This document shows, in pieces, positions 1 through 53,978 of a DNA stretch of 53,978 bases; positions within the stretch are counted from its first letter, which is position 1, and every line of letters begins with the position of its first letter. The notes beneath the pieces were generated by a model. It did not search any database and had not been told where the DNA came from. It saw nothing but the letters and a program-made list of their open reading frames with translations. Origin of the DNA: Verrucomicrobiota bacterium (lineage in GTDB: Bacteria > Verrucomicrobiota > Verrucomicrobiia > Limisphaerales > SIBE01); assembly GCA_027623095.1 (NCBI GenBank), contig JAQBVM010000004.1, forward strand, positions 1-53,978, written 5' to 3'. The position numbers and the translations under genes are program-made.

Positions 1-1
1 G

Positions 2-751
2 GCGGCAAACTATGGGGGCGGCAGCATAACGGTTCTGCCGATTCTTGAAACAGGCCATTTGGGGGATTCCACCGCGTTTATCCAACACGAAGGATCGAGC
101 ATTGATTCTCGGCGCCAGGGAGGGCCGCACGCGCACGGCATCTACTTGGATGCGGCGAACCGATTTGTTTTCGTGCCGGATCTTGGACTGGATAAGGTGC
201 TCGTTTATCGATTCGATTCGGAAAAGGGATCGCTTATCCCAAATGATCCTCCATTTGCGTCTGTAAAGCCTGGAGCCGGTCCGCGCCACTTTGCGTTTCA
301 CCCCGATGGGCGCCACGCATATGTGATTAATGAGATGCAATGTTCTATCACTGCTTTTTCATACGATCAGGAAAATGGAGTGCTTAAGGAGTCTCAGACC
401 TTGTCCACGCTTCCGGGCAAATTGGAGAATGGATTTAGCACAGCGGAGATCGAAGTGCATCCGACGGGCAAATACCTGTACGGGTCCAATCGGGGGCATC
501 ACAGCATTGTTGTGTGTTCGATCAACTCGGATACGGGCAGGTTGAAAGTAGTGGAGCACGAATCGACTCTGGGCAAGACACCGCGCAGCTTTGGAATTGA
601 TCCGACGGGGAAGTTTCTTTTGGCGGCGAATCAGGACTCAGACAGTATAGCGGTGTTCCGGATCGATTTGAAAACCGGGAAACTTGAACCAACTGGACAG
701 ACCGTCGAAGTTCCGAAGCCGGTGTGTGTGAAGTTCTTAAGGGTGCATTAA
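2..751 (+). CDS. Lactonase / 6-phosphogluconolactonase-like beta-propeller protein (5' truncated by window edge)
   Basis: Frame is open from base 2 (ANYGGGSITVLPILETGHLGD...) into the 59..751 ORF; repeats such as GPRHFAFHPDGRHAYVINE, EIEVHPTGKYLYGSNRG and PRSFGIDPTGKFLLAANQDSDSIAVFRID are typical of the lactonase family. Confidence 0.9.
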   Translation, partial: AANYGGGSITVLPILETGHLGDSTAFIQHEGSSIDSRRQGGPHAHGIYLDAANRFVFVPDLGLDKVLVYRFDSEKGSLIPNDPPFASVKPGAGPRHFAFHPDGRHAYVINEMQCSITAFSYDQENGVLKESQTLSTLPGKLENGFSTAEIEVHPTGKYLYGSNRGHHSIVVCSINSDTGRLKVVEHESTLGKTPRSFGIDPTGKFLLAANQDSDSIAVFRIDLKTGKLEPTGQTVEVPKPVCVKFLRVH

Positions 752-822
752 CTGCGGTGGGCTTTCTCCGGACGAGTTAACTCGATAAGATGATTCACGA
801 AAGCAACCTCGAATTGAAAACC

Positions 823-2118
823 ATGAAGACAAAACTCAATCGCCGCGCGTTCTTAAAGTGCGCTTCATTCACAGCGGCTGCTGGTTGGGGAATTAACTTT
901 CCTTCATTTGCGGGCTCTATTTCGCCAAACGAGAAACTGAATATCGGAATGATTGGCGTTGCCGGAAGAGCGGCTGAAGATCTTCAAGGGGTCAGCAGCG
1001 AAAATATTGTCGCGATTTGTGATGTCGATAGCGGAAAACTCATGGTTGCCGCGCAAAAACATCCAAAAGCCGCGACTTACAATGATTTTCGCGGAATGAT
1101 CGAGCGCAACGATCTCGATGCCATTGTGATCGGAACGCCGGATCACACGCACGCAGTCGCTGCCGCGGCAGCTTTGAAGAGCGGCCGCCATGTCTATTGC
1201 GAAAAACCCCTGACGCGGACCGTTTCGGAGGCTCGAATCGTTACGGAGCTTGCGCGTGAGCATAAAAGGGTGACGCAGATCGGAACACAGATTCACGCCG
1301 GAAACAATTACAGACGAACTGTGGAACTAGTGCAGTCCGGAGTCGTTGGGCAAATCCGCGAGGTCCATGTTTGGGTGGCGGCCACTTATGGAGGCGCTGA
1401 CGCTCCCAGCGAGCGCCCGGCCGTTCCGGCCGCCTTGAATTGGGACCTTTGGCTTGGTCCGGTTCCTTACCTCCCGTACAGCCCCGAGTATGCACCGTTC
1501 AATTGGAGAAATTGGTGGGCTTTCGGAGGAGGCGCGCTCGCGGACTTCGGCTGCCATTATATGGATCTTCCCCATTGGGCTCTGGGATTGAGCCATCCGA
1601 ATAGTGTCGAAGTCGTGGACGGACCTGCGGTTCATGCGGATTCGCCGCCGCCGTGGCTCATCGTCAAATACGAGCACCCGGCGCGGGGGGCGAATCCGCC
1701 CGTGACGCTTACTTGGTATCACGGCGGAAAAAGCCCCGCTTTGGACCTGCCTCCAGAAGAGGCTGCGAAGTGGAGAAGCGGGGTTCTATTTGTGGGCGAG
1801 AAGGGGCAAATTCTTGCGGATTACGGCCGCAATCGGTTGCTACCGGAACGTGATTTTGAAGGTTTCAAGCGGCCTAATCCGTTCATTCCGAATTCCATTG
1901 GGCACCATCTGGAGTGGATTCAATCGTGCAAGACGGGCGGTCCGACAACGTGTGCTTTTGAATACTCCGGTCCTTTAACGGAGGCCGCTTTACTGGGCAA
2001 CGTTGCCTATCGGGCGGGTTGCAAACTGGATTGGGATCACGAAGCACTAAAGGCGAAGAATTGCACGCGGGCGGACGAGTTCATTCAACATCACTATCGA
2101 AGCGGTTGGTCGCTATAG
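823..2118 (+). CDS. Gfo/Idh/MocA family oxidoreductase with Tat-type signal
   Basis: NRRAFLKCASF Tat-like leader; GMIGVAGRAAEDL nucleotide-binding start; GTPDHTHAVAAAAALKSGRHVYCEKPLTRTVSEAR motif. Confidence 0.92.
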   Translation: MKTKLNRRAFLKCASFTAAAGWGINFPSFAGSISPNEKLNIGMIGVAGRAAEDLQGVSSENIVAICDVDSGKLMVAAQKHPKAATYNDFRGMIERNDLDAIVIGTPDHTHAVAAAAALKSGRHVYCEKPLTRTVSEARIVTELAREHKRVTQIGTQIHAGNNYRRTVELVQSGVVGQIREVHVWVAATYGGADAPSERPAVPAALNWDLWLGPVPYLPYSPEYAPFNWRNWWAFGGGALADFGCHYMDLPHWALGLSHPNSVEVVDGPAVHADSPPPWLIVKYEHPARGANPPVTLTWYHGGKSPALDLPPEEAAKWRSGVLFVGEKGQILADYGRNRLLPERDFEGFKRPNPFIPNSIGHHLEWIQSCKTGGPTTCAFEYSGPLTEAALLGNVAYRAGCKLDWDHEALKAKNCTRADEFIQHHYRSGWSL

Positions 2119-2452
2119 AATGTCGAGCATCGTTTCAGGGAAAGACTTGTGCGACGGCGAGGTCAATGTTTCCCGCCCCGCTTGCCGAGTTCCTCCAGTG
2201 TATGTCGGCAATGCGTTTCTGTATCGCCGGCATCGAGATTCGCCCGCACTTCCAAGCTACTGCCTTTTGGAATCACCGACGTCTGGTTGAACGGCAGCAG
2301 GTTTCGAAGGTTGCGTCCAGCGTCGCTGGCGCAAATTGTAAATCGTCTTGTGAAAAGCTTCTGCTTCAATGTTGTCCTCGTCGAAAGTCAGTTCCAGCAT
2401 GTGCAGGACGTCGAGCGCGTGAGAATGACCTCCTTAATCAATAAAAACGCAT

Positions 2453-2545
2453 GATTCCCCGAGTTCTTTCACAAGATTGCGGTAAAGCGCTCCGGCTACG
2501 TCTCGGGTATCGGCGTTGCGGTAATCAATGAATAGCCTGGTTTCT
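2453..2545 (-). pseudogene. Possible TIR-domain N-terminal remnant
   Basis: Minus-strand translation RLFIDYRNADTRDVAGALYRNLVKELGESCVFID then stop; resembles the opening of TIR_2 domains (xFISYRRxDSxDVxGRLYDRLVxxFGxxxVFxDID). Confidence 0.35.
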
Positions 2546-2659
2546 ACCATTCGTGAATGGACCAATATTGATCCTCACGCAACATGCTCGCAATCTGCAA
2601 TTGTTGGTCGGCCACGGTGCGGATTGGTTAGGCGCGACGGCGTCGCTGTCGAGGTCGCC

Positions 2660-2797
2660 GGAATCTACGAGGAACAGGACGCGCTTTGCGCCGCCGTATT
2701 TCACGAGGCGATAGACGAAATAAACGGCGGTGAATGACTTGCCCGAGCCGGTGGCCATCTGGATCGGAGGATGCGCGATGTCTCGGATCCCGCTGGC
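2660..2797 (-). pseudogene. Fragment of a type I restriction HsdR-like / DEAD-box helicase
   Basis: Minus-strand IAHPPIQMATGSGKSFTAVYFVYRLVKYGGAKRVLFLVD; Walker A region typical of HsdR-like helicases, similarity lost after FLVD. Confidence 0.6.
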
Positions 2798-2800
2798 ATC

Positions 2801-2990
2801 ATCTTATGGCCAGGGCTTTAATGCGCGAAGCCTGCGTCGTTGATTCCGTGTTGAACAATTCGGCCGCTCCGCCCGCGCCCGACACCTTGCCTCCCGCCTG
2901 CTTCAACGCCGCGATGATGTTCTCCCGTTCCGCGCTTTTAGGTTCGTCTCGCGTGAGCAAAGTCGCGGCAGGTTGCAAACTAGTCCTTCT
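2801..2990 (-). pseudogene. C-terminal Fis-type HTH remnant of a sigma-54-dependent regulator
   Basis: Minus-strand ERENIIAALKQAGGKVSGAGGAAELFNTESTTQASRIKALAIR*; matches the pattern xRxxIxxALxxxxGxVxGxxGAAxxLxxxxTTLxSRIKxL of NorR/FhlA-type C-termini; no AAA+ domain present. Confidence 0.55.
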
Positions 2991-3420
2991 TCTTATGCTT
3001 ATCGTGGCATGCCTTGCACGACTTGCTCATCTCACCGAACGCTTTCTTGGCGGCTGCAATGTCCTTTGCATCGATTGCCTTCAGCACGGCTTCGCTGCCA
3101 TCGCGCAGGGTCTTGGACGCGGCGTCAGCCCAAACAGTGTCCGGGCAGCGGCCATCCTCCATGAGAGTGTAACTTCCCTCGTTTAACAGCGCGGCGTGGA
3201 CGGCAAGTTCGTGCCACGCTTCATCCGTGGCGGGGCCTGCGTCCAAACCCTTTTTAAGATCGGTGCTGTGAGGCTTAATCAGGCCCGCCATAAAATGTTC
3301 GGTCTTCATCAGGCGTGATTTGCCCTTTTTCACCTGAGCCGTCGCTGTTCCGATAGTGGCCAATGCGAGGAGAGAAACGCATGCGCACGCGCATGCCCGT
3401 AGAAGGAACGATTTTTTCAT
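2980..3420 (-). CDS. Secreted cytochrome c'-like (class II) c-type cytochrome
   Basis: Signal peptide (MKKSFLLRACACACVSLLALATIGTATA) and C-terminal CKACHDKHKKKD haem-binding CxxCH motif. Confidence 0.8.
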   Translation of the reverse strand: MKKSFLLRACACACVSLLALATIGTATAQVKKGKSRLMKTEHFMAGLIKPHSTDLKKGLDAGPATDEAWHELAVHAALLNEGSYTLMEDGRCPDTVWADAASKTLRDGSEAVLKAIDAKDIAAAKKAFGEMSKSCKACHDKHKKKD

Positions 3421-3635
3421 AGAAGTTAATGAACGTGTATTATTTCGGGTAACTTTTGACACGGGTCGATTAGACAGTATTCCCAAGACTGTCGATATTT
3501 TTTTCAAGATTTCCAGGGTATTGCGGAATAGAGAACTCTCCTCTTTGCACCATTTGGGGTCACAAAGGTGATTGCTCTGAGCACAGACAAGTTGTCAAGG
3601 TTAGGACACCTTTTCAATTGCTGGCGACCCGCTGC

Positions 3636-5336
3636 CTATTCCTTGCCCTTGCCGTAGATCTCGAACCATTTGCCTTCGGACTCGGCGTCGCTGATCAGGA
3701 GGATTTCTTCGTTTTGCTCAAGTTTGCGGCTCGGATCGGGATTGATCTGGAGATTGCCGTTCTCCTGGACCGCGATAACTGTGCATCCCGTTTTCTTCCT
3801 CACCCCGGACTCGATCAACGACTTGCCGGCCAGCTCGTCGGGCAGATTTACCTTAAAGATGTTCAGGCCCTCGGCAATCATCAGGATGTCGCTGCGTTTG
3901 AGACAATTGAAGAAGATGTTGGCGCCCATTGACGCGTAGGACATCACGAAGTCAGCACCGGCGCGGTGCAGAGTGGAGACATTGCGATCGCGAACTGAAC
4001 GGCTGATGATCTGGATGTCCTGGCGCAGTTTCCGGCAGAAGATGGTGAGGTAAACGTTCATGTCATCATCGTTCGGGGTAATAATGACGGAGGGAGCGTC
4101 CCTGATCCCGGCCTTTTCCAGCACATCGATGTCGCTGGCGTCGCCGATGACGGCGCGCTCGTCGAAGCGGTGGACGCGTTCGGAGATTTTATCCACAATA
4201 CGGAAGTCGATCTTGCGTTGCAGCAGCGCGTCGCCGGTGGCCCGTCCCACGCGGCCGCCACCGATGATGACCACGGGATTTTGGTTGATGTGATAGATGC
4301 AGAAGAGTTCGTCGTAGGCGCGGAACTGTTCGGCGGAACCGGCCATCACGAGCACGGTGTTTCCGGTGATCGATGTATCCGGGCCGGCCGTCTTGAACTG
4401 GCCGCGTTCCCAGACGCCGATGACGGACACACCGGCCATCGTGCGCACGGCTGCTTGCGCCAGCGTCTTGCCGACCAGTGGCGTGCCGGAGGCGGTGGCC
4501 TCGGCGATGAGCAACTTGTCGAAATGCCCGATCACATGAGCCACCGCGTCGCCACCCGACGTGCGTCGGGCCAGTGCCTGGCCCATCAGGTCGCCGAGTT
4601 TGAACACCCGGGTGCTGCCGGCGAGTTGAAGGATGTCCACCGCCTGATCGGTGCTGGCTGTTGTGAGAATGGAGACGTGCTTGGATTCCTCACGGATGGT
4701 AAAGGCGATGTTGGTGTTGCCAACGTCCGATCCGGTGGCAACCACCATGGCGGCGCGGGCCAGCCGGATACGCTGATAGGTTTCCGGCAGGTCTGGGTCG
4801 CCCACCATGACGTTGATGCCATCGTCGTGGAGCTTGAGGGCGGATTCGGGATCACGCACGAGCAGCACGTAAGGGTAGCCAAACTGGTTCAACTTGCGGA
4901 TCAAGGCCGCCGTCACCGCATCGTAATTGGTGAGAATCACGTGGCCGTTCGTGTCCGGTGGGAGTTCCCTGGGCGCCCGCGCGCGGGCTTGTGCCGCCAC
5001 CCACGGCGCGTAGAAAAACTCGATCAACGTAAACGGCATCAGCATCAGCAAAAAGACCATCCCCGACAGCAGCACCACGGTCGAGAACAGGCGTCCGGTG
5101 TCGGTGTGGAAGATGATGTCGCCAAACCCGAGCGTGGACATGACCGTGAGCGTCCAATAGAAACCGGTGAACCACGTGTGATTCTGTCCCTCCCACTTCA
5201 TGATGACGTGGAAGAGCACGCTGTAGGTGCAGATCATGCCCACCAGGATCAGGAGAAAGCGGACGAGCAGCTTTAAGTTGCGACGGCTGGATCCCCCTTC
5301 GAGAAAGGCGGCGACTTGTGAGGTGAGAAACTTCAT
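3636..5336 (-). CDS. Potassium channel protein with two TrkA-N/RCK-type NAD-binding regions and TrkA-C-like end
   Basis: Two-TM pore with filter-like TLGFGD; GHVILTNYDAVTAALIRKL and PVVIIGGGRVGRATGDALL Rossmann motifs; C-terminal DELAGKSLIESGVRKKTGCTVIAVQ. Confidence 0.88.
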   Translation of the reverse strand: MKFLTSQVAAFLEGGSSRRNLKLLVRFLLILVGMICTYSVLFHVIMKWEGQNHTWFTGFYWTLTVMSTLGFGDIIFHTDTGRLFSTVVLLSGMVFLLMLMPFTLIEFFYAPWVAAQARARAPRELPPDTNGHVILTNYDAVTAALIRKLNQFGYPYVLLVRDPESALKLHDDGINVMVGDPDLPETYQRIRLARAAMVVATGSDVGNTNIAFTIREESKHVSILTTASTDQAVDILQLAGSTRVFKLGDLMGQALARRTSGGDAVAHVIGHFDKLLIAEATASGTPLVGKTLAQAAVRTMAGVSVIGVWERGQFKTAGPDTSITGNTVLVMAGSAEQFRAYDELFCIYHINQNPVVIIGGGRVGRATGDALLQRKIDFRIVDKISERVHRFDERAVIGDASDIDVLEKAGIRDAPSVIITPNDDDMNVYLTIFCRKLRQDIQIISRSVRDRNVSTLHRAGADFVMSYASMGANIFFNCLKRSDILMIAEGLNIFKVNLPDELAGKSLIESGVRKKTGCTVIAVQENGNLQINPDPSRKLEQNEEILLISDAESEGKWFEIYGKGKE

Positions 5337-5791
5337 GTGCTCGACGATGGAGTGGGCGAAGTATCCCCGGCAATCGCCTGGGAATCAACCATGGAACTCG
5401 CTGCCATGCTGGGTCCGCACGGCGTAATTGGTGACGGATGCCGGGTGGATCCTGACGCAACGATTTGAGGTTCGATTCTGTGGGAAATGTATCCCGCATA
5501 TGACGATTGCGGGAAGCGGATATCAAGACGGCGGCTTCGGCTCATCGACCGGCATGGGGTGCGCCGCGGCGTGACGACCGACCAAGGCATCAAGACTGGA
5601 GGAGAGTTTGACTCAGACATCCTCGAACAAACGGTCGAAATTACCGAAGATGGGGAACTTCGCCTTCTCTCAAACGATTCTGTGCCGGAAGGGCGAAGGG
5701 CCTGACCTAGAACTGGACCTCAAAGAGATTGCGAAGGTTCTTTTGAGTCGCCGAAGGTGAGTTCCAGCATTTTGATTGAATGCATCCACAA

Positions 5792-6775
5792 TCAGGGTTG
5801 ATGCCTACGGGTGTTCGGCTCTTTCGCGCGCGGAATGAATCTCAAATAGACGTAGGTGCCCGTTGATGCGAGCAATCCAAATGCGCCCATACAAAATGTG
5901 AAACCGAGTTTCCCGACAAGATTAAGATCAAGCAACAGGTAACTCCCCAGAGCAAGCCCTCCAAGCGCGCCTACAAATACCCGCCATCGGGAGCGCCACG
6001 GTCCCAGCAAGAGCAGGAGCAGAACCGATCCGGCGTAGAGCGACACGTCCACCAAGATCTTCGCATCGTTCTGGTGCGTCTTTGCGTTCACATAGAGAGC
6101 GCCGAGGATGTGGATCATAGAAAGAGGCTCCAGAACTTTGCTGGCGCGGCGAAGATCGAGGCTTTTCGCTCGCTCCGTGACAAGCATTAAGACGAGGAAT
6201 AAATATCCGTTTGCCGCCAGTGAAAAATTGCGCTGCCGCTCTGGCTCAAGAAACGCGCTCAGAGTCGTGTCCGCGCCGATCATGGCAAACGTAGGACCTT
6301 GGATTGCCATCACATCGAGACAGACAACCAACACCGCAAATGCGATCAATTGAAACGGCAACGCCCATCGGATTCGCCCGCGCCGTTCCGCTTCCAGACC
6401 GGGCGCCGCCAGGATCACCAACGGCAAACACCAAAGCGCTGCCACTTCGGGCTTCCGCCCCAGCCAGTCGAGACACAGGAGAAAACCGAGGTAGCTTAGT
6501 GCAGTCAAGATCGCGGTGGTCCAGGCGAATCCCGTCATTTTGAGCCGAGCCCACGCGAACGCCGAGAGCCCGCACGCAATGCCACTTGAAACTAAGAAGA
6601 TGACAAACCTCAGTCGTGGACGTTCAGTCGAGGGCGAGGCAACGTCTATGAGTTGGAGGTGCACGGCGAAGACACATTCGTTGAGTTCGACGCGCGCCTT
6701 TTCGAGCTTGGGGATTCCCGGTTCTTGGATTTGTACTCCCGCAAACGGGCGGTCAGTGAGATTCCGGCTCATCAC
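5792..6775 (-). CDS. Multi-pass membrane protein of unknown function (true start probably internal, near 6640 or lower)
   Basis: Many hydrophobic segments (RFVIFLVSSGIACGLSAFAW, LPFQLIAFAVLVVCLDVMAI, SLYAGSVLLLLLLGPW); the N-terminal ~45 aa are non-hydrophobic and antisense to a better plus-strand ORF. Confidence 0.55.
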   Translation of the reverse strand: MMSRNLTDRPFAGVQIQEPGIPKLEKARVELNECVFAVHLQLIDVASPSTERPRLRFVIFLVSSGIACGLSAFAWARLKMTGFAWTTAILTALSYLGFLLCLDWLGRKPEVAALWCLPLVILAAPGLEAERRGRIRWALPFQLIAFAVLVVCLDVMAIQGPTFAMIGADTTLSAFLEPERQRNFSLAANGYLFLVLMLVTERAKSLDLRRASKVLEPLSMIHILGALYVNAKTHQNDAKILVDVSLYAGSVLLLLLLGPWRSRWRVFVGALGGLALGSYLLLDLNLVGKLGFTFCMGAFGLLASTGTYVYLRFIPRAKEPNTRRHQP

Positions 6776-7036
6776 TTATTCCGCATCGGGAAGATCGGCT
6801 CTTCGCTGGAGATTCAGATTCTCAGCGGTGGATGGATTAAAGACTGGGTGAAGGCGCATCCGAAAGACATCGCTCATGTGAGAGCTCCGGATCCTGATGA
6901 ACCGGAGAATCCCGACAAAGGGGAAATTGTGTTGACAGCCGGAACAGAGGCGTTGCAGAAGTTTGTGCTAGCTCATCTAAATGACGAAGGTTTCTTTGAC
7001 GAAAGCGGCGAATTGAGAAAAGTGGAACATCCATGA
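6653..7036 (+). CDS. Conserved-looking hypothetical protein, possibly N-terminally truncated
   Basis: Frame reads GNVYELEVHGEDTFVEFDARLFELGDSRFLDL...HLFRIGKIGSSLEIQILSGGWIKDWVKAHP; only a TTG start is available in the ORF. Confidence 0.5.
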   Translation: MEVHGEDTFVEFDARLFELGDSRFLDLYSRKRAVSEIPAHHLFRIGKIGSSLEIQILSGGWIKDWVKAHPKDIAHVRAPDPDEPENPDKGEIVLTAGTEALQKFVLAHLNDEGFFDESGELRKVEHP

Positions 7037-7071
7037 CGTTCGCGGGTGAGCGGTGCCCGTAGAGGGCGATC

Positions 7072-7614
7072 ATGAGCAAGCGTGGCGAGGTCACTAAATT
7101 CGCAGCGCGCAGCGCTGAGGAGTTGTTGCCTCTCGTCTATGATGAGCTTCGCAAGCTGGCACGTCATAAGATGGGAGGCGAACTCCAGAATCAAACGTTG
7201 CAGGCGACAGCTCTCGTGCATGAGGCTTACCTTCGCCTTCGTGCGTCGCAGAATCTGGATTGGAAGGATAGGCGCTATTTCTTTGCCGCCGCCGCGGAAG
7301 CGATGCGCCGAATTCTCATCGACAACGCCCGGCGAAAACAGAGCCTGCGGCACGGCGGCGGTCTGGAACGGGTGGATATCCATGAGTGCGAACTCGCCGA
7401 ATCGCTTCCCTCGGAGCAGTTGATCGCGTTGGATGCGGCGCTTGAGCGATTTCAGCGGCTTGACGCGCCGAAGGCTGAACTGGTGAAGCTCAAATTCTTC
7501 GCCGGAATGACCACCTCTGATGCCGCCCGTGTTTTGGGAATCTCGGAACCGACGGCAAAACGGCACTGGACCTTTGGCAGGGCATGGTTGCTTCGTGAAT
7601 TGACAAAGTGTTAG
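7072..7614 (+). CDS. ECF-family RNA polymerase sigma factor (PF07638-like)
   Basis: LLPLVYDELRKLARHKM, LQATALVHEAYLRL, RRYFFAAAAEAMRRILIDNARRK, LVKLKFFAGMTTSDAARVLGISEPTAKRHWTFGRAWL. Confidence 0.92.
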   Translation: MSKRGEVTKFAARSAEELLPLVYDELRKLARHKMGGELQNQTLQATALVHEAYLRLRASQNLDWKDRRYFFAAAAEAMRRILIDNARRKQSLRHGGGLERVDIHECELAESLPSEQLIALDAALERFQRLDAPKAELVKLKFFAGMTTSDAARVLGISEPTAKRHWTFGRAWLLRELTKC

Positions 7615-7690
7615 TCTGGACGGCGCACCCGTTCCAAAAGAAAGGCTGTGTACGCTGATTCAAGGTCCTGCTAGATCCTCCGCCAGGTCA

Positions 7691-7830
7691 TGGAGTGCGG
7701 TAACGGAGCTTGCGGAGTTACCGCTTTTGGATGGGAACCTGGGGCTACGGAACGTTTCCATGCGGCCGGACACATCGAAGCCAAAGCGGTGAATCGCTTC
7801 ACTCGTCACCGCAGTCCAAGACGCTGCCGC
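7691..7830. repeat. Dispersed REP-like element made of two hairpins
   Basis: Hairpin 1 gcggtaac (7697-7704) / gttaccgc (7717-7724); hairpin 2 gcggtga (7786-7792) / tcaccgc (7806-7812), in an otherwise non-coding gap. Confidence 0.6.
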
Positions 7831-7966
7831 GCTTCGTCAATGGCTCGGCAAATTCTCCGGAAGGGTTATTTTTTCGTGCTGGCAACGCCTCGTTAGGTCT
7901 TGGTCTCTGTTGAACCAGGTTTGCGCCGGGATGGACAAATCCTTCGTGCGAAGTAAGGATAGGGTT

Positions 7967-8371
7967 ATGAAAAGAAACAAACGCCGCGCCTCGGGTTCCA
8001 CTTCCCTTCTCGGGTCTGGATTTACTCTCATTGAGCTCTTGGTGGTGATCGCGATCATCGCGATTCTTGCGGGAATGCTTCTGCCCGCGTTAGCAAAGGC
8101 AAAAGCCAAAGCCCACGGGATTGTCTGCCTGAATAATGGCAAGCAAATGACTCTGGCCTGGAAACTGTACGTGGACGACAGCTCCGACTTTTTGCCGCAA
8201 TCATATGGTCCCAACGAATGGGTGCATGGTTCATTGAATTTCAGCGGTTCGAACCGGAGCAACTGGGATCTCGATCAGGATATTACGAAAAGCCTTCTCT
8301 TGAATGTCCAATCACCCAACAATCAGGATGCCTTGTGGCTGATGGACCGGTCCACCCGGAAGGTCAATTAG
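7967..8371 (+). pseudogene. Type II secretion-like prepilin/pseudopilin (N-methylation motif), apparently C-terminally truncated
   Basis: [33 protein letters not shown]-terminal motif; ends at DRSTRKVN* with a degenerated C-terminal half. Confidence 0.6.
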
Positions 8372-8407
8372 ACCGGGCGTCAGGGTCTTCCAAATTCCTG
8401 TGCCACG

Positions 8408-11400
8408 ATGATTGCCAGAATGGGAGTTCTCCTTCCGATCGTTTGCCTAATGGCTGTTTTTCCATCGCAGGGGGCGGAATTTGCCCGAGGAAAGGCATTG
8501 GAACCTTCTCGACCCGAAGTTCCGCAGGATGGGATCGTTTCGACCCAGTTGAATCCGATGGCCGCCGGCGAGGGGAAACGGTTGTTTGAGGAGATGCCGG
8601 GATTCGCGACGGGTATCCACATGGTGCATGAATTTCCCGCTGACGTTCCTTTTGAATTTCTGCAGGACCAAAGTTGCGCGTCCGGAGTGTGCATTGGGGA
8701 CTACGACGGCGACGGGAAGGCGGACATTTACGTTACAAATTACAGCCGGGGCAATCATCTCTACCGGAATCTGGGAAACTGGCGTTTCGAGGATGTGACA
8801 GAAAAGGCAGGCGTCGAAGGAGGAGGGCGTTGGTGCGCCGGCACGACCTTTGTGGATGTGGAGAATGACGGGGATCTCGATTTGTACGTGTGCGTGTTCA
8901 ATGCGCCGAACCTGCTTTACGTAAATCAGGGCGACGGGACATTTCAGGATCTGGCGAAAGCGCGTGGACTGGATTTTGCGGGAGCCAGCGTGATGATGGC
9001 CTTCGCTGACTATAATTTGGACGGACGTCTGGATGGATACTTGGTGACTCATCGGTTGAATGTTGGAACGGATTATCGTTTGCCCCGTACCTCCCGGGAA
9101 GCGTTTCAACGGTCGATCATTCGAATGAACAAAGCGAGGCAGTTGGAGGTGAGCTCCGCTTACGAAGATTTGTTTGCGCTGACGGACAAAGGTCCCGGCC
9201 GAACCGAGTTGCTCATTGCAGGCCAGGGGGACATTCTGTTTCTGCAACAGCCAGATCGAACATTCGTTAGTCGCGACAAGGAAGGGGGTATCCGTGGACA
9301 CGACATTGGCTTGGCGGCGACTTGGTGGGATTACAACGACGATGGCCGGCCGGATCTGTATGTCTGCAATGATTACAAGGGACCTGACCGCCTGTATCGG
9401 AATGACGGGAATGGCGCCTTCACGGAAGTGGCCCGGACGGCTCTGCCTCATGTGCCGTGGGCGTCGATGAGCGCGGACACGGCTGACCTCAACAACGACG
9501 GGAGGATTGATTTAATGGCGACGGACATGGCGGGATCGAACCATTATCGGCGAATGATCATTGATGGAGATCTAGAAAAGGAGAGATGGTTTTTACTCGT
9601 TTCCGAGCCAAAACAGTACCGGCGCAACGTTGTGTATTTGAACACTGGAACCGATCATGTGATGGAAGTGGCATACCTGGCCGGGTTGGACAGCACGGAT
9701 TGGACTTGGTCGGTCAAGCTTGCCGATTTTGACAACGACGGTTGGGTGGACGTGTTCGTTTCGAATGGAATGTCCCGGGATTTTGTTAACTCTGATCTGG
9801 CGGCGCGAATGAAAGGGCGCGGCAACAGCGCCTGGCGAAATTTACCGGTGTTGCGGGAGTCTAATCTGGCGTTTCGCAACTTGGGTGATTTGCAGTTCTG
9901 CAATGAGGGAGCGGCGTGGGGCCTGGATCACGTCGGCGCGAGTTTCGGAGCCTCCGTCGGCGACCTGGACCAGGACGGCGACCTCGACTTGATCGTGACT
10001 CATTTCAACGAACCCATCTCGGTTTATCGAAACACATCGGCCTCGGGAAACCGGATTCTCGTCCGCCTCAAAGGCACTACAAGCAACGCCTGGGGGATTG
10101 GCGCCAAGGTAAAAGTCGAGACGGCTTCGGGAACGCAAACGCGCTGCCTGGCCTTGTCGAGCGGGTTCATGTCCAGCAATGATCCGGTGGTTCATTTCGG
10201 TTTGGGCGAATCTCGAAAAGTCGATCGAATGACAGTCGAATGGCCGAGCGGCCAGCGTCAGACATGCGAGGACATTGAAGCAGGGAGGGCGTACCTCGTA
10301 ACGGAATCGCATGGTCCATCTGCAAAGCAGACGCCACCGCCGACGTCACCATGGTATCGTCGAAAGGCACTCCCGGAGTCGTTGAAGCGCGAGGAGAGGG
10401 TTTATGACGATTATGCGCGAGAACCGCTGCTGCCGTGGAAACTGTCTCGACTCGGGCCGGGTCTCGCCGTGGGCGATGTCAACGGAGATGGAACCGAGGA
10501 TCTTTTTCTGAGCGGACCTTCCGGGCAAGTGGGTGCGCTTTGCCTTGGCTTTTCCGGCGGTCAGTTCCGGATGTCTCAGCAGGCTTGTTTCAACGGCGAC
10601 ATTGCATGCGAGGACATGGCTCCGTTGTTTTTCGATGCCGATGGTGACGGAGATCTGGATCTGTTTGTGGTTTCCGGCGGGAACGAAGCAGAACGGGGTG
10701 ATCCCGTTTTCCGGGATCGTCTTTATTTAAATACTGGGAAGGGAGATTTCGTGAACGCGCCTGAAGGGACGTTGCCGGACTTGCGCGACTCCGGAAGCGT
10801 GGTGGTTGCCGCGGACTTCGATCGGGACGGTGATCTTGATCTTTTTGTCGGAAGCCGTTGCATTCCTGGGAACTATCCCGCGGCCGCTGAGAGCCGGTTG
10901 CTCCGCAACGAAAGAGGCCGCTTCACTGAGGTAACTGAAATGCTGGCTCCGGAACTGGGGAGGACAGGAATGGTCACTAGCGCCTTGTGGTCCGACGCGA
11001 ACGGAGATGGCTGGCTGGATTTGCTCGTCACTCACGAATGGGGTCCGATAAAACTTTTCGTCAATAATAAGGGTCGTTTCGAGGATCGAACTGACACGGC
11101 TGGGTTGGCGTTAAGGCAAGGTTGGTGGAACGGTCTGGCCTGCGGCGATCTGGATGGCGATGGGGATTTGGATTATGTGGTCACCAATATCGGGCTGAAC
11201 ACAAAATACCGCGCTTCGCGCGAGCGCCCTGTCATGGCTTATTTGGGCGATCTGGACGGATCGGGCCGCACGCAGTTTGTTGAAGCCTTTTACGAGGATG
11301 ACACGCTTTACCCGATGCGCAACCGGGACAGCCTTATCTCGGCCAGTCCAACGCTCGGTGAGAGATTTGTCACGTTTGAGAGTTACGCCTCCGCTTCGTT

Positions 11401-12115
11401 GCAGAGCATTTTCCAACCGGAACGATTGGCGGCTGCGCGGCAGTTTTTTGTGAACACGCTTGAGTCCGGAGTGCTGCTCAATGACGGCGACGGCCACTTT
11501 GAATTTCACGCGCTGCCGCGCCTGGCCCAAACCGCTCCAGCTTTCGGTGTTTCGGTCACGGATGCGGACGGTGATGGAAAACCAGACGTTTATCTCGCAC
11601 AAAATTTTCACGCGGCTCAACCGGAGACGGGTCGAATGAAAGGTGGCTTGAGTTTGCTGCTAAAAGGAGGCGGAGATGGCAGTTTCACACCCATCTGGCC
11701 CGCGGACAGCGGACTCCTGGTGCCGGACGACGCCAAAAGTTTGGCAATCGCGGATTGGAACAATGACGGCTGGCCTGATTTCCTGGTGGGGATAAATGAC
11801 GGCGACATTTTGGCTTTCGAGAATACCCGGCCTTTTCCCAATCGCAGGCTGAGCATCCGGCTTCAGGGCCTGCCAGGCAATCCTTCCGCGATCGGCGCCC
11901 GTCTCACGTTGACACTCGCGAACGGGCTAGCGCAGACCTCCGAAATCTACGCGGGCGGGGGATATCTGTCGCAATCGACAAGCGTCCAAAGTTTCGGGAT
12001 GGGATCCTCGAATGCGGTGGCGAATATCACGGTTCGCTGGCCGGATGGCAGGGTGACATCGGAGGTTCCTTCGCCGGATTCTAGCAAGATCACGATTCAG
12101 GAACCACGGCCATAG
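8408..12115 (+). CDS. CRTAC1-family FG-GAP/VCBS repeat protein with ASPIC/UnbV regions (two modules)
   Basis: Many DxDxDGxxD repeats (GDYDGDGKADIYVTN, DFDNDGWVDVFVSN, DLDQDGDLDLIVTH); UnbV-like VKVETASGTQTRCLALSSGFMSSNDPVVHFGLGESRKVDRMTVEWPSG and a second, similar C-terminal module. Confidence 0.92.
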   Translation: MIARMGVLLPIVCLMAVFPSQGAEFARGKALEPSRPEVPQDGIVSTQLNPMAAGEGKRLFEEMPGFATGIHMVHEFPADVPFEFLQDQSCASGVCIGDYDGDGKADIYVTNYSRGNHLYRNLGNWRFEDVTEKAGVEGGGRWCAGTTFVDVENDGDLDLYVCVFNAPNLLYVNQGDGTFQDLAKARGLDFAGASVMMAFADYNLDGRLDGYLVTHRLNVGTDYRLPRTSREAFQRSIIRMNKARQLEVSSAYEDLFALTDKGPGRTELLIAGQGDILFLQQPDRTFVSRDKEGGIRGHDIGLAATWWDYNDDGRPDLYVCNDYKGPDRLYRNDGNGAFTEVARTALPHVPWASMSADTADLNNDGRIDLMATDMAGSNHYRRMIIDGDLEKERWFLLVSEPKQYRRNVVYLNTGTDHVMEVAYLAGLDSTDWTWSVKLADFDNDGWVDVFVSNGMSRDFVNSDLAARMKGRGNSAWRNLPVLRESNLAFRNLGDLQFCNEGAAWGLDHVGASFGASVGDLDQDGDLDLIVTHFNEPISVYRNTSASGNRILVRLKGTTSNAWGIGAKVKVETASGTQTRCLALSSGFMSSNDPVVHFGLGESRKVDRMTVEWPSGQRQTCEDIEAGRAYLVTESHGPSAKQTPPPTSPWYRRKALPESLKREERVYDDYAREPLLPWKLSRLGPGLAVGDVNGDGTEDLFLSGPSGQVGALCLGFSGGQFRMSQQACFNGDIACEDMAPLFFDADGDGDLDLFVVSGGNEAERGDPVFRDRLYLNTGKGDFVNAPEGTLPDLRDSGSVVVAADFDRDGDLDLFVGSRCIPGNYPAAAESRLLRNERGRFTEVTEMLAPELGRTGMVTSALWSDANGDGWLDLLVTHEWGPIKLFVNNKGRFEDRTDTAGLALRQGWWNGLACGDLDGDGDLDYVVTNIGLNTKYRASRERPVMAYLGDLDGSGRTQFVEAFYEDDTLYPMRNRDSLISASPTLGERFVTFESYASASLQSIFQPERLAAARQFFVNTLESGVLLNDGDGHFEFHALPRLAQTAPAFGVSVTDADGDGKPDVYLAQNFHAAQPETGRMKGGLSLLLKGGGDGSFTPIWPADSGLLVPDDAKSLAIADWNNDGWPDFLVGINDGDILAFENTRPFPNRRLSIRLQGLPGNPSAIGARLTLTLANGLAQTSEIYAGGGYLSQSTSVQSFGMGSSNAVANITVRWPDGRVTSEVPSPDSSKITIQEPRP

Positions 12116-12127
12116 ACGTCCTGGTGA

Positions 12128-14131
12128 ATGTCGCTAATGCATAACGAATTTCGACACGACCCGCCGAAGGCGGGTGATCCCGCCAAGCGCCACGAGCAGT
12201 CCTCGCGGCGGCGCTACATGCGTTTCGTTGAGGATTACAAACTGAGGCGCCTCGACGCGATTGCGGAAGATGGCAAGAACGGAGAAAAACCCGAGGAGCC
12301 GGCAAATGGAGGCGAGGACACTTCCGCGCCTGGATTCGCCGGGTTGCGCCGTGGGAAACGGCGTCAATATGTCCGGGAGTATCTGCGCTGGCTTTGGCCT
12401 CATCGTTTCGCGGTCGGGGCGCTGTTTATTTTTGCATTGCTGGCTGCGGGACTGGAAATGGCTGAGCCGCTCTTCATGCGGTACATCATCGATGATGTTC
12501 TGCTGAATACCGAATTGGATTCGGCTTCCCGCATGGCGCGTCTTCATCTGGTTGGAGCACTGTTTGTCGGTGTGGTGGTCGTTTCGAGGTTAATCGGTGT
12601 TCTCAAAGACTATCGCCAGCGATTGCTGAACGTGCGTGTCATGCTGTCTTTGCGCCGATCGTTGTTTGAGCGGTTGCTGCACTTGCCGTTGCCAAAACTT
12701 TGGGACATGAAGACTGGCGGGATCCTATCCCGTCTGTCGGGCGATGTGGATACCACAACGGGCCTTATGCAAATGGCCATTGTTTCGCCCGCCGTCTCGA
12801 TCATTCGTCTGGTCATCGCCGTTGGCATATTGCTGACGTTGAATTGGAAGCTGGCGCTGACAGCGCTGGCGATTATCCCGGGTGTGATGTTGGTGAGCTT
12901 TGCCTCGGCGCGGCGGATACGCCCGATCTACCGTTCCATGCGCAAGGACGTGGAGCAGATCGACGGAAGAGTGGGCGAAACGGTTTCAGGGATTCGCGTC
13001 GTAAGAGCGTTCCGGCGGGAGATTCGGGAATTGCTCGACTACATGCGCGGCAGGCACACGGTCCTGCGCAAGGAGCTGTTCGCGCATCGCCGCGAATTGG
13101 TTCTTTGGACGTCCTGGGGTCTGCTTTTGGGGGCTGTCAATGTCGTGATCGTTTGGTACGGAGGTTATCTAAACATTGCTGGCAGCGCCTCGATCGGCGA
13201 TATCATGGCATTCCAGTGGTACACTTTTCTGCTGCTGAATCCTGTGTGGCAGATTGTCAATTCCTTCTCGGAACTGCAACGGTCGCTCGCCGCCATGGAG
13301 CGTGTGTTCGAGCTGTTGGGAATGGACGACGACAAACCTGACAAACCGGACGCCTGTGATGCGCCGCAGGTCGTTCGGGAAATCAGGTTCGAGAACGTCG
13401 AGTTTGAATATCGGCAGGGACTCCCCGTGGTCCGCGATTTCGACGTCATCGTTCCGGGCGGTTCCGTAATCGCTTTGGTGGGGCGGAGCGGCGCCGGGAA
13501 GACGACCGTAACGGATCTGGTAGCGCGTTTTCACGATCCCACGCGGGGGCGTATTCTGCTGAATGGCCGCGATATCCGGGACTTCCGGTTGAGCACATAT
13601 CGCGACCTGCTGGCTATTGTACAGCAGGACGTCTTCTTGTTCGACGGATCGGTGCGGGACAACATCGCTTACGGCAGGCACGATGCCACCGATCCCGAAG
13701 TCGAAGACGCCGCCAGGCGCGCCAATGCGCACGAATTCATCATTAAACTTCCCGAGCAGTACGAGACATTCATTGGCGAGCGTGGTGTCAAACTTTCCGG
13801 CGGACAATGCCAGCGGCTGGCAATTGCCAGAGCGGTCCTTGCGGCGCCCCAAATTCTCATCCTCGACGAGGCGACCAGCAATCTCGACACGGAGAGCGAG
13901 CAGCTCATCCAGGCGTCCATGGCCACGCTCCTCGCCGGCCGAACGACCTTCGTGATTGCCCATCGGCTTTCGACCATCCGCCGCGCCAATTTGATTCTGC
14001 TGATGGAGGACGGGCGTGTCATTGAGCGCGGCACGCACGAGCAACTCATGAGTGCCCGGGGCAATTATTACGATATGGTCCAGCGTCAGATGGAATTGCA
14101 GGGCCGGGACGGCGAACAATTGTGGAAATAA
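12128..14131 (+). CDS. MsbA-like ABC transporter, fused permease and ATP-binding domains
   Basis: Walker A GRSGAGKTT, signature LSGGQCQRLAIARA, Walker B ILILDEATSNLD, H-loop VIAHRLSTI; N-terminal TM domain. Confidence 0.94.
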   Translation: MSLMHNEFRHDPPKAGDPAKRHEQSSRRRYMRFVEDYKLRRLDAIAEDGKNGEKPEEPANGGEDTSAPGFAGLRRGKRRQYVREYLRWLWPHRFAVGALFIFALLAAGLEMAEPLFMRYIIDDVLLNTELDSASRMARLHLVGALFVGVVVVSRLIGVLKDYRQRLLNVRVMLSLRRSLFERLLHLPLPKLWDMKTGGILSRLSGDVDTTTGLMQMAIVSPAVSIIRLVIAVGILLTLNWKLALTALAIIPGVMLVSFASARRIRPIYRSMRKDVEQIDGRVGETVSGIRVVRAFRREIRELLDYMRGRHTVLRKELFAHRRELVLWTSWGLLLGAVNVVIVWYGGYLNIAGSASIGDIMAFQWYTFLLLNPVWQIVNSFSELQRSLAAMERVFELLGMDDDKPDKPDACDAPQVVREIRFENVEFEYRQGLPVVRDFDVIVPGGSVIALVGRSGAGKTTVTDLVARFHDPTRGRILLNGRDIRDFRLSTYRDLLAIVQQDVFLFDGSVRDNIAYGRHDATDPEVEDAARRANAHEFIIKLPEQYETFIGERGVKLSGGQCQRLAIARAVLAAPQILILDEATSNLDTESEQLIQASMATLLAGRTTFVIAHRLSTIRRANLILLMEDGRVIERGTHEQLMSARGNYYDMVQRQMELQGRDGEQLWK

Positions 14132-14182
14132 GGTCAACGCCCAACACCCAACATTGAACGTTCCATGCGGTTACCCGGAAAA

Positions 14183-14252
14183 TGGGAGGGTGAGGCTCGC
14201 GCCGAACCCTGGAATCGCCGAAGAATGAGTTCGACGGGAGTCTCGCCCTCCC
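14183..14252. repeat. Dispersed inverted repeat, copy A (GGGAGGGTGAGGCTC...GAGTCTCGCCCTCCC)
   Basis: tgggagggtgaggctcgcgccgaaccctggaatc...gttcgacgggagtctcgccctcccgg; closely similar to 23560..23631. Confidence 0.8.
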
Positions 14253-14463
14253 GGCAAAACGAAGACCGTGATCGAAATGGCATTTTCATCCGAAGCGGTA
14301 TTCCGATCGGGATGGTGGATTCGTGAAGATTCCACAGTTCGATAGGAGTTTCACCCTGCGATTTTCCGGCAACCAAAATGTGGCGATTCTCTCGATATCC
14401 TCCGGGAGTCTCAAACCCCGCTTGACCTGCGAGTTGTAATTGGTAAGTTGCGGATTATCAATT

Positions 14464-14548
14464 GCCCGCGTGGCGGAATTGGCAGACGCGCTAGATTCAG
14501 GTTCTAGTGATTAACATCGTACAGGTTCAAATCCTGTCGCGGGCACCA
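14464..14548 (+). tRNA. tRNA-Leu (anticodon CAG)
   Basis: Acceptor GCCCGCG/CGCGGGC, encoded CCA, TggcGGAAttGGCAGACGC D-arm, anticodon stem-loop CTAGA-TTCAGGT-TCTAG, T-arm ACAGGTTCAAATCCTGT, long variable arm. Confidence 0.96.
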
Positions 14549-14605
14549 ATCAGGAACGGATTCGCAGCGTTAAACTGCAACCGGAGCCTGTCGCAAGTAG
14601 CATTC

Positions 14606-16210
14606 ATGGGTTCTATTGTCCGTCTGGCTGCGACCAACGATGCGCCGCAATACCTCGATTTGATCAAGGTTGTGCTCGGCGAGGATTATCCGGACAAGCA
14701 AGTCTATGACATGTCCTGGATCTTGACGCAGTTCGGGCCGGCCTCGGATATGGAAACTTGGGTCGTTGAGGCAAACGGCAAATTGAATGGCGCGATTTCA
14801 ATTCTTCCTCCGCTGCTGAGCAACACCAATCCGATCGCCAATTTGGGTCGCCAACTTTTCCGCCCCGAGAGCTATGCGGACGGATCGGCGGGCGAGCTAC
14901 TGAGGAAAGTGACCGAATTGACGCGGGAGCGCAAGCAACACTGCGTGGCGCGAGCTCTGGCGCATAACTACGACGAACTGGTTCTTTTTGAAAAGCTGGG
15001 ATACGCGTGCGTGGGGTACCAGCCTTTTAAGCACATGAACCGCGTTCGAGAGGGCGCGCTTTTTTTTGTTCGCGTCGCCCGCCCGGAGTTGCTTGCCCGT
15101 TTGCCGCTTTCCGACGCTTTGCCTCAGGTAAAGGAACTGTCGTCTGTAGTGTTGTCGAATCTGGGCATACCATTTCCAATCTCGATTCAGGATGGGACGG
15201 CGGGTTATCCGCTGCAAACCGAGACGGAGTGTTCGGACACAACAATCGAAGAGTTCGAGAAATTCAAGAGCCTGGTTCCAGGCGACGGAAATCGGACCGA
15301 GATTTCTGGAAGTTTCAACATGGGTTTCGGCTATTTGCGAACCGGCAGCAAAGCTCCATTCCGGGCGATTCTTGGAAAACGGGATGGTGTTGTCACGGCG
15401 GGCCTGGCCTATACGGTTGATCCGTTTGACCGGTGCCTGAGATTGGTGACTTCTTTTGCGACCGACGATCTTTCGTTGGGAGCGGTCCTTCGTCACATGC
15501 TCAAGATCGGGCAAGAACAGTTGAGCGCGGCTTATGTGGAGGTGGACATTCTCGTGACTGCCCGGAGGCTGTTAAAGACCCTGGAACAGCTCGGTTTCGT
15601 GCCAATCGCTTATCTGGCCGAGTTCTATATTCAGTCCGGGATTTACACGGACGTCGTCAAGATGGTGAAACTGAACATAGTCTATTCCCAGGATGACACC
15701 CAGTTCACACCGAGTGTCCGCACAATCGTGGACATCGTGGACCGGAATTTCCAGGATCAGAAGCTCGGTGTCGCGATTATCAACCTGCTTCGGGGACTGC
15801 CGATATTCGAAGGTCTCGGGGATGGGGAATTGCGCAAGATGGCGCGGCTCTTTACTCAGAAACTCTATCAGGCCGGTGAAAAGATCTTCGACAAGGGCGA
15901 TTCCGGTAAAGAGGCCTACGTGGTGATGCGCGGGGCTGTGGATATCGTGCTGAACGAAAACTCAAAACCGATCGCAACGATCGGCAGCGGCCAAATCCTG
16001 GGCGAACTGGCTTTCCTAGATGGCGCGGCTCGGGGGGCAATCGCCGTAGCCCATCACGCCAGCATTCTTCTGATCATTCAGCGATCGGCTTTCAATATGC
16101 TCGCTCAACAGGAACCGCAGTTGGGAATGGTGGTCATGCGCAACATTGCACGCGAACTTTCCAACCGATTACGGAAAACGACACTTGCCGTTGCCGCTGC
16201 TCAGAAATGA
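14606..16210 (+). CDS. GNAT-like acetyltransferase region(s) fused to a C-terminal cyclic-nucleotide-binding domain
   Basis: N-terminal GNAT-like pattern with GSAGELLRKVTELTRER and LFEKLGY; later LLKTLEQLGFVPIAYLAEF; C-terminal CAP-like FDKGDSGKEAYVVMRGAVDIVLNENSKPIATIGSGQILGELAFLDGAARGAIAVA. Confidence 0.75.
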   Translation: MGSIVRLAATNDAPQYLDLIKVVLGEDYPDKQVYDMSWILTQFGPASDMETWVVEANGKLNGAISILPPLLSNTNPIANLGRQLFRPESYADGSAGELLRKVTELTRERKQHCVARALAHNYDELVLFEKLGYACVGYQPFKHMNRVREGALFFVRVARPELLARLPLSDALPQVKELSSVVLSNLGIPFPISIQDGTAGYPLQTETECSDTTIEEFEKFKSLVPGDGNRTEISGSFNMGFGYLRTGSKAPFRAILGKRDGVVTAGLAYTVDPFDRCLRLVTSFATDDLSLGAVLRHMLKIGQEQLSAAYVEVDILVTARRLLKTLEQLGFVPIAYLAEFYIQSGIYTDVVKMVKLNIVYSQDDTQFTPSVRTIVDIVDRNFQDQKLGVAIINLLRGLPIFEGLGDGELRKMARLFTQKLYQAGEKIFDKGDSGKEAYVVMRGAVDIVLNENSKPIATIGSGQILGELAFLDGAARGAIAVAHHASILLIIQRSAFNMLAQQEPQLGMVVMRNIARELSNRLRKTTLAVAAAQK

Positions 16211-16263
16211 AGGTTCTCCATGAGTCTCGCAGGAGTCGCGGTGACGAGACCCATTTCTCTTGG

Positions 16264-16308
16264 GGAAACGGCAGCAAGTGAGGCCCTTTATCAGCTCCTG
16301 CTGTTTCC
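16264..16308. terminator. Candidate bidirectional hairpin between convergent genes
   Basis: ggaaacggcagcaag...ctcctgctgtttcc inverted repeat between the 16210 (+) and 16320 (-) gene ends. Confidence 0.3.
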
Positions 16309-16319
16309 TAAACGGGCTC

Positions 16320-16853
16320 TCACCATGAAATCGGAACGGTGACGCGATTTCCAAAGCGGTTTTGATAGAATAGCTGTTTGTGCGCGGAGCCGTATTCATG
16401 CACCAGGCGTGTGATTTTCACGTCGTAACAGCAGTACTCCGCAATCTCCAGAAGTTTGCCCTGCCGGAACCATTCAATCGCCTGCAATCCTTCGGCAGTT
16501 TTTTCCACGCCCAAAGTCGAGACAGCGATGCTGTCCAGTGAGAGGCGGTGGTTGAGCGTTTTCTGGAGTTCGATCAGGAGATCCAAGGTGGGCGTTTGAG
16601 TCAGATCCATCACTGTGTAGCCGTGCAAAACTTCATAATCAAATCGGAGATTGTTGAATCCGATCACAAGATCCGCTTTCAGCAGTTCCTCGATCAAGTC
16701 GTGAACATTTTTCTCGCCATAAATCTTGTAGCCTCCGCGCTTGGTGCTGTAGGTAACTCCGATGCTCATTTTCATGTCGCGGATATTGCTCCAACCGCCG
16801 ACATCATCCGCGGATTTCTGAGTTTCGAGATCGAAATAGACGAGATTCTTCAC
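16320..16853 (-). CDS. Ribonuclease H-like / DEDD-type 3'-5' exonuclease domain protein
   Basis: VYFDLETQKS, DLVIGFNNLRFDYEVL, YCCYDVKITRLVHEYG acidic motifs. Confidence 0.75.
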   Translation of the reverse strand: MKNLVYFDLETQKSADDVGGWSNIRDMKMSIGVTYSTKRGGYKIYGEKNVHDLIEELLKADLVIGFNNLRFDYEVLHGYTVMDLTQTPTLDLLIELQKTLNHRLSLDSIAVSTLGVEKTAEGLQAIEWFRQGKLLEIAEYCCYDVKITRLVHEYGSAHKQLFYQNRFGNRVTVPISW

Positions 16854-16860
16854 GCCGGGT

Positions 16861-18840
16861 TCATTTTTCGTCGTTGCTCACAAGCTCTGCCAATTTCGTT
16901 CCCATTTTCTCCCAATCGGCAGTTACTTCCTCAAGCCGATCCTGGATCTCGGAGACTTCGCGATTGATCTTCACAGGTAATCCCGGTGTCTCATACGTGA
17001 CTGGATCTTCAAGTTGAGTGGTGAGTTCCTGTTGCCGTTTCTCCAACTTTGCTATTTCCGATTCCAAACGATCGACGGTGTCTTTGAGGCCTTTCCTTTG
17101 TCGATAGCGGATCTGCCGTTGTTCGGCTTCCAGCCGTTTTTGATCCTTTGATTTGACACCAGGACGTTCATCTGGGGTTTTGTTGGGCGCGCCATTTCTT
17201 GGGACTGGCTCTAGCGCGGCGCGGCGCGCGGCATCCGCGGTGGATTTCTGCAGATAATAGTCATAGCCGCCGGGATAGGCTGTCAAACGTCCATCGTTAA
17301 CGTGGACCGCGTGATTGGCAATCGCTCGAATGAAATAGACGTCGTGGCTGATGAATATGAGCGTACCTTCATACTGCGAGAGCGCAATCACTAGAGCATC
17401 AATGCTCGCCATATCGAGGTGTGTGGTCGGTTCATCCATCAACAGGAGGTTTGGCGGATCGAGGAGCAGTTTGACCAGGGCCAATCGGCTTTTCTCCCCA
17501 CCGCTGAGGACCCGCACCTTCTTGAACACGTCGTCGCCGCGAAAGAGAAAGGATCCTAGAATTGTGCGGACGGATTGCTCGGTGACTCGCTGAGGTGTGC
17601 TCAATCCCTCTTCCAGGACTGTCTGATCCGGGTCGAGGTTTTCAATGCGATGCTGGCTGTAGTAACCCGCCTTGACTTGATAACCGAGTTCGTGAGTGCC
17701 GGATTGAACGGGCAGAATTTCTGCAAGAAGTTTGAGCAGGGTGGATTTGCCCGCGCCATTTGGGCCCACCAAGACAATGCGCTGACCTCGTTCGGCCTCA
17801 AAATTCAATCCGCGATAAACGACATTTTCACCGTAGGCATGGTCGATATTGGTTAACCGGATGACCCGGCGACCGCTTCGCGCGGGTTGCGGAAAGCGGA
17901 AATGAATTGTCTGTTCGTCTGCCGCCGGAGCATCGATCTTCTCCATTCGGTCAATTTGCTTGAGCTTGCTTTGCGCTTGGGATGCCTTTGTGTTCTTCGC
18001 GCGGAAACGTTCCACAAATCCCATGAGCCGGGTGATCTCGCGCTGTTGATTATCGAAGGCCGCCTGGTGCTGTTCGTCCTTGGCCTTGCGCTGAACAAGG
18101 TAGTCGTCGTAGTTCCCTCGAAAGCGGACGAGGTTGCCGAGTCGAATTTCGACGACGCTCTGAACGAGTTGATTCAAGAAGGAGCGATCATGAGAAATCA
18201 TCAGGACCGCCCCGGGATAACGCTTCAGGTAATCTTGAAACCAAAGGAGAGCTTCCAAATCCAGGTGGTTCGTGGGTTCGTCCAGCATGAGCAGATCCGG
18301 TTCCTGCACGAGCAATCGCGCCAGGTGCGCGCGCATGATCCATCCACCGCTCATCTCACGGAGGGGGCGTTCGAAATCCCGGTCCCGAAAACTCAGTCCG
18401 TTGAGAATCTGCTTGGCGCGCGCTTCCAATCGGGAACCTCCCAGCGCTTCGAATTTTGCCTTCAGATGGTCGGCACCGTGCGTTTCTGAATCGTCAAGAA
18501 TTTGTGGCGATCCGTTTGTTTGCGGTGTGGCAGCACCCTCACGCATCAATTTGCGCAGCTCCGCGAACTCCGGGTTTATGGCCGTGGCTAGCTCCAGTAC
18601 CGTTTCCTCGCCTGCGGGAGCGCTCTCCTGTGGCAAATGCCCGAGTACAGTGTTTCGTTGAATCGCGATGGACCCTTTGTCGGGTGATTCAGCTCCCAGA
18701 ATAAGGGAAAACAGCGTGGTCTTTCCCGCGCCGTTCGGTCCGACCAACCCAATCCTGTCTTCGCGATTAATTTGAATCGAAACATTCTCGAAGAGAGTTC
18801 GCCCGCCAAAAGCCTTCGTAATTTCAGAAATTGTCAGCAT
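16861..18840 (-). CDS. ABC-F family ATP-binding protein (Uup/YdiF-like)
   Basis: Two Walker A motifs (GPNGAGKTT, GPNGAGKST), two ABC signatures (MSGGWIMRAHLARLL, LSGGEKSRLALVKLLL), no TM segments, C-terminal coiled coil; start MLTISEITKAF at 18840. Confidence 0.94.
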   Translation of the reverse strand: MLTISEITKAFGGRTLFENVSIQINREDRIGLVGPNGAGKTTLFSLILGAESPDKGSIAIQRNTVLGHLPQESAPAGEETVLELATAINPEFAELRKLMREGAATPQTNGSPQILDDSETHGADHLKAKFEALGGSRLEARAKQILNGLSFRDRDFERPLREMSGGWIMRAHLARLLVQEPDLLMLDEPTNHLDLEALLWFQDYLKRYPGAVLMISHDRSFLNQLVQSVVEIRLGNLVRFRGNYDDYLVQRKAKDEQHQAAFDNQQREITRLMGFVERFRAKNTKASQAQSKLKQIDRMEKIDAPAADEQTIHFRFPQPARSGRRVIRLTNIDHAYGENVVYRGLNFEAERGQRIVLVGPNGAGKSTLLKLLAEILPVQSGTHELGYQVKAGYYSQHRIENLDPDQTVLEEGLSTPQRVTEQSVRTILGSFLFRGDDVFKKVRVLSGGEKSRLALVKLLLDPPNLLLMDEPTTHLDMASIDALVIALSQYEGTLIFISHDVYFIRAIANHAVHVNDGRLTAYPGGYDYYLQKSTADAARRAALEPVPRNGAPNKTPDERPGVKSKDQKRLEAEQRQIRYRQRKGLKDTVDRLESEIAKLEKRQQELTTQLEDPVTYETPGLPVKINREVSEIQDRLEEVTADWEKMGTKLAELVSNDEK

Positions 18841-18952
18841 TAAAACCCGGAGATCTTGTGGTGAGTTCGTGCAATGCGCAAGTTTTGCTCGAAATCGAAT
18901 TGGGGAAACAGCGGAAGACAGAGCGATGCGCCAAGAAAAAGAACGGACCAGT

Positions 18953-20650
18953 TTAGGTGCGCTCAAGAGTTCGTGCTCGGTTTTGTACATCTATAACTGC
19001 TTGAAAAAGCGCGCCTTCAGCAAGACTTCCTTCCAGCTTACCGGTTTCCGCGTTCACCACGGGTAGGCTTTCACCGACAAATTGACTGACTTTGGCCATC
19101 GCTTCGGCAAGGCTGTTGTGGGCGTACAGCGTCATCGGCCGTGTGTCCATAAAATCACTAATACTGCCGTCGGCACATTCTATGGCTTCATAAATAGAAA
19201 CTTTGCCTAGGAGCTGACCACCATCATCCACGACATAGGCTTCGGTATGCCCGCGACTTTTCATTTCTTGGCGTAATTGATTGCCAGTAGTTGTAGGTTC
19301 AGCACGCACATAATCTTGGCTGGCAAATGAGGCGATGGATTGTTGACTGAGCGCGATCGCTTCACGGCCCTTGATCAAATCAATGCCACGATCCAGCAAC
19401 TGCCGGTCAAAAATCGAATGTCCAAACAGGCGATGGGTAATCAGGCTGCACACCATCACCGCGATCATTACCGCGACCGCGTACTGATAGGACTGAGTTA
19501 GCTCAAGAATAATCAACACCGCCGAAACCGGCGCACCGATGACGGCCGAGCTAACCGCAGCCATGCCCGCAACACTAATAATACTGGCGATATCCGCAAA
19601 CCCGAACATCACCAGGAGCTGACCTGCGAGCGCGCCGGCGGCTACGCCTATAAATAGAGAGGGTGAAAAAACGCCACCAAACAGACCAAAGCCAATGCAT
19701 AGCGCCGTCATAAGGACTTTCGCAATCAACACTGTAAGCAGCAATGACAGGGCGAACTCTCCGGCGATCATGTCATTAATACTCGAAATTCCCAGGCCGA
19801 GTATCTGTGGAATCCAAACCCCGACCAAGCCACAAATTGTCGCCGCAATAAACGGGAGCAGTATTGGTGATGTTTTGATTTTTGCCGCGCTCTGAGCGGA
19901 GTAGCGCAGTGCCCACATAAAACACACAGCGATTAATGAAAACATCGGCGCCAAAACAACTAGGACCGGAACAATCTCGGCGAGAGGTGGCACGACACTG
20001 CTAATCTCAAATGTTGTTCTATGAGGAAACCATTGATTGCCCAAGGCGCTGGCGGAGACTGATGCGACGGTGATTGGTGCAATGGCGCGCACAGAGAAGT
20101 GTCGAAGAATAGCTTCATGGGCAAAAATGACCCCAGCAATTGGTGCGTTAAACCCCGCGGAAATTGCTGCCGCAACACCACAGCCAAGATACACTTCATG
20201 GGATAAACGACTTGAAACAAAGCGCTTAACCCAGATCCCCATAGTCGCGCCAAAATGAACAATTGGTCCATATTGACCGACTGAGCCACCGCCACTTGCC
20301 GAGGCAAAGGCTGCTAGAGTAGAGGTAAGCCCGGTTTTGATATCCAGCGGCTCATTAACTTGATGTGCGGCATACATCGAATCCGCAGGGCCGGCCCAAC
20401 GACCAATTCCGAAACCGGTTTTTAAAACCACAACAACCGCGGCCGCAGCCCACAGAAAGAGTACACTGGAAAAAGAAATTGTTTGCCCGCCAATTGTCAG
20501 AGAGAGGAGATCGCTGACTTCACGTTGGAGCCCAAACCATTGAACACCCATCACAAATAGGTTGGAAACTATGGCGAGAACCGCACCGATGAGTCCGCCC
20601 ACCAGAAGAATGATAACGACCTCTAATAAAGCATCACGTACTTTGTGCAT
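18953..20650 (-). CDS. ClC-type chloride channel/transporter with C-terminal CBS domains
   Basis: GGSVGQYGPIVHFGA, FNAPIAGVIFAHEAIL, GFGLFGGVFSPSLFIGVAAGALAG; CBS region ASFASQDYVRAEPTTTGNQLRQEM...GSISDFMDTRPMTLYAHNSLAEAMAKV. Confidence 0.9.
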   Translation of the reverse strand: MHKVRDALLEVVIILLVGGLIGAVLAIVSNLFVMGVQWFGLQREVSDLLSLTIGGQTISFSSVLFLWAAAAVVVVLKTGFGIGRWAGPADSMYAAHQVNEPLDIKTGLTSTLAAFASASGGGSVGQYGPIVHFGATMGIWVKRFVSSRLSHEVYLGCGVAAAISAGFNAPIAGVIFAHEAILRHFSVRAIAPITVASVSASALGNQWFPHRTTFEISSVVPPLAEIVPVLVVLAPMFSLIAVCFMWALRYSAQSAAKIKTSPILLPFIAATICGLVGVWIPQILGLGISSINDMIAGEFALSLLLTVLIAKVLMTALCIGFGLFGGVFSPSLFIGVAAGALAGQLLVMFGFADIASIISVAGMAAVSSAVIGAPVSAVLIILELTQSYQYAVAVMIAVMVCSLITHRLFGHSIFDRQLLDRGIDLIKGREAIALSQQSIASFASQDYVRAEPTTTGNQLRQEMKSRGHTEAYVVDDGGQLLGKVSIYEAIECADGSISDFMDTRPMTLYAHNSLAEAMAKVSQFVGESLPVVNAETGKLEGSLAEGALFQAVIDVQNRARTLERT

Positions 20651-20797
20651 GAAACGACTGCCCCGGCAATAATCACTAGACCACTTTCAGCGCGCAGATT
20701 ATCCAGTACCGATGACGCCGTCAAAGGTTGTGATAGGACCCAAATCGTCGCCATGCGATTTCCGAACTCACTCGTAGATGCGCCAGGCTGGCGATGA

Positions 20798-21742
20798 TCA
20801 GTTGGACTCAGCCTTGCGTCCGTGCGTGAGGAAGTCGAGGTAATCGGAAAGTTTGGCCTTCATTTCTTTGCGGAGAACAATCGCGTCGATGAGTCCGCGC
20901 TCGAGGAGGAACTCCGCTGTCTGAAATCCGGGCGGGAGCTCGGATTGAGTGGTGTCTTTAATCACTCGAGGGCCCGCGAACCCGATCATCGCCTCGGGTT
21001 CAGCCAGAATGAGATCGCCCACGGTAGCGAAGCTCGCCATCACGCCCGCTGTCGTTGGATTTGTTAATACGCTGATGAACGGGAGCTTGCCCTTTGCGTG
21101 GTACGCGAGAGCCGCGCAGGTTTTTGCCATTTGCATGAGACTGAGCATACCCTCGTACATTCGAGCTCCACCGCTGGAAGACACAATGATAATCGGAAGT
21201 CCTTTGTCGGTGCCAGCCTCAATGAGGCGCGTCAGTTTTTCCCCGACCACCGAACCCATGGATCCGCCAAGGAAGTGGAAATCCATGACACCCAGAGCGA
21301 CGCGAATGGAGTTGATTTTTCCGATCCCGGTGATGACTGCGTCTTTGAGGTTTGTTGATTTTTGGTAAAACTCCAGTCTGCTCGTGTAGGAGGCGACGCC
21401 GGTGAATTTCAGAACGTCAACGCTCGTCATGTCGGCGTCCATTTCCTGAAACGAACAAGTCTCCACGAGCGAATGAATGCGTTCCCGGGCGCTGATGGGA
21501 AAATGATGGCTGCACTGCCTGCAGACTTTGAGATTCTCGTCCAGCTCCTTGTCGTAAAGCATGAGCGAGCATTTGGGGCACTTGGTCCATAAACCCTCGG
21601 GAATTTCGCGTCGTTTCATTTTCGATGACGCGATTTTCGGTTTCTTCGGGAAGGAGTGTTGCGCGGTGTCCTTTTGCTTGGAGCTGGTTGTGTCGGTAGC
21701 CTCTACACCGAGGGTCTTTTTGGTGAATGAAGTTGTCGCCAT
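20798..21742 (-). CDS. accD: Acetyl-CoA carboxylase carboxyltransferase subunit beta
   Basis: Zn ribbon CPKCSLMLYDKELDENLKVCRQCSHHFPISARERI; GGSMGSVVGEKLTRLIE; SSSGGARMYEGMLSLMQMAKT; GFAGPRVIKDTT. Confidence 0.96.
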   Translation of the reverse strand: MATTSFTKKTLGVEATDTTSSKQKDTAQHSFPKKPKIASSKMKRREIPEGLWTKCPKCSLMLYDKELDENLKVCRQCSHHFPISARERIHSLVETCSFQEMDADMTSVDVLKFTGVASYTSRLEFYQKSTNLKDAVITGIGKINSIRVALGVMDFHFLGGSMGSVVGEKLTRLIEAGTDKGLPIIIVSSSGGARMYEGMLSLMQMAKTCAALAYHAKGKLPFISVLTNPTTAGVMASFATVGDLILAEPEAMIGFAGPRVIKDTTQSELPPGFQTAEFLLERGLIDAIVLRKEMKAKLSDYLDFLTHGRKAESN

Positions 21743-21764
21743 TTTTTAAATCGATTCTTGGAAC

Positions 21765-22562
21765 CTACATGCCGCGCGCGACGGTCCAGACAGAGACTTG
21801 TCCGCAGCCTTTCGCGCGGAGAGTTTTGGCGCACGCACTCGTGGTAGCTCCGGTCGTGAGTACATCATCCACCAAAACGATTCGTTGGCCGTTGAGGTCT
21901 TTTCCGCCGCAGACGCGGAAAGCGCTGCGGACATTGACTGCGCGCTGAGATCTCGAAAGACGTGTTTGCGTCTGTGTCGCAGTCGCCCTTTCAAGGAGCA
22001 CCGAGGATATGGGTATTCCGGTCGCCCGACTCAAGCGTTTTGCCAGTCGCTCCGCTTGATTGAACTCACGTTCGCGTTTTTTCAATGGGTGGAGCGGGAC
22101 CGGGACAATGAGGTCCCAGTCCTTTTGTTGAAGGCTTTGGGCCGATTTCTCGACGAGGAGCCGCGCCAAGAACGGTTCGAACCAAAGCGCCCGTTGGTAT
22201 TTGTAGCGATGCAATATTTCCAAAACGACTCCTGAAGCGGCAACGGCTGCCCGGGCGGAAGTAAAACAGAGCTCCAGCTCACGGCAGTTGGCGCATTCAA
22301 ATTGGGACGTAATGTCCCCCGAGAACGGCAAGCCGCATCGGTCGCAAAACGGCGGCTTGATATACCGCACACTGCTGCGGCATTGTTCGCAGACGTATCC
22401 CGCATGAGCTGCACTGGGTTGAACACGGCAAACTTGACAGGCGTCAGGGTAGATAAAGGACAGGACTGCATCAAGCCACGATTTTAGTCCCTTCCGATGC
22501 TTCTCCCAGCGTCCGCCACCTGATGCTTTCACCAGTTTAATTTTGGAATGAGAAGGTACCAT
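21765..22562 (-). CDS. ComF family protein (phosphoribosyltransferase-like)
   Basis: CQVCRVQPSAAHAGYVCEQCRSSV zinc-binding start; FNQAERLAKRLSRATGIP; RIVLVDDVLTTGATTSACAKTLRAKGCGQVSVWTVAR PRPP-binding motif. Confidence 0.93.
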   Translation of the reverse strand: MVPSHSKIKLVKASGGGRWEKHRKGLKSWLDAVLSFIYPDACQVCRVQPSAAHAGYVCEQCRSSVRYIKPPFCDRCGLPFSGDITSQFECANCRELELCFTSARAAVAASGVVLEILHRYKYQRALWFEPFLARLLVEKSAQSLQQKDWDLIVPVPLHPLKKREREFNQAERLAKRLSRATGIPISSVLLERATATQTQTRLSRSQRAVNVRSAFRVCGGKDLNGQRIVLVDDVLTTGATTSACAKTLRAKGCGQVSVWTVARGM

Positions 22563-22571
22563 CGAAATGAT

Positions 22572-23483
22572 TTAATCCATTCCTTTTGCCGGATCCGAGT
22601 CTCTTGCGAAATGCCTGCGCAGAACGAAACCCAAGAGCAACAGCAGAATGGGCATGGCGAGCCATCCGTCAATGAGTTTGTTACTTCCCCAAACAGATCT
22701 CATTGGAGAGCCTTTTTCAGCAAACAAAAAACCGTAAGATTTCAGCCAAAATATCCAACCTGCATGGAGCCCAATCGAGAAATAGAGTGTTCCAGTTCTC
22801 TGGAAGGCGATACCGAGAATCATGCCCACCAGCGCTAGGTTGACAAAAGCGGGCACGAGTTCCTGAAAATGGATGAAACCCGCCGCCATCGTGCCAAGAG
22901 CCAAAAATCCGGATGTCCAACGGATCGATTCGACCGGTTCGGCTCGGCCGAGGAAATGCACAAGCGCGTAAATGAAGCTGCTGACCCAAAGCGAATGCTG
23001 CCAGGCCATTACCCTTCGCAGGCCGCCAAAGATGGCACCGCGAAAAAGCACCTCCTCAAGAAGCGAAACCACGATGGCGGCGAGACCCGCATTGAACAAG
23101 TGTCGAAGAATCCTTGCCGAAGTATGTTGATACGCCAGTGACCGCGCATCGCAGAGGAGGGCTATGAATACGATTAAGGCCAGAGATCCAAAACCGAGCA
23201 AGAAACCGTGGCTCACGGCTCTCCATCCTAGAGGATCCCTTCGAATCCCAAGGTCAATCCAGCTTCTGATGCCGATCGCTCGGAGAAACGGCCAAAGGCC
23301 CGCAACAGCAATCAGCATTAAGGATCGGCTGACGTATCGATGAAACGGTTTCTCGGCTAGGAACTGGAGAGACGGGCTGAGCTGGGCCAATCCCTGGGCA
23401 GCTCCGTAAAGCCACGGGGCGAGAAGCGCGCCTCCGACAAAGACAGACAGAATGTAAACCAAGATGGCTCGGATTGGTCTCAT
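22572..23483 (-). CDS. CPBP family intramembrane protease (CAAX-protease-like)
   Basis: Multi-pass; VSLLEEVLFRGAIFGGLRR and SSFIYALVHF motifs, C-terminal NLALVGMILGIAFQRTGTLYFSIGLHAGW. Confidence 0.85.
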   Translation of the reverse strand: MRPIRAILVYILSVFVGGALLAPWLYGAAQGLAQLSPSLQFLAEKPFHRYVSRSLMLIAVAGLWPFLRAIGIRSWIDLGIRRDPLGWRAVSHGFLLGFGSLALIVFIALLCDARSLAYQHTSARILRHLFNAGLAAIVVSLLEEVLFRGAIFGGLRRVMAWQHSLWVSSFIYALVHFLGRAEPVESIRWTSGFLALGTMAAGFIHFQELVPAFVNLALVGMILGIAFQRTGTLYFSIGLHAGWIFWLKSYGFLFAEKGSPMRSVWGSNKLIDGWLAMPILLLLLGFVLRRHFARDSDPAKGMD

Positions 23484-23559
23484 GGATCGTTATGGAACGT
23501 TCTCTTTGAGATTCTCGATTCCGGCGGGGCTGTGCTTTTGCAGCAACGCCGTCCATCTA

Positions 23560-23631
23560 TGGGAGGGTGAGGCTCCTGCCGAACCCTGGAATCCCCCCAA
23601 GCGTGGGTTCGACAGGAGTCTCACCCTCCCA
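23560..23631. repeat. Dispersed inverted repeat, copy B (26-bp arms, near perfect)
   Basis: gggagggtgaggctcctgccgaaccc (23561-23586) / gggttcgacaggagtctcaccctccc (23605-23630). Confidence 0.88.
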
Positions 23632-23741
23632 AAATGAACGAGAAAAAGACAACTCACTTTCCTTAGGAGTTTAAATTATGTTGGCATGGGAATTGCAAGC
23701 TGTTAAAGACGCGGTGTTCGAGAGATTTTCGTTGCAACGCG

Positions 23742-24587
23742 ATGAGTGAGACTGACGCTGAAGAGCTTTCCAAGCCTGGACAGTTCGGGCGGTACTACCT
23801 CCAAGAGTTGATTGCCAGTGGAGGAATGGCCGATATTTGGCTTGCCACGAATTCAAAAGGAGAACCGTTCGCGTTGCGCCGTCTTCGCGATTCCTCGCTC
23901 TTCAGTTTCAAGTCCAAGAAACGTTTTTTGCGCGGATGCCGAATCCTTTCGGAGATTCATGCGCACGATTATGTAATTGGATATGTCGAACATGGTAAGA
24001 TTGGAAAGTGGCTTTACCTGTTGATGGAGTATGTCGAAGCGTCCAATTTGAAACAATTGGCCGCCCGCGATGATTTGGTCCTAAGGGAGAATATCGGAAA
24101 CATTCTGATCGATATGGCGATTGCCGTGGAACATGTTCACGACAGCGGGTATATGCATTTGGACTTCAAGCCGGAGAACGTGCTCGTGACGCGAAACGCC
24201 GGAGTTCGGCTGGTCGATTTCGACCTTGCTCAGCCCCGCCCCGAAAAGCCAAAGAAAAGTTCCGACAATCCGGGTACCCCGGCGTATATGGCCCCCGAAC
24301 AATTGCAACGGCAGCCTTTCGACCACCGTGTCGATGTGTTCTCGTTTGGTGTGGCCGCCTATGAACTTTTGACAGGCCGGAAGCCGTTCATCGGAGATAC
24401 TCCGGACGAAATTCTGAGAAAGCAATTAGATCGAAGCATCGATTTCGTACCTCCACGCGAGCTGAACGCGGACATTCCGGCAGCGCTCGAGAAATCCGTT
24501 TTGCGGTGCTTGGAGCGGGATATGGATCGGCGTTACCCGCTCATAAGCGTGCTCGTTCACGAACTCCAAACGGCTCTCTACGTTTGA
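23742..24587 (+). CDS. Serine/threonine protein kinase-like protein with degenerate catalytic motifs
   Basis: Kinase fold motifs ELIASGGMADIWLA, HLDFKPENVLV, GTPAYMAPEQL, DVFSFGVAAYELLTGRKPF; but FALR for VAIK and DFD for DFG. Confidence 0.88.
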   Translation: MSETDAEELSKPGQFGRYYLQELIASGGMADIWLATNSKGEPFALRRLRDSSLFSFKSKKRFLRGCRILSEIHAHDYVIGYVEHGKIGKWLYLLMEYVEASNLKQLAARDDLVLRENIGNILIDMAIAVEHVHDSGYMHLDFKPENVLVTRNAGVRLVDFDLAQPRPEKPKKSSDNPGTPAYMAPEQLQRQPFDHRVDVFSFGVAAYELLTGRKPFIGDTPDEILRKQLDRSIDFVPPRELNADIPAALEKSVLRCLERDMDRRYPLISVLVHELQTALYV

Positions 24588-24758
24588 ACGAAAGCGGCGG
24601 GTCCTCCATAAAAACCTACGACGTTGATCCAGCCATCAGACGTTTGGCACGCAATCGTAAATAATTTGAACTTTATCTAATCTTGGCCGTCTATGAGTAT
24701 ATTCCGCGGAAAATGTTTGGAAACCGTTCCGTCGAATCGGTGTTCGAATTCAGAATAG

Positions 24759-25451
24759 GTGGAACTGGTAAGCGGTTTGCGGAAAGAGTTTTCTATCGGG
24801 GATTACTTGCAAATGAAAGACGAGGCGGGAGAGGACTTCGGTCAAATTCTGAACGGTTCGGGATCACACTCTGAGGATCTCGGAGCGGCGCAATCCCGCT
24901 CCCGCAATTCGTCAGAGTCGCTTGGTGAATCGCTTTTAAAGGTGGATATCGCTCCAACCGTGTTGCGGACTCTTCCGTCCGATTTCGTAAAACGACATCG
25001 CATCTTGCCCATTCGGATCCGAAACGGAACCCTTCATGTTGCAACTTCCGATCCCGGAAATCAGAGGGTGATCGACGACATCCGGCTCTTGACTGGCTTG
25101 GAAGTGGAAGAATCCATGGTGCCGGCTTCGGGACTACTCGAGAGAATCGCGGAGTGTTATCGAGTTACGGTGGAGCAGATGCTTGAGAACCTCGACCCGG
25201 AGCACGGTCCGGCGGCGGATGGCGGGAATTTGCATGATATCGAGGTGATGGCCAACGAACCCACGGTCATCAACCTGGTCAATGTGATTATCTCGACGGC
25301 ATTGAAAGAGCGGGCGAGCGATATTCATTTGGTGCCCTTCGAGCAGTCTCTCCAATTGCGATACCGAATTGACGGACTGCTGCAGGAAAAACCGCCTCCT
25401 CCCAAGAATCTTCATGCCGCGCTTGTCTCTAGTGTAGTGTCTTTCAAATAA
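24759..25451 (+). pseudogene. gspE: Type II secretion ATPase GspE, N-terminal part; interrupted by inserted element
   Basis: LRTLPSDFVKRHRILPIRIRNGTLHVATSDPGN, NLVNVIISTALKERASDIHLVPFEQSLQLRYRIDGLLQE; frame ends in VSFK* inside the insertion. Confidence 0.9.
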
Positions 25452-25538
25452 CTATACATACGCCGAGGCACAATGTGGCCTAAAAAGGCCGAAAAGCGAA
25501 GATTTCGAATGTATAGACATTTCGGAGACACTACACTA
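25430..25538. mobile_element. MITE-like non-autonomous element inserted in gspE with TA duplication in a CTAG target
   Basis: ctaGTGTAGTGTCT...AGACACTACACtag; subterminal ctatacat/atgtatag and internal ggcct-aaaa-aggcc palindromes; net insertion 107 bp; removal restores the GspE frame exactly. Confidence 0.92.
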
Positions 25539-25549
25539 GAGTCAAGATT

Positions 25550-26533
25550 ATGGCGGACATGAATATCGCCGAACGGTATCTGCCGCAAGACGGGCATATC
25601 CAGATTCATCATCGGGGTGTGAGAGTCGATATCCGTGTCGGAACAATGCCGACCATCTACGGAGAGAGCATGGTTTTGCGGCTCTTGGAGAAGAACTCGA
25701 AATTGCTGACGCCTCGGGAACTTGGATTGGACGAGGAACGATCGTTGCTTTTGGGCAAACTCGTGGAGAAACCACACGGTCTTTTTTTGGCGACGGGGCC
25801 CACCGGCAGCGGGAAAACCACGACCCTCTATTCGATTCTCAGCGGGATCTACGCGCCCGAGAAGAAAATCCTTACGATCGAAGATCCGGTCGAATACGAA
25901 CTCGCCGGTGTCGCTCAGATTCCGGTGCGTCCAAGCAGGGGGTTCACGTTTGCCAGCGGGCTGCGCGCTATCCTTCGGCAAGATCCTGACGTTGTCATGG
26001 TGGGGGAGATCAGAGACTCGGAGACAGCCGAGATCGCGATCCGAGCGGCTCTGACCGGGCATCAAGTATTCAGCACACTTCACACCAATGATTCAGCGGG
26101 AGCGGTGACGCGGCTGCTCGACATGGGCGTGGAGGCATTCCTGATTTCGTCCTCACTCGAGGGAGTTCTCGCGCAGCGGCTTGTTCGGGGGATATGCGCG
26201 GAATGCAAGTCGGAGAGTCCTGTGGCAGCCTCTGTTCAAGCCAAACTGAAGACGCTTGGAGGCGATCGGATCGACGGAAGATTTTTCAAAGGCAAGGGGT
26301 GCGAAGCTTGTCGTGGAACGGGCTACCGCGGTCGAGTCGGAATCTTCGAGTTGCTTTCGATTGATCAGGAGCTGCGGGAGTTGATCCTGCAAAGGCGGTC
26401 CAGTGCTGAAATCAAGACAGCGGCTCAGAAAAACATGATCACGATCCGGCAGGACGCGATTCGGAAAGCGGCGGAAGGAATTACTTCGTTGGAAGAAGTG
26501 GCCAGAGTAGCCGCCGGAGATTCAGAGGAATGA
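25550..26533 (+). pseudogene. gspE: GspE, C-terminal ATPase part (separate ORF after insertion; may or may not be translated)
   Basis: MADMNIAERYLPQDGHIQI; Walker A GPTGSGKTTTLYS; LRQDPDVVMVGEIRDSETAEIAIRAALTGHQVFSTLHTNDSAGA; four-cysteine C..C/C..C region (CAECKS..CEACRGTGY). Confidence 0.9.
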
Positions 26534-27774
26534 CCTCCTTTCGTTACCAGGCAGTTGAGTCAACCGGCGCATCCGTTCAAGGTGTGATCGACGCTGAGAA
26601 CCGAAAACAGGCACTTCAGCTTCTGGGGCAGCGCGGTCTTTTCGCATCGAATTTGCAAGCGTGCTTGAAGGGTGAGGAGAAGACTGCTCGAAGGCCGTCG
26701 TCGAATGGAGGCGTTTCACCGGGCTTTCGATGGGGTTCGCGCGTTCGCAGGAAAGAAATCACAGCTTTGACAGGAGAGCTGGCGGTCCTGTTGGAAGCGG
26801 CCATCCCGATACCCCAAGCATTGGACGGTTTGGGTGAGGAAGAGGAGAATGCGGCGCTGAAAGAGGTGTTGCGGAAGATTTCCGAATCGGTTCGAAAGGG
26901 CGCGTCCTTATCCGCCGCAATGGAGGAGCATCCTCAACTTTTCGACAAACTTTATGTGAGCATGGTGCGTGTCGGAGAGGAAGCCGGCGCCCTGCAAAAG
27001 GTCATGACGGATTTGGCCGGCTTGCTCGAACATGAGGACGAAGTGCGTAGTGAGGTCGTAGCGGCGGTTGCATACCCTGCGTTTGTAATGGTTTTCGGTG
27101 TGTTCACCGTTGGGATCCTTCTAACCGTGGTGCTCCCCCGGCTGTTCGGCATGCTGGAAGAGATGTTGGATATCCTTCCTCTGCCCACACTGATTCTTCT
27201 CAGAGTGAGCGGACTGCTGCACAGTTACTGGCCGGGATTGCTGATTGTTTTTGCGACGATTGTGGTCGGAGCACGATGGTTTTTCCGGAGGCCCGATGGA
27301 GTTGTGCTCTTGGACCGCTGCAAACTCAGTCTTCCGATATTGGGATCTGTGTTTCGCGCGGCGGCGCTCAGTCGATTTGCTCGGACTCTCGGAACGTTGG
27401 TGAAAAGTGGCGTCTCGCTTCTTCCAGCTCTGAAAATTGTTGAAAACACCATTGGAAATGTGGTTTTGGCGGGAATGATCGCTCAAGTTTCGGAGGAGAC
27501 TCGGGGAGGGGATTCGCTTGCGGCACCGCTTCGGAAATTGGGTGTGTTCCCGAAAACTGTCGTTCAGATGATTGGCGTGGGCGAGGAGACAGGGAGACTG
27601 GACGAAATGTTGCTGAAAGTGGCGAGTATTGAGGAACGTCAGATGCGCGCGCGAACCAAGGTGATGGTATCGTTGCTGGCTCCGGCGTTGATTCTGGTCG
27701 TGGGAGCTGTAGTGGGATTCATGGTAATCGCTCTGCTGCTTCCGATTTTTAAGATGAGCCAGGCGATTCATTAG
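26530..27774 (+). CDS. gspF: Type II secretion system inner membrane protein GspF
   Basis: FRYQAVESTGASVQGVIDAENRKQALQLLGQRGL; LTGELAVLLEAAIPIPQALDGL; MIGVGEETGRLDEMLLKVA. Confidence 0.95.
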   Translation: MTSFRYQAVESTGASVQGVIDAENRKQALQLLGQRGLFASNLQACLKGEEKTARRPSSNGGVSPGFRWGSRVRRKEITALTGELAVLLEAAIPIPQALDGLGEEEENAALKEVLRKISESVRKGASLSAAMEEHPQLFDKLYVSMVRVGEEAGALQKVMTDLAGLLEHEDEVRSEVVAAVAYPAFVMVFGVFTVGILLTVVLPRLFGMLEEMLDILPLPTLILLRVSGLLHSYWPGLLIVFATIVVGARWFFRRPDGVVLLDRCKLSLPILGSVFRAAALSRFARTLGTLVKSGVSLLPALKIVENTIGNVVLAGMIAQVSEETRGGDSLAAPLRKLGVFPKTVVQMIGVGEETGRLDEMLLKVASIEERQMRARTKVMVSLLAPALILVVGAVVGFMVIALLLPIFKMSQAIH

Positions 27775-27895
27775 TTCGGGATCTCCGACGTTCGTCCGTC
27801 GTGAAAGTGACGCGATCTGTCACGATTGTGAGGCGAAGCTGCGGATTTTGCGAAACGTATGGGAAGGTTCCTGGTCTTAGCTGTGTAGGACAAAT

Positions 27896-28330
27896 GTGAT
27901 GAAACTTAAGATTGATTCGAAACGGTCCGATGCCTTCACCCTGATCGAAATTATGGTCGTTGTGGTGATCCTCGGGATCCTGGCGGCGACCATTCTCCCG
28001 CAATTCATAGGCACGACCCATGAGGCGAAGGTGAGCACGGCAAAAGCGAATATTGCCGAACTCGAGTCTGCACTGGAGAGATTTAATATCCACATGGACC
28101 GTCACCCGACCTCGGATGAAGGACTCAAAGTCTTGGTTGAAGCTCCGTCAAACGATGAAAAAAAGTGGCGCGGGCCATACATCAAGGTACTTCGTCCGGA
28201 TCCATGGGAGAATCCCTACCAGTACCGAAATCCGGGGATTCATCACCAGACGAGCTTCGACATTTGGTCGAAGGGGGCGGACCGCGCTGACGGCGGCGAA
28301 GCCGAAGGCGCGGATCTTGGGAATTGGTAG
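27896..28330 (+). CDS. gspG: Type II secretion major pseudopilin GspG
   Basis: AFTLIEIMVVVVILGILAATILPQF; RHPTSDEGLKVLVEAP; GPYIKVLRPDPWENPYQYRNPG; FDIWSKGADRADGGEAEGADLGNW. Confidence 0.96.
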   Translation: MMKLKIDSKRSDAFTLIEIMVVVVILGILAATILPQFIGTTHEAKVSTAKANIAELESALERFNIHMDRHPTSDEGLKVLVEAPSNDEKKWRGPYIKVLRPDPWENPYQYRNPGIHHQTSFDIWSKGADRADGGEAEGADLGNW

Positions 28331-28407
28331 ATGCGGCTATTGGATGGGAGCTGCCTTACGTTTTATTCAGGCGGAATAGACGCGGTTTGAAAGCGATGTG
28401 AAATGCA

Positions 28408-29001
28408 ATGAGGCTCGAAGAAAATTCAACGAAAACGTCGAAGGTTGCTGGCTTTACGCTTGTTGAATTGATGGTGGTACTCGTGCTTATCGCAATCATG
28501 AGCGCGGTGATGATTCTGGAAATGAAAGGGACCTATGAGGACAGCCTCTTGCGCTCGGTCGGACGGAATTTTACGTCCGCGATCAGTTTGGCGTACAGCC
28601 GGTCGGTTACATTGAATCAGGTGCATCGGCTTAGAATCGATCCCGAAGAGAACACCTATTATGTCGAAAGCGAGGTTTCGAGTACTGGAGTTTCTGGTGT
28701 CGCGCCAGAGAGGCGGGATTTCCCAGGGAGCAAAGGAGAGTTTAGTCCGCGAGTTTCGGTGAATATCCGGTTCACCGAGCAAGCCACGGAAGAGTTGCCG
28801 AATACGGAGACCTCGAACAGTGGATCGAAATTCGCGCAAGATTCGGCGGATGATCCTGGTGGTTGGACTATCCGGTTTTTTCCGGATGGCACGGCAGAGA
28901 GCAAAGAAGTTGTGCTTGAAGACGCTGAAGGCTTCCGCATCGCATTACGCATCAATCCGATTACCGCAAGGGTCCGGATTGTTGATTTGGACCGCAAATG
29001 A
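28408..29001 (+). CDS. gspH: Type II secretion pseudopilin GspH-like
   Basis: GFTLVELMVVLVLIAIMSAVMILEM prepilin motif; position in operon. Confidence 0.82.
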   Translation: MRLEENSTKTSKVAGFTLVELMVVLVLIAIMSAVMILEMKGTYEDSLLRSVGRNFTSAISLAYSRSVTLNQVHRLRIDPEENTYYVESEVSSTGVSGVAPERRDFPGSKGEFSPRVSVNIRFTEQATEELPNTETSNSGSKFAQDSADDPGGWTIRFFPDGTAESKEVVLEDAEGFRIALRINPITARVRIVDLDRK

Positions 29002-29441
29002 ATCGCAGACACAAAACGGATGGATTCTCGCTGGTCGAAGTTATGTGCGCGATTCTGATCTTTGGTCTGAGCGTGGTGGGTTTGACACGTGGACTAACCG
29101 CCGCGCTCCTCGCGAACAAAGAATCCGAAGTGCAGACGTCGGCCGCGTTGATTGCCGCGGGTCGCATCGAGTTGCTTCGAGCCGACGGCTTCTTGAAGGA
29201 TGGGGAAGATGAGGGAGATTGTGGCGCAAACCTGCCGCTTTATCGATGGAAACAGTCGGTGACGGAAACCTCGGTGGAGGGTCTTTTCGAAGTGACGGTT
29301 ATGGTGGCGAACGCTGAATCCGGAAAACCGATCTTTGAGCTGGAGACTTTGTTGTTCGAGGCGCCTTACGATTCATCCGCTGATAATCTCGGAGGCAGCG
29401 GAAGTCAATCTCAGTCGAATCGCCAGAGGAGGCGACCGTGA
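28998..29441 (+). CDS. gspI: Type II secretion pseudopilin GspI-like
   Basis: DGFSLVEVMCAILIFGLSVVGLTRGL; overlaps the upstream stop; operon position. Confidence 0.82.
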   Translation: MNRRHKTDGFSLVEVMCAILIFGLSVVGLTRGLTAALLANKESEVQTSAALIAAGRIELLRADGFLKDGEDEGDCGANLPLYRWKQSVTETSVEGLFEVTVMVANAESGKPIFELETLLFEAPYDSSADNLGGSGSQSQSNRQRRRP

Positions 29442-30355
29442 ATTTCTCTTCGGCTAAGCGCTGGCGGCAAAAGTCCGACAGGATAAGAATTCGTTTGCCC
29501 CGAAATTGCGGAGTCAGCGGAAGATACGAAGCTTCGGTGAGTTCCTCGAGGCTGGTCATCGCGCCGGTTCCGAAATGTCGAATCGATTCCGGTTTCACTC
29601 TCATCGAACTTGTGATCAGCTCTGCGCTCACCGCAATTATTCTTATCAGCGCGTACGCATGCCTTAGAGGGGGTGTTTCGAGTGACAAATTGATCGAATC
29701 CAGATCCCGGGCGGCACAAAGCGCGCGAGTTGCCATGTCTCTAATGTCCGCGGACCTGCGGTGCGCGACGAAGCTGTCCAAGGATTTCGAGTTTCTGGGA
29801 ATGTCGAGAATGCTGGGTGACGTGGAAGCCGATAATCTCGATTTCGGGACGCGCAACTACACGCCCCGCGCTCCCCGCGAGGGGGACTTTTGCGAAGTAA
29901 GCTACTTCCTGGATAAGAACCGGGAGACGGGTTCCTACAGCCTTTGGCGGAGGCGCGATCCGACTCCCGATCCGGAGCCTCTGTCGGGAGGCAGCCGCGA
30001 GGAGATTGCCGAAGACCTGCTTGGTTTGCGGTTTGAGTATTACGACGGTTTTGAATGGTTTGACGACTGGGGCGATTCCGAGGGCAAGCGCCGGGCATCC
30101 GATTCCATTTTGGATCCCGGGAATCTGAGCGGAATGCCTGAAGCGGTGCGTATCACGATTTTGGCGGCGGTGGACAACGTGCCTGCTTCGAAGGATTCCG
30201 ATGCAATTAAGAATCGGGAACCTCCGTTGGTATTTCAGACGGTCGCCCGATTGAACATTATCGCGCCGGCCCTATCAGGGGAATCGAACGGTTCATCGAC
30301 TTCAAATCAGAGTAATCAATCTCCAGCGCCGCCTATTTCCGAGGCGAGACCATGA
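29438..30355 (+). CDS. gspJ: Type II secretion pseudopilin GspJ-like
   Basis: GFTLIELVISSALTAIILISAYACLRGG; LGLRFEYYDGFEWFDDWGDSE...LSGMPEAVRITI; operon position. Confidence 0.82.
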   Translation: MNFSSAKRWRQKSDRIRIRLPRNCGVSGRYEASVSSSRLVIAPVPKCRIDSGFTLIELVISSALTAIILISAYACLRGGVSSDKLIESRSRAAQSARVAMSLMSADLRCATKLSKDFEFLGMSRMLGDVEADNLDFGTRNYTPRAPREGDFCEVSYFLDKNRETGSYSLWRRRDPTPDPEPLSGGSREEIAEDLLGLRFEYYDGFEWFDDWGDSEGKRRASDSILDPGNLSGMPEAVRITILAAVDNVPASKDSDAIKNREPPLVFQTVARLNIIAPALSGESNGSSTSNQSNQSPAPPISEARP

Positions 30356-31821
30356 TGCGGATTTCCAACCCAATGTTGATCCGGACGACGCCTAATCGAG
30401 AATTTGCGCGCGGAAGTTCAGCAGGCTCGGTGCTTGTCGGGATTCTATGGTGTGTCGCCCTTCTAGCGGTCATTGTGGTCGGGGTCCTGTATCGCACTCG
30501 GCTTGAACTTCTGGTTGTCAAGAACCACGGGGACGGCATCCAGGCTCATTATTTGGCGCTTGCCGGAGTCGAGAAAGCGAAAGCGCTGCTCTATCACGAC
30601 GCGATTGATCGGAAGCGAAGTTCTAACAATCATTCGGGCGCGCTGTACGATTCTCCCAGTGATTTTAAGGATATTCCTTTTGGGCGCGGTGAATTTAGGG
30701 TTTTTCGCCAAGGGACAAGAGACGAGGGTGGGGGAATCAAATACGGGATCACCGACGAAGAGAGCCGTCTGAACGTGAATCGTGCCTCAGCCGAGGAAAT
30801 TGGGAAGTTATCTGAGATGACCCCGGAGATTGCGGCCGCGATAATCGATTTTCGCGATGCGGATAGCCAAGTCACGCAAGGGGGCGCGGAAGCCGAGTCT
30901 TACGCCGCCCTTCAGCCGCCTTATCTTCCTCGAGACGGGCCGTTCGAAACGACTCGCGAGTTATTGATGGTGCTCGGAATGCCCGAAGACTTGTTTAAGG
31001 GTGAGGATTCAAATCAGAATGGCATTTTGGATTCGGACGAGGATGACGGAAATGATTCCAACCCGCCGGATAATCGTGACGGAATCCTTGATGCAGGCTG
31101 GTCCGGTTTGGTGACAGTTGTTTCAGGGATTCAGGACGTGGACGCTCAAGGCGAGGCCCGCGTGAACATCGGATCGGCGGACGAGAACGCGCTCGCAGCG
31201 ATTCCGGGAATGTCCGCGGATATTGCGAAAGCGATTGTCGCTTTTCGCGGACAAAGTGAGTTGAAGAATCTCGTCGATCTTTTGGAGGTTCGGGCGATAG
31301 CGCCTCAGGGTCAACCTTCGGTTCCCCAGAACGAAAACCGTATTCAATCCGGACGCGCGGCCGGTCGAGTGGATGTCCCACAGCCCGGACGAGGAGGTCC
31401 CGCACAGTCGGCGCCGCAAACCACAGGTCCCGAACTCGTCAGCGAAGAGCTGCTGATGGAAATTGCCGATCATCTAACAGCCGGATCGGATGAAGACCAG
31501 GCAGCCGCTATCAATGTGAATACCGCCAGCGCCGAGGTGCTCGCTTGTGTTCGGGGAATAACTCGCGAAATTTCTCAGGCAATAGTCTCATACAGGCGTT
31601 CTGCCGGGTTTCTGCCCAATGTCGCACACCTTTTGCGAGTGCCGGGAATGTCTCGATCGGTTTTGAAAGAGGCGGCGCCCGCTTTGTGCGTTCGATCAGA
31701 AACATTCCGGATCCTGAGCGAAGGCCGTGTTCTCTCCACGGGCGCGCGTAAACGGATCGAGGAGATCGTCCGAGTTGGCCGTTCTTCAGTGGACACGCTG
31801 TCTTATCGGGAGGATTTATGA
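30352..31821 (+). CDS. gspK: Type II secretion GspK-like minor pseudopilin with helix-hairpin-helix repeats
   Basis: GSVLVGILWCVALLAVIVVGVLYRTRLEL; YGITDEESRLNVNRASAEEIGKL; several HhH-like units (INVNTASAEVLACVRGITREISQAIVSYR). Confidence 0.85.
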   Translation: MMRISNPMLIRTTPNREFARGSSAGSVLVGILWCVALLAVIVVGVLYRTRLELLVVKNHGDGIQAHYLALAGVEKAKALLYHDAIDRKRSSNNHSGALYDSPSDFKDIPFGRGEFRVFRQGTRDEGGGIKYGITDEESRLNVNRASAEEIGKLSEMTPEIAAAIIDFRDADSQVTQGGAEAESYAALQPPYLPRDGPFETTRELLMVLGMPEDLFKGEDSNQNGILDSDEDDGNDSNPPDNRDGILDAGWSGLVTVVSGIQDVDAQGEARVNIGSADENALAAIPGMSADIAKAIVAFRGQSELKNLVDLLEVRAIAPQGQPSVPQNENRIQSGRAAGRVDVPQPGRGGPAQSAPQTTGPELVSEELLMEIADHLTAGSDEDQAAAINVNTASAEVLACVRGITREISQAIVSYRRSAGFLPNVAHLLRVPGMSRSVLKEAAPALCVRSETFRILSEGRVLSTGARKRIEEIVRVGRSSVDTLSYREDL

Positions 31822-33359
31822 GCGCATTTGGATCGGGAAAATCATATTCGCTCTTCGTCGAGTTTGGCGAAAGTACTTTGAAAGTACTGGCCGAATCGGG
31901 TGGGTTTGAAGTTCCAATTGACCGCTTGGAAAACGGGTGTTTGTCCGAGAGTGGCAAAGCGAGGATCACCGCGGCGATTCGAGGTTTTCTCGATAAACAG
32001 AATCTAGGCAAGCGGGTTCGTGCGATCTGCGCGATTGGGGCCCGAGGTGTGTCGTTGAGGAGGTTGACACTGCCTCCCGCGGCAAAAGAGGAAGTGGCGC
32101 GCCTCATTCACCTTCAGATTGAGAACGAGTTTCCCCTTCCGCCCGAAGAGTTGGCTTGGGGATACCAGTTTCTCGGTACGAACGAACGGAATGGCGATGG
32201 AGCGCGCGGTTCACGGGAGCTTCTTGTGGCGGCTCTTAAGAAAGAGGTGATTGAGGAATACTCGGAGATCCTTTCGGGTAGCGGAGTGAAGGCAGTCTTC
32301 ACTGTCGCAGCGCTGGCCAGAGACCGGGTTTTTTCAAACCGGCCTATTTCCTATTCAGTGCTCGACATTGGCAGTGACCAGTCCGAGTTGGTGTTGTTCG
32401 AGAACGGCGTGGCGGTCTCGTTGCATGTTCTTCCATGGGGAACTGGAAACATTGGGCGCGCCTTCGAGGGCGCCGCCGCGCAAGATGAAGACGCTTCGGG
32501 CAGGTCAGGCGCCGAGTGTGAGTTAGGATCGGATCCAAACCGCGAAGAATTGTCCACCCGTTCCGTTTGGGACGAGGCCAAGCGGCTTTCCAGCTTGATT
32601 GGAGGGAGTCCGGCGGGACGCAAGGTGTTTGTTGCCGGAGAGAATCTAAAGTTGTCTGCTATCACGAGTGAGCTGCGAATGGCGTTGGATGGAGCCGTTG
32701 AATTGGAACAGACGGAATTCTCCGCCGAGACTGGACGCTCCGCGGCAACGGTAGGTCTCATGACTGCGTCCGCGAAAGGTGCAGCGGGATCGCTTTTGGC
32801 CCTGGAGGTCCGGGAGACTGCGGATGGGGAAAGTATCGTGCGGCAAAAGGGGTGGAGATGGGCGGCCCTTGCCGCCGCGCTGGCGATCTGTTCGATATCG
32901 TTTCGATACATTGAGGCGTATGTGAAAAAACCTGAATTGGCGCAAAGATTGTCGGAGATCAGGGCGGAGAAAAACAAACTTCCGGAGATCGATCGTGAAG
33001 TTGCGTTTATGCAATTCTTGAATACGAATCGGGCGCCTTACTTGGAGGCAATTTCCGTATTGGCGGATGCAGCCACGCGAGGAGCTCGGTTTGAAACGCT
33101 TTCATTGAATCGTCGCGGGGAGTTATCGCTTCGGGGGACAATGGGAAATTCGCAACAGGCAACCGATTTCCGGACGAAACTGACAGAATCAGGAATGTTT
33201 TCGAGCGTCAGCGTGGAGGAGCAAAATCCCGATCAGAATCGGCAAAAGATCGGCGTGAGAATCACCGCGCGATGGAACATTGTTCAGAGGCGAGTGGCCG
33301 AATCTGCCGTTAATCAAAGCGAAAAGAAACCGCCGGATGGGAAGGGTTTGGAGAAATAA
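31818..33359 (+). CDS. GspL/PilM-like actin-fold assembly protein
   Basis: LFVEFGESTLKVLAESGGF; VARLIHLQIENEFPLPPEELAWGYQFL; YSVLDIGSDQSELVLFENG; C-terminal TM and periplasmic part. Confidence 0.72.
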   Translation: MSAFGSGKSYSLFVEFGESTLKVLAESGGFEVPIDRLENGCLSESGKARITAAIRGFLDKQNLGKRVRAICAIGARGVSLRRLTLPPAAKEEVARLIHLQIENEFPLPPEELAWGYQFLGTNERNGDGARGSRELLVAALKKEVIEEYSEILSGSGVKAVFTVAALARDRVFSNRPISYSVLDIGSDQSELVLFENGVAVSLHVLPWGTGNIGRAFEGAAAQDEDASGRSGAECELGSDPNREELSTRSVWDEAKRLSSLIGGSPAGRKVFVAGENLKLSAITSELRMALDGAVELEQTEFSAETGRSAATVGLMTASAKGAAGSLLALEVRETADGESIVRQKGWRWAALAAALAICSISFRYIEAYVKKPELAQRLSEIRAEKNKLPEIDREVAFMQFLNTNRAPYLEAISVLADAATRGARFETLSLNRRGELSLRGTMGNSQQATDFRTKLTESGMFSSVSVEEQNPDQNRQKIGVRITARWNIVQRRVAESAVNQSEKKPPDGKGLEK

Positions 33360-33363
33360 TGTG

Positions 33364-33924
33364 ATGCGCTCGCTGACTGATCATGAGAAACGGACAATCC
33401 GAATCGCTGCAATTGCGATTTCGATCTACCTCGCTGCCTTTTACGGGTTTAAGACATGGAAACGTCTTGAGTCGAGACACGCGGATTACCGTCAACTGAT
33501 CGGCGAAGCCAATTCCACGCGGTTGGAATTGCAGCAATATGAGGACAAAGTGCTGGTGCTTGAGAAACTTCGCAAGGCGATCCCCATCGATCTTTCCAGA
33601 GTTTCGAAAGCGACGGTCGTCGGCGAGATTAGCGCGGCAATTCAGGCGGCGGCGCAATCGGGAGGTGTTCAGTTGGGACCCTTGCGCGAGTCTCCGGCGC
33701 GCTCTTCGGCAAAGGAGTTGGCATCGATGCAATTGGAAGGATCAGGGCAGGTGGAGTCGATTATGGCGTTCCTTCACGCCGTTGAGCGCTTGAATTTCCC
33801 GTTGGTGTTGGACTCGGTTCAGATTGATCCTGATCCGAAGAAACCCGGGGCGATCAAGGTCAGTCTGACAATCGCCATTCTGAACTTCGAGGAGTGGCAA
33901 AAGGGAGGGGGCGGCAATGTCTGA
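33364..33924 (+). CDS. GspM/PilO-like type II secretion assembly protein
   Basis: Single N-terminal TM (IRIAAIAISIYLAAFYGF), coiled coil, C-terminal ferredoxin-like region (GSGQVESIMAFLHAVERLNFPLVLDSVQIDPDPKKPGAIKVSLTI). Confidence 0.65.
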   Translation: MRSLTDHEKRTIRIAAIAISIYLAAFYGFKTWKRLESRHADYRQLIGEANSTRLELQQYEDKVLVLEKLRKAIPIDLSRVSKATVVGEISAAIQAAAQSGGVQLGPLRESPARSSAKELASMQLEGSGQVESIMAFLHAVERLNFPLVLDSVQIDPDPKKPGAIKVSLTIAILNFEEWQKGGGGNV

Positions 33925-34435
33925 ACGCTTGGAATCAGCGCTCAAGATCGTCTGTCTGATGCTCGCGGGATTAGTCCTGTTTCATGCGGCGCGGCTTGCG
34001 GCGAGCCAGGGCCCGCTCAAAGAAGTCCATGTTCCGATCCCGCCCGCGCCTCCTGTTGCAGCGGTGAACGTGGCGTCAAGCAAGATACCGGGCGCGCCGG
34101 TTCGAGGAATGCCGCCGGGACGGACGAAATCCAGTCTTCCAGACGCGATTCAAAAGTCCGTTGACAAAATTGTGCAGAGCGAAATCTTGGGTCCGGTTGT
34201 CCGCCCGCCGCCGATGGCGCTTCTAGGGATTGCCGGCCTGGATGCGTTGATGCGCGGACCGAACGGCCAAACGAGTCTGTTAAGACTGGGTGGCGAAATG
34301 GGAGGAATCAAATTGCTGCAAATTGGCACGAATCGAGTGCTAATCGAACATGAAGGAGAGAAGAAAGAATTGACGATTTTTTCGGGTTTCGGCGGAGAAA
34401 CCCTGTTGTCGAAAGAAAAGGAGAATGAAAAGTGA
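33917..34435 (+). CDS. GspC/PilP-like periplasmic component of the secretion system
   Basis: N-terminal TM, Pro-rich linker, LLGIAGLDALMRGPNGQTSLLRLGGEMGGIKLLQIGTNRVLIEHEGEKKELTIF; directly upstream of the secretin. Confidence 0.55.
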   Translation: MSERLESALKIVCLMLAGLVLFHAARLAASQGPLKEVHVPIPPAPPVAAVNVASSKIPGAPVRGMPPGRTKSSLPDAIQKSVDKIVQSEILGPVVRPPPMALLGIAGLDALMRGPNGQTSLLRLGGEMGGIKLLQIGTNRVLIEHEGEKKELTIFSGFGGETLLSKEKENEK

Positions 34436-37400
34436 AATTGACGAATAGTCCAAAATTCAAACTGAGCCTGCTCGCTGCTTTCTTTTGCGTTGTGATCGCA
34501 TACGGATTGCTCTTTCGCGGTGGACCCAGAGAAATTGCCGCTCAGAATTCGCAAACGGAGCGTGAGGTAACTGCGCCGATTGCGGAGCCCTCCAGCAGTC
34601 GCGAAGCGGTGGCGGAAGCCGCCTCGGGGCCGGCACCGGCTCCAGGACCCGTTTTGACAAATTCGACGCCGCCACTTCCGATAGAGCCGGGGCAAGGATT
34701 GATCGTACCGACAATCCCGAATCCAGCGGTGGCTGGCTCCCAGCCAAAAGAGGAAGAAGAGGCATTGTCACTTTCCGACGAGATCTCCTTGAGCTTTCAG
34801 CAAGCCAACATCGAAATGGTGGTTCAGTGGCTTGCAAAGACTACAGGCAAGAGCGTCGTCAAACACCCTCGCGTTCAGTGCCAGTTAACCATTGTCAGCT
34901 CGAAGAAACTCAAAGTCCGTGAGGCGCTGACGCTTGTATATCGCGCCCTGTCTTTGGAAGGCTTTGCGACAATCGAGTCGAGCAAATCGATCTTGATTGT
35001 TCCCGAGGGCCAGGAACCCAAAATGAGTCCCGAACTCATGGATGGAAACTCGGGTGAGATTCCCGAGGGACGGCAGCGCTTAATCAAAGTGTTTCCATTG
35101 AAAAATATTCTCCCGAGCGAATTGAAGGAGAAGATTCGGGGCGTCCTCTCCGAAAAGGGGACCATCGACGAAGATACCCGGGCTAATCAAATCATCGTCA
35201 CGGATTACACGGACAACGTTCGATTGATTGGGGAGCTTATCAAAGAGCTGGATATTGCTTCTGTGTCGGACACTGTGATTGAAATTTTTTCGTTGCGATA
35301 TTTGGAAGCCGAGGAATTGGCAAGCTTGCTGAATCTCGTATTGAATTCGCAAGCGGGGAGTCCGTCGCCTCCTCCTGGATCTTCAGGATCGTCCGGGAGC
35401 AGTTCGCAGTCGTCACGAGTCGTATCAATGCCTCCTGGAATGGTTGTGAGCTCAAGCTCAAGCCCGCCGGCGGGAGGACCTCCACCACCGAAAGGCGGGC
35501 AGATGTCCGGTCAAGAAATTCATCTCTGGCCTGATCGGACGTCCAACCGATTGATTGTCGCCGCTCCGAAGTCGAAACTTGGCGAGGTCAAAAGATTGAT
35601 CGATATTTTGGATGCGGCAAAACCCCAGGACGTGGGGATTCGCGTCATTGCGCTAAAACATGTGAGCGCCGAGGATTTGGTGAAAGAGATTGCGCCCCTG
35701 TATCAGAAGTTGAGTGGCAGGTCCCTGAAGGACATTATCGAAGTCACTGCCAATATTCGTTCCAACTCGTTAATTGTTCTCTCGAGCGAGGCGAATTTCG
35801 CGGAGCTTCAGAAATTGACCACGAAGCTGGATACCGAAGAGGCGCAGGAGAGAGTGATGCAGGCATTCGCGCTCAAGAACGCGGATGCGGAGGATGTTGC
35901 CGAGCAGTTGCAGGAGTTGAATCAGGACCAGAGCTCGAGCTCGAGATATGTTTATTACTACTCGCCATTCTCGAACAATCAGAACCGGAAGAAGGTGAGT
36001 GTGGTAGCTGACAAACGGCGAAATACTGTGATTGTGCAGGCGTCGCCTGGAGCCATCGACGGCATCGGGGCGATGATTCGCGAACTGGACAAACCCGTGA
36101 CGGACGACAGCCTCGCCCCGAAAATCTATCCGCTCAAATACGTGAGCGCCGTCGATATCGAGACGGTTCTGAACGAATTGTTCGTTAAAAAACAGGAGCA
36201 GCGCAGCTATTTTGACTACTACTATTTCGATTCCGGTAACAGTTCCCGAGATAAGGACGCCGGCCGGATGTTTGGAAAAGTCCGAATTACAAGTGAACCT
36301 TATTCGAATTCGATTATCGTTACGTCCAATTCGCCGGAGAATCTTGAAGCTGTGGAGGCGGTCCTTAAGCAGTTGGATGCTCCGTCTCAGGCCGGAGAAA
36401 GCACGCTTCGAATCGGGCTTCGATTCGCGACTGCTTCAGATGTTGCTAAGAGTATCAATATTCTCTTCGCCAAGAACGGATCACCGCCGTTGCGGCCCGT
36501 GCAACCGCAAAGACAGCAAAACCAAAATCCGCAGCAGCAAGGCGGCCAGCAGAATTCGCTTTCGGCGAACTTTGATTTGGATGAGGAATCAGATGAAGAG
36601 GGATATTTCCCCTGGCTCGGAGGTCAGCCGGATAACCAGCGCACGGCTGATGGAAGGAGCGTTCGTCCGGTAAGCGATTTAGTCGGCAAAGTGCGGGTTG
36701 TTCCGGATCCGCGCAGTAACTCACTGCTCCTCTCGGCGAACGTTCACTATTTTCCACAAGTATTGAAGTTGATTGAAGACCTGGATGCTCCCACGTCAGA
36801 AGTGTTGATTGAGGCCAGGATTGTTGAAGTTTCCAGTGATTATCTGGATAAACTGGGTGTGCGGTGGTCTCCGGACGGGAGCAAGGTGTTTTCCGGATCG
36901 GATTACGACAATTCTTTCATCATCGGGTCCAGCGGGAAATATACGAAAGGTTTTGGAGGAACGACATCAGGGAACTCCAGTGGGGCGGGTTCGGCCATTT
37001 CCGCGCTTGCGAACTTAAAGTCCGGGGTTCTCGAGAGCACGATCAGCATGGATTTCTTGGTCCAGTTTCTCAAACAGAACACGGCCGCCACCGTGCTGGC
37101 ACAGCCGCAGATCAACATCAAGGACAACGAAACAGGAAAACTCTTCGTAGGCCAGCAGGTGCCGATTCCCGCGAATAATCAAGTGAATCAATTGGGCGGG
37201 CAGAACACCCAGATCGGTTACAAAGATGTCGGAGTGGTCTTGGAGGTAACACCGCATATCAACAAATCCGGCGACGTCTCGTTGAAGATCCACGCTGAAT
37301 CGTCCTCCATCGTTCCGGGTCAGACGGTGTTGGGCGGAGCTGTCTTCGACACACGAAATTTTAAAACTCATCTTGAGGCGAAGAGCGGAGAAACTCTGGT

Positions 37401-37653
37401 TCTGGGCGGAATCATTCAACGGCAAGTTTCGGATACCGTGAGGAAGACCCCGATTCTGGGGAGCATTCCGGGTCTGGGCTGGGCGTTCAAGAAAAAGGAT
37501 AAGATTACGCGCGAAGTCGAATTGATGGTTTTCCTGCGGACGACCGTGGTTCGCACGCCTGAGGATGCGAAGGCGCTCCTTGAAGAGACCGATCGAAAGA
37601 TGCCGCTCATCAAAAAATGGCGCGACGAAAGCGAGAATCGCCAGTCCCCATAA
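34432..37653 (+). CDS. gspD: Type II secretion secretin GspD with expanded N-domain array
   Basis: N0 (ISLSFQQANIEMVVQWLAKTTGKSVV), repeated N1-type units, C-terminal secretin core VLAQPQINIKDNETGKLFVGQQVPI...GETLVLGGIIQRQVSDTVRKTPILGSIPGLGWAFK. Confidence 0.96.
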   Translation: MKLTNSPKFKLSLLAAFFCVVIAYGLLFRGGPREIAAQNSQTEREVTAPIAEPSSSREAVAEAASGPAPAPGPVLTNSTPPLPIEPGQGLIVPTIPNPAVAGSQPKEEEEALSLSDEISLSFQQANIEMVVQWLAKTTGKSVVKHPRVQCQLTIVSSKKLKVREALTLVYRALSLEGFATIESSKSILIVPEGQEPKMSPELMDGNSGEIPEGRQRLIKVFPLKNILPSELKEKIRGVLSEKGTIDEDTRANQIIVTDYTDNVRLIGELIKELDIASVSDTVIEIFSLRYLEAEELASLLNLVLNSQAGSPSPPPGSSGSSGSSSQSSRVVSMPPGMVVSSSSSPPAGGPPPPKGGQMSGQEIHLWPDRTSNRLIVAAPKSKLGEVKRLIDILDAAKPQDVGIRVIALKHVSAEDLVKEIAPLYQKLSGRSLKDIIEVTANIRSNSLIVLSSEANFAELQKLTTKLDTEEAQERVMQAFALKNADAEDVAEQLQELNQDQSSSSRYVYYYSPFSNNQNRKKVSVVADKRRNTVIVQASPGAIDGIGAMIRELDKPVTDDSLAPKIYPLKYVSAVDIETVLNELFVKKQEQRSYFDYYYFDSGNSSRDKDAGRMFGKVRITSEPYSNSIIVTSNSPENLEAVEAVLKQLDAPSQAGESTLRIGLRFATASDVAKSINILFAKNGSPPLRPVQPQRQQNQNPQQQGGQQNSLSANFDLDEESDEEGYFPWLGGQPDNQRTADGRSVRPVSDLVGKVRVVPDPRSNSLLLSANVHYFPQVLKLIEDLDAPTSEVLIEARIVEVSSDYLDKLGVRWSPDGSKVFSGSDYDNSFIIGSSGKYTKGFGGTTSGNSSGAGSAISALANLKSGVLESTISMDFLVQFLKQNTAATVLAQPQINIKDNETGKLFVGQQVPIPANNQVNQLGGQNTQIGYKDVGVVLEVTPHINKSGDVSLKIHAESSSIVPGQTVLGGAVFDTRNFKTHLEAKSGETLVLGGIIQRQVSDTVRKTPILGSIPGLGWAFKKKDKITREVELMVFLRTTVVRTPEDAKALLEETDRKMPLIKKWRDESENRQSP

Positions 37654-37729
37654 GGCGCGCAGCCTTCCGAGCCGCACCGCGCGAAAACTGGGGAAAGCTG
37701 GCGGCTAAATGGAGCGTGCCGCTTAATCT

Positions 37730-37851
37730 ATGCGTATCCGGTTTGTTGACATTTCGAAGATGCTGCGGGTCACAGACCCGCGCTCCGGAGCGCGCCTCTG
37801 TGAGGCGCAGCAGCTCAAATCACTGCGATTGTCAACAAAGCGGATAAGCAT
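37730..37851. repeat. Long inverted-repeat element downstream of gspD (possible MITE/terminator)
   Basis: atgcgtatccggtttgttgaca / tgtcaacaaagcggataagcat arms (20/22), inner tgctgcgggtcacagacccgcgctcc / ggagcgcgcctctgtgaggcgcagca. Confidence 0.75.
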
Positions 37852-37913
37852 TTTTAATCAAACGCGCCGTGGCCTGGAAAGCCGGGAGCCAAAACCAAAC
37901 TGCCGGCGCGGGG

Positions 37914-40900
37914 TTACGGCCCTGCTTCCGCAGTGTTCTGAGGTTCGTAGTTAAGATTCGGACCCAACCATTTTTCGGCCTCGGACAAACTGATGCCTTT
38001 GCGGTCGGAGTAGTCGAGAATCTGATCCCGATCGAGTTTTCCAACACCAAAATACCGGGACTCGGGGTGTGAAAAATAAAGGCCGCTGACGCTGCTGGCC
38101 GGCCACATGGCGCAGTTCTCAGTCAGTTTTATTCCAGTGCGGGCTTCCACATTTAGAAGGTTCCAAAGAGTGCGCTTCTCGGTGTGATCGGGACAGGCTG
38201 GATAACCCGCGGCGGGACGAATTCCCCTGTACTCTTCGTTGATGAGTTGTTCGGTGTTCAATTGCTCGCCGATGCCAAAGCTCCACTCTTTTCGAACTTT
38301 TCGGTGGAGGAATTCCGCAAACGCTTCGGCGAACCGGTCAGCCAGAGCTTCTGCCATGATCGCATTGTAATCATCCAGATCTGCTTTGAACCGTTGAACA
38401 AGCTCGTCGAGGCCGAATCCGGCGCTGACCGCGAATGCTCCGATGTAGTCAGGGCAGGGTGAGTGATCCGTCTCGCCCTTGGAAATCACGCGCGGCGCAA
38501 TGAAATCCGCGAGACAGTAGTTTGGATCTCCGTCCCGTTTTTTCATTTGTTGCCGGAGGCAGTGAAATGTCGCGACAATTTTGGTCCTCGATTCGTCGGC
38601 GTACACATGGATGTCGTCCCCAACACGGTTCGCCGGAAAAAAACCATATGCGCCTCGGAGCGTGAGCAAATTCCGGTTGCGAATCAATTGGATTAAGGTC
38701 TGCGCTTCATCAAAGAGTTTGCGCGCCTCATTTCCGTAATCGGAGTGTTCGAAGATCGACGGATAACGCCCGCGAAGTTCCCATGTGTGAAAAAAGGGAG
38801 ACCAATCCACGAGTTCGATGAGTTCGGCGAGCGTGACCCGCTCAGGTTTGCCGCAACCGCGAATGGATGTGGGAACCGAAGCTAAAGAATCTACTTCCGA
38901 AGAAATTATCTGAACCCCTGTGAACGAGGGCTTCGGAGGAGTGTCGTTCGTCCAGTCGGATTGAAAACCGCGCCGGCGTGATTCTTCTAACGAAAGGAGT
39001 GTTTGAGTGCGCGCGCTGTGTTGCTGGCGTTTTTTCTCGTAATCCGCTCGAACCGACGCCTCAAATTGGGGCTTTGTCTGTGGATTCAGCAGGTTGCTGA
39101 CGACACCCACCGCGCGAGAGGCGTCCAGAACATGGATAACCGACTGGCCGTACTGTGGCGCGATTTTAACAGCGGTGTGGACCTGGCTGGTTGTCGCGCC
39201 CCCGATTAGCAAGGGGAGCTCCAGTCCTTGCCGTTGCATCTCTTTTGCGACGTGGACCATTTCATCCAGAGAGGGAGTGATGAGCCCGCTCAATCCGACG
39301 ATCGAGACGTTCTTCTCACGGGCGGTCTGGAGGATTTTCTCGCACGGGACCATAACGCCGAGATCGATTATCTCGTAGTTGTTGCAACCGAGGACCACTC
39401 CGACGATGTTTTTCCCAATGTCGTGGACATCTCCCTTCACCGTCGCCATTAGAATTCGCCCTTGCGTTCGCTGGGCGCCCGATGCCTTTTTTTCCGCTTC
39501 CATGTAAGGCAGCAGGTAGGCGACCGCCTTCTTCATGACTCGAGCGCTTTTGACAACCTGCGGAAGAAACATTTTTCCGGATCCGAACAGATCTCCGACC
39601 ACGTTCATCCCGTCCATGAGAGGGCCTTCAATCACAATTAGCGGACTCCCATACTTTTGGCGGGCTTCTTCAATATCTTGGTCGATGAATTCGACGATTC
39701 CTTTAATCAGCGCATGACTAAGGCGTTCCTCGACAGGGCATTTTCGCCACGCGTCTTCTTCCTGAATTGTTCCTTTGTTCTGTTTGACGGTTTCAGCAAA
39801 TCGCACGAGACGGTCCGTCGCGTCCGGCCGCCTGTTGTGCAGCACGTCCTCAACGAGGGCGAGCAGGTCTTTTGGGATCTCCTCGTAAACGGCCAATAGT
39901 CCAGGGTTGACGATTCCCATATCGAGGCCGGCTCGAATTGCATGGAAGAGGAACGCCGCATGCATTGCTTCGCGAACCGCATTGTTGCCGCGGAATGAGA
40001 ATGAGATGTTGCTAACGCCGCCGCTTACCTTTGCCAGTGGCAGATTTTGCTTGATCCACCGGGTTGCTTCGATGAAGTCCAGCGCGTAGTTGTTGTGCTC
40101 CTCAATTCCTGTGGCGACAGTAAGGATGTTCGGATCGAAGATAATGTCTTGCGGCGGGAATCCAACTTGTTCGGTCAGAATTCGGTACGATCGGGAACAA
40201 ATTTCAATCTTTCGCGCTAGCGAATCGGCCTGGCCAGTCTCGTCGAATGCCATGACAATCACCGCCGCACCGTAGCGCCTGATTAAACGGGCTCTTTCCC
40301 GAAATAAATCTTCGCCCTCTTTGAGGCTGATCGAATTCACGATTGATTTCCCTTGGACGTGCTTGAGTCCAAATTCGATAATCGACCATTTCGAACTATC
40401 GATCATGATGGGCACGCGGGCGACTTCCGGTTCAGAGGCGATTAGATTCAGGAAGGTCCCCATCGCTTCTTCCGAATCAAGCATCCCCTCATCCATGTTC
40501 ACATCGATGATCTGGGCTCCGCCTTCGACTTGCTGGCGGGCAACGGATAATGCTTCTTCGAATTGTCCCGCCAGAATGAGTTTTGCGAACTTCGGAGACC
40601 CCGTGACGTTCGTGCGCTCACCCACGTTGACAAAGTTTGTATCCGGCCTAAGGGTAACCGCTTCCAAGCCGCTGAGTCGCGTAAAAGCTTCAACCTTCCC
40701 CGGCACGCGTGGTTTGATGTTTCGAACCGCGTTCGCGATCGCACGAATATGGTCAGGCGTCGAGCCGCAACATCCTCCGACTACATTCAACCATCCGTTT
40801 TCGCCGAAATCCTGCAAGTCGGCAGCCATGATTTCGGGTGTCTCGTCGAATTCGCCGAACGCATTCGGCAATCCCGCATTCGGATAGCAACTGATATAGA

Positions 40901-41720
40901 TCGGGGCGATATTCGAAAGCTCTTCGACATATTGCCGCATCCCCTTGGCACCCAATGCACAGTTGATTCCAACACTCAACAGCGGCATGTGCGAAATCGA
41001 GTTCCAATAAGCTTCCACCGTTTGCCCGGATAGTGTCCGTCCGCTGCGATCGGTGATTGTGAAGGAAACCATGATCGGCACTCGATATCCTGCCTCCTCA
41101 AGATAGGAGTCGATGGCGAACAGCGCGGCTTTTGAGTTTAGCGAGTCGAATACCGTCTCGACCATGAGAATATCCACTCCGCCGTCCAGTAGTCCGCGCG
41201 TCTGCTCGGCATACGCTGCCACAAGCTGATCGAAGGTTACGGAGCGAAATGCCGGATTATTTACGTCCGGTGATAGGGACGTAGTGCGATTTGTGGGTCC
41301 GAGGGCTCCGGCAACGAAACATGGACGGTCCGGGTGCTCAACCATGAATTGGTCCACCGCAGTCCGCGCAATCTTGGCACTCGCGAGATTAAGCTCGTAA
41401 GCGAGTTTCTCCATTCCGTAGTCGGCAAGTGAGACGGAAGTGGAATTGAACGTGTTTGTTTCGATGATATCCGCGCCCGCCTCCAAGTAGGCTCTATGGA
41501 TCGACTTGATGATTTGCGGTTGAGTGATCGAGAGAATGTCGTTGTTGCCCTTTAAGTCTTTGGGCCAATCACGATACGGCGTCCCTCGGTATCCGGCTTC
41601 ATCAAGCTGATGCGTCTGGATCATCGTCCCCATCGCTCCGTCTAGGATCGCGATTCTCTGCCGGAAAACCTGCTCAAGTTTTCGGGTGCAGTCAGCTCTA
41701 TGGTCGTTCCTGTTCAACAC
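37914..41720 (-). CDS. metH: Cobalamin-dependent methionine synthase
   Basis: [85 protein letters not shown]-terminal activation domain [22 protein letters not shown]. Confidence 0.98.
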
Positions 41721-41899
41721 GATTCGATTTCAGGGTTTCTATTGTTTATGATGGTGCGTAAACAAGTAGCAATGGACGGTATTGGAGGCGTGGATCTGAA
41801 TCAATCTAAAAATCAACAAATCAAGATACGATGATATGATATCAAGGATTGTGCTCAAAGAAGTAAAACGGATCAGCCAAGAATTAGCCGGTGTTTCGG

Positions 41900-42991
41900 T
41901 TAAGGATTTTCCGAAGAGAGTAGAGCTTGCTGCCACTGCATTAGGATTGATCGCTCCGAACCAGGGTGTTGCGCCAGAGACACGAGAGTCGTCTTGCTGG
42001 CAATGAGGGATGGGTCGAAGTTGAAATCCATGGCTCGTTTGTCTCGAAGTTTTTTGAGCGTCTCGAATCGGTTTCTTTGCGCTCCGGTAAGTCGGTGTGG
42101 TGCGGGCTTGTGAATTGTCGGAAGTTCCGATGGGTTGAGTGTCAGCCCTCGGTCAATAGCTGTTCTTAGGTTTTCTTTGGCATGATTTAAGTGCTTCGGA
42201 ATGAGCGATGCGATGGAGTTCTCGGACGCGGCCTGAATCGATATCTCAATCAGCGTCTCGCTGCTGAGGACGAAGTAAGGTGGCTTGTTTCTCCTAATCG
42301 CTTCTGCTTCCCTCCATTTCCATAGTTCTCGAACGACGCCCAGACTTTTTCGGTTCAGCCGGCTGCTGCCTTTGATTCTCCAAATCGTATCGGAGTTCAC
42401 TGATGGAGTCTGCGCGCAATCGCGGATGAGCCGGTCACAAATCTCTTTCTGCCAAGAGATTCGGTCCGTTTCCACTAGCTGCTTCGTCAATACTTGAGCC
42501 AAATGTTCCAGATAGTGCGTGTCGTTCTTAGCGTACCGTTCCATTCGGTCTGTCAAAGGCCGTTTCCCCCAATTCATCTTCTGGGGGCCCTTTTCGAGAG
42601 ACACGCCCACGAGCTTGGCTACAAGGTGGGTCAGGCCGAACTCCGTTAGCCCGAGGATCCTGGCTGCCCACATCGTGTCGAAGATCGCTTTTGGCCGGAA
42701 ACCGAAGTGTTGCCAAAGAAGCCGCAGATCGTAATCGGCTCCGTGCAGAATCAGTTCCCGATTCTTTAGGGTTTCGAAGAAAGTGGTTAAGTTGATGGGA
42801 GCGAGCGGATCAATAATGACATCCGTGTTTGGAATGCTGATTTGAATGAGGCAGAGTTGCGGTGGGTACGCGTAGAGGCTGTTTGCCTCGGTGTCGAGCG
42901 CGATCCATGGCGCGTTCTCGAGTTGGGCTAGCAAGGGCTGTAACCTTTCATCCGTATCAATCACGGCGAGAGCAAAGACGAACCCAGGCAA
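41900..42991 (-). CDS. Ribonuclease D-like 3'-5' exonuclease with HRDC-like C-terminus
   Basis: WIALDTEANSLYAYPPQLCLIQIS; ILHGADYDLRLLWQHFGFRPKAIFDTMWAARILG; RYAKNDTHYLEHLAQVL; ELWKWREAEAIRRNKPPYFVLSSETLIEIS. Confidence 0.92.
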   Translation of the reverse strand: MPGFVFALAVIDTDERLQPLLAQLENAPWIALDTEANSLYAYPPQLCLIQISIPNTDVIIDPLAPINLTTFFETLKNRELILHGADYDLRLLWQHFGFRPKAIFDTMWAARILGLTEFGLTHLVAKLVGVSLEKGPQKMNWGKRPLTDRMERYAKNDTHYLEHLAQVLTKQLVETDRISWQKEICDRLIRDCAQTPSVNSDTIWRIKGSSRLNRKSLGVVRELWKWREAEAIRRNKPPYFVLSSETLIEISIQAASENSIASLIPKHLNHAKENLRTAIDRGLTLNPSELPTIHKPAPHRLTGAQRNRFETLKKLRDKRAMDFNFDPSLIASKTTLVSLAQHPGSERSILMQWQQALLSSENP

Positions 42992-43105
42992 AAACGAAAG
43001 TGATTTTACAGAAAGACGTTGACGAAAAGGATTGAGTTCCTATGAAACAATGAACATTTTGGCCGCTACCGATCGAATGAGACGAGTTTTGAACTTGGAA
43101 CGTGA

Positions 43106-44593
43106 ATGAATCTGTATTCTGCATTCTCTTCCGTGACTGCTGAGCATCCCGAGAAGCTCGCTGTATTTTGGGGAGACAAAGAGTTCAAGTATCGGGAATT
43201 GTTGGAGGGATCCGAGGTGTTGGGAAACCGATTGAGGGCGCACTGCGACGTGAAACCGGGCGACCGAGTCGGAATTTGGATGAAAAACCGCCCTGAATTT
43301 ATTGAGGCGCTTTTCGGAATTCTTCAAGCCGGAGCGGTTGCCGTCCCAATCAACAACTTTCTGAAGGCGTCCGAGATCGGCTATATCCTCTCGGACGCGG
43401 GCATCGACACTTTGATTACCGAGAGCGGCGTGAGTGAATCGATCCCGGAATTAAAAGCGGTTCGACAAGGTCTGCGAGTGATTGACGTGGACGCGGACGC
43501 GGACCGCGGATCGTCGGAAAACGTCGCGATTGATTCTCCGGAGCGTTTGGAGGGCGATCTTGCTGTCATTATCTATACTTCCGGCACAACCGGGCGTCCA
43601 AAGGGAGCGATGCTCTCGCACGGGAATCTACTGCACAACGTCGAGAGTTGCCGAAAAGTGTTGGAGGCGGTGGACGCGGATCGCTTTGTCGTCGTGTTGC
43701 CAATGTTTCACAGCTTCATGCTTTGCGTTGGCATCTTTCTTCCGCTGCTTGTCGGTGGCTCAATCGTCGTGATTAAGTCACTGCATCCTGCCAAGAATGT
43801 TCTTCAAGAGATTATTCAGCGCCAGGCAACTCTTCTGCCTGCTATTCCACAGTTTTTCAGGACACTTGCACATGTGCAGATTCCGGACGGCTTGCCATTG
43901 CGCGTCTGCCTTAGCGGAGCCGCTCCGCTTCCTCTCGAAGTGCTCAGAGCATTTAACGAGAGAGTCCCTGTTCCCTTGCTGGAGGGCTATGGATTGAGCG
44001 AGGCGAGTCCAGTTGTCTCGATAAATCCAATTCGTGGACCGTGGAAAGCCGGCTCAATTGGGCGTCCTATTCCTGATGTTGAGATGTCGGTTCAGTCGGA
44101 ACATGGAGAACATTTGCCCGATGGAGATATCGGCGAAATCTGCGTGCGAGGTGGAAATGTAATGCAAGGCTACTGGAATCAACCGGACGAGACGGCAAAG
44201 GCGCTTAAAGACGGCTGGCTTCTCACGGGCGACGTCGGATACCGCGATTCGGATGGTTACTATTATATAACGGACCGCAAAAAGGACATGCTCCTTGTAA
44301 ACGGAATCAATGTCTATCCTCGAGAGATCGAGGAAGTGCTCTATCAGTTTCCCGGAGTCCGGGAGGCGGCTGTAATCGGCGTTCCTGATTCAAGAAAGGG
44401 GGAACAGCCGGTTGCGTTTGTCGCATCGGACGATGGGGTTGTGCTGGATGAATTCAAGATTCTCGAATATCTCAAGCGAAAACTGGCTGCCTACAAGGTT
44501 CCTCGCAGAATCGAGTTTTTGCCAAACCTCCCTAGAAACCCGACCGGGAAAATTCTCAAGACTGAACTTCGAAAACTCCGCGAAAAGCGGTAG
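43106..44593 (+). CDS. Long-chain fatty acid-CoA ligase-like AMP-binding enzyme
   Basis: IIYTSGTTGRPKGAMLSHGNL; LLEGYGLSEASPVVSINP; GWLLTGDVGYRDSDGYYYITDRKKDMLLVNGINVYPREIEEVL; PRNPTGKILKTELRKL. Confidence 0.96.
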   Translation: MNLYSAFSSVTAEHPEKLAVFWGDKEFKYRELLEGSEVLGNRLRAHCDVKPGDRVGIWMKNRPEFIEALFGILQAGAVAVPINNFLKASEIGYILSDAGIDTLITESGVSESIPELKAVRQGLRVIDVDADADRGSSENVAIDSPERLEGDLAVIIYTSGTTGRPKGAMLSHGNLLHNVESCRKVLEAVDADRFVVVLPMFHSFMLCVGIFLPLLVGGSIVVIKSLHPAKNVLQEIIQRQATLLPAIPQFFRTLAHVQIPDGLPLRVCLSGAAPLPLEVLRAFNERVPVPLLEGYGLSEASPVVSINPIRGPWKAGSIGRPIPDVEMSVQSEHGEHLPDGDIGEICVRGGNVMQGYWNQPDETAKALKDGWLLTGDVGYRDSDGYYYITDRKKDMLLVNGINVYPREIEEVLYQFPGVREAAVIGVPDSRKGEQPVAFVASDDGVVLDEFKILEYLKRKLAAYKVPRRIEFLPNLPRNPTGKILKTELRKLREKR

Positions 44594-44791
44594 AGGGTTA
44601 CCGCAGGCCAAGACGTTTAGCGACCTGAGAGGCTCCTGGAAACTCCGCCAGCTCTTGGACTGCGTCATTCCTCTGGCGCTTTGGCGGAGAGCTTGGGAGG
44701 GACAAATGGCGAATCTCAGCAACAGAGCAATTTTCTTGTCGGACTACGTGCATATCAGTTTAATACGGAAAATCGCGATCTTAAAAACGTT

Positions 44792-46114
44792 ATGAAGTTC
44801 TCCACTTACATCGTCGTTGTCCTCGCATTCCACTGCCTTGTTCCAAGCGCTCTCCAAGCAGCGAATTGGCCCCAATGGCGGGGTCCATTTTCCAATGGTT
44901 CTACGGATGAAGTGGGATTGCCATCCACGTGGTCTAAATCGGAGGGAGTCAAGTGGAGCCTGGATATGTCCGGTCCCAGCGCATCAACCGCCATTGTATG
45001 GGATGATTCCGTGTTCATTTCGACTGCCGACACGAGCACCAAGACGCTGCAAGCAATCTGCGTCGATCGCCAAACGGGGAAACTGCGCTGGCAGAAACAA
45101 ACCGGGGTTGGCATCGAGAGAGACGATAGAAGCAATTTTTCCTCGCCATCGCCGGTGACTGACGGGGAACGCGTAATCTTCTTTTACGGGAACGGGCAGC
45201 TTGTCGCGATGGATTTCGGTGGAAACGAGATTTGGTCGCGGAACATCCAGAAGGACTACGGCGAATTTGCATTTCAATGGACGTTTTCCTCCAGCCCGCT
45301 GCTGTATGATGGCAAGCTTTATTTGCAAGTGCTCCAACGGGATGTTGCCGTTAACGGTCGCGGCAACCGGGACGGATCGAATGATTCATACTTTTTGGCG
45401 ATCGATCCCGTCACGGGAAAGACCTTGTGGCGTCAGATTCGCCCCAGCCAGGCGGTTGCGGAATCCCGGGAATCTTTTACGACTCCTGTTGTTTTCGAAC
45501 ATGGCGGAAGGACGGAACTTCTGGTGATTGGAGGGGACGACTTGACAGGTTTTGATCCAATAACCGGCAAGGAGTTGTGGCGGTGGGGAACATGGAATCC
45601 AAACCGCATCGGGCATTGGCGATTAGTTCCTTCAGCCGTAGGGGGTGACGGGATCATACTAGCCTGCGCGCCAAAGCGTGATCCGATTTACGCAATTAAG
45701 GCCGGTGGTGACGGTCTGTTGACGGATTCGGCGATCGCGTGGAAAAGCGGAAATCAGAGCGTTCTTTCCTCAGATGTTCCGACTCCACTCTTTTACGAGG
45801 GGGATTTCCTAATTCTCAGCGATGTGCGGGGATCGTTGTCTAGGGTGGAACCGAAGACGGGAAAGATAGAGTGGACAACCGAGATGCCGGGAAGAAAGAA
45901 ATACGAGGCGTCACCCACGGGAGCGGACGGGAAAGTGTATTGTATGAACTTCGGCGGCGACGTCGTGGTTGTGAACGCGGGCGATGGCAAAATCGTCCAC
46001 CAAACGGCCATGGGCGAGCCCGGCGACGATTTCACGCGATCCTCGATTGCGGTTTCCCACGGGCAGCTCTTTATTCGAACGAATTCGAAACTTTTCTGCG
46101 TTGCGAAAGACTAA
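44792..46114 (+). CDS. Secreted PQQ-like beta-propeller repeat protein
   Basis: Signal peptide; NWPQWRGPFSNGSTDEVGLPSTWS; repeats VDRQTGKLRWQKQTGVG, IDPVTGKTLWRQIRPS, FDPITGKELWRWGTWN, VEPKTGKIEWTTEMPG. Confidence 0.94.
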   Translation: MKFSTYIVVVLAFHCLVPSALQAANWPQWRGPFSNGSTDEVGLPSTWSKSEGVKWSLDMSGPSASTAIVWDDSVFISTADTSTKTLQAICVDRQTGKLRWQKQTGVGIERDDRSNFSSPSPVTDGERVIFFYGNGQLVAMDFGGNEIWSRNIQKDYGEFAFQWTFSSSPLLYDGKLYLQVLQRDVAVNGRGNRDGSNDSYFLAIDPVTGKTLWRQIRPSQAVAESRESFTTPVVFEHGGRTELLVIGGDDLTGFDPITGKELWRWGTWNPNRIGHWRLVPSAVGGDGIILACAPKRDPIYAIKAGGDGLLTDSAIAWKSGNQSVLSSDVPTPLFYEGDFLILSDVRGSLSRVEPKTGKIEWTTEMPGRKKYEASPTGADGKVYCMNFGGDVVVVNAGDGKIVHQTAMGEPGDDFTRSSIAVSHGQLFIRTNSKLFCVAKD

Positions 46115-46134
46115 CAACGAAACAGTCCTAACTT

Positions 46135-47775
46135 CTAAAGCAGGTGACGTTTCAAAAAGGCCGCATAAACTTGGCATCGGATTTGAACATCAGTTTGGGA
46201 ATTCCCAACGATGACACCGGCGCTTCTCAGCCGGTAAAAGCTCTCAGGCGTCGGGCAATCCTCGCCTCGCAGCAATCCTCTCACAATGTCCGTGAGCGCT
46301 GCATCTTTGGCTAAGAGAACCAAAATCCGCCGCAGATGATCTCCGAACATTCCCTCATCCTGATCGGCTTCGGCTTCGACGGCGGCAATGTCAATCTCTC
46401 GAGATTTTATCTCGTGCAAGCCACGCCGAACGAGAAACGGGTGTCCTCCCACTAGTTGAACGAACCGATCGAGTTGTTGTTCGTCTTTCAGCGGATTTCC
46501 GTAACGTCTGTTTAGCTCTGTAACATTCGCGCGGGAGAAATCCTCCAAAACCAGTCGCGTTCCAATATTAAATGGAGACTGATTCATGTCTGTAATAAAA
46601 AGATGCGCTTCGGTCGCGTAAGCGATCGCAAGTGTTAAACCCGCCCAGGGGCCGGAAGGGTCCAGAGCTCGTTCGTTGTGCCACGAACGGAAAAGTCCGA
46701 ACACTTCGCTTCCAAACGGGCAGAGAAAAAGGCGATCAACCTCATCCAATCCCCAAACCAATGGTGCGTTGAGTCCTGCAAGCACTTCCCTGCGGATGAA
46801 TCGTTCAAAATTAATATTCGGCCCCCTTCGTTCGTCCCAGGTATCACCTGGCATCGTTTGCAGGTCCAGTTGATCAGCCAACGATTCAGCGAGACTGAGA
46901 TAGAAGTTTCCAACCGACTCAAGATTAACGGCGTTGAATTTTTGAAAATCTGTCAATGCCACTTTCGCGCCCCGCTCACGGGCGGTTTGCAGGCCTCGCG
47001 CTAGTAATGAAGTCTTTCCAATCTGGCGTCCTCCCTTAAGCAGTATGATGCTGTCATATCGGCTGACGGCATTTCGAAGTTCGGCATCGACGGGTCGTTT
47101 GATGTAAAATTCCGAATTAAGAGGGACGGCGCCGCCGATTGTTTCCAAGGGAAGGGGTCCAGAGGGTGCAGCGGGTTTCACGGCGGTTCCGAGGATGCGC
47201 ACGACAGCGGTGGGGCGAGGCACGAGACGAAGGCCTTTTCCTGGAACGACACGAACGGGAGGCTGAGCCGGGGCGATGTCTCTCAGAATCTGGACCAGTT
47301 CTGAAAGGACTCGAGCGTCATCCATAGGCGAGTTCCATACGAGTGCCTGAATGGGGTCCAGAATGCCAGCAATAGGCTCCGGAAGCGGCGCGTCGCTCTT
47401 CACTCGAATGGGAATCAGCTTGGGACGGCCCTGCTGACGCTGCGACGATTCGTGGGCGTTCTCGATCTCGAAAGCCACCATTTCACTGCAGACAGACGTA
47501 GTGGATATCAGTGGGATCACCGCATGCGCAGTTCGAATCTGTTGCTCGACTTCTTTAGCCCATTCGATTCCGAACAGAACTCCCTTATCGATCCATACGG
47601 CGAAGCCTAGATTTGTCAATTCCGTCTCAAGAGTCTTGAGAACATGCTCGTCCGCGGCAACGTCTCGCCGGTAAACCAGAGCGACGCGAAGGTGGGGCTT
47701 AGCTTTGCTGTCCGATGAGGAAGCCTCAGATCCAGGGAATCCAGATGTGTCGCTTGCTTGTTCTTCTTTTGACAT
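46135..47775 (-). CDS. TIR domain + AAA-like (STAND/PF14516-like) NTPase protein
   Basis: RVALVYRRDVAADEHVLKTLETELTNLGFAVWIDKGVLFGIEWAKEVEQQIRTAHAVIPLISTTSVCSEMVAFEIENA (TIR-like); FYIKRPVDAELRNAVSRYDSIILLKGGRQIGKTSLLARGL Walker A; APLVWGLDEVDRLF Walker B. Confidence 0.82.
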   Translation of the reverse strand: MSKEEQASDTSGFPGSEASSSDSKAKPHLRVALVYRRDVAADEHVLKTLETELTNLGFAVWIDKGVLFGIEWAKEVEQQIRTAHAVIPLISTTSVCSEMVAFEIENAHESSQRQQGRPKLIPIRVKSDAPLPEPIAGILDPIQALVWNSPMDDARVLSELVQILRDIAPAQPPVRVVPGKGLRLVPRPTAVVRILGTAVKPAAPSGPLPLETIGGAVPLNSEFYIKRPVDAELRNAVSRYDSIILLKGGRQIGKTSLLARGLQTARERGAKVALTDFQKFNAVNLESVGNFYLSLAESLADQLDLQTMPGDTWDERRGPNINFERFIRREVLAGLNAPLVWGLDEVDRLFLCPFGSEVFGLFRSWHNERALDPSGPWAGLTLAIAYATEAHLFITDMNQSPFNIGTRLVLEDFSRANVTELNRRYGNPLKDEQQLDRFVQLVGGHPFLVRRGLHEIKSREIDIAAVEAEADQDEGMFGDHLRRILVLLAKDAALTDIVRGLLRGEDCPTPESFYRLRSAGVIVGNSQTDVQIRCQVYAAFLKRHLL

Positions 47776-47945
47776 GTGCTGCGTTGAAAAATGTAACCTT
47801 TGTTCGCTGGCGCATTTACCGGTTGAATGTGGTCTGGGCCAGTGATTTTCAGACTGTGATGACAGGGTGTTTACACCAAATAGCGGGGGCCATACAAGGC
47901 AATTCCTTGCCAAGACTCGTCTTCACAATTAGCTTTCGCGTTCTT

Positions 47946-48875
47946 ATGGAAAACGTTGTCATCATTGGAACGGGCTGCGCCGGGCTGACGGCAGCGCTTT
48001 ATACGGCTCGGGCGAATCTAAGGCCAATCGTTTTGACAGGAATCATGCCGGGTGGATTGTTGACGACGACAAGCATCGTCGAGAATTATCCGGGTTTTCC
48101 GGAGGGTATCGACGGATTTGAATTGATGACGCGAATGCAGAAACAGGCGGAGAGATTTGGCGCCAAAGTTCAGTTTGGAACAGTTGAATCGATCGATTTC
48201 ACTGGTACTCCTCTCAGATTGACGGTGGACGGATCAGAGATAAGCACTAAGACCGTGATTATTGCTTCGGGGGCAGGCCACAGGCATTTGGGACTAGAAA
48301 GCGAAAGCCTTCTGGAACGGAAGGGGGTTACTTACTGCGCCACCTGTGATGGGGCGCTTCCGATGTTCCGCAATCAACCATTAGTCGTGGTAGGAGGCGG
48401 GGATTCCGCATGCGAAGAAGCGATGTATCTGACCCGGTTTGGGGCAAAGGTTTATTTGATTCACCGGCGCGATTCACTCCGCGCCTCAAGAATAATGGCG
48501 GAGCGAACGTTGGCGAATCCTAAGATTCAGCCGGTTTGGAACTCCGTGGTCACTGAGATTCTCGATGTTAGGGAGGATCGCGTAACCGGTGTCCGTGTCA
48601 GGAATCTGAAAACGGAAGAGGAATCGCTTCTCGACTGTGCCGGTGTGTTCGTCGCTATCGGGCACGTTCCCAATACTCAGTTGTTCAAGGGAATCGTGGA
48701 AATGGATGACAACGGATACATTACCCCCAAACGTGGCACCGAGACGAACGTTACTGGGGTTTTTGTTGCCGGAGATTGTTCGGATCACGTCTATCGGCAA
48801 GCCGTGACAGCCGCCGGGTTCGGCTGCGCGGCGGCAATTGACACGGAACGATATCTGGCGGCGCTTAGTCAGTGA
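47946..48875 (+). CDS. trxB: Thioredoxin-disulfide reductase
   Basis: VVIIGTGCAGLTAALYTARANLRPIVLTG; CATCDGALP redox site; VVVGGGDSACEEAMYLTRFG; GVFVAGDCSDHVYRQAVTAAGFGCAAAIDTERYL. Confidence 0.97.
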   Translation: MENVVIIGTGCAGLTAALYTARANLRPIVLTGIMPGGLLTTTSIVENYPGFPEGIDGFELMTRMQKQAERFGAKVQFGTVESIDFTGTPLRLTVDGSEISTKTVIIASGAGHRHLGLESESLLERKGVTYCATCDGALPMFRNQPLVVVGGGDSACEEAMYLTRFGAKVYLIHRRDSLRASRIMAERTLANPKIQPVWNSVVTEILDVREDRVTGVRVRNLKTEEESLLDCAGVFVAIGHVPNTQLFKGIVEMDDNGYITPKRGTETNVTGVFVAGDCSDHVYRQAVTAAGFGCAAAIDTERYLAALSQ

Positions 48876-48923
48876 AGGGCAGTAGTCATTACTGAACCCG
48901 CTTCCGGGATGTTTGACAACTAA

Positions 48924-49586
48924 ATGAAGCAAAGAACTTCGTCCATCGCTCGCAACACGAAGGAAACCCGGATTCAAGCGACTTTGAATCTCGACGGAAC
49001 GGGAAAGTCTCGCATCAAGACTGGGATCCCTTTTTTGGATCACATGCTTACCCTTTTCGCGAAGCATGCGACCGTCAACCTTTCGCTTCGTTGTTTTGGT
49101 GATCTGGAGGTGGATGGGCATCATACGGTGGAGGATTGCGGCATCGTGTTGGGATCAGCCATCTTCGCTGCTCTCGGAGACAAGGTCGGAATCAAGCGCT
49201 ATGGAACTGGATTTGACCCTGGAAACCCTTTGTGGGGTGAAGCCTACGTGCCGATGGACGAATGTTTGGCTCGGTGCGTCATCGATTTCAGCGGCAGGCC
49301 GTATTTGATTTGGCGGGGACTCAGCGACAAATCCCACAAACGCATATCTGTATCAGAGAGAAAGCAAGACGCCTCTTCGTCGTTCCGTTTCGGATTGGCA
49401 AAGGAATTCTTTCAAGGGTTTACAAACGAGGCGCGGTGCAATTTGCACCTGGAGTTGCTATACGGCGAGGAACCGCACCACATTGTGGAGGCTCTTTTTA
49501 AGGCGTTTGCGCGTGCGGTGGACGCGGCTTCGCAGAGGGATCCGCGCATCGGGGGCTTGCTTCCAACCACCAAAGGGAAGCTGTGA
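48924..49586 (+). CDS. hisB: Imidazoleglycerol-phosphate dehydratase
   Basis: TGIPFLDHMLTLFAKHA; DLEVDGHHTVEDCGIVLG; LHLELLYGEEPHHIVEALFKAFARAVDAA. Confidence 0.97.
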   Translation: MKQRTSSIARNTKETRIQATLNLDGTGKSRIKTGIPFLDHMLTLFAKHATVNLSLRCFGDLEVDGHHTVEDCGIVLGSAIFAALGDKVGIKRYGTGFDPGNPLWGEAYVPMDECLARCVIDFSGRPYLIWRGLSDKSHKRISVSERKQDASSSFRFGLAKEFFQGFTNEARCNLHLELLYGEEPHHIVEALFKAFARAVDAASQRDPRIGGLLPTTKGKL

Positions 49587-49626
49587 GTTGTCCTGAATAC
49601 GTTGTTCTTACTCCTCGTCCAAACGG

Positions 49627-50229
49627 ATGACAGCGCGAAGCGACTACGGTGGGATGTTGGAAGAGGCGCTGGTAAAAGCCGCGCGAGATGGGGATGTCGA
49701 TGCGTTTGAAGAATTGGTTGCGAGACATAAGGACAAGATTTTTGCCCGGGCTTACAGCATGATGCGGAATGAGGATTTGGCGACCGATATGTCCCAGGAA
49801 GCGTGGATCAAAGGCTGGCAGCGCCTTAGTCAGTTTCATGGAGATGCCAGTTTCGTTACGTGGTTGACGCGCATTGTCATCAATTTGTGCCTTGACGAAC
49901 TACGGAAACAGAAACGAAATCGTGCGGACTCGATCGAACTGCTGGATGAAAAGTCTGGCGGCGTTGAGCGGCATATGCCGGTTCATGACCCCAATCCAAC
50001 TGAGCGTCTCGAACGTGCGGAGCTTCGGCAGCGAATCGACAGGGCGTTGGGGCAGCTCTCATTCGAGCACAGAACAGTTTTGATTCTGCATGAATTCGAG
50101 GAAATGGAATATAAGGAAATCGCGAAGCGAATGGGATGTTCAATTGGAACCGTGATGTCACGGTTGTTTTATGCAAGGCGAAGGATAGCCAGTTTGCTGA
50201 GCGGCTTGAAACGAGAAGAACTGAGATGA
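49627..50229 (+). CDS. RpoE-like ECF RNA polymerase sigma factor
   Basis: DAFEELVARHKDKIFARAYSMMRNEDLATDMSQEAWIKGWQRL; LSFEHRTVLILHEFEEMEYKEIAKRMGCSIGTVMSRLFYARRRI. Confidence 0.94.
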   Translation: MTARSDYGGMLEEALVKAARDGDVDAFEELVARHKDKIFARAYSMMRNEDLATDMSQEAWIKGWQRLSQFHGDASFVTWLTRIVINLCLDELRKQKRNRADSIELLDEKSGGVERHMPVHDPNPTERLERAELRQRIDRALGQLSFEHRTVLILHEFEEMEYKEIAKRMGCSIGTVMSRLFYARRRIASLLSGLKREELR

Positions 50230-50705
50230 TGCACCACGCGACGGAACTTGAGCTTCAGGCCTACGCTGATAACGAGCTGTCTGCCGCAGAGTCGGGGAGG
50301 ATCGCCCAGATATTGAAGGACGATCCTGAAGCACTGGTGGTTTTCGAAGAGATTAAGTTTGCGAAATCGCTTTTGGCTGTCGGAGAGTTGGAAGCAACCA
50401 CTCCGGCAAGCCGGCAATTTTATTGGTCCAAAATTGAGCGAGCGATCGCATCCAAGAATTCCGATATTAGAGCGAACAGTTTGAATCCGTTTAAGAGACC
50501 CTGGCTTCGCTTCGGGTTGCCGGCTGCGGCTGCGGCACTGATAATTCTCTTGATTGCGCTCCTCAATCGTCCTTCGGTCGAACCCCCTGCGGTGGCGGGT
50601 TACTTTCATGAGATTGACGCGCCATTGGCCGAAGAAGACGCTATCTCCTTCCACTCAGAGTCTGCGGCGATGACCATCGTTTGGGTTGACAGCCGTGGTT
50701 ATTGA
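50226..50705 (+). CDS. Putative anti-sigma factor, single-pass membrane protein
   Basis: Starts at an ATGA overlap with the sigma-factor stop; ELELQAYADNELSAAESGRIAQIL; one TM segment (LPAAAAALIILLIALL). Confidence 0.7.
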   Translation: MMHHATELELQAYADNELSAAESGRIAQILKDDPEALVVFEEIKFAKSLLAVGELEATTPASRQFYWSKIERAIASKNSDIRANSLNPFKRPWLRFGLPAAAAALIILLIALLNRPSVEPPAVAGYFHEIDAPLAEEDAISFHSESAAMTIVWVDSRGY

Positions 50706-50751
50706 TTCGCATAGTTTTTGTGACGGACATTTTTGTTGAATACACGTTTGG

Positions 50752-51201
50752 ATGACAGCCTTTAGATACTCGACAGTTCTCCTTTTTGGATTGCTTCTTT
50801 CCAACGGGAGTCGATTTGTGCTGGCGGCGGAAGATCCGGCGCCAGCGTGTTTTAAGGCAAAATTGATCTGGGGTACGGATAGTGAGAACAAGAGAGATCC
50901 AAAGCTGAAGCCGGTGGACGCGAAATTGGTCGCCGGTTTCAAGAGGATCTTCAAATGGAAATACTACTATCGGGTGAACGAGGAAGAATTCTGTGTTCCG
51001 GCTGGACGTTCCAGGAAGATTCACCTCAGCGAGAAATGCGAAATACAAGTTCGGGATTTGGGGAAACCGATGGTCGAAGTCAAACTATTCGGTGAGGGAA
51101 CTCTGGTAAAATCCATCACTCACGCTGCTGTTAATTGTCTCGTTTTGGCGGGTGATGACAAGAACGACACAGCCTGGTTTGTCGTGCTGATTCCCAAATA
51201 G
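50752..51201 (+). CDS. Secreted protein of unknown function
   Basis: N-terminal signal-like segment (YSTVLLFGLLLSNGSRFVLAAE) and full-length ORF after the sigma/anti-sigma pair. Confidence 0.65.
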   Translation: MTAFRYSTVLLFGLLLSNGSRFVLAAEDPAPACFKAKLIWGTDSENKRDPKLKPVDAKLVAGFKRIFKWKYYYRVNEEEFCVPAGRSRKIHLSEKCEIQVRDLGKPMVEVKLFGEGTLVKSITHAAVNCLVLAGDDKNDTAWFVVLIPK

Positions 51202-51362
51202 CAGTGGGAACAGCTTTCTCAGCGAGGATACTCCGATTTTTGGCTCCGGCCGAAATAAGAAGTGTGCCTAAAGGTGCGTCAATATGTTCTACAAGCGAGT
51301 CTCCTAACCACTTCCTGTTGTGGTTCGTGTGCGTTGCGGAGGCGAAATAAAGATTGTCTTGA

Positions 51363-53936
<2,574 letters not shown>

Positions 53937-53978
53937 TTTGGGTGCTCGCGTTCACATGGAATATATGGGTAAACAGCA

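Follow-up and report, generated by a model that had tools for sequence, protein, structure and literature searches.

A probable IS630-type MITE, apparently recently active, interrupts gspE in an uncultured Verrucomicrobiota bacterium

The window analyzed here, a 53,978-nucleotide stretch of DNA, is contig C69 of a Verrucomicrobiota draft genome (G000; 7.4 Mb, 561 contigs, 93% complete) and carries a type II secretion cluster in which gspE is split in two. The 5′ part of gspE (positions 24759 to 25429, plus strand) encodes an MshEN domain and the start of the T2SSE domain (PF05157, and PF00437 positions 6 to 63). The 3′ part (25539 to 26533, plus strand), which contains an in-frame internal ATG at 25550, covers PF00437 positions 67 to 370 and is 78 to 80% identical to uninterrupted orthologs. 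The next gene of the cluster is gspF (26530 to 27774, plus strand; PF00482).

The gspE parts are separated by positions 25430 to 25538, which read as TA, a 105-bp element, and TA. The two TA copies (25430 to 25431 and 25537 to 25538) represent a duplicated target within CTAG, and the insert, counting one of them, is 107 bp long. The left terminal inverted repeat (TIR; 25432 to 25459, plus strand) consists of a perfect outer part, GTGTAGTGTCT, and an inner part, AAATAACTATACAT, while the right TIR (25509 to 25536, minus strand) reads GTGTAGTGTCTCCGAAATGTCTATACAT on the minus strand. The ends GTGTAGTGTCT/AGACACTACAC form perfect 11-bp inverted repeats, as a sequence-only reading of this DNA had proposed together with the TA duplication in CTAG; with the flanking TA, the perfect stretch is 13 bp. 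That reading had also noted complementarity farther in, and an inner block, CTATACAT, present at both ends, does lengthen the inverted repeat to about 30 bp, with imperfect pairing at 25 of 30 positions including the TA (33 bp at 82% by BLAST). The central stretch (25460 to 25508) holds a small hairpin, GGCCT-AAAA-AGGCC, and no notable reading frame. As single-stranded DNA, the whole stretch folds much more strongly than shuffled sequences (z = -7.45, 0/200). The element is less than about 300 bp long, is noncoding, without any open reading frame of note, and has TIRs and eight identical copies, which are the features of a miniature inverted-repeat transposable element (MITE).

Translation of gspE runs into the insert as ...LVSSVVSFK and stops. 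Because this stop is reached within at most eight codons, the gsp cluster of the assembled strain contains a broken gspE. The orthologs in three relatives (G005, G006, and G012; 80, 79, and 78% identical over the 3′ part) are uninterrupted and lack the 107 bp, so that relatives, though not ones of the same species, bear out the expectation of empty sites. The GspE flanks align to the orthologs as far as residue 224 and again from residue 226, with a single Ser at the target between them, and deletion of the 107 bp in silico restores GspE as the earlier reading had claimed. These three relatives have no CTAG at the corresponding site. The genome retains four further, more distant homologs of the GspE ATPase (40 to 54% identity) and so still has members of this ATPase family. 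As to the element's coding frames, stop codons supplied by the end TAGTGTAG close two of the three frames at each end of the element, and one minus-strand frame runs open across all of it; the effect on a gene thus depends on frame and strand.

A whole-genome search of G000 identified eight copies of the element, 100% identical over 109 bp, in line with the mobile, MITE-like nature suggested from the sequence alone. All eight are flanked by C and G, that is, they lie in a CTAG target with the TA duplicated (C-TA...TA-G). CTAG accounts for only 39 of the 1,260 TA steps in the window (3.1%), and at this rarity its presence at 8/8 sites is not due to chance (probability about 8e-13). We characterized the insertion sites by Pfam domains and reading frames. 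Besides gspE, the element lies in the N-terminal methylation helix of an N_methyl pseudopilin gene, directly before the ANSLDAGA motif of a HATPase-domain gene, in a large repeat-rich reading frame, in the last codons of a HAD-type hydrolase gene, and at the stop codon of a cytochrome c gene. One copy is located ahead of a gene with Put_DNA-bind_N and CoA_binding domains (Rex-like), and one is apparently intergenic.

Of 385 class genomes searched, G000 alone contained the body of the element; one same-genus genome compared has no copy, the plasmid and phage collections gave no match, and no Rfam family matches the element. This restriction to G000 suggests that the insertion is recent and strain specific, and combined with the identity of the copies it points to a recent burst. 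Transposition thus appears to have been recent, and the element is probably best described as a recently active, strain-specific MITE.

The ends, in contrast to the body, are widely shared. Stretches of 29 to 34 bp match elements in genomes of the same family and the same order (the right TIR is 93% identical by BLAST to ends in G044), and further end matches occur in records named Pedosphaera, Verrucomicrobiia, Hydrogenophilales, Rhodocyclaceae, Alphaproteobacteria, and Acidobacteria. We collected 31 distinct ends, each preceded by C (31/31). They share two conserved blocks, positions 1 to 14 and 17 to 29, with positions 15 to 16 and 22 free and positions 4 to 6, 8 to 11, 17 to 18, 23 to 24, and 28 to 29 invariant or nearly so. 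Both blocks are kept at both ends of the window element. Complete insertion sequences (ISs) with the same two-block ends, each between C and G, were found twice, in other genomes. The first (L054, 1501 to 2712; 1,212 bp with both TA) encodes a 380-amino-acid transposase with HTH_23, HTH_32, and DDE_3 domains that scores 253 bits (cutoff, 100) against the NCBIfam IS630 model NF033545. The second, from Acidobacteria (L097, 599 to 1750; 1,152 bp), contains a frame of 373 codons with visible resemblance to the L054 transposase, the profile score being given for L054 alone. These shared ends support assignment of the element to the IS630/Tc1-mariner type, and the earlier guess of this family gains weight from the IS630-family transposase that full elements in other genomes encode between the same ends.

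ISs with these IS630 ends also leave their mark on other assemblies. The G044 sequence breaks off inside such an IS at no fewer than 15 places, most of them contig ends, and G007 does so at several; the IS seems to fragment these assemblies while itself missing from the bins. CAMAWP01 and CAMAUZ01 (G005 and G044) are large environmental metagenome-assembled genomes (MAGs) titled Akkermansia muciniphila that group with Pedosphaera-type genomes, and G005 bears the same genus label as the Baikal Pedosphaera MAG G007; the titles look wrong.

Within G000, five contig ends (C351, C190, C357, C165, and C127) carry TAGTGTAGTGTCTCTTAAATAACTAGACA, which is 90% like the MITE ends. Behind the common 29-bp repeat lies one inner sequence in two of these contigs and a second one in the other three, matching what the two ends of a collapsed longer IS would give. 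This pattern is what a longer IS of at least three copies leaves behind when the assembler does not resolve it. Its body was not found in the draft, and the L054 transposase as a query gave no match in G000. The sequence-only reading had looked to a full-length IS with the same TIRs; such elements exist in other genomes (L054 and L097), but the corresponding body is missing from this one. Since that body is absent from the assembly, the helper transposase is one that we infer and do not see, and the longer element at the contig ends would be the candidate. The single DDE_3 gene of G000 (C516) was rejected as helper, being without any of these ends. Two other contigs, C355 and C528, bear the 12-bp end only and were not counted as IS ends; C355 has neither the inner block nor a visible transposase frame, and its end may reflect chance or decay.

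From the shared ends, mobilization of the element in trans by an IS630 transposase would be the natural reading. Between the IS ends of G000 itself and the MITE ends there are about 3 mismatches in 29 positions, whereas the left TIR of the MITE matches that of the G007 element at 28/29 and its right TIR departs from one end of L097 at a single position of 29, so each MITE end is nearer to one of these ISs than to the genome's own. The true helper may therefore be another IS, and the partner of the MITE may have been a related IS, present or lost.

The element itself is clear but ordinary: it is a known kind of mobile DNA, an IS630-type MITE. Our account of it starts from what we take as established, namely the copies, their identity, the target, its duplication, the uninterrupted relatives, and the IS630 transposases between the same ends elsewhere. 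With high confidence, we regard the element as a nonautonomous MITE of the IS630/Tc1-mariner type that is moved in trans to CTAG by the transposase of a related IS. The MITE retains in its ends both TIR blocks of full IS630-type relatives, the outer block of 12 to 14 bp lying at the cleavage site and the inner block, AAATnnCTATACA, being probably bound by the transposase. A related IS would supply the transposase in trans, and the MITE would be cut out and pasted at the TA of a CTAG, duplicating the TA. In gspE, the insert terminates translation within eight codons.

A variant of this account, to which we give only a slight chance, has the mover as a transposase of another family that duplicates TA within CTAG, such as some groups of the IS5 family. 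TA duplication by itself does not determine the IS family, and the helper is not seen in G000; however, IS630-type transposases are carried by L054 and L097, the complete ISs that share the two-block ends, and the contig-end element of G000 shows the same blocks. Somewhat less probable still is that the element is a structural or regulatory palindrome (REP, BIME, or terminator) spread by recombination rather than a transposon. It is indeed short, noncoding, and strongly folding, with two copies that seem to lie between genes and one located at a stop codon, but the CTAG target with TA duplication at 8/8 sites, the several insertions within genes, the ends common to full IS630 elements, a central hairpin with no T-run after it, and the lack of an Rfam match all point the other way. 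The target duplication and the ISs with the same ends refute this reading in the main. Least credible of all is that the insert is tolerated in gspE through removal or skipping at the RNA or translation level, as in a hairpin-driven bypass, for although the hairpin would bring the two gspE flanks together and the downstream frame is open and well conserved, the element has stops in all three forward frames, breaks other genes as well, and is identical in and outside genes, so that nothing in it is tuned to gspE.

An IS630-type MITE has close counterparts in other bacteria. RUP of Streptococcus pneumoniae is a noncoding element of about 107 bp with TIRs matching an IS630-family IS and a TA target (PMC2229807). 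The window element is close in design to the pneumococcal RUP, sharing its size, IS630-type TIRs, TA target, near-identical copies, and lack of coding capacity (PMC2229807). RUP differs in TIR sequence and is present in more than 100 mostly intergenic copies, whereas the window element has eight, several of them in genes, and its helper body is not seen in the assembly. The Correia/NEMIS elements of Neisseria are MITEs of 107 to 155 bp with terminal TA and target duplication (PMC2229807); they resemble the window element in size class, TA at the ends, and target duplication but have other TIRs, and a CTAG preference is shown here for the window element. The autonomous IS630/Tc1-mariner elements IS630 and ISY100 duplicate TA, encode a DDE transposase, and have TIRs of about 24 to 30 bp, while the window element lacks a transposase and has a different TIR. 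The ISY100 transposase alone suffices for transposition, binding a 24-bp repeat and inserting at TA (PMC2170065), and CTAG is the preferred target of IS630 according to Tenzen and Ohtsubo (1991), as cited in PMC2170065.

We also compared the middle of the MITE, taken as 51 bp in the scripted comparison (25460 to 25508 in the feature annotation), with the IS bodies found, the genome's own IS body being lacking from the draft. These inner 51 bp matched no better than shuffled sequences (one of seven comparisons gave P = 0.035, not significant), so that the MITE does not seem to have arisen from the ISs tested by simple deletion. The core of a G005 MITE was likewise tried and gave no real match.

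That element of G005, a genome from the same family as G000, is a 275-bp MITE (L057, 1189 to 1463) with the same IS630 ends around a core of about 225 bp. In G002, a genome of the same family, the core has at least 40 scored matches and lies between a different repeat, GTGGTCC...AAATACGCTC, with a TNA target duplication in CTNAG at most sites. The repeat AGTGGTCC(A/G)TTTC(A/G)TAAATA occurs 201 times in G002 (6.7 Mb; control, 0), suggesting about 100 MITE copies, and at the G002 loci read (e.g., L171, L176, and L189 to L215) it leads into this core every time. Genomes from other families of the class carry the core inside yet other, unrelated inverted repeats, which are mostly identical at 20 to 22 of 22 positions. 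Core loci include L057 (1189 to 1463), L176 (1501 to 1726), L246 to L262, and those of G002. The core forms two hairpins, with halves alike in inverted orientation. Compensatory two-sided changes occur at 46 of 66 predicted pairs, and 92.8% of cells are paired, versus 39 to 44% with the partner slid; the scarcity of G-T pairs suggests that the constraint, or the copying, may act on DNA rather than RNA. A one-hairpin model was found in 20 of 291 genomes across Verrucomicrobiota, and no Rfam family matches the core. The window's genome has one copy of the class-wide core hairpin (C326, 16660 to 16778; L255 and L266), without recognizable terminal repeats, and by sequence comparison the core is absent from the window's MITE.

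The sequence of about 225 bp resembles the core of a MITE whose ends can be swapped. It is conceivable, though we consider it unlikely, that TIRs are exchangeable modules in this phylum and that the window element represents ends captured around foreign DNA instead of a shrunken IS. For the window element, what is shown of this is that its ends are shared and its middle is unrelated; elsewhere, the idea is based on the occurrence of the core between many unrelated TIR pairs, both TA and TNA duplicating.

For annotators, gspE is split here because of a transposon and not a sequencing error. More broadly, this case documents an IS630-type MITE, apparently recently active, from an uncultured lineage of Verrucomicrobiota; its CTAG target is very strict, and several of just eight copies knock out genes. 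The conserved core with its many TIRs could offer a starting point for asking how MITEs switch their helper transposase.

Follow-up and report, generated by a model that had tools for sequence, protein, structure and literature searches.

What split gspE, the ATPase gene in a type II secretion operon, into two reading frames, and does the system still work? In the window (the whole 53,978-nucleotide stretch of Verrucomicrobiota DNA analysed here), the operon runs in the order E-F-G-H-I-J-K-L-M-N-D (24759-37653) and is preceded by a protein-kinase-like ORF (23742-24587). The reading that we prefer, with a probability of about 0.72, is that gspE was split when an IS630-type MITE recently inserted there, which most likely disabled this accessory T2SS in the cells that carry the insertion.

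An insertion interrupts gspE within the N2 domain

The features at the split are the following.

24759-25451, plus strand: GspE N-part ORF, MshEN/N1 and first half of N2 (MshEN 7e-17; T2SSE profile positions 6-63)
25429-25432, no strand: left CTAG target junction (TA 25430-25431, duplicated as 25537-25538)
25430-25538, no strand: the element as a TA...TA unit, 109 bp (105-bp core and both TA copies)
25432-25538, no strand: net inserted DNA, 107 bp
25473-25562, plus strand: mini-ORF borne by the element, 29 aa (MWPKKAEKRRFRMYRHFGDTTLESRLWRT), in the frame of the N-part (SD-like GAGG, -5.9 kcal/mol; putative function)
25550-26533, plus strand: GspE ATPase part, second half of N2 and C-terminal ATPase domain (T2SSE 9e-111, profile positions 67-370)
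25670-26533, plus strand: possible shorter ATPase product from Met41 (SD-like GGAG; putative)

The N-part ORF starts at GTG 24759, with the in-frame ATG 24813 as a possible alternative, and ends LVSSVVSFK (...LHAALVSSVVSFK, then stop) at TAA 25449-25451, which lies in the inserted DNA. The ATPase part begins MADMNIAERYL at ATG 25550 in a different frame and carries the Walker A motif GPTGSGKTT and a CxxC...CxxC motif. The 107-bp net insertion, which includes one copy of the duplicated TA, shifts the frame by 2 modulo 3. An earlier note, made from the letters alone, had said that the insertion brings both a stop and a frame shift into gspE and that the ATPase half retains an in-frame ATG behind the element, and both statements hold.

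According to the same note the break follows the N-terminal domains; it actually falls inside N2. The two parts match the Pfam T2SSE profile at 6-63 and 67-370, the chain of PDB 1p9r at 28-89 and 92-409, and that of 4pht at 6-176 and 179-497, and the gene is therefore cut within this domain. In GspE, N1 docks on GspL, and the hexameric ring is made up of N2 and the C-terminal domain (PMC6882859). The locus has the MshEN/N1 and T2SSE ATPase domains of a gspE orthologue in a gsp operon. Its product is not a single continuous polypeptide (TAA 25449 and the frame shift), and we therefore class it as a disrupted gspE. It shares with GspE/PulE/EpsE the MshEN/N1, N2 and C-terminal ATPase domains, the tetracysteine motif and the gsp operon, and differs from them in being cut inside N2 into two ORFs.

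The remainder of the operon, all on the plus strand, is as follows.

26530-27774, plus strand: gspF (ORF list, Pfam)
27896-28330, plus strand: gspG, major pseudopilin (T2SSG 6.5e-33)
28408-30355, plus strand: gspH-, gspI- and gspJ-like minor pseudopilins (ORF list, Pfam)
30352-31821, plus strand: gspK (Pfam)
31818-34435, plus strand: gspL-, gspM- and gspN-like genes (position and length; GspL homologues in 8 relatives)
34432-37653, plus strand: gspD, secretin (Pfam)

The names gspL, gspM and gspN are assigned from operon position, and the products of these three genes had no match in the Pfam search. The downstream genes had been described as intact, with overlapping start and stop codons throughout. 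Their ORFs and Pfam matches bear out the first part, but not every junction overlaps: E/F, H/I, I/J, J/K, K/L, M/N and N/D do, and spacers of about 121 bp and about 77 bp separate F from G and G from H.

The inserted element and its copies

By its sequence features, the element is an IS630/Tc1-mariner-type MITE: a short non-coding unit with terminal inverted repeats (TIRs), a TA target-site duplication and multiple near-identical copies. Its ends are 13-bp perfect TIRs (TAGTGTAGTGTCT) and are near-inverted across about 30 bp. A duplicated TA is the signature of IS630/Tc1-mariner elements, for example ISY100 (PMC2170065). Rejoining the gspE flanks over a single TA gives ...ALVSRVKIMADMNIAER..., in agreement with the unbroken orthologues in eight relatives. 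The genome (7.4 Mb in 561 contigs) contains eight copies of the 109-bp unit, 100% identical to one another, so it is not a chance repeat. All eight are flanked as C-TA...TA-G, a CTAG context that only 39 of the 1260 TA sites of the window share.

The element region is predicted to fold strongly as RNA (-61.8 kcal/mol over 161 nt, z = -7.1). No terminator was found within the element, and the one weak promoter match (25514-25542, 9/12) is within chance expectation. A plasmid search returned no similar DNA. We also considered a known intron or RNA family at this position; an Rfam search of 24600-26600 gave no match up to E = 1.

Two other copies also break genes. On contig C428 the element interrupts a continuous minus-strand gene, between ...NTPPFTL and AQVNAQPGAGFDN..., and on C488 (L099:7217-7325) it interrupts a HATPase-domain gene after about 26 codons. 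Within the C488 copy, an ATG opens an ORF (MWPKKAEK...) that continues in frame into the HATPase-domain gene and could give it a new N-terminus. On C177 the element has entered a HAD-like hydrolase gene a few codons short of its end. The C421 copy (L101:6262-6370) has entered the stop codon, TAG, of a cytochrome c gene; there the duplicated TA restores the stop and the protein is unchanged. The copies on C68, C257 and C320 appear to be intergenic.

A probable longer IS630-like partner

Five contig ends (C351, C190, C357, C165 and C127) carry the same 13-bp TIR together with AAATAACTAGACA, and 24-27 of 30 bases match between the MITE and these ends. Their translations resemble the ends of complete IS630 transposases: in two of the five the sequence leads to an ATG start codon (MPK...), and of the remaining three the longest gives ...CTTRKVRKKAESIV and then stop, like the C-terminal residues of the IS630 transposases of L080 and L082. 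Neither Pfam DDE_3 nor a full-length IS630 transposase query matched a transposase body in the assembly, probably because the repeat contigs are missing or collapsed, and we therefore infer the longer partner from its ends. A search of public genomes with the terminal pattern showed that other bacteria have full-length elements, about 1150-1200 bp long, that end in the same way; these also occupy C-TA...TA-G sites, and their products match DDE_3 and HTH_32. Another Verrucomicrobia MAG contains a different MITE of 119 bp (L074:5428-5546) with the same 13-bp ends in a C-TA..TA-G site.

The similarity of the ends suggests that the MITE would be mobilised in trans, by a transposase encoded on a longer IS630-like element of its own genome. 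The MITE entered the TA of a CTAG within gspE and duplicated that TA, the 107 bp of net insertion bringing a stop and a frame shift into the middle of N2.

Relatives and age of the insertion

In a blastn comparison with 39 relatives, the matches to orthologous gspE are interrupted precisely where the element lies (query 671/672 and 784). Eight orthologues (L105, L106 and L043-L048) are unbroken single gspE ORFs reading ...SRIKIMADM(N/D)IAER..., and that of L105 is 76% identical in the N-part and 80% in the C-part. Both halves keep the conserved positions, save a few residues at the junction: the ATPase half breaks none of the columns that are invariant in the other eight, each of which itself breaks 2-16, and in the N-part three such columns are broken, two at the junction itself. 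Since the copies of the element are identical and the gene and operon are otherwise free of decay, the insertion looks recent. With a recent insertion, the intact halves and downstream genes are no sign of selection to keep them.

The operon is patchy, with clear GspL homologues in 8 of the 39 relatives; in the one genome of the same genus we found no clear GspL homologue and no close copy of the operon. Because of this patchy distribution, loss of the type II system of the window is probably tolerated.

Translation of the ATPase half

The earlier note saw no convincing Shine-Dalgarno sequence before ATG 25550, and the calculated pairing agrees: the best anti-SD pairing is -2.4 kcal/mol, a value equalled or bettered at 70% of all ATGs in the window. 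Pairing is stronger at ATG 25670 (Met41; -6.6 kcal/mol, with 13% of window ATGs as good or better), from which the shorter product could start. The TGA of the mini-ORF (25560-25562) and the codon for Met4 in the ATPase half (ATG 25559) share bases as ATGA, a coupling layout also seen at E/F and other operon junctions, and the mini-ORF could thus relay ribosomes to the ATPase half. As the overlap depends on the gspE target sequence, it is most simply due to chance.

In Vibrio cholerae, removal of the N1 region leaves EpsE unable to support secretion in vivo (PMC5061722), and by analogy the ATPase half alone should not suffice. Carrier cells would have an N-part made up of N1 and half of N2, and translation of the ATPase part would be poorly initiated at best; with these two parts, the type II secretion system would most likely not work.

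Other T2SSE ATPases in the genome

A second complete gspE, a possibility raised in the earlier note, is indeed present and intact on contig C359, but it is not paired with the split operon and has type II genes of its own. The 585-aa GspE is accompanied by gspF, pseudopilins, gspK, gspL/M-like genes and secretin pieces, and by its gene content this locus is a second type II system. It is 52.9% identical to the ATPase half and about 32% identical in the N-part, and is therefore no obvious stand-in for the split GspE. Further members of the T2SSE family are encoded on C66, C294 and C290.

The member on C290 (L097:5023-6240) is an apparently orphan ATPase of 405 aa without the MshEN domain. The C359 secretin lies in two ORFs (L107:10443-13280), of 530 aa with N0/Secretin_N and of 406 aa with the channel domain; each begins with a signal-peptide-like sequence. 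The same contig has two large neighbouring ORFs of 681 and 1169 aa (L107:12-5563); the start of the first resembles an HSP90-like/sacsin-type ATPase.

Alternative explanations

The two halves might both be made and re-associate, with ribosomes stopping at 25451, restarting at 25473, ending at 25560-25562 and restarting at 25559. The mini-ORF in the frame of the N-part with its SD-like GAGG, the ATGA in which its stop overlaps an ATG in the frame of the ATPase half, and the absence of decay in either half all speak for a two-piece GspE. However, the split lies within a folded domain, the predicted stem of the element is very strong, the eight orthologues examined are all unsplit, the target-dependent ATGA is most simply fortuitous, and the insertion is too young for the lack of decay to indicate selection. 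We consider such a GspE unlikely, and it is very unlikely that the MITE has turned gspE into a working two-gene motor in which the mini-ORF relays ribosomes to the ATGA-coupled start and the halves rebuild N2. Of the readings put forward in the earlier note, that of two working polypeptides thus found no positive support beyond an ORF layout that looks accidental, and recent inactivation is the best supported, given the identical copies, the lack of decay, the unbroken orthologues and the break inside a folded domain.

Recent inactivation is compatible with a polymorphic insertion, in which other cells would keep the empty site and a working operon. The recent movement implied by the identical copies and the intact state of the remaining operon fit this possibility, which we put at somewhat less than even odds; the genome of the same genus, which has no close copy of the operon, tells against it. 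It is quite unlikely that the split operon is powered in trans by the GspE of C359 or by the orphan ATPase of C290: the former is intact and resembles the ATPase half, and C66, C294 and C290 add more members of the family, but the low identity of the C359 protein in the N-part concerns the region whose N1 docks on GspL, and its gene sits among its own gspF-to-M-like genes and secretin pieces. The fragmentation of the assembly into 561 contigs could have let a repeat be misjoined into gspE. Such an artefact is highly improbable, however, as both flanks belong to one gene in the correct order with a proper TA duplication, and the copies on C428 and C488 likewise have matching flanks and TA duplications.

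Comparison with known elements and significance

The splitting of a gene by a MITE is an already known kind of mutation. The repeat unit of pneumococcus (RUP) is a MITE linked to IS630-Spn1 that disrupts genes, and a kinase gene with a RUP insertion was annotated as two CDSs (PMC2229807, PMC3049150). Going by its published description, RUP resembles the gspE element in its 107 bp and its TA target and, probably, in having ends similar to those of an IS630 element that the genome also carries. It differs in having a listed TIR of 9 bp (13 bp and perfect here), about 108 copies (8 found here, all 8 in CTAG targets) and stops in all six frames, whereas the element described here is partly open in some frames. 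IS630/Tc1-mariner elements such as ISY100 share the TA duplication, and full-length relatives with the same ends encode DDE_3/HTH_32 transposases, for which the gspE element is too short. Rickettsia palindromic elements, Correia and ERIC are also small mobile repeats that occur within genes (PMC2229807), but they give in-frame fusions and a readable protein, whereas the gspE insertion brings a stop and shifts the frame.

The locus calls for caution in gene calling, since the split gspE is readily taken for two secretion genes. Should the two halves in fact work together, this would mean that a mobile element can split the gene of a hexameric motor without loss of function. On the reading that we prefer, that of recent inactivation, the locus would be a clean recent case in which a secretion operon of an uncultured Verrucomicrobia-type lineage was disabled by an IS630-type MITE.
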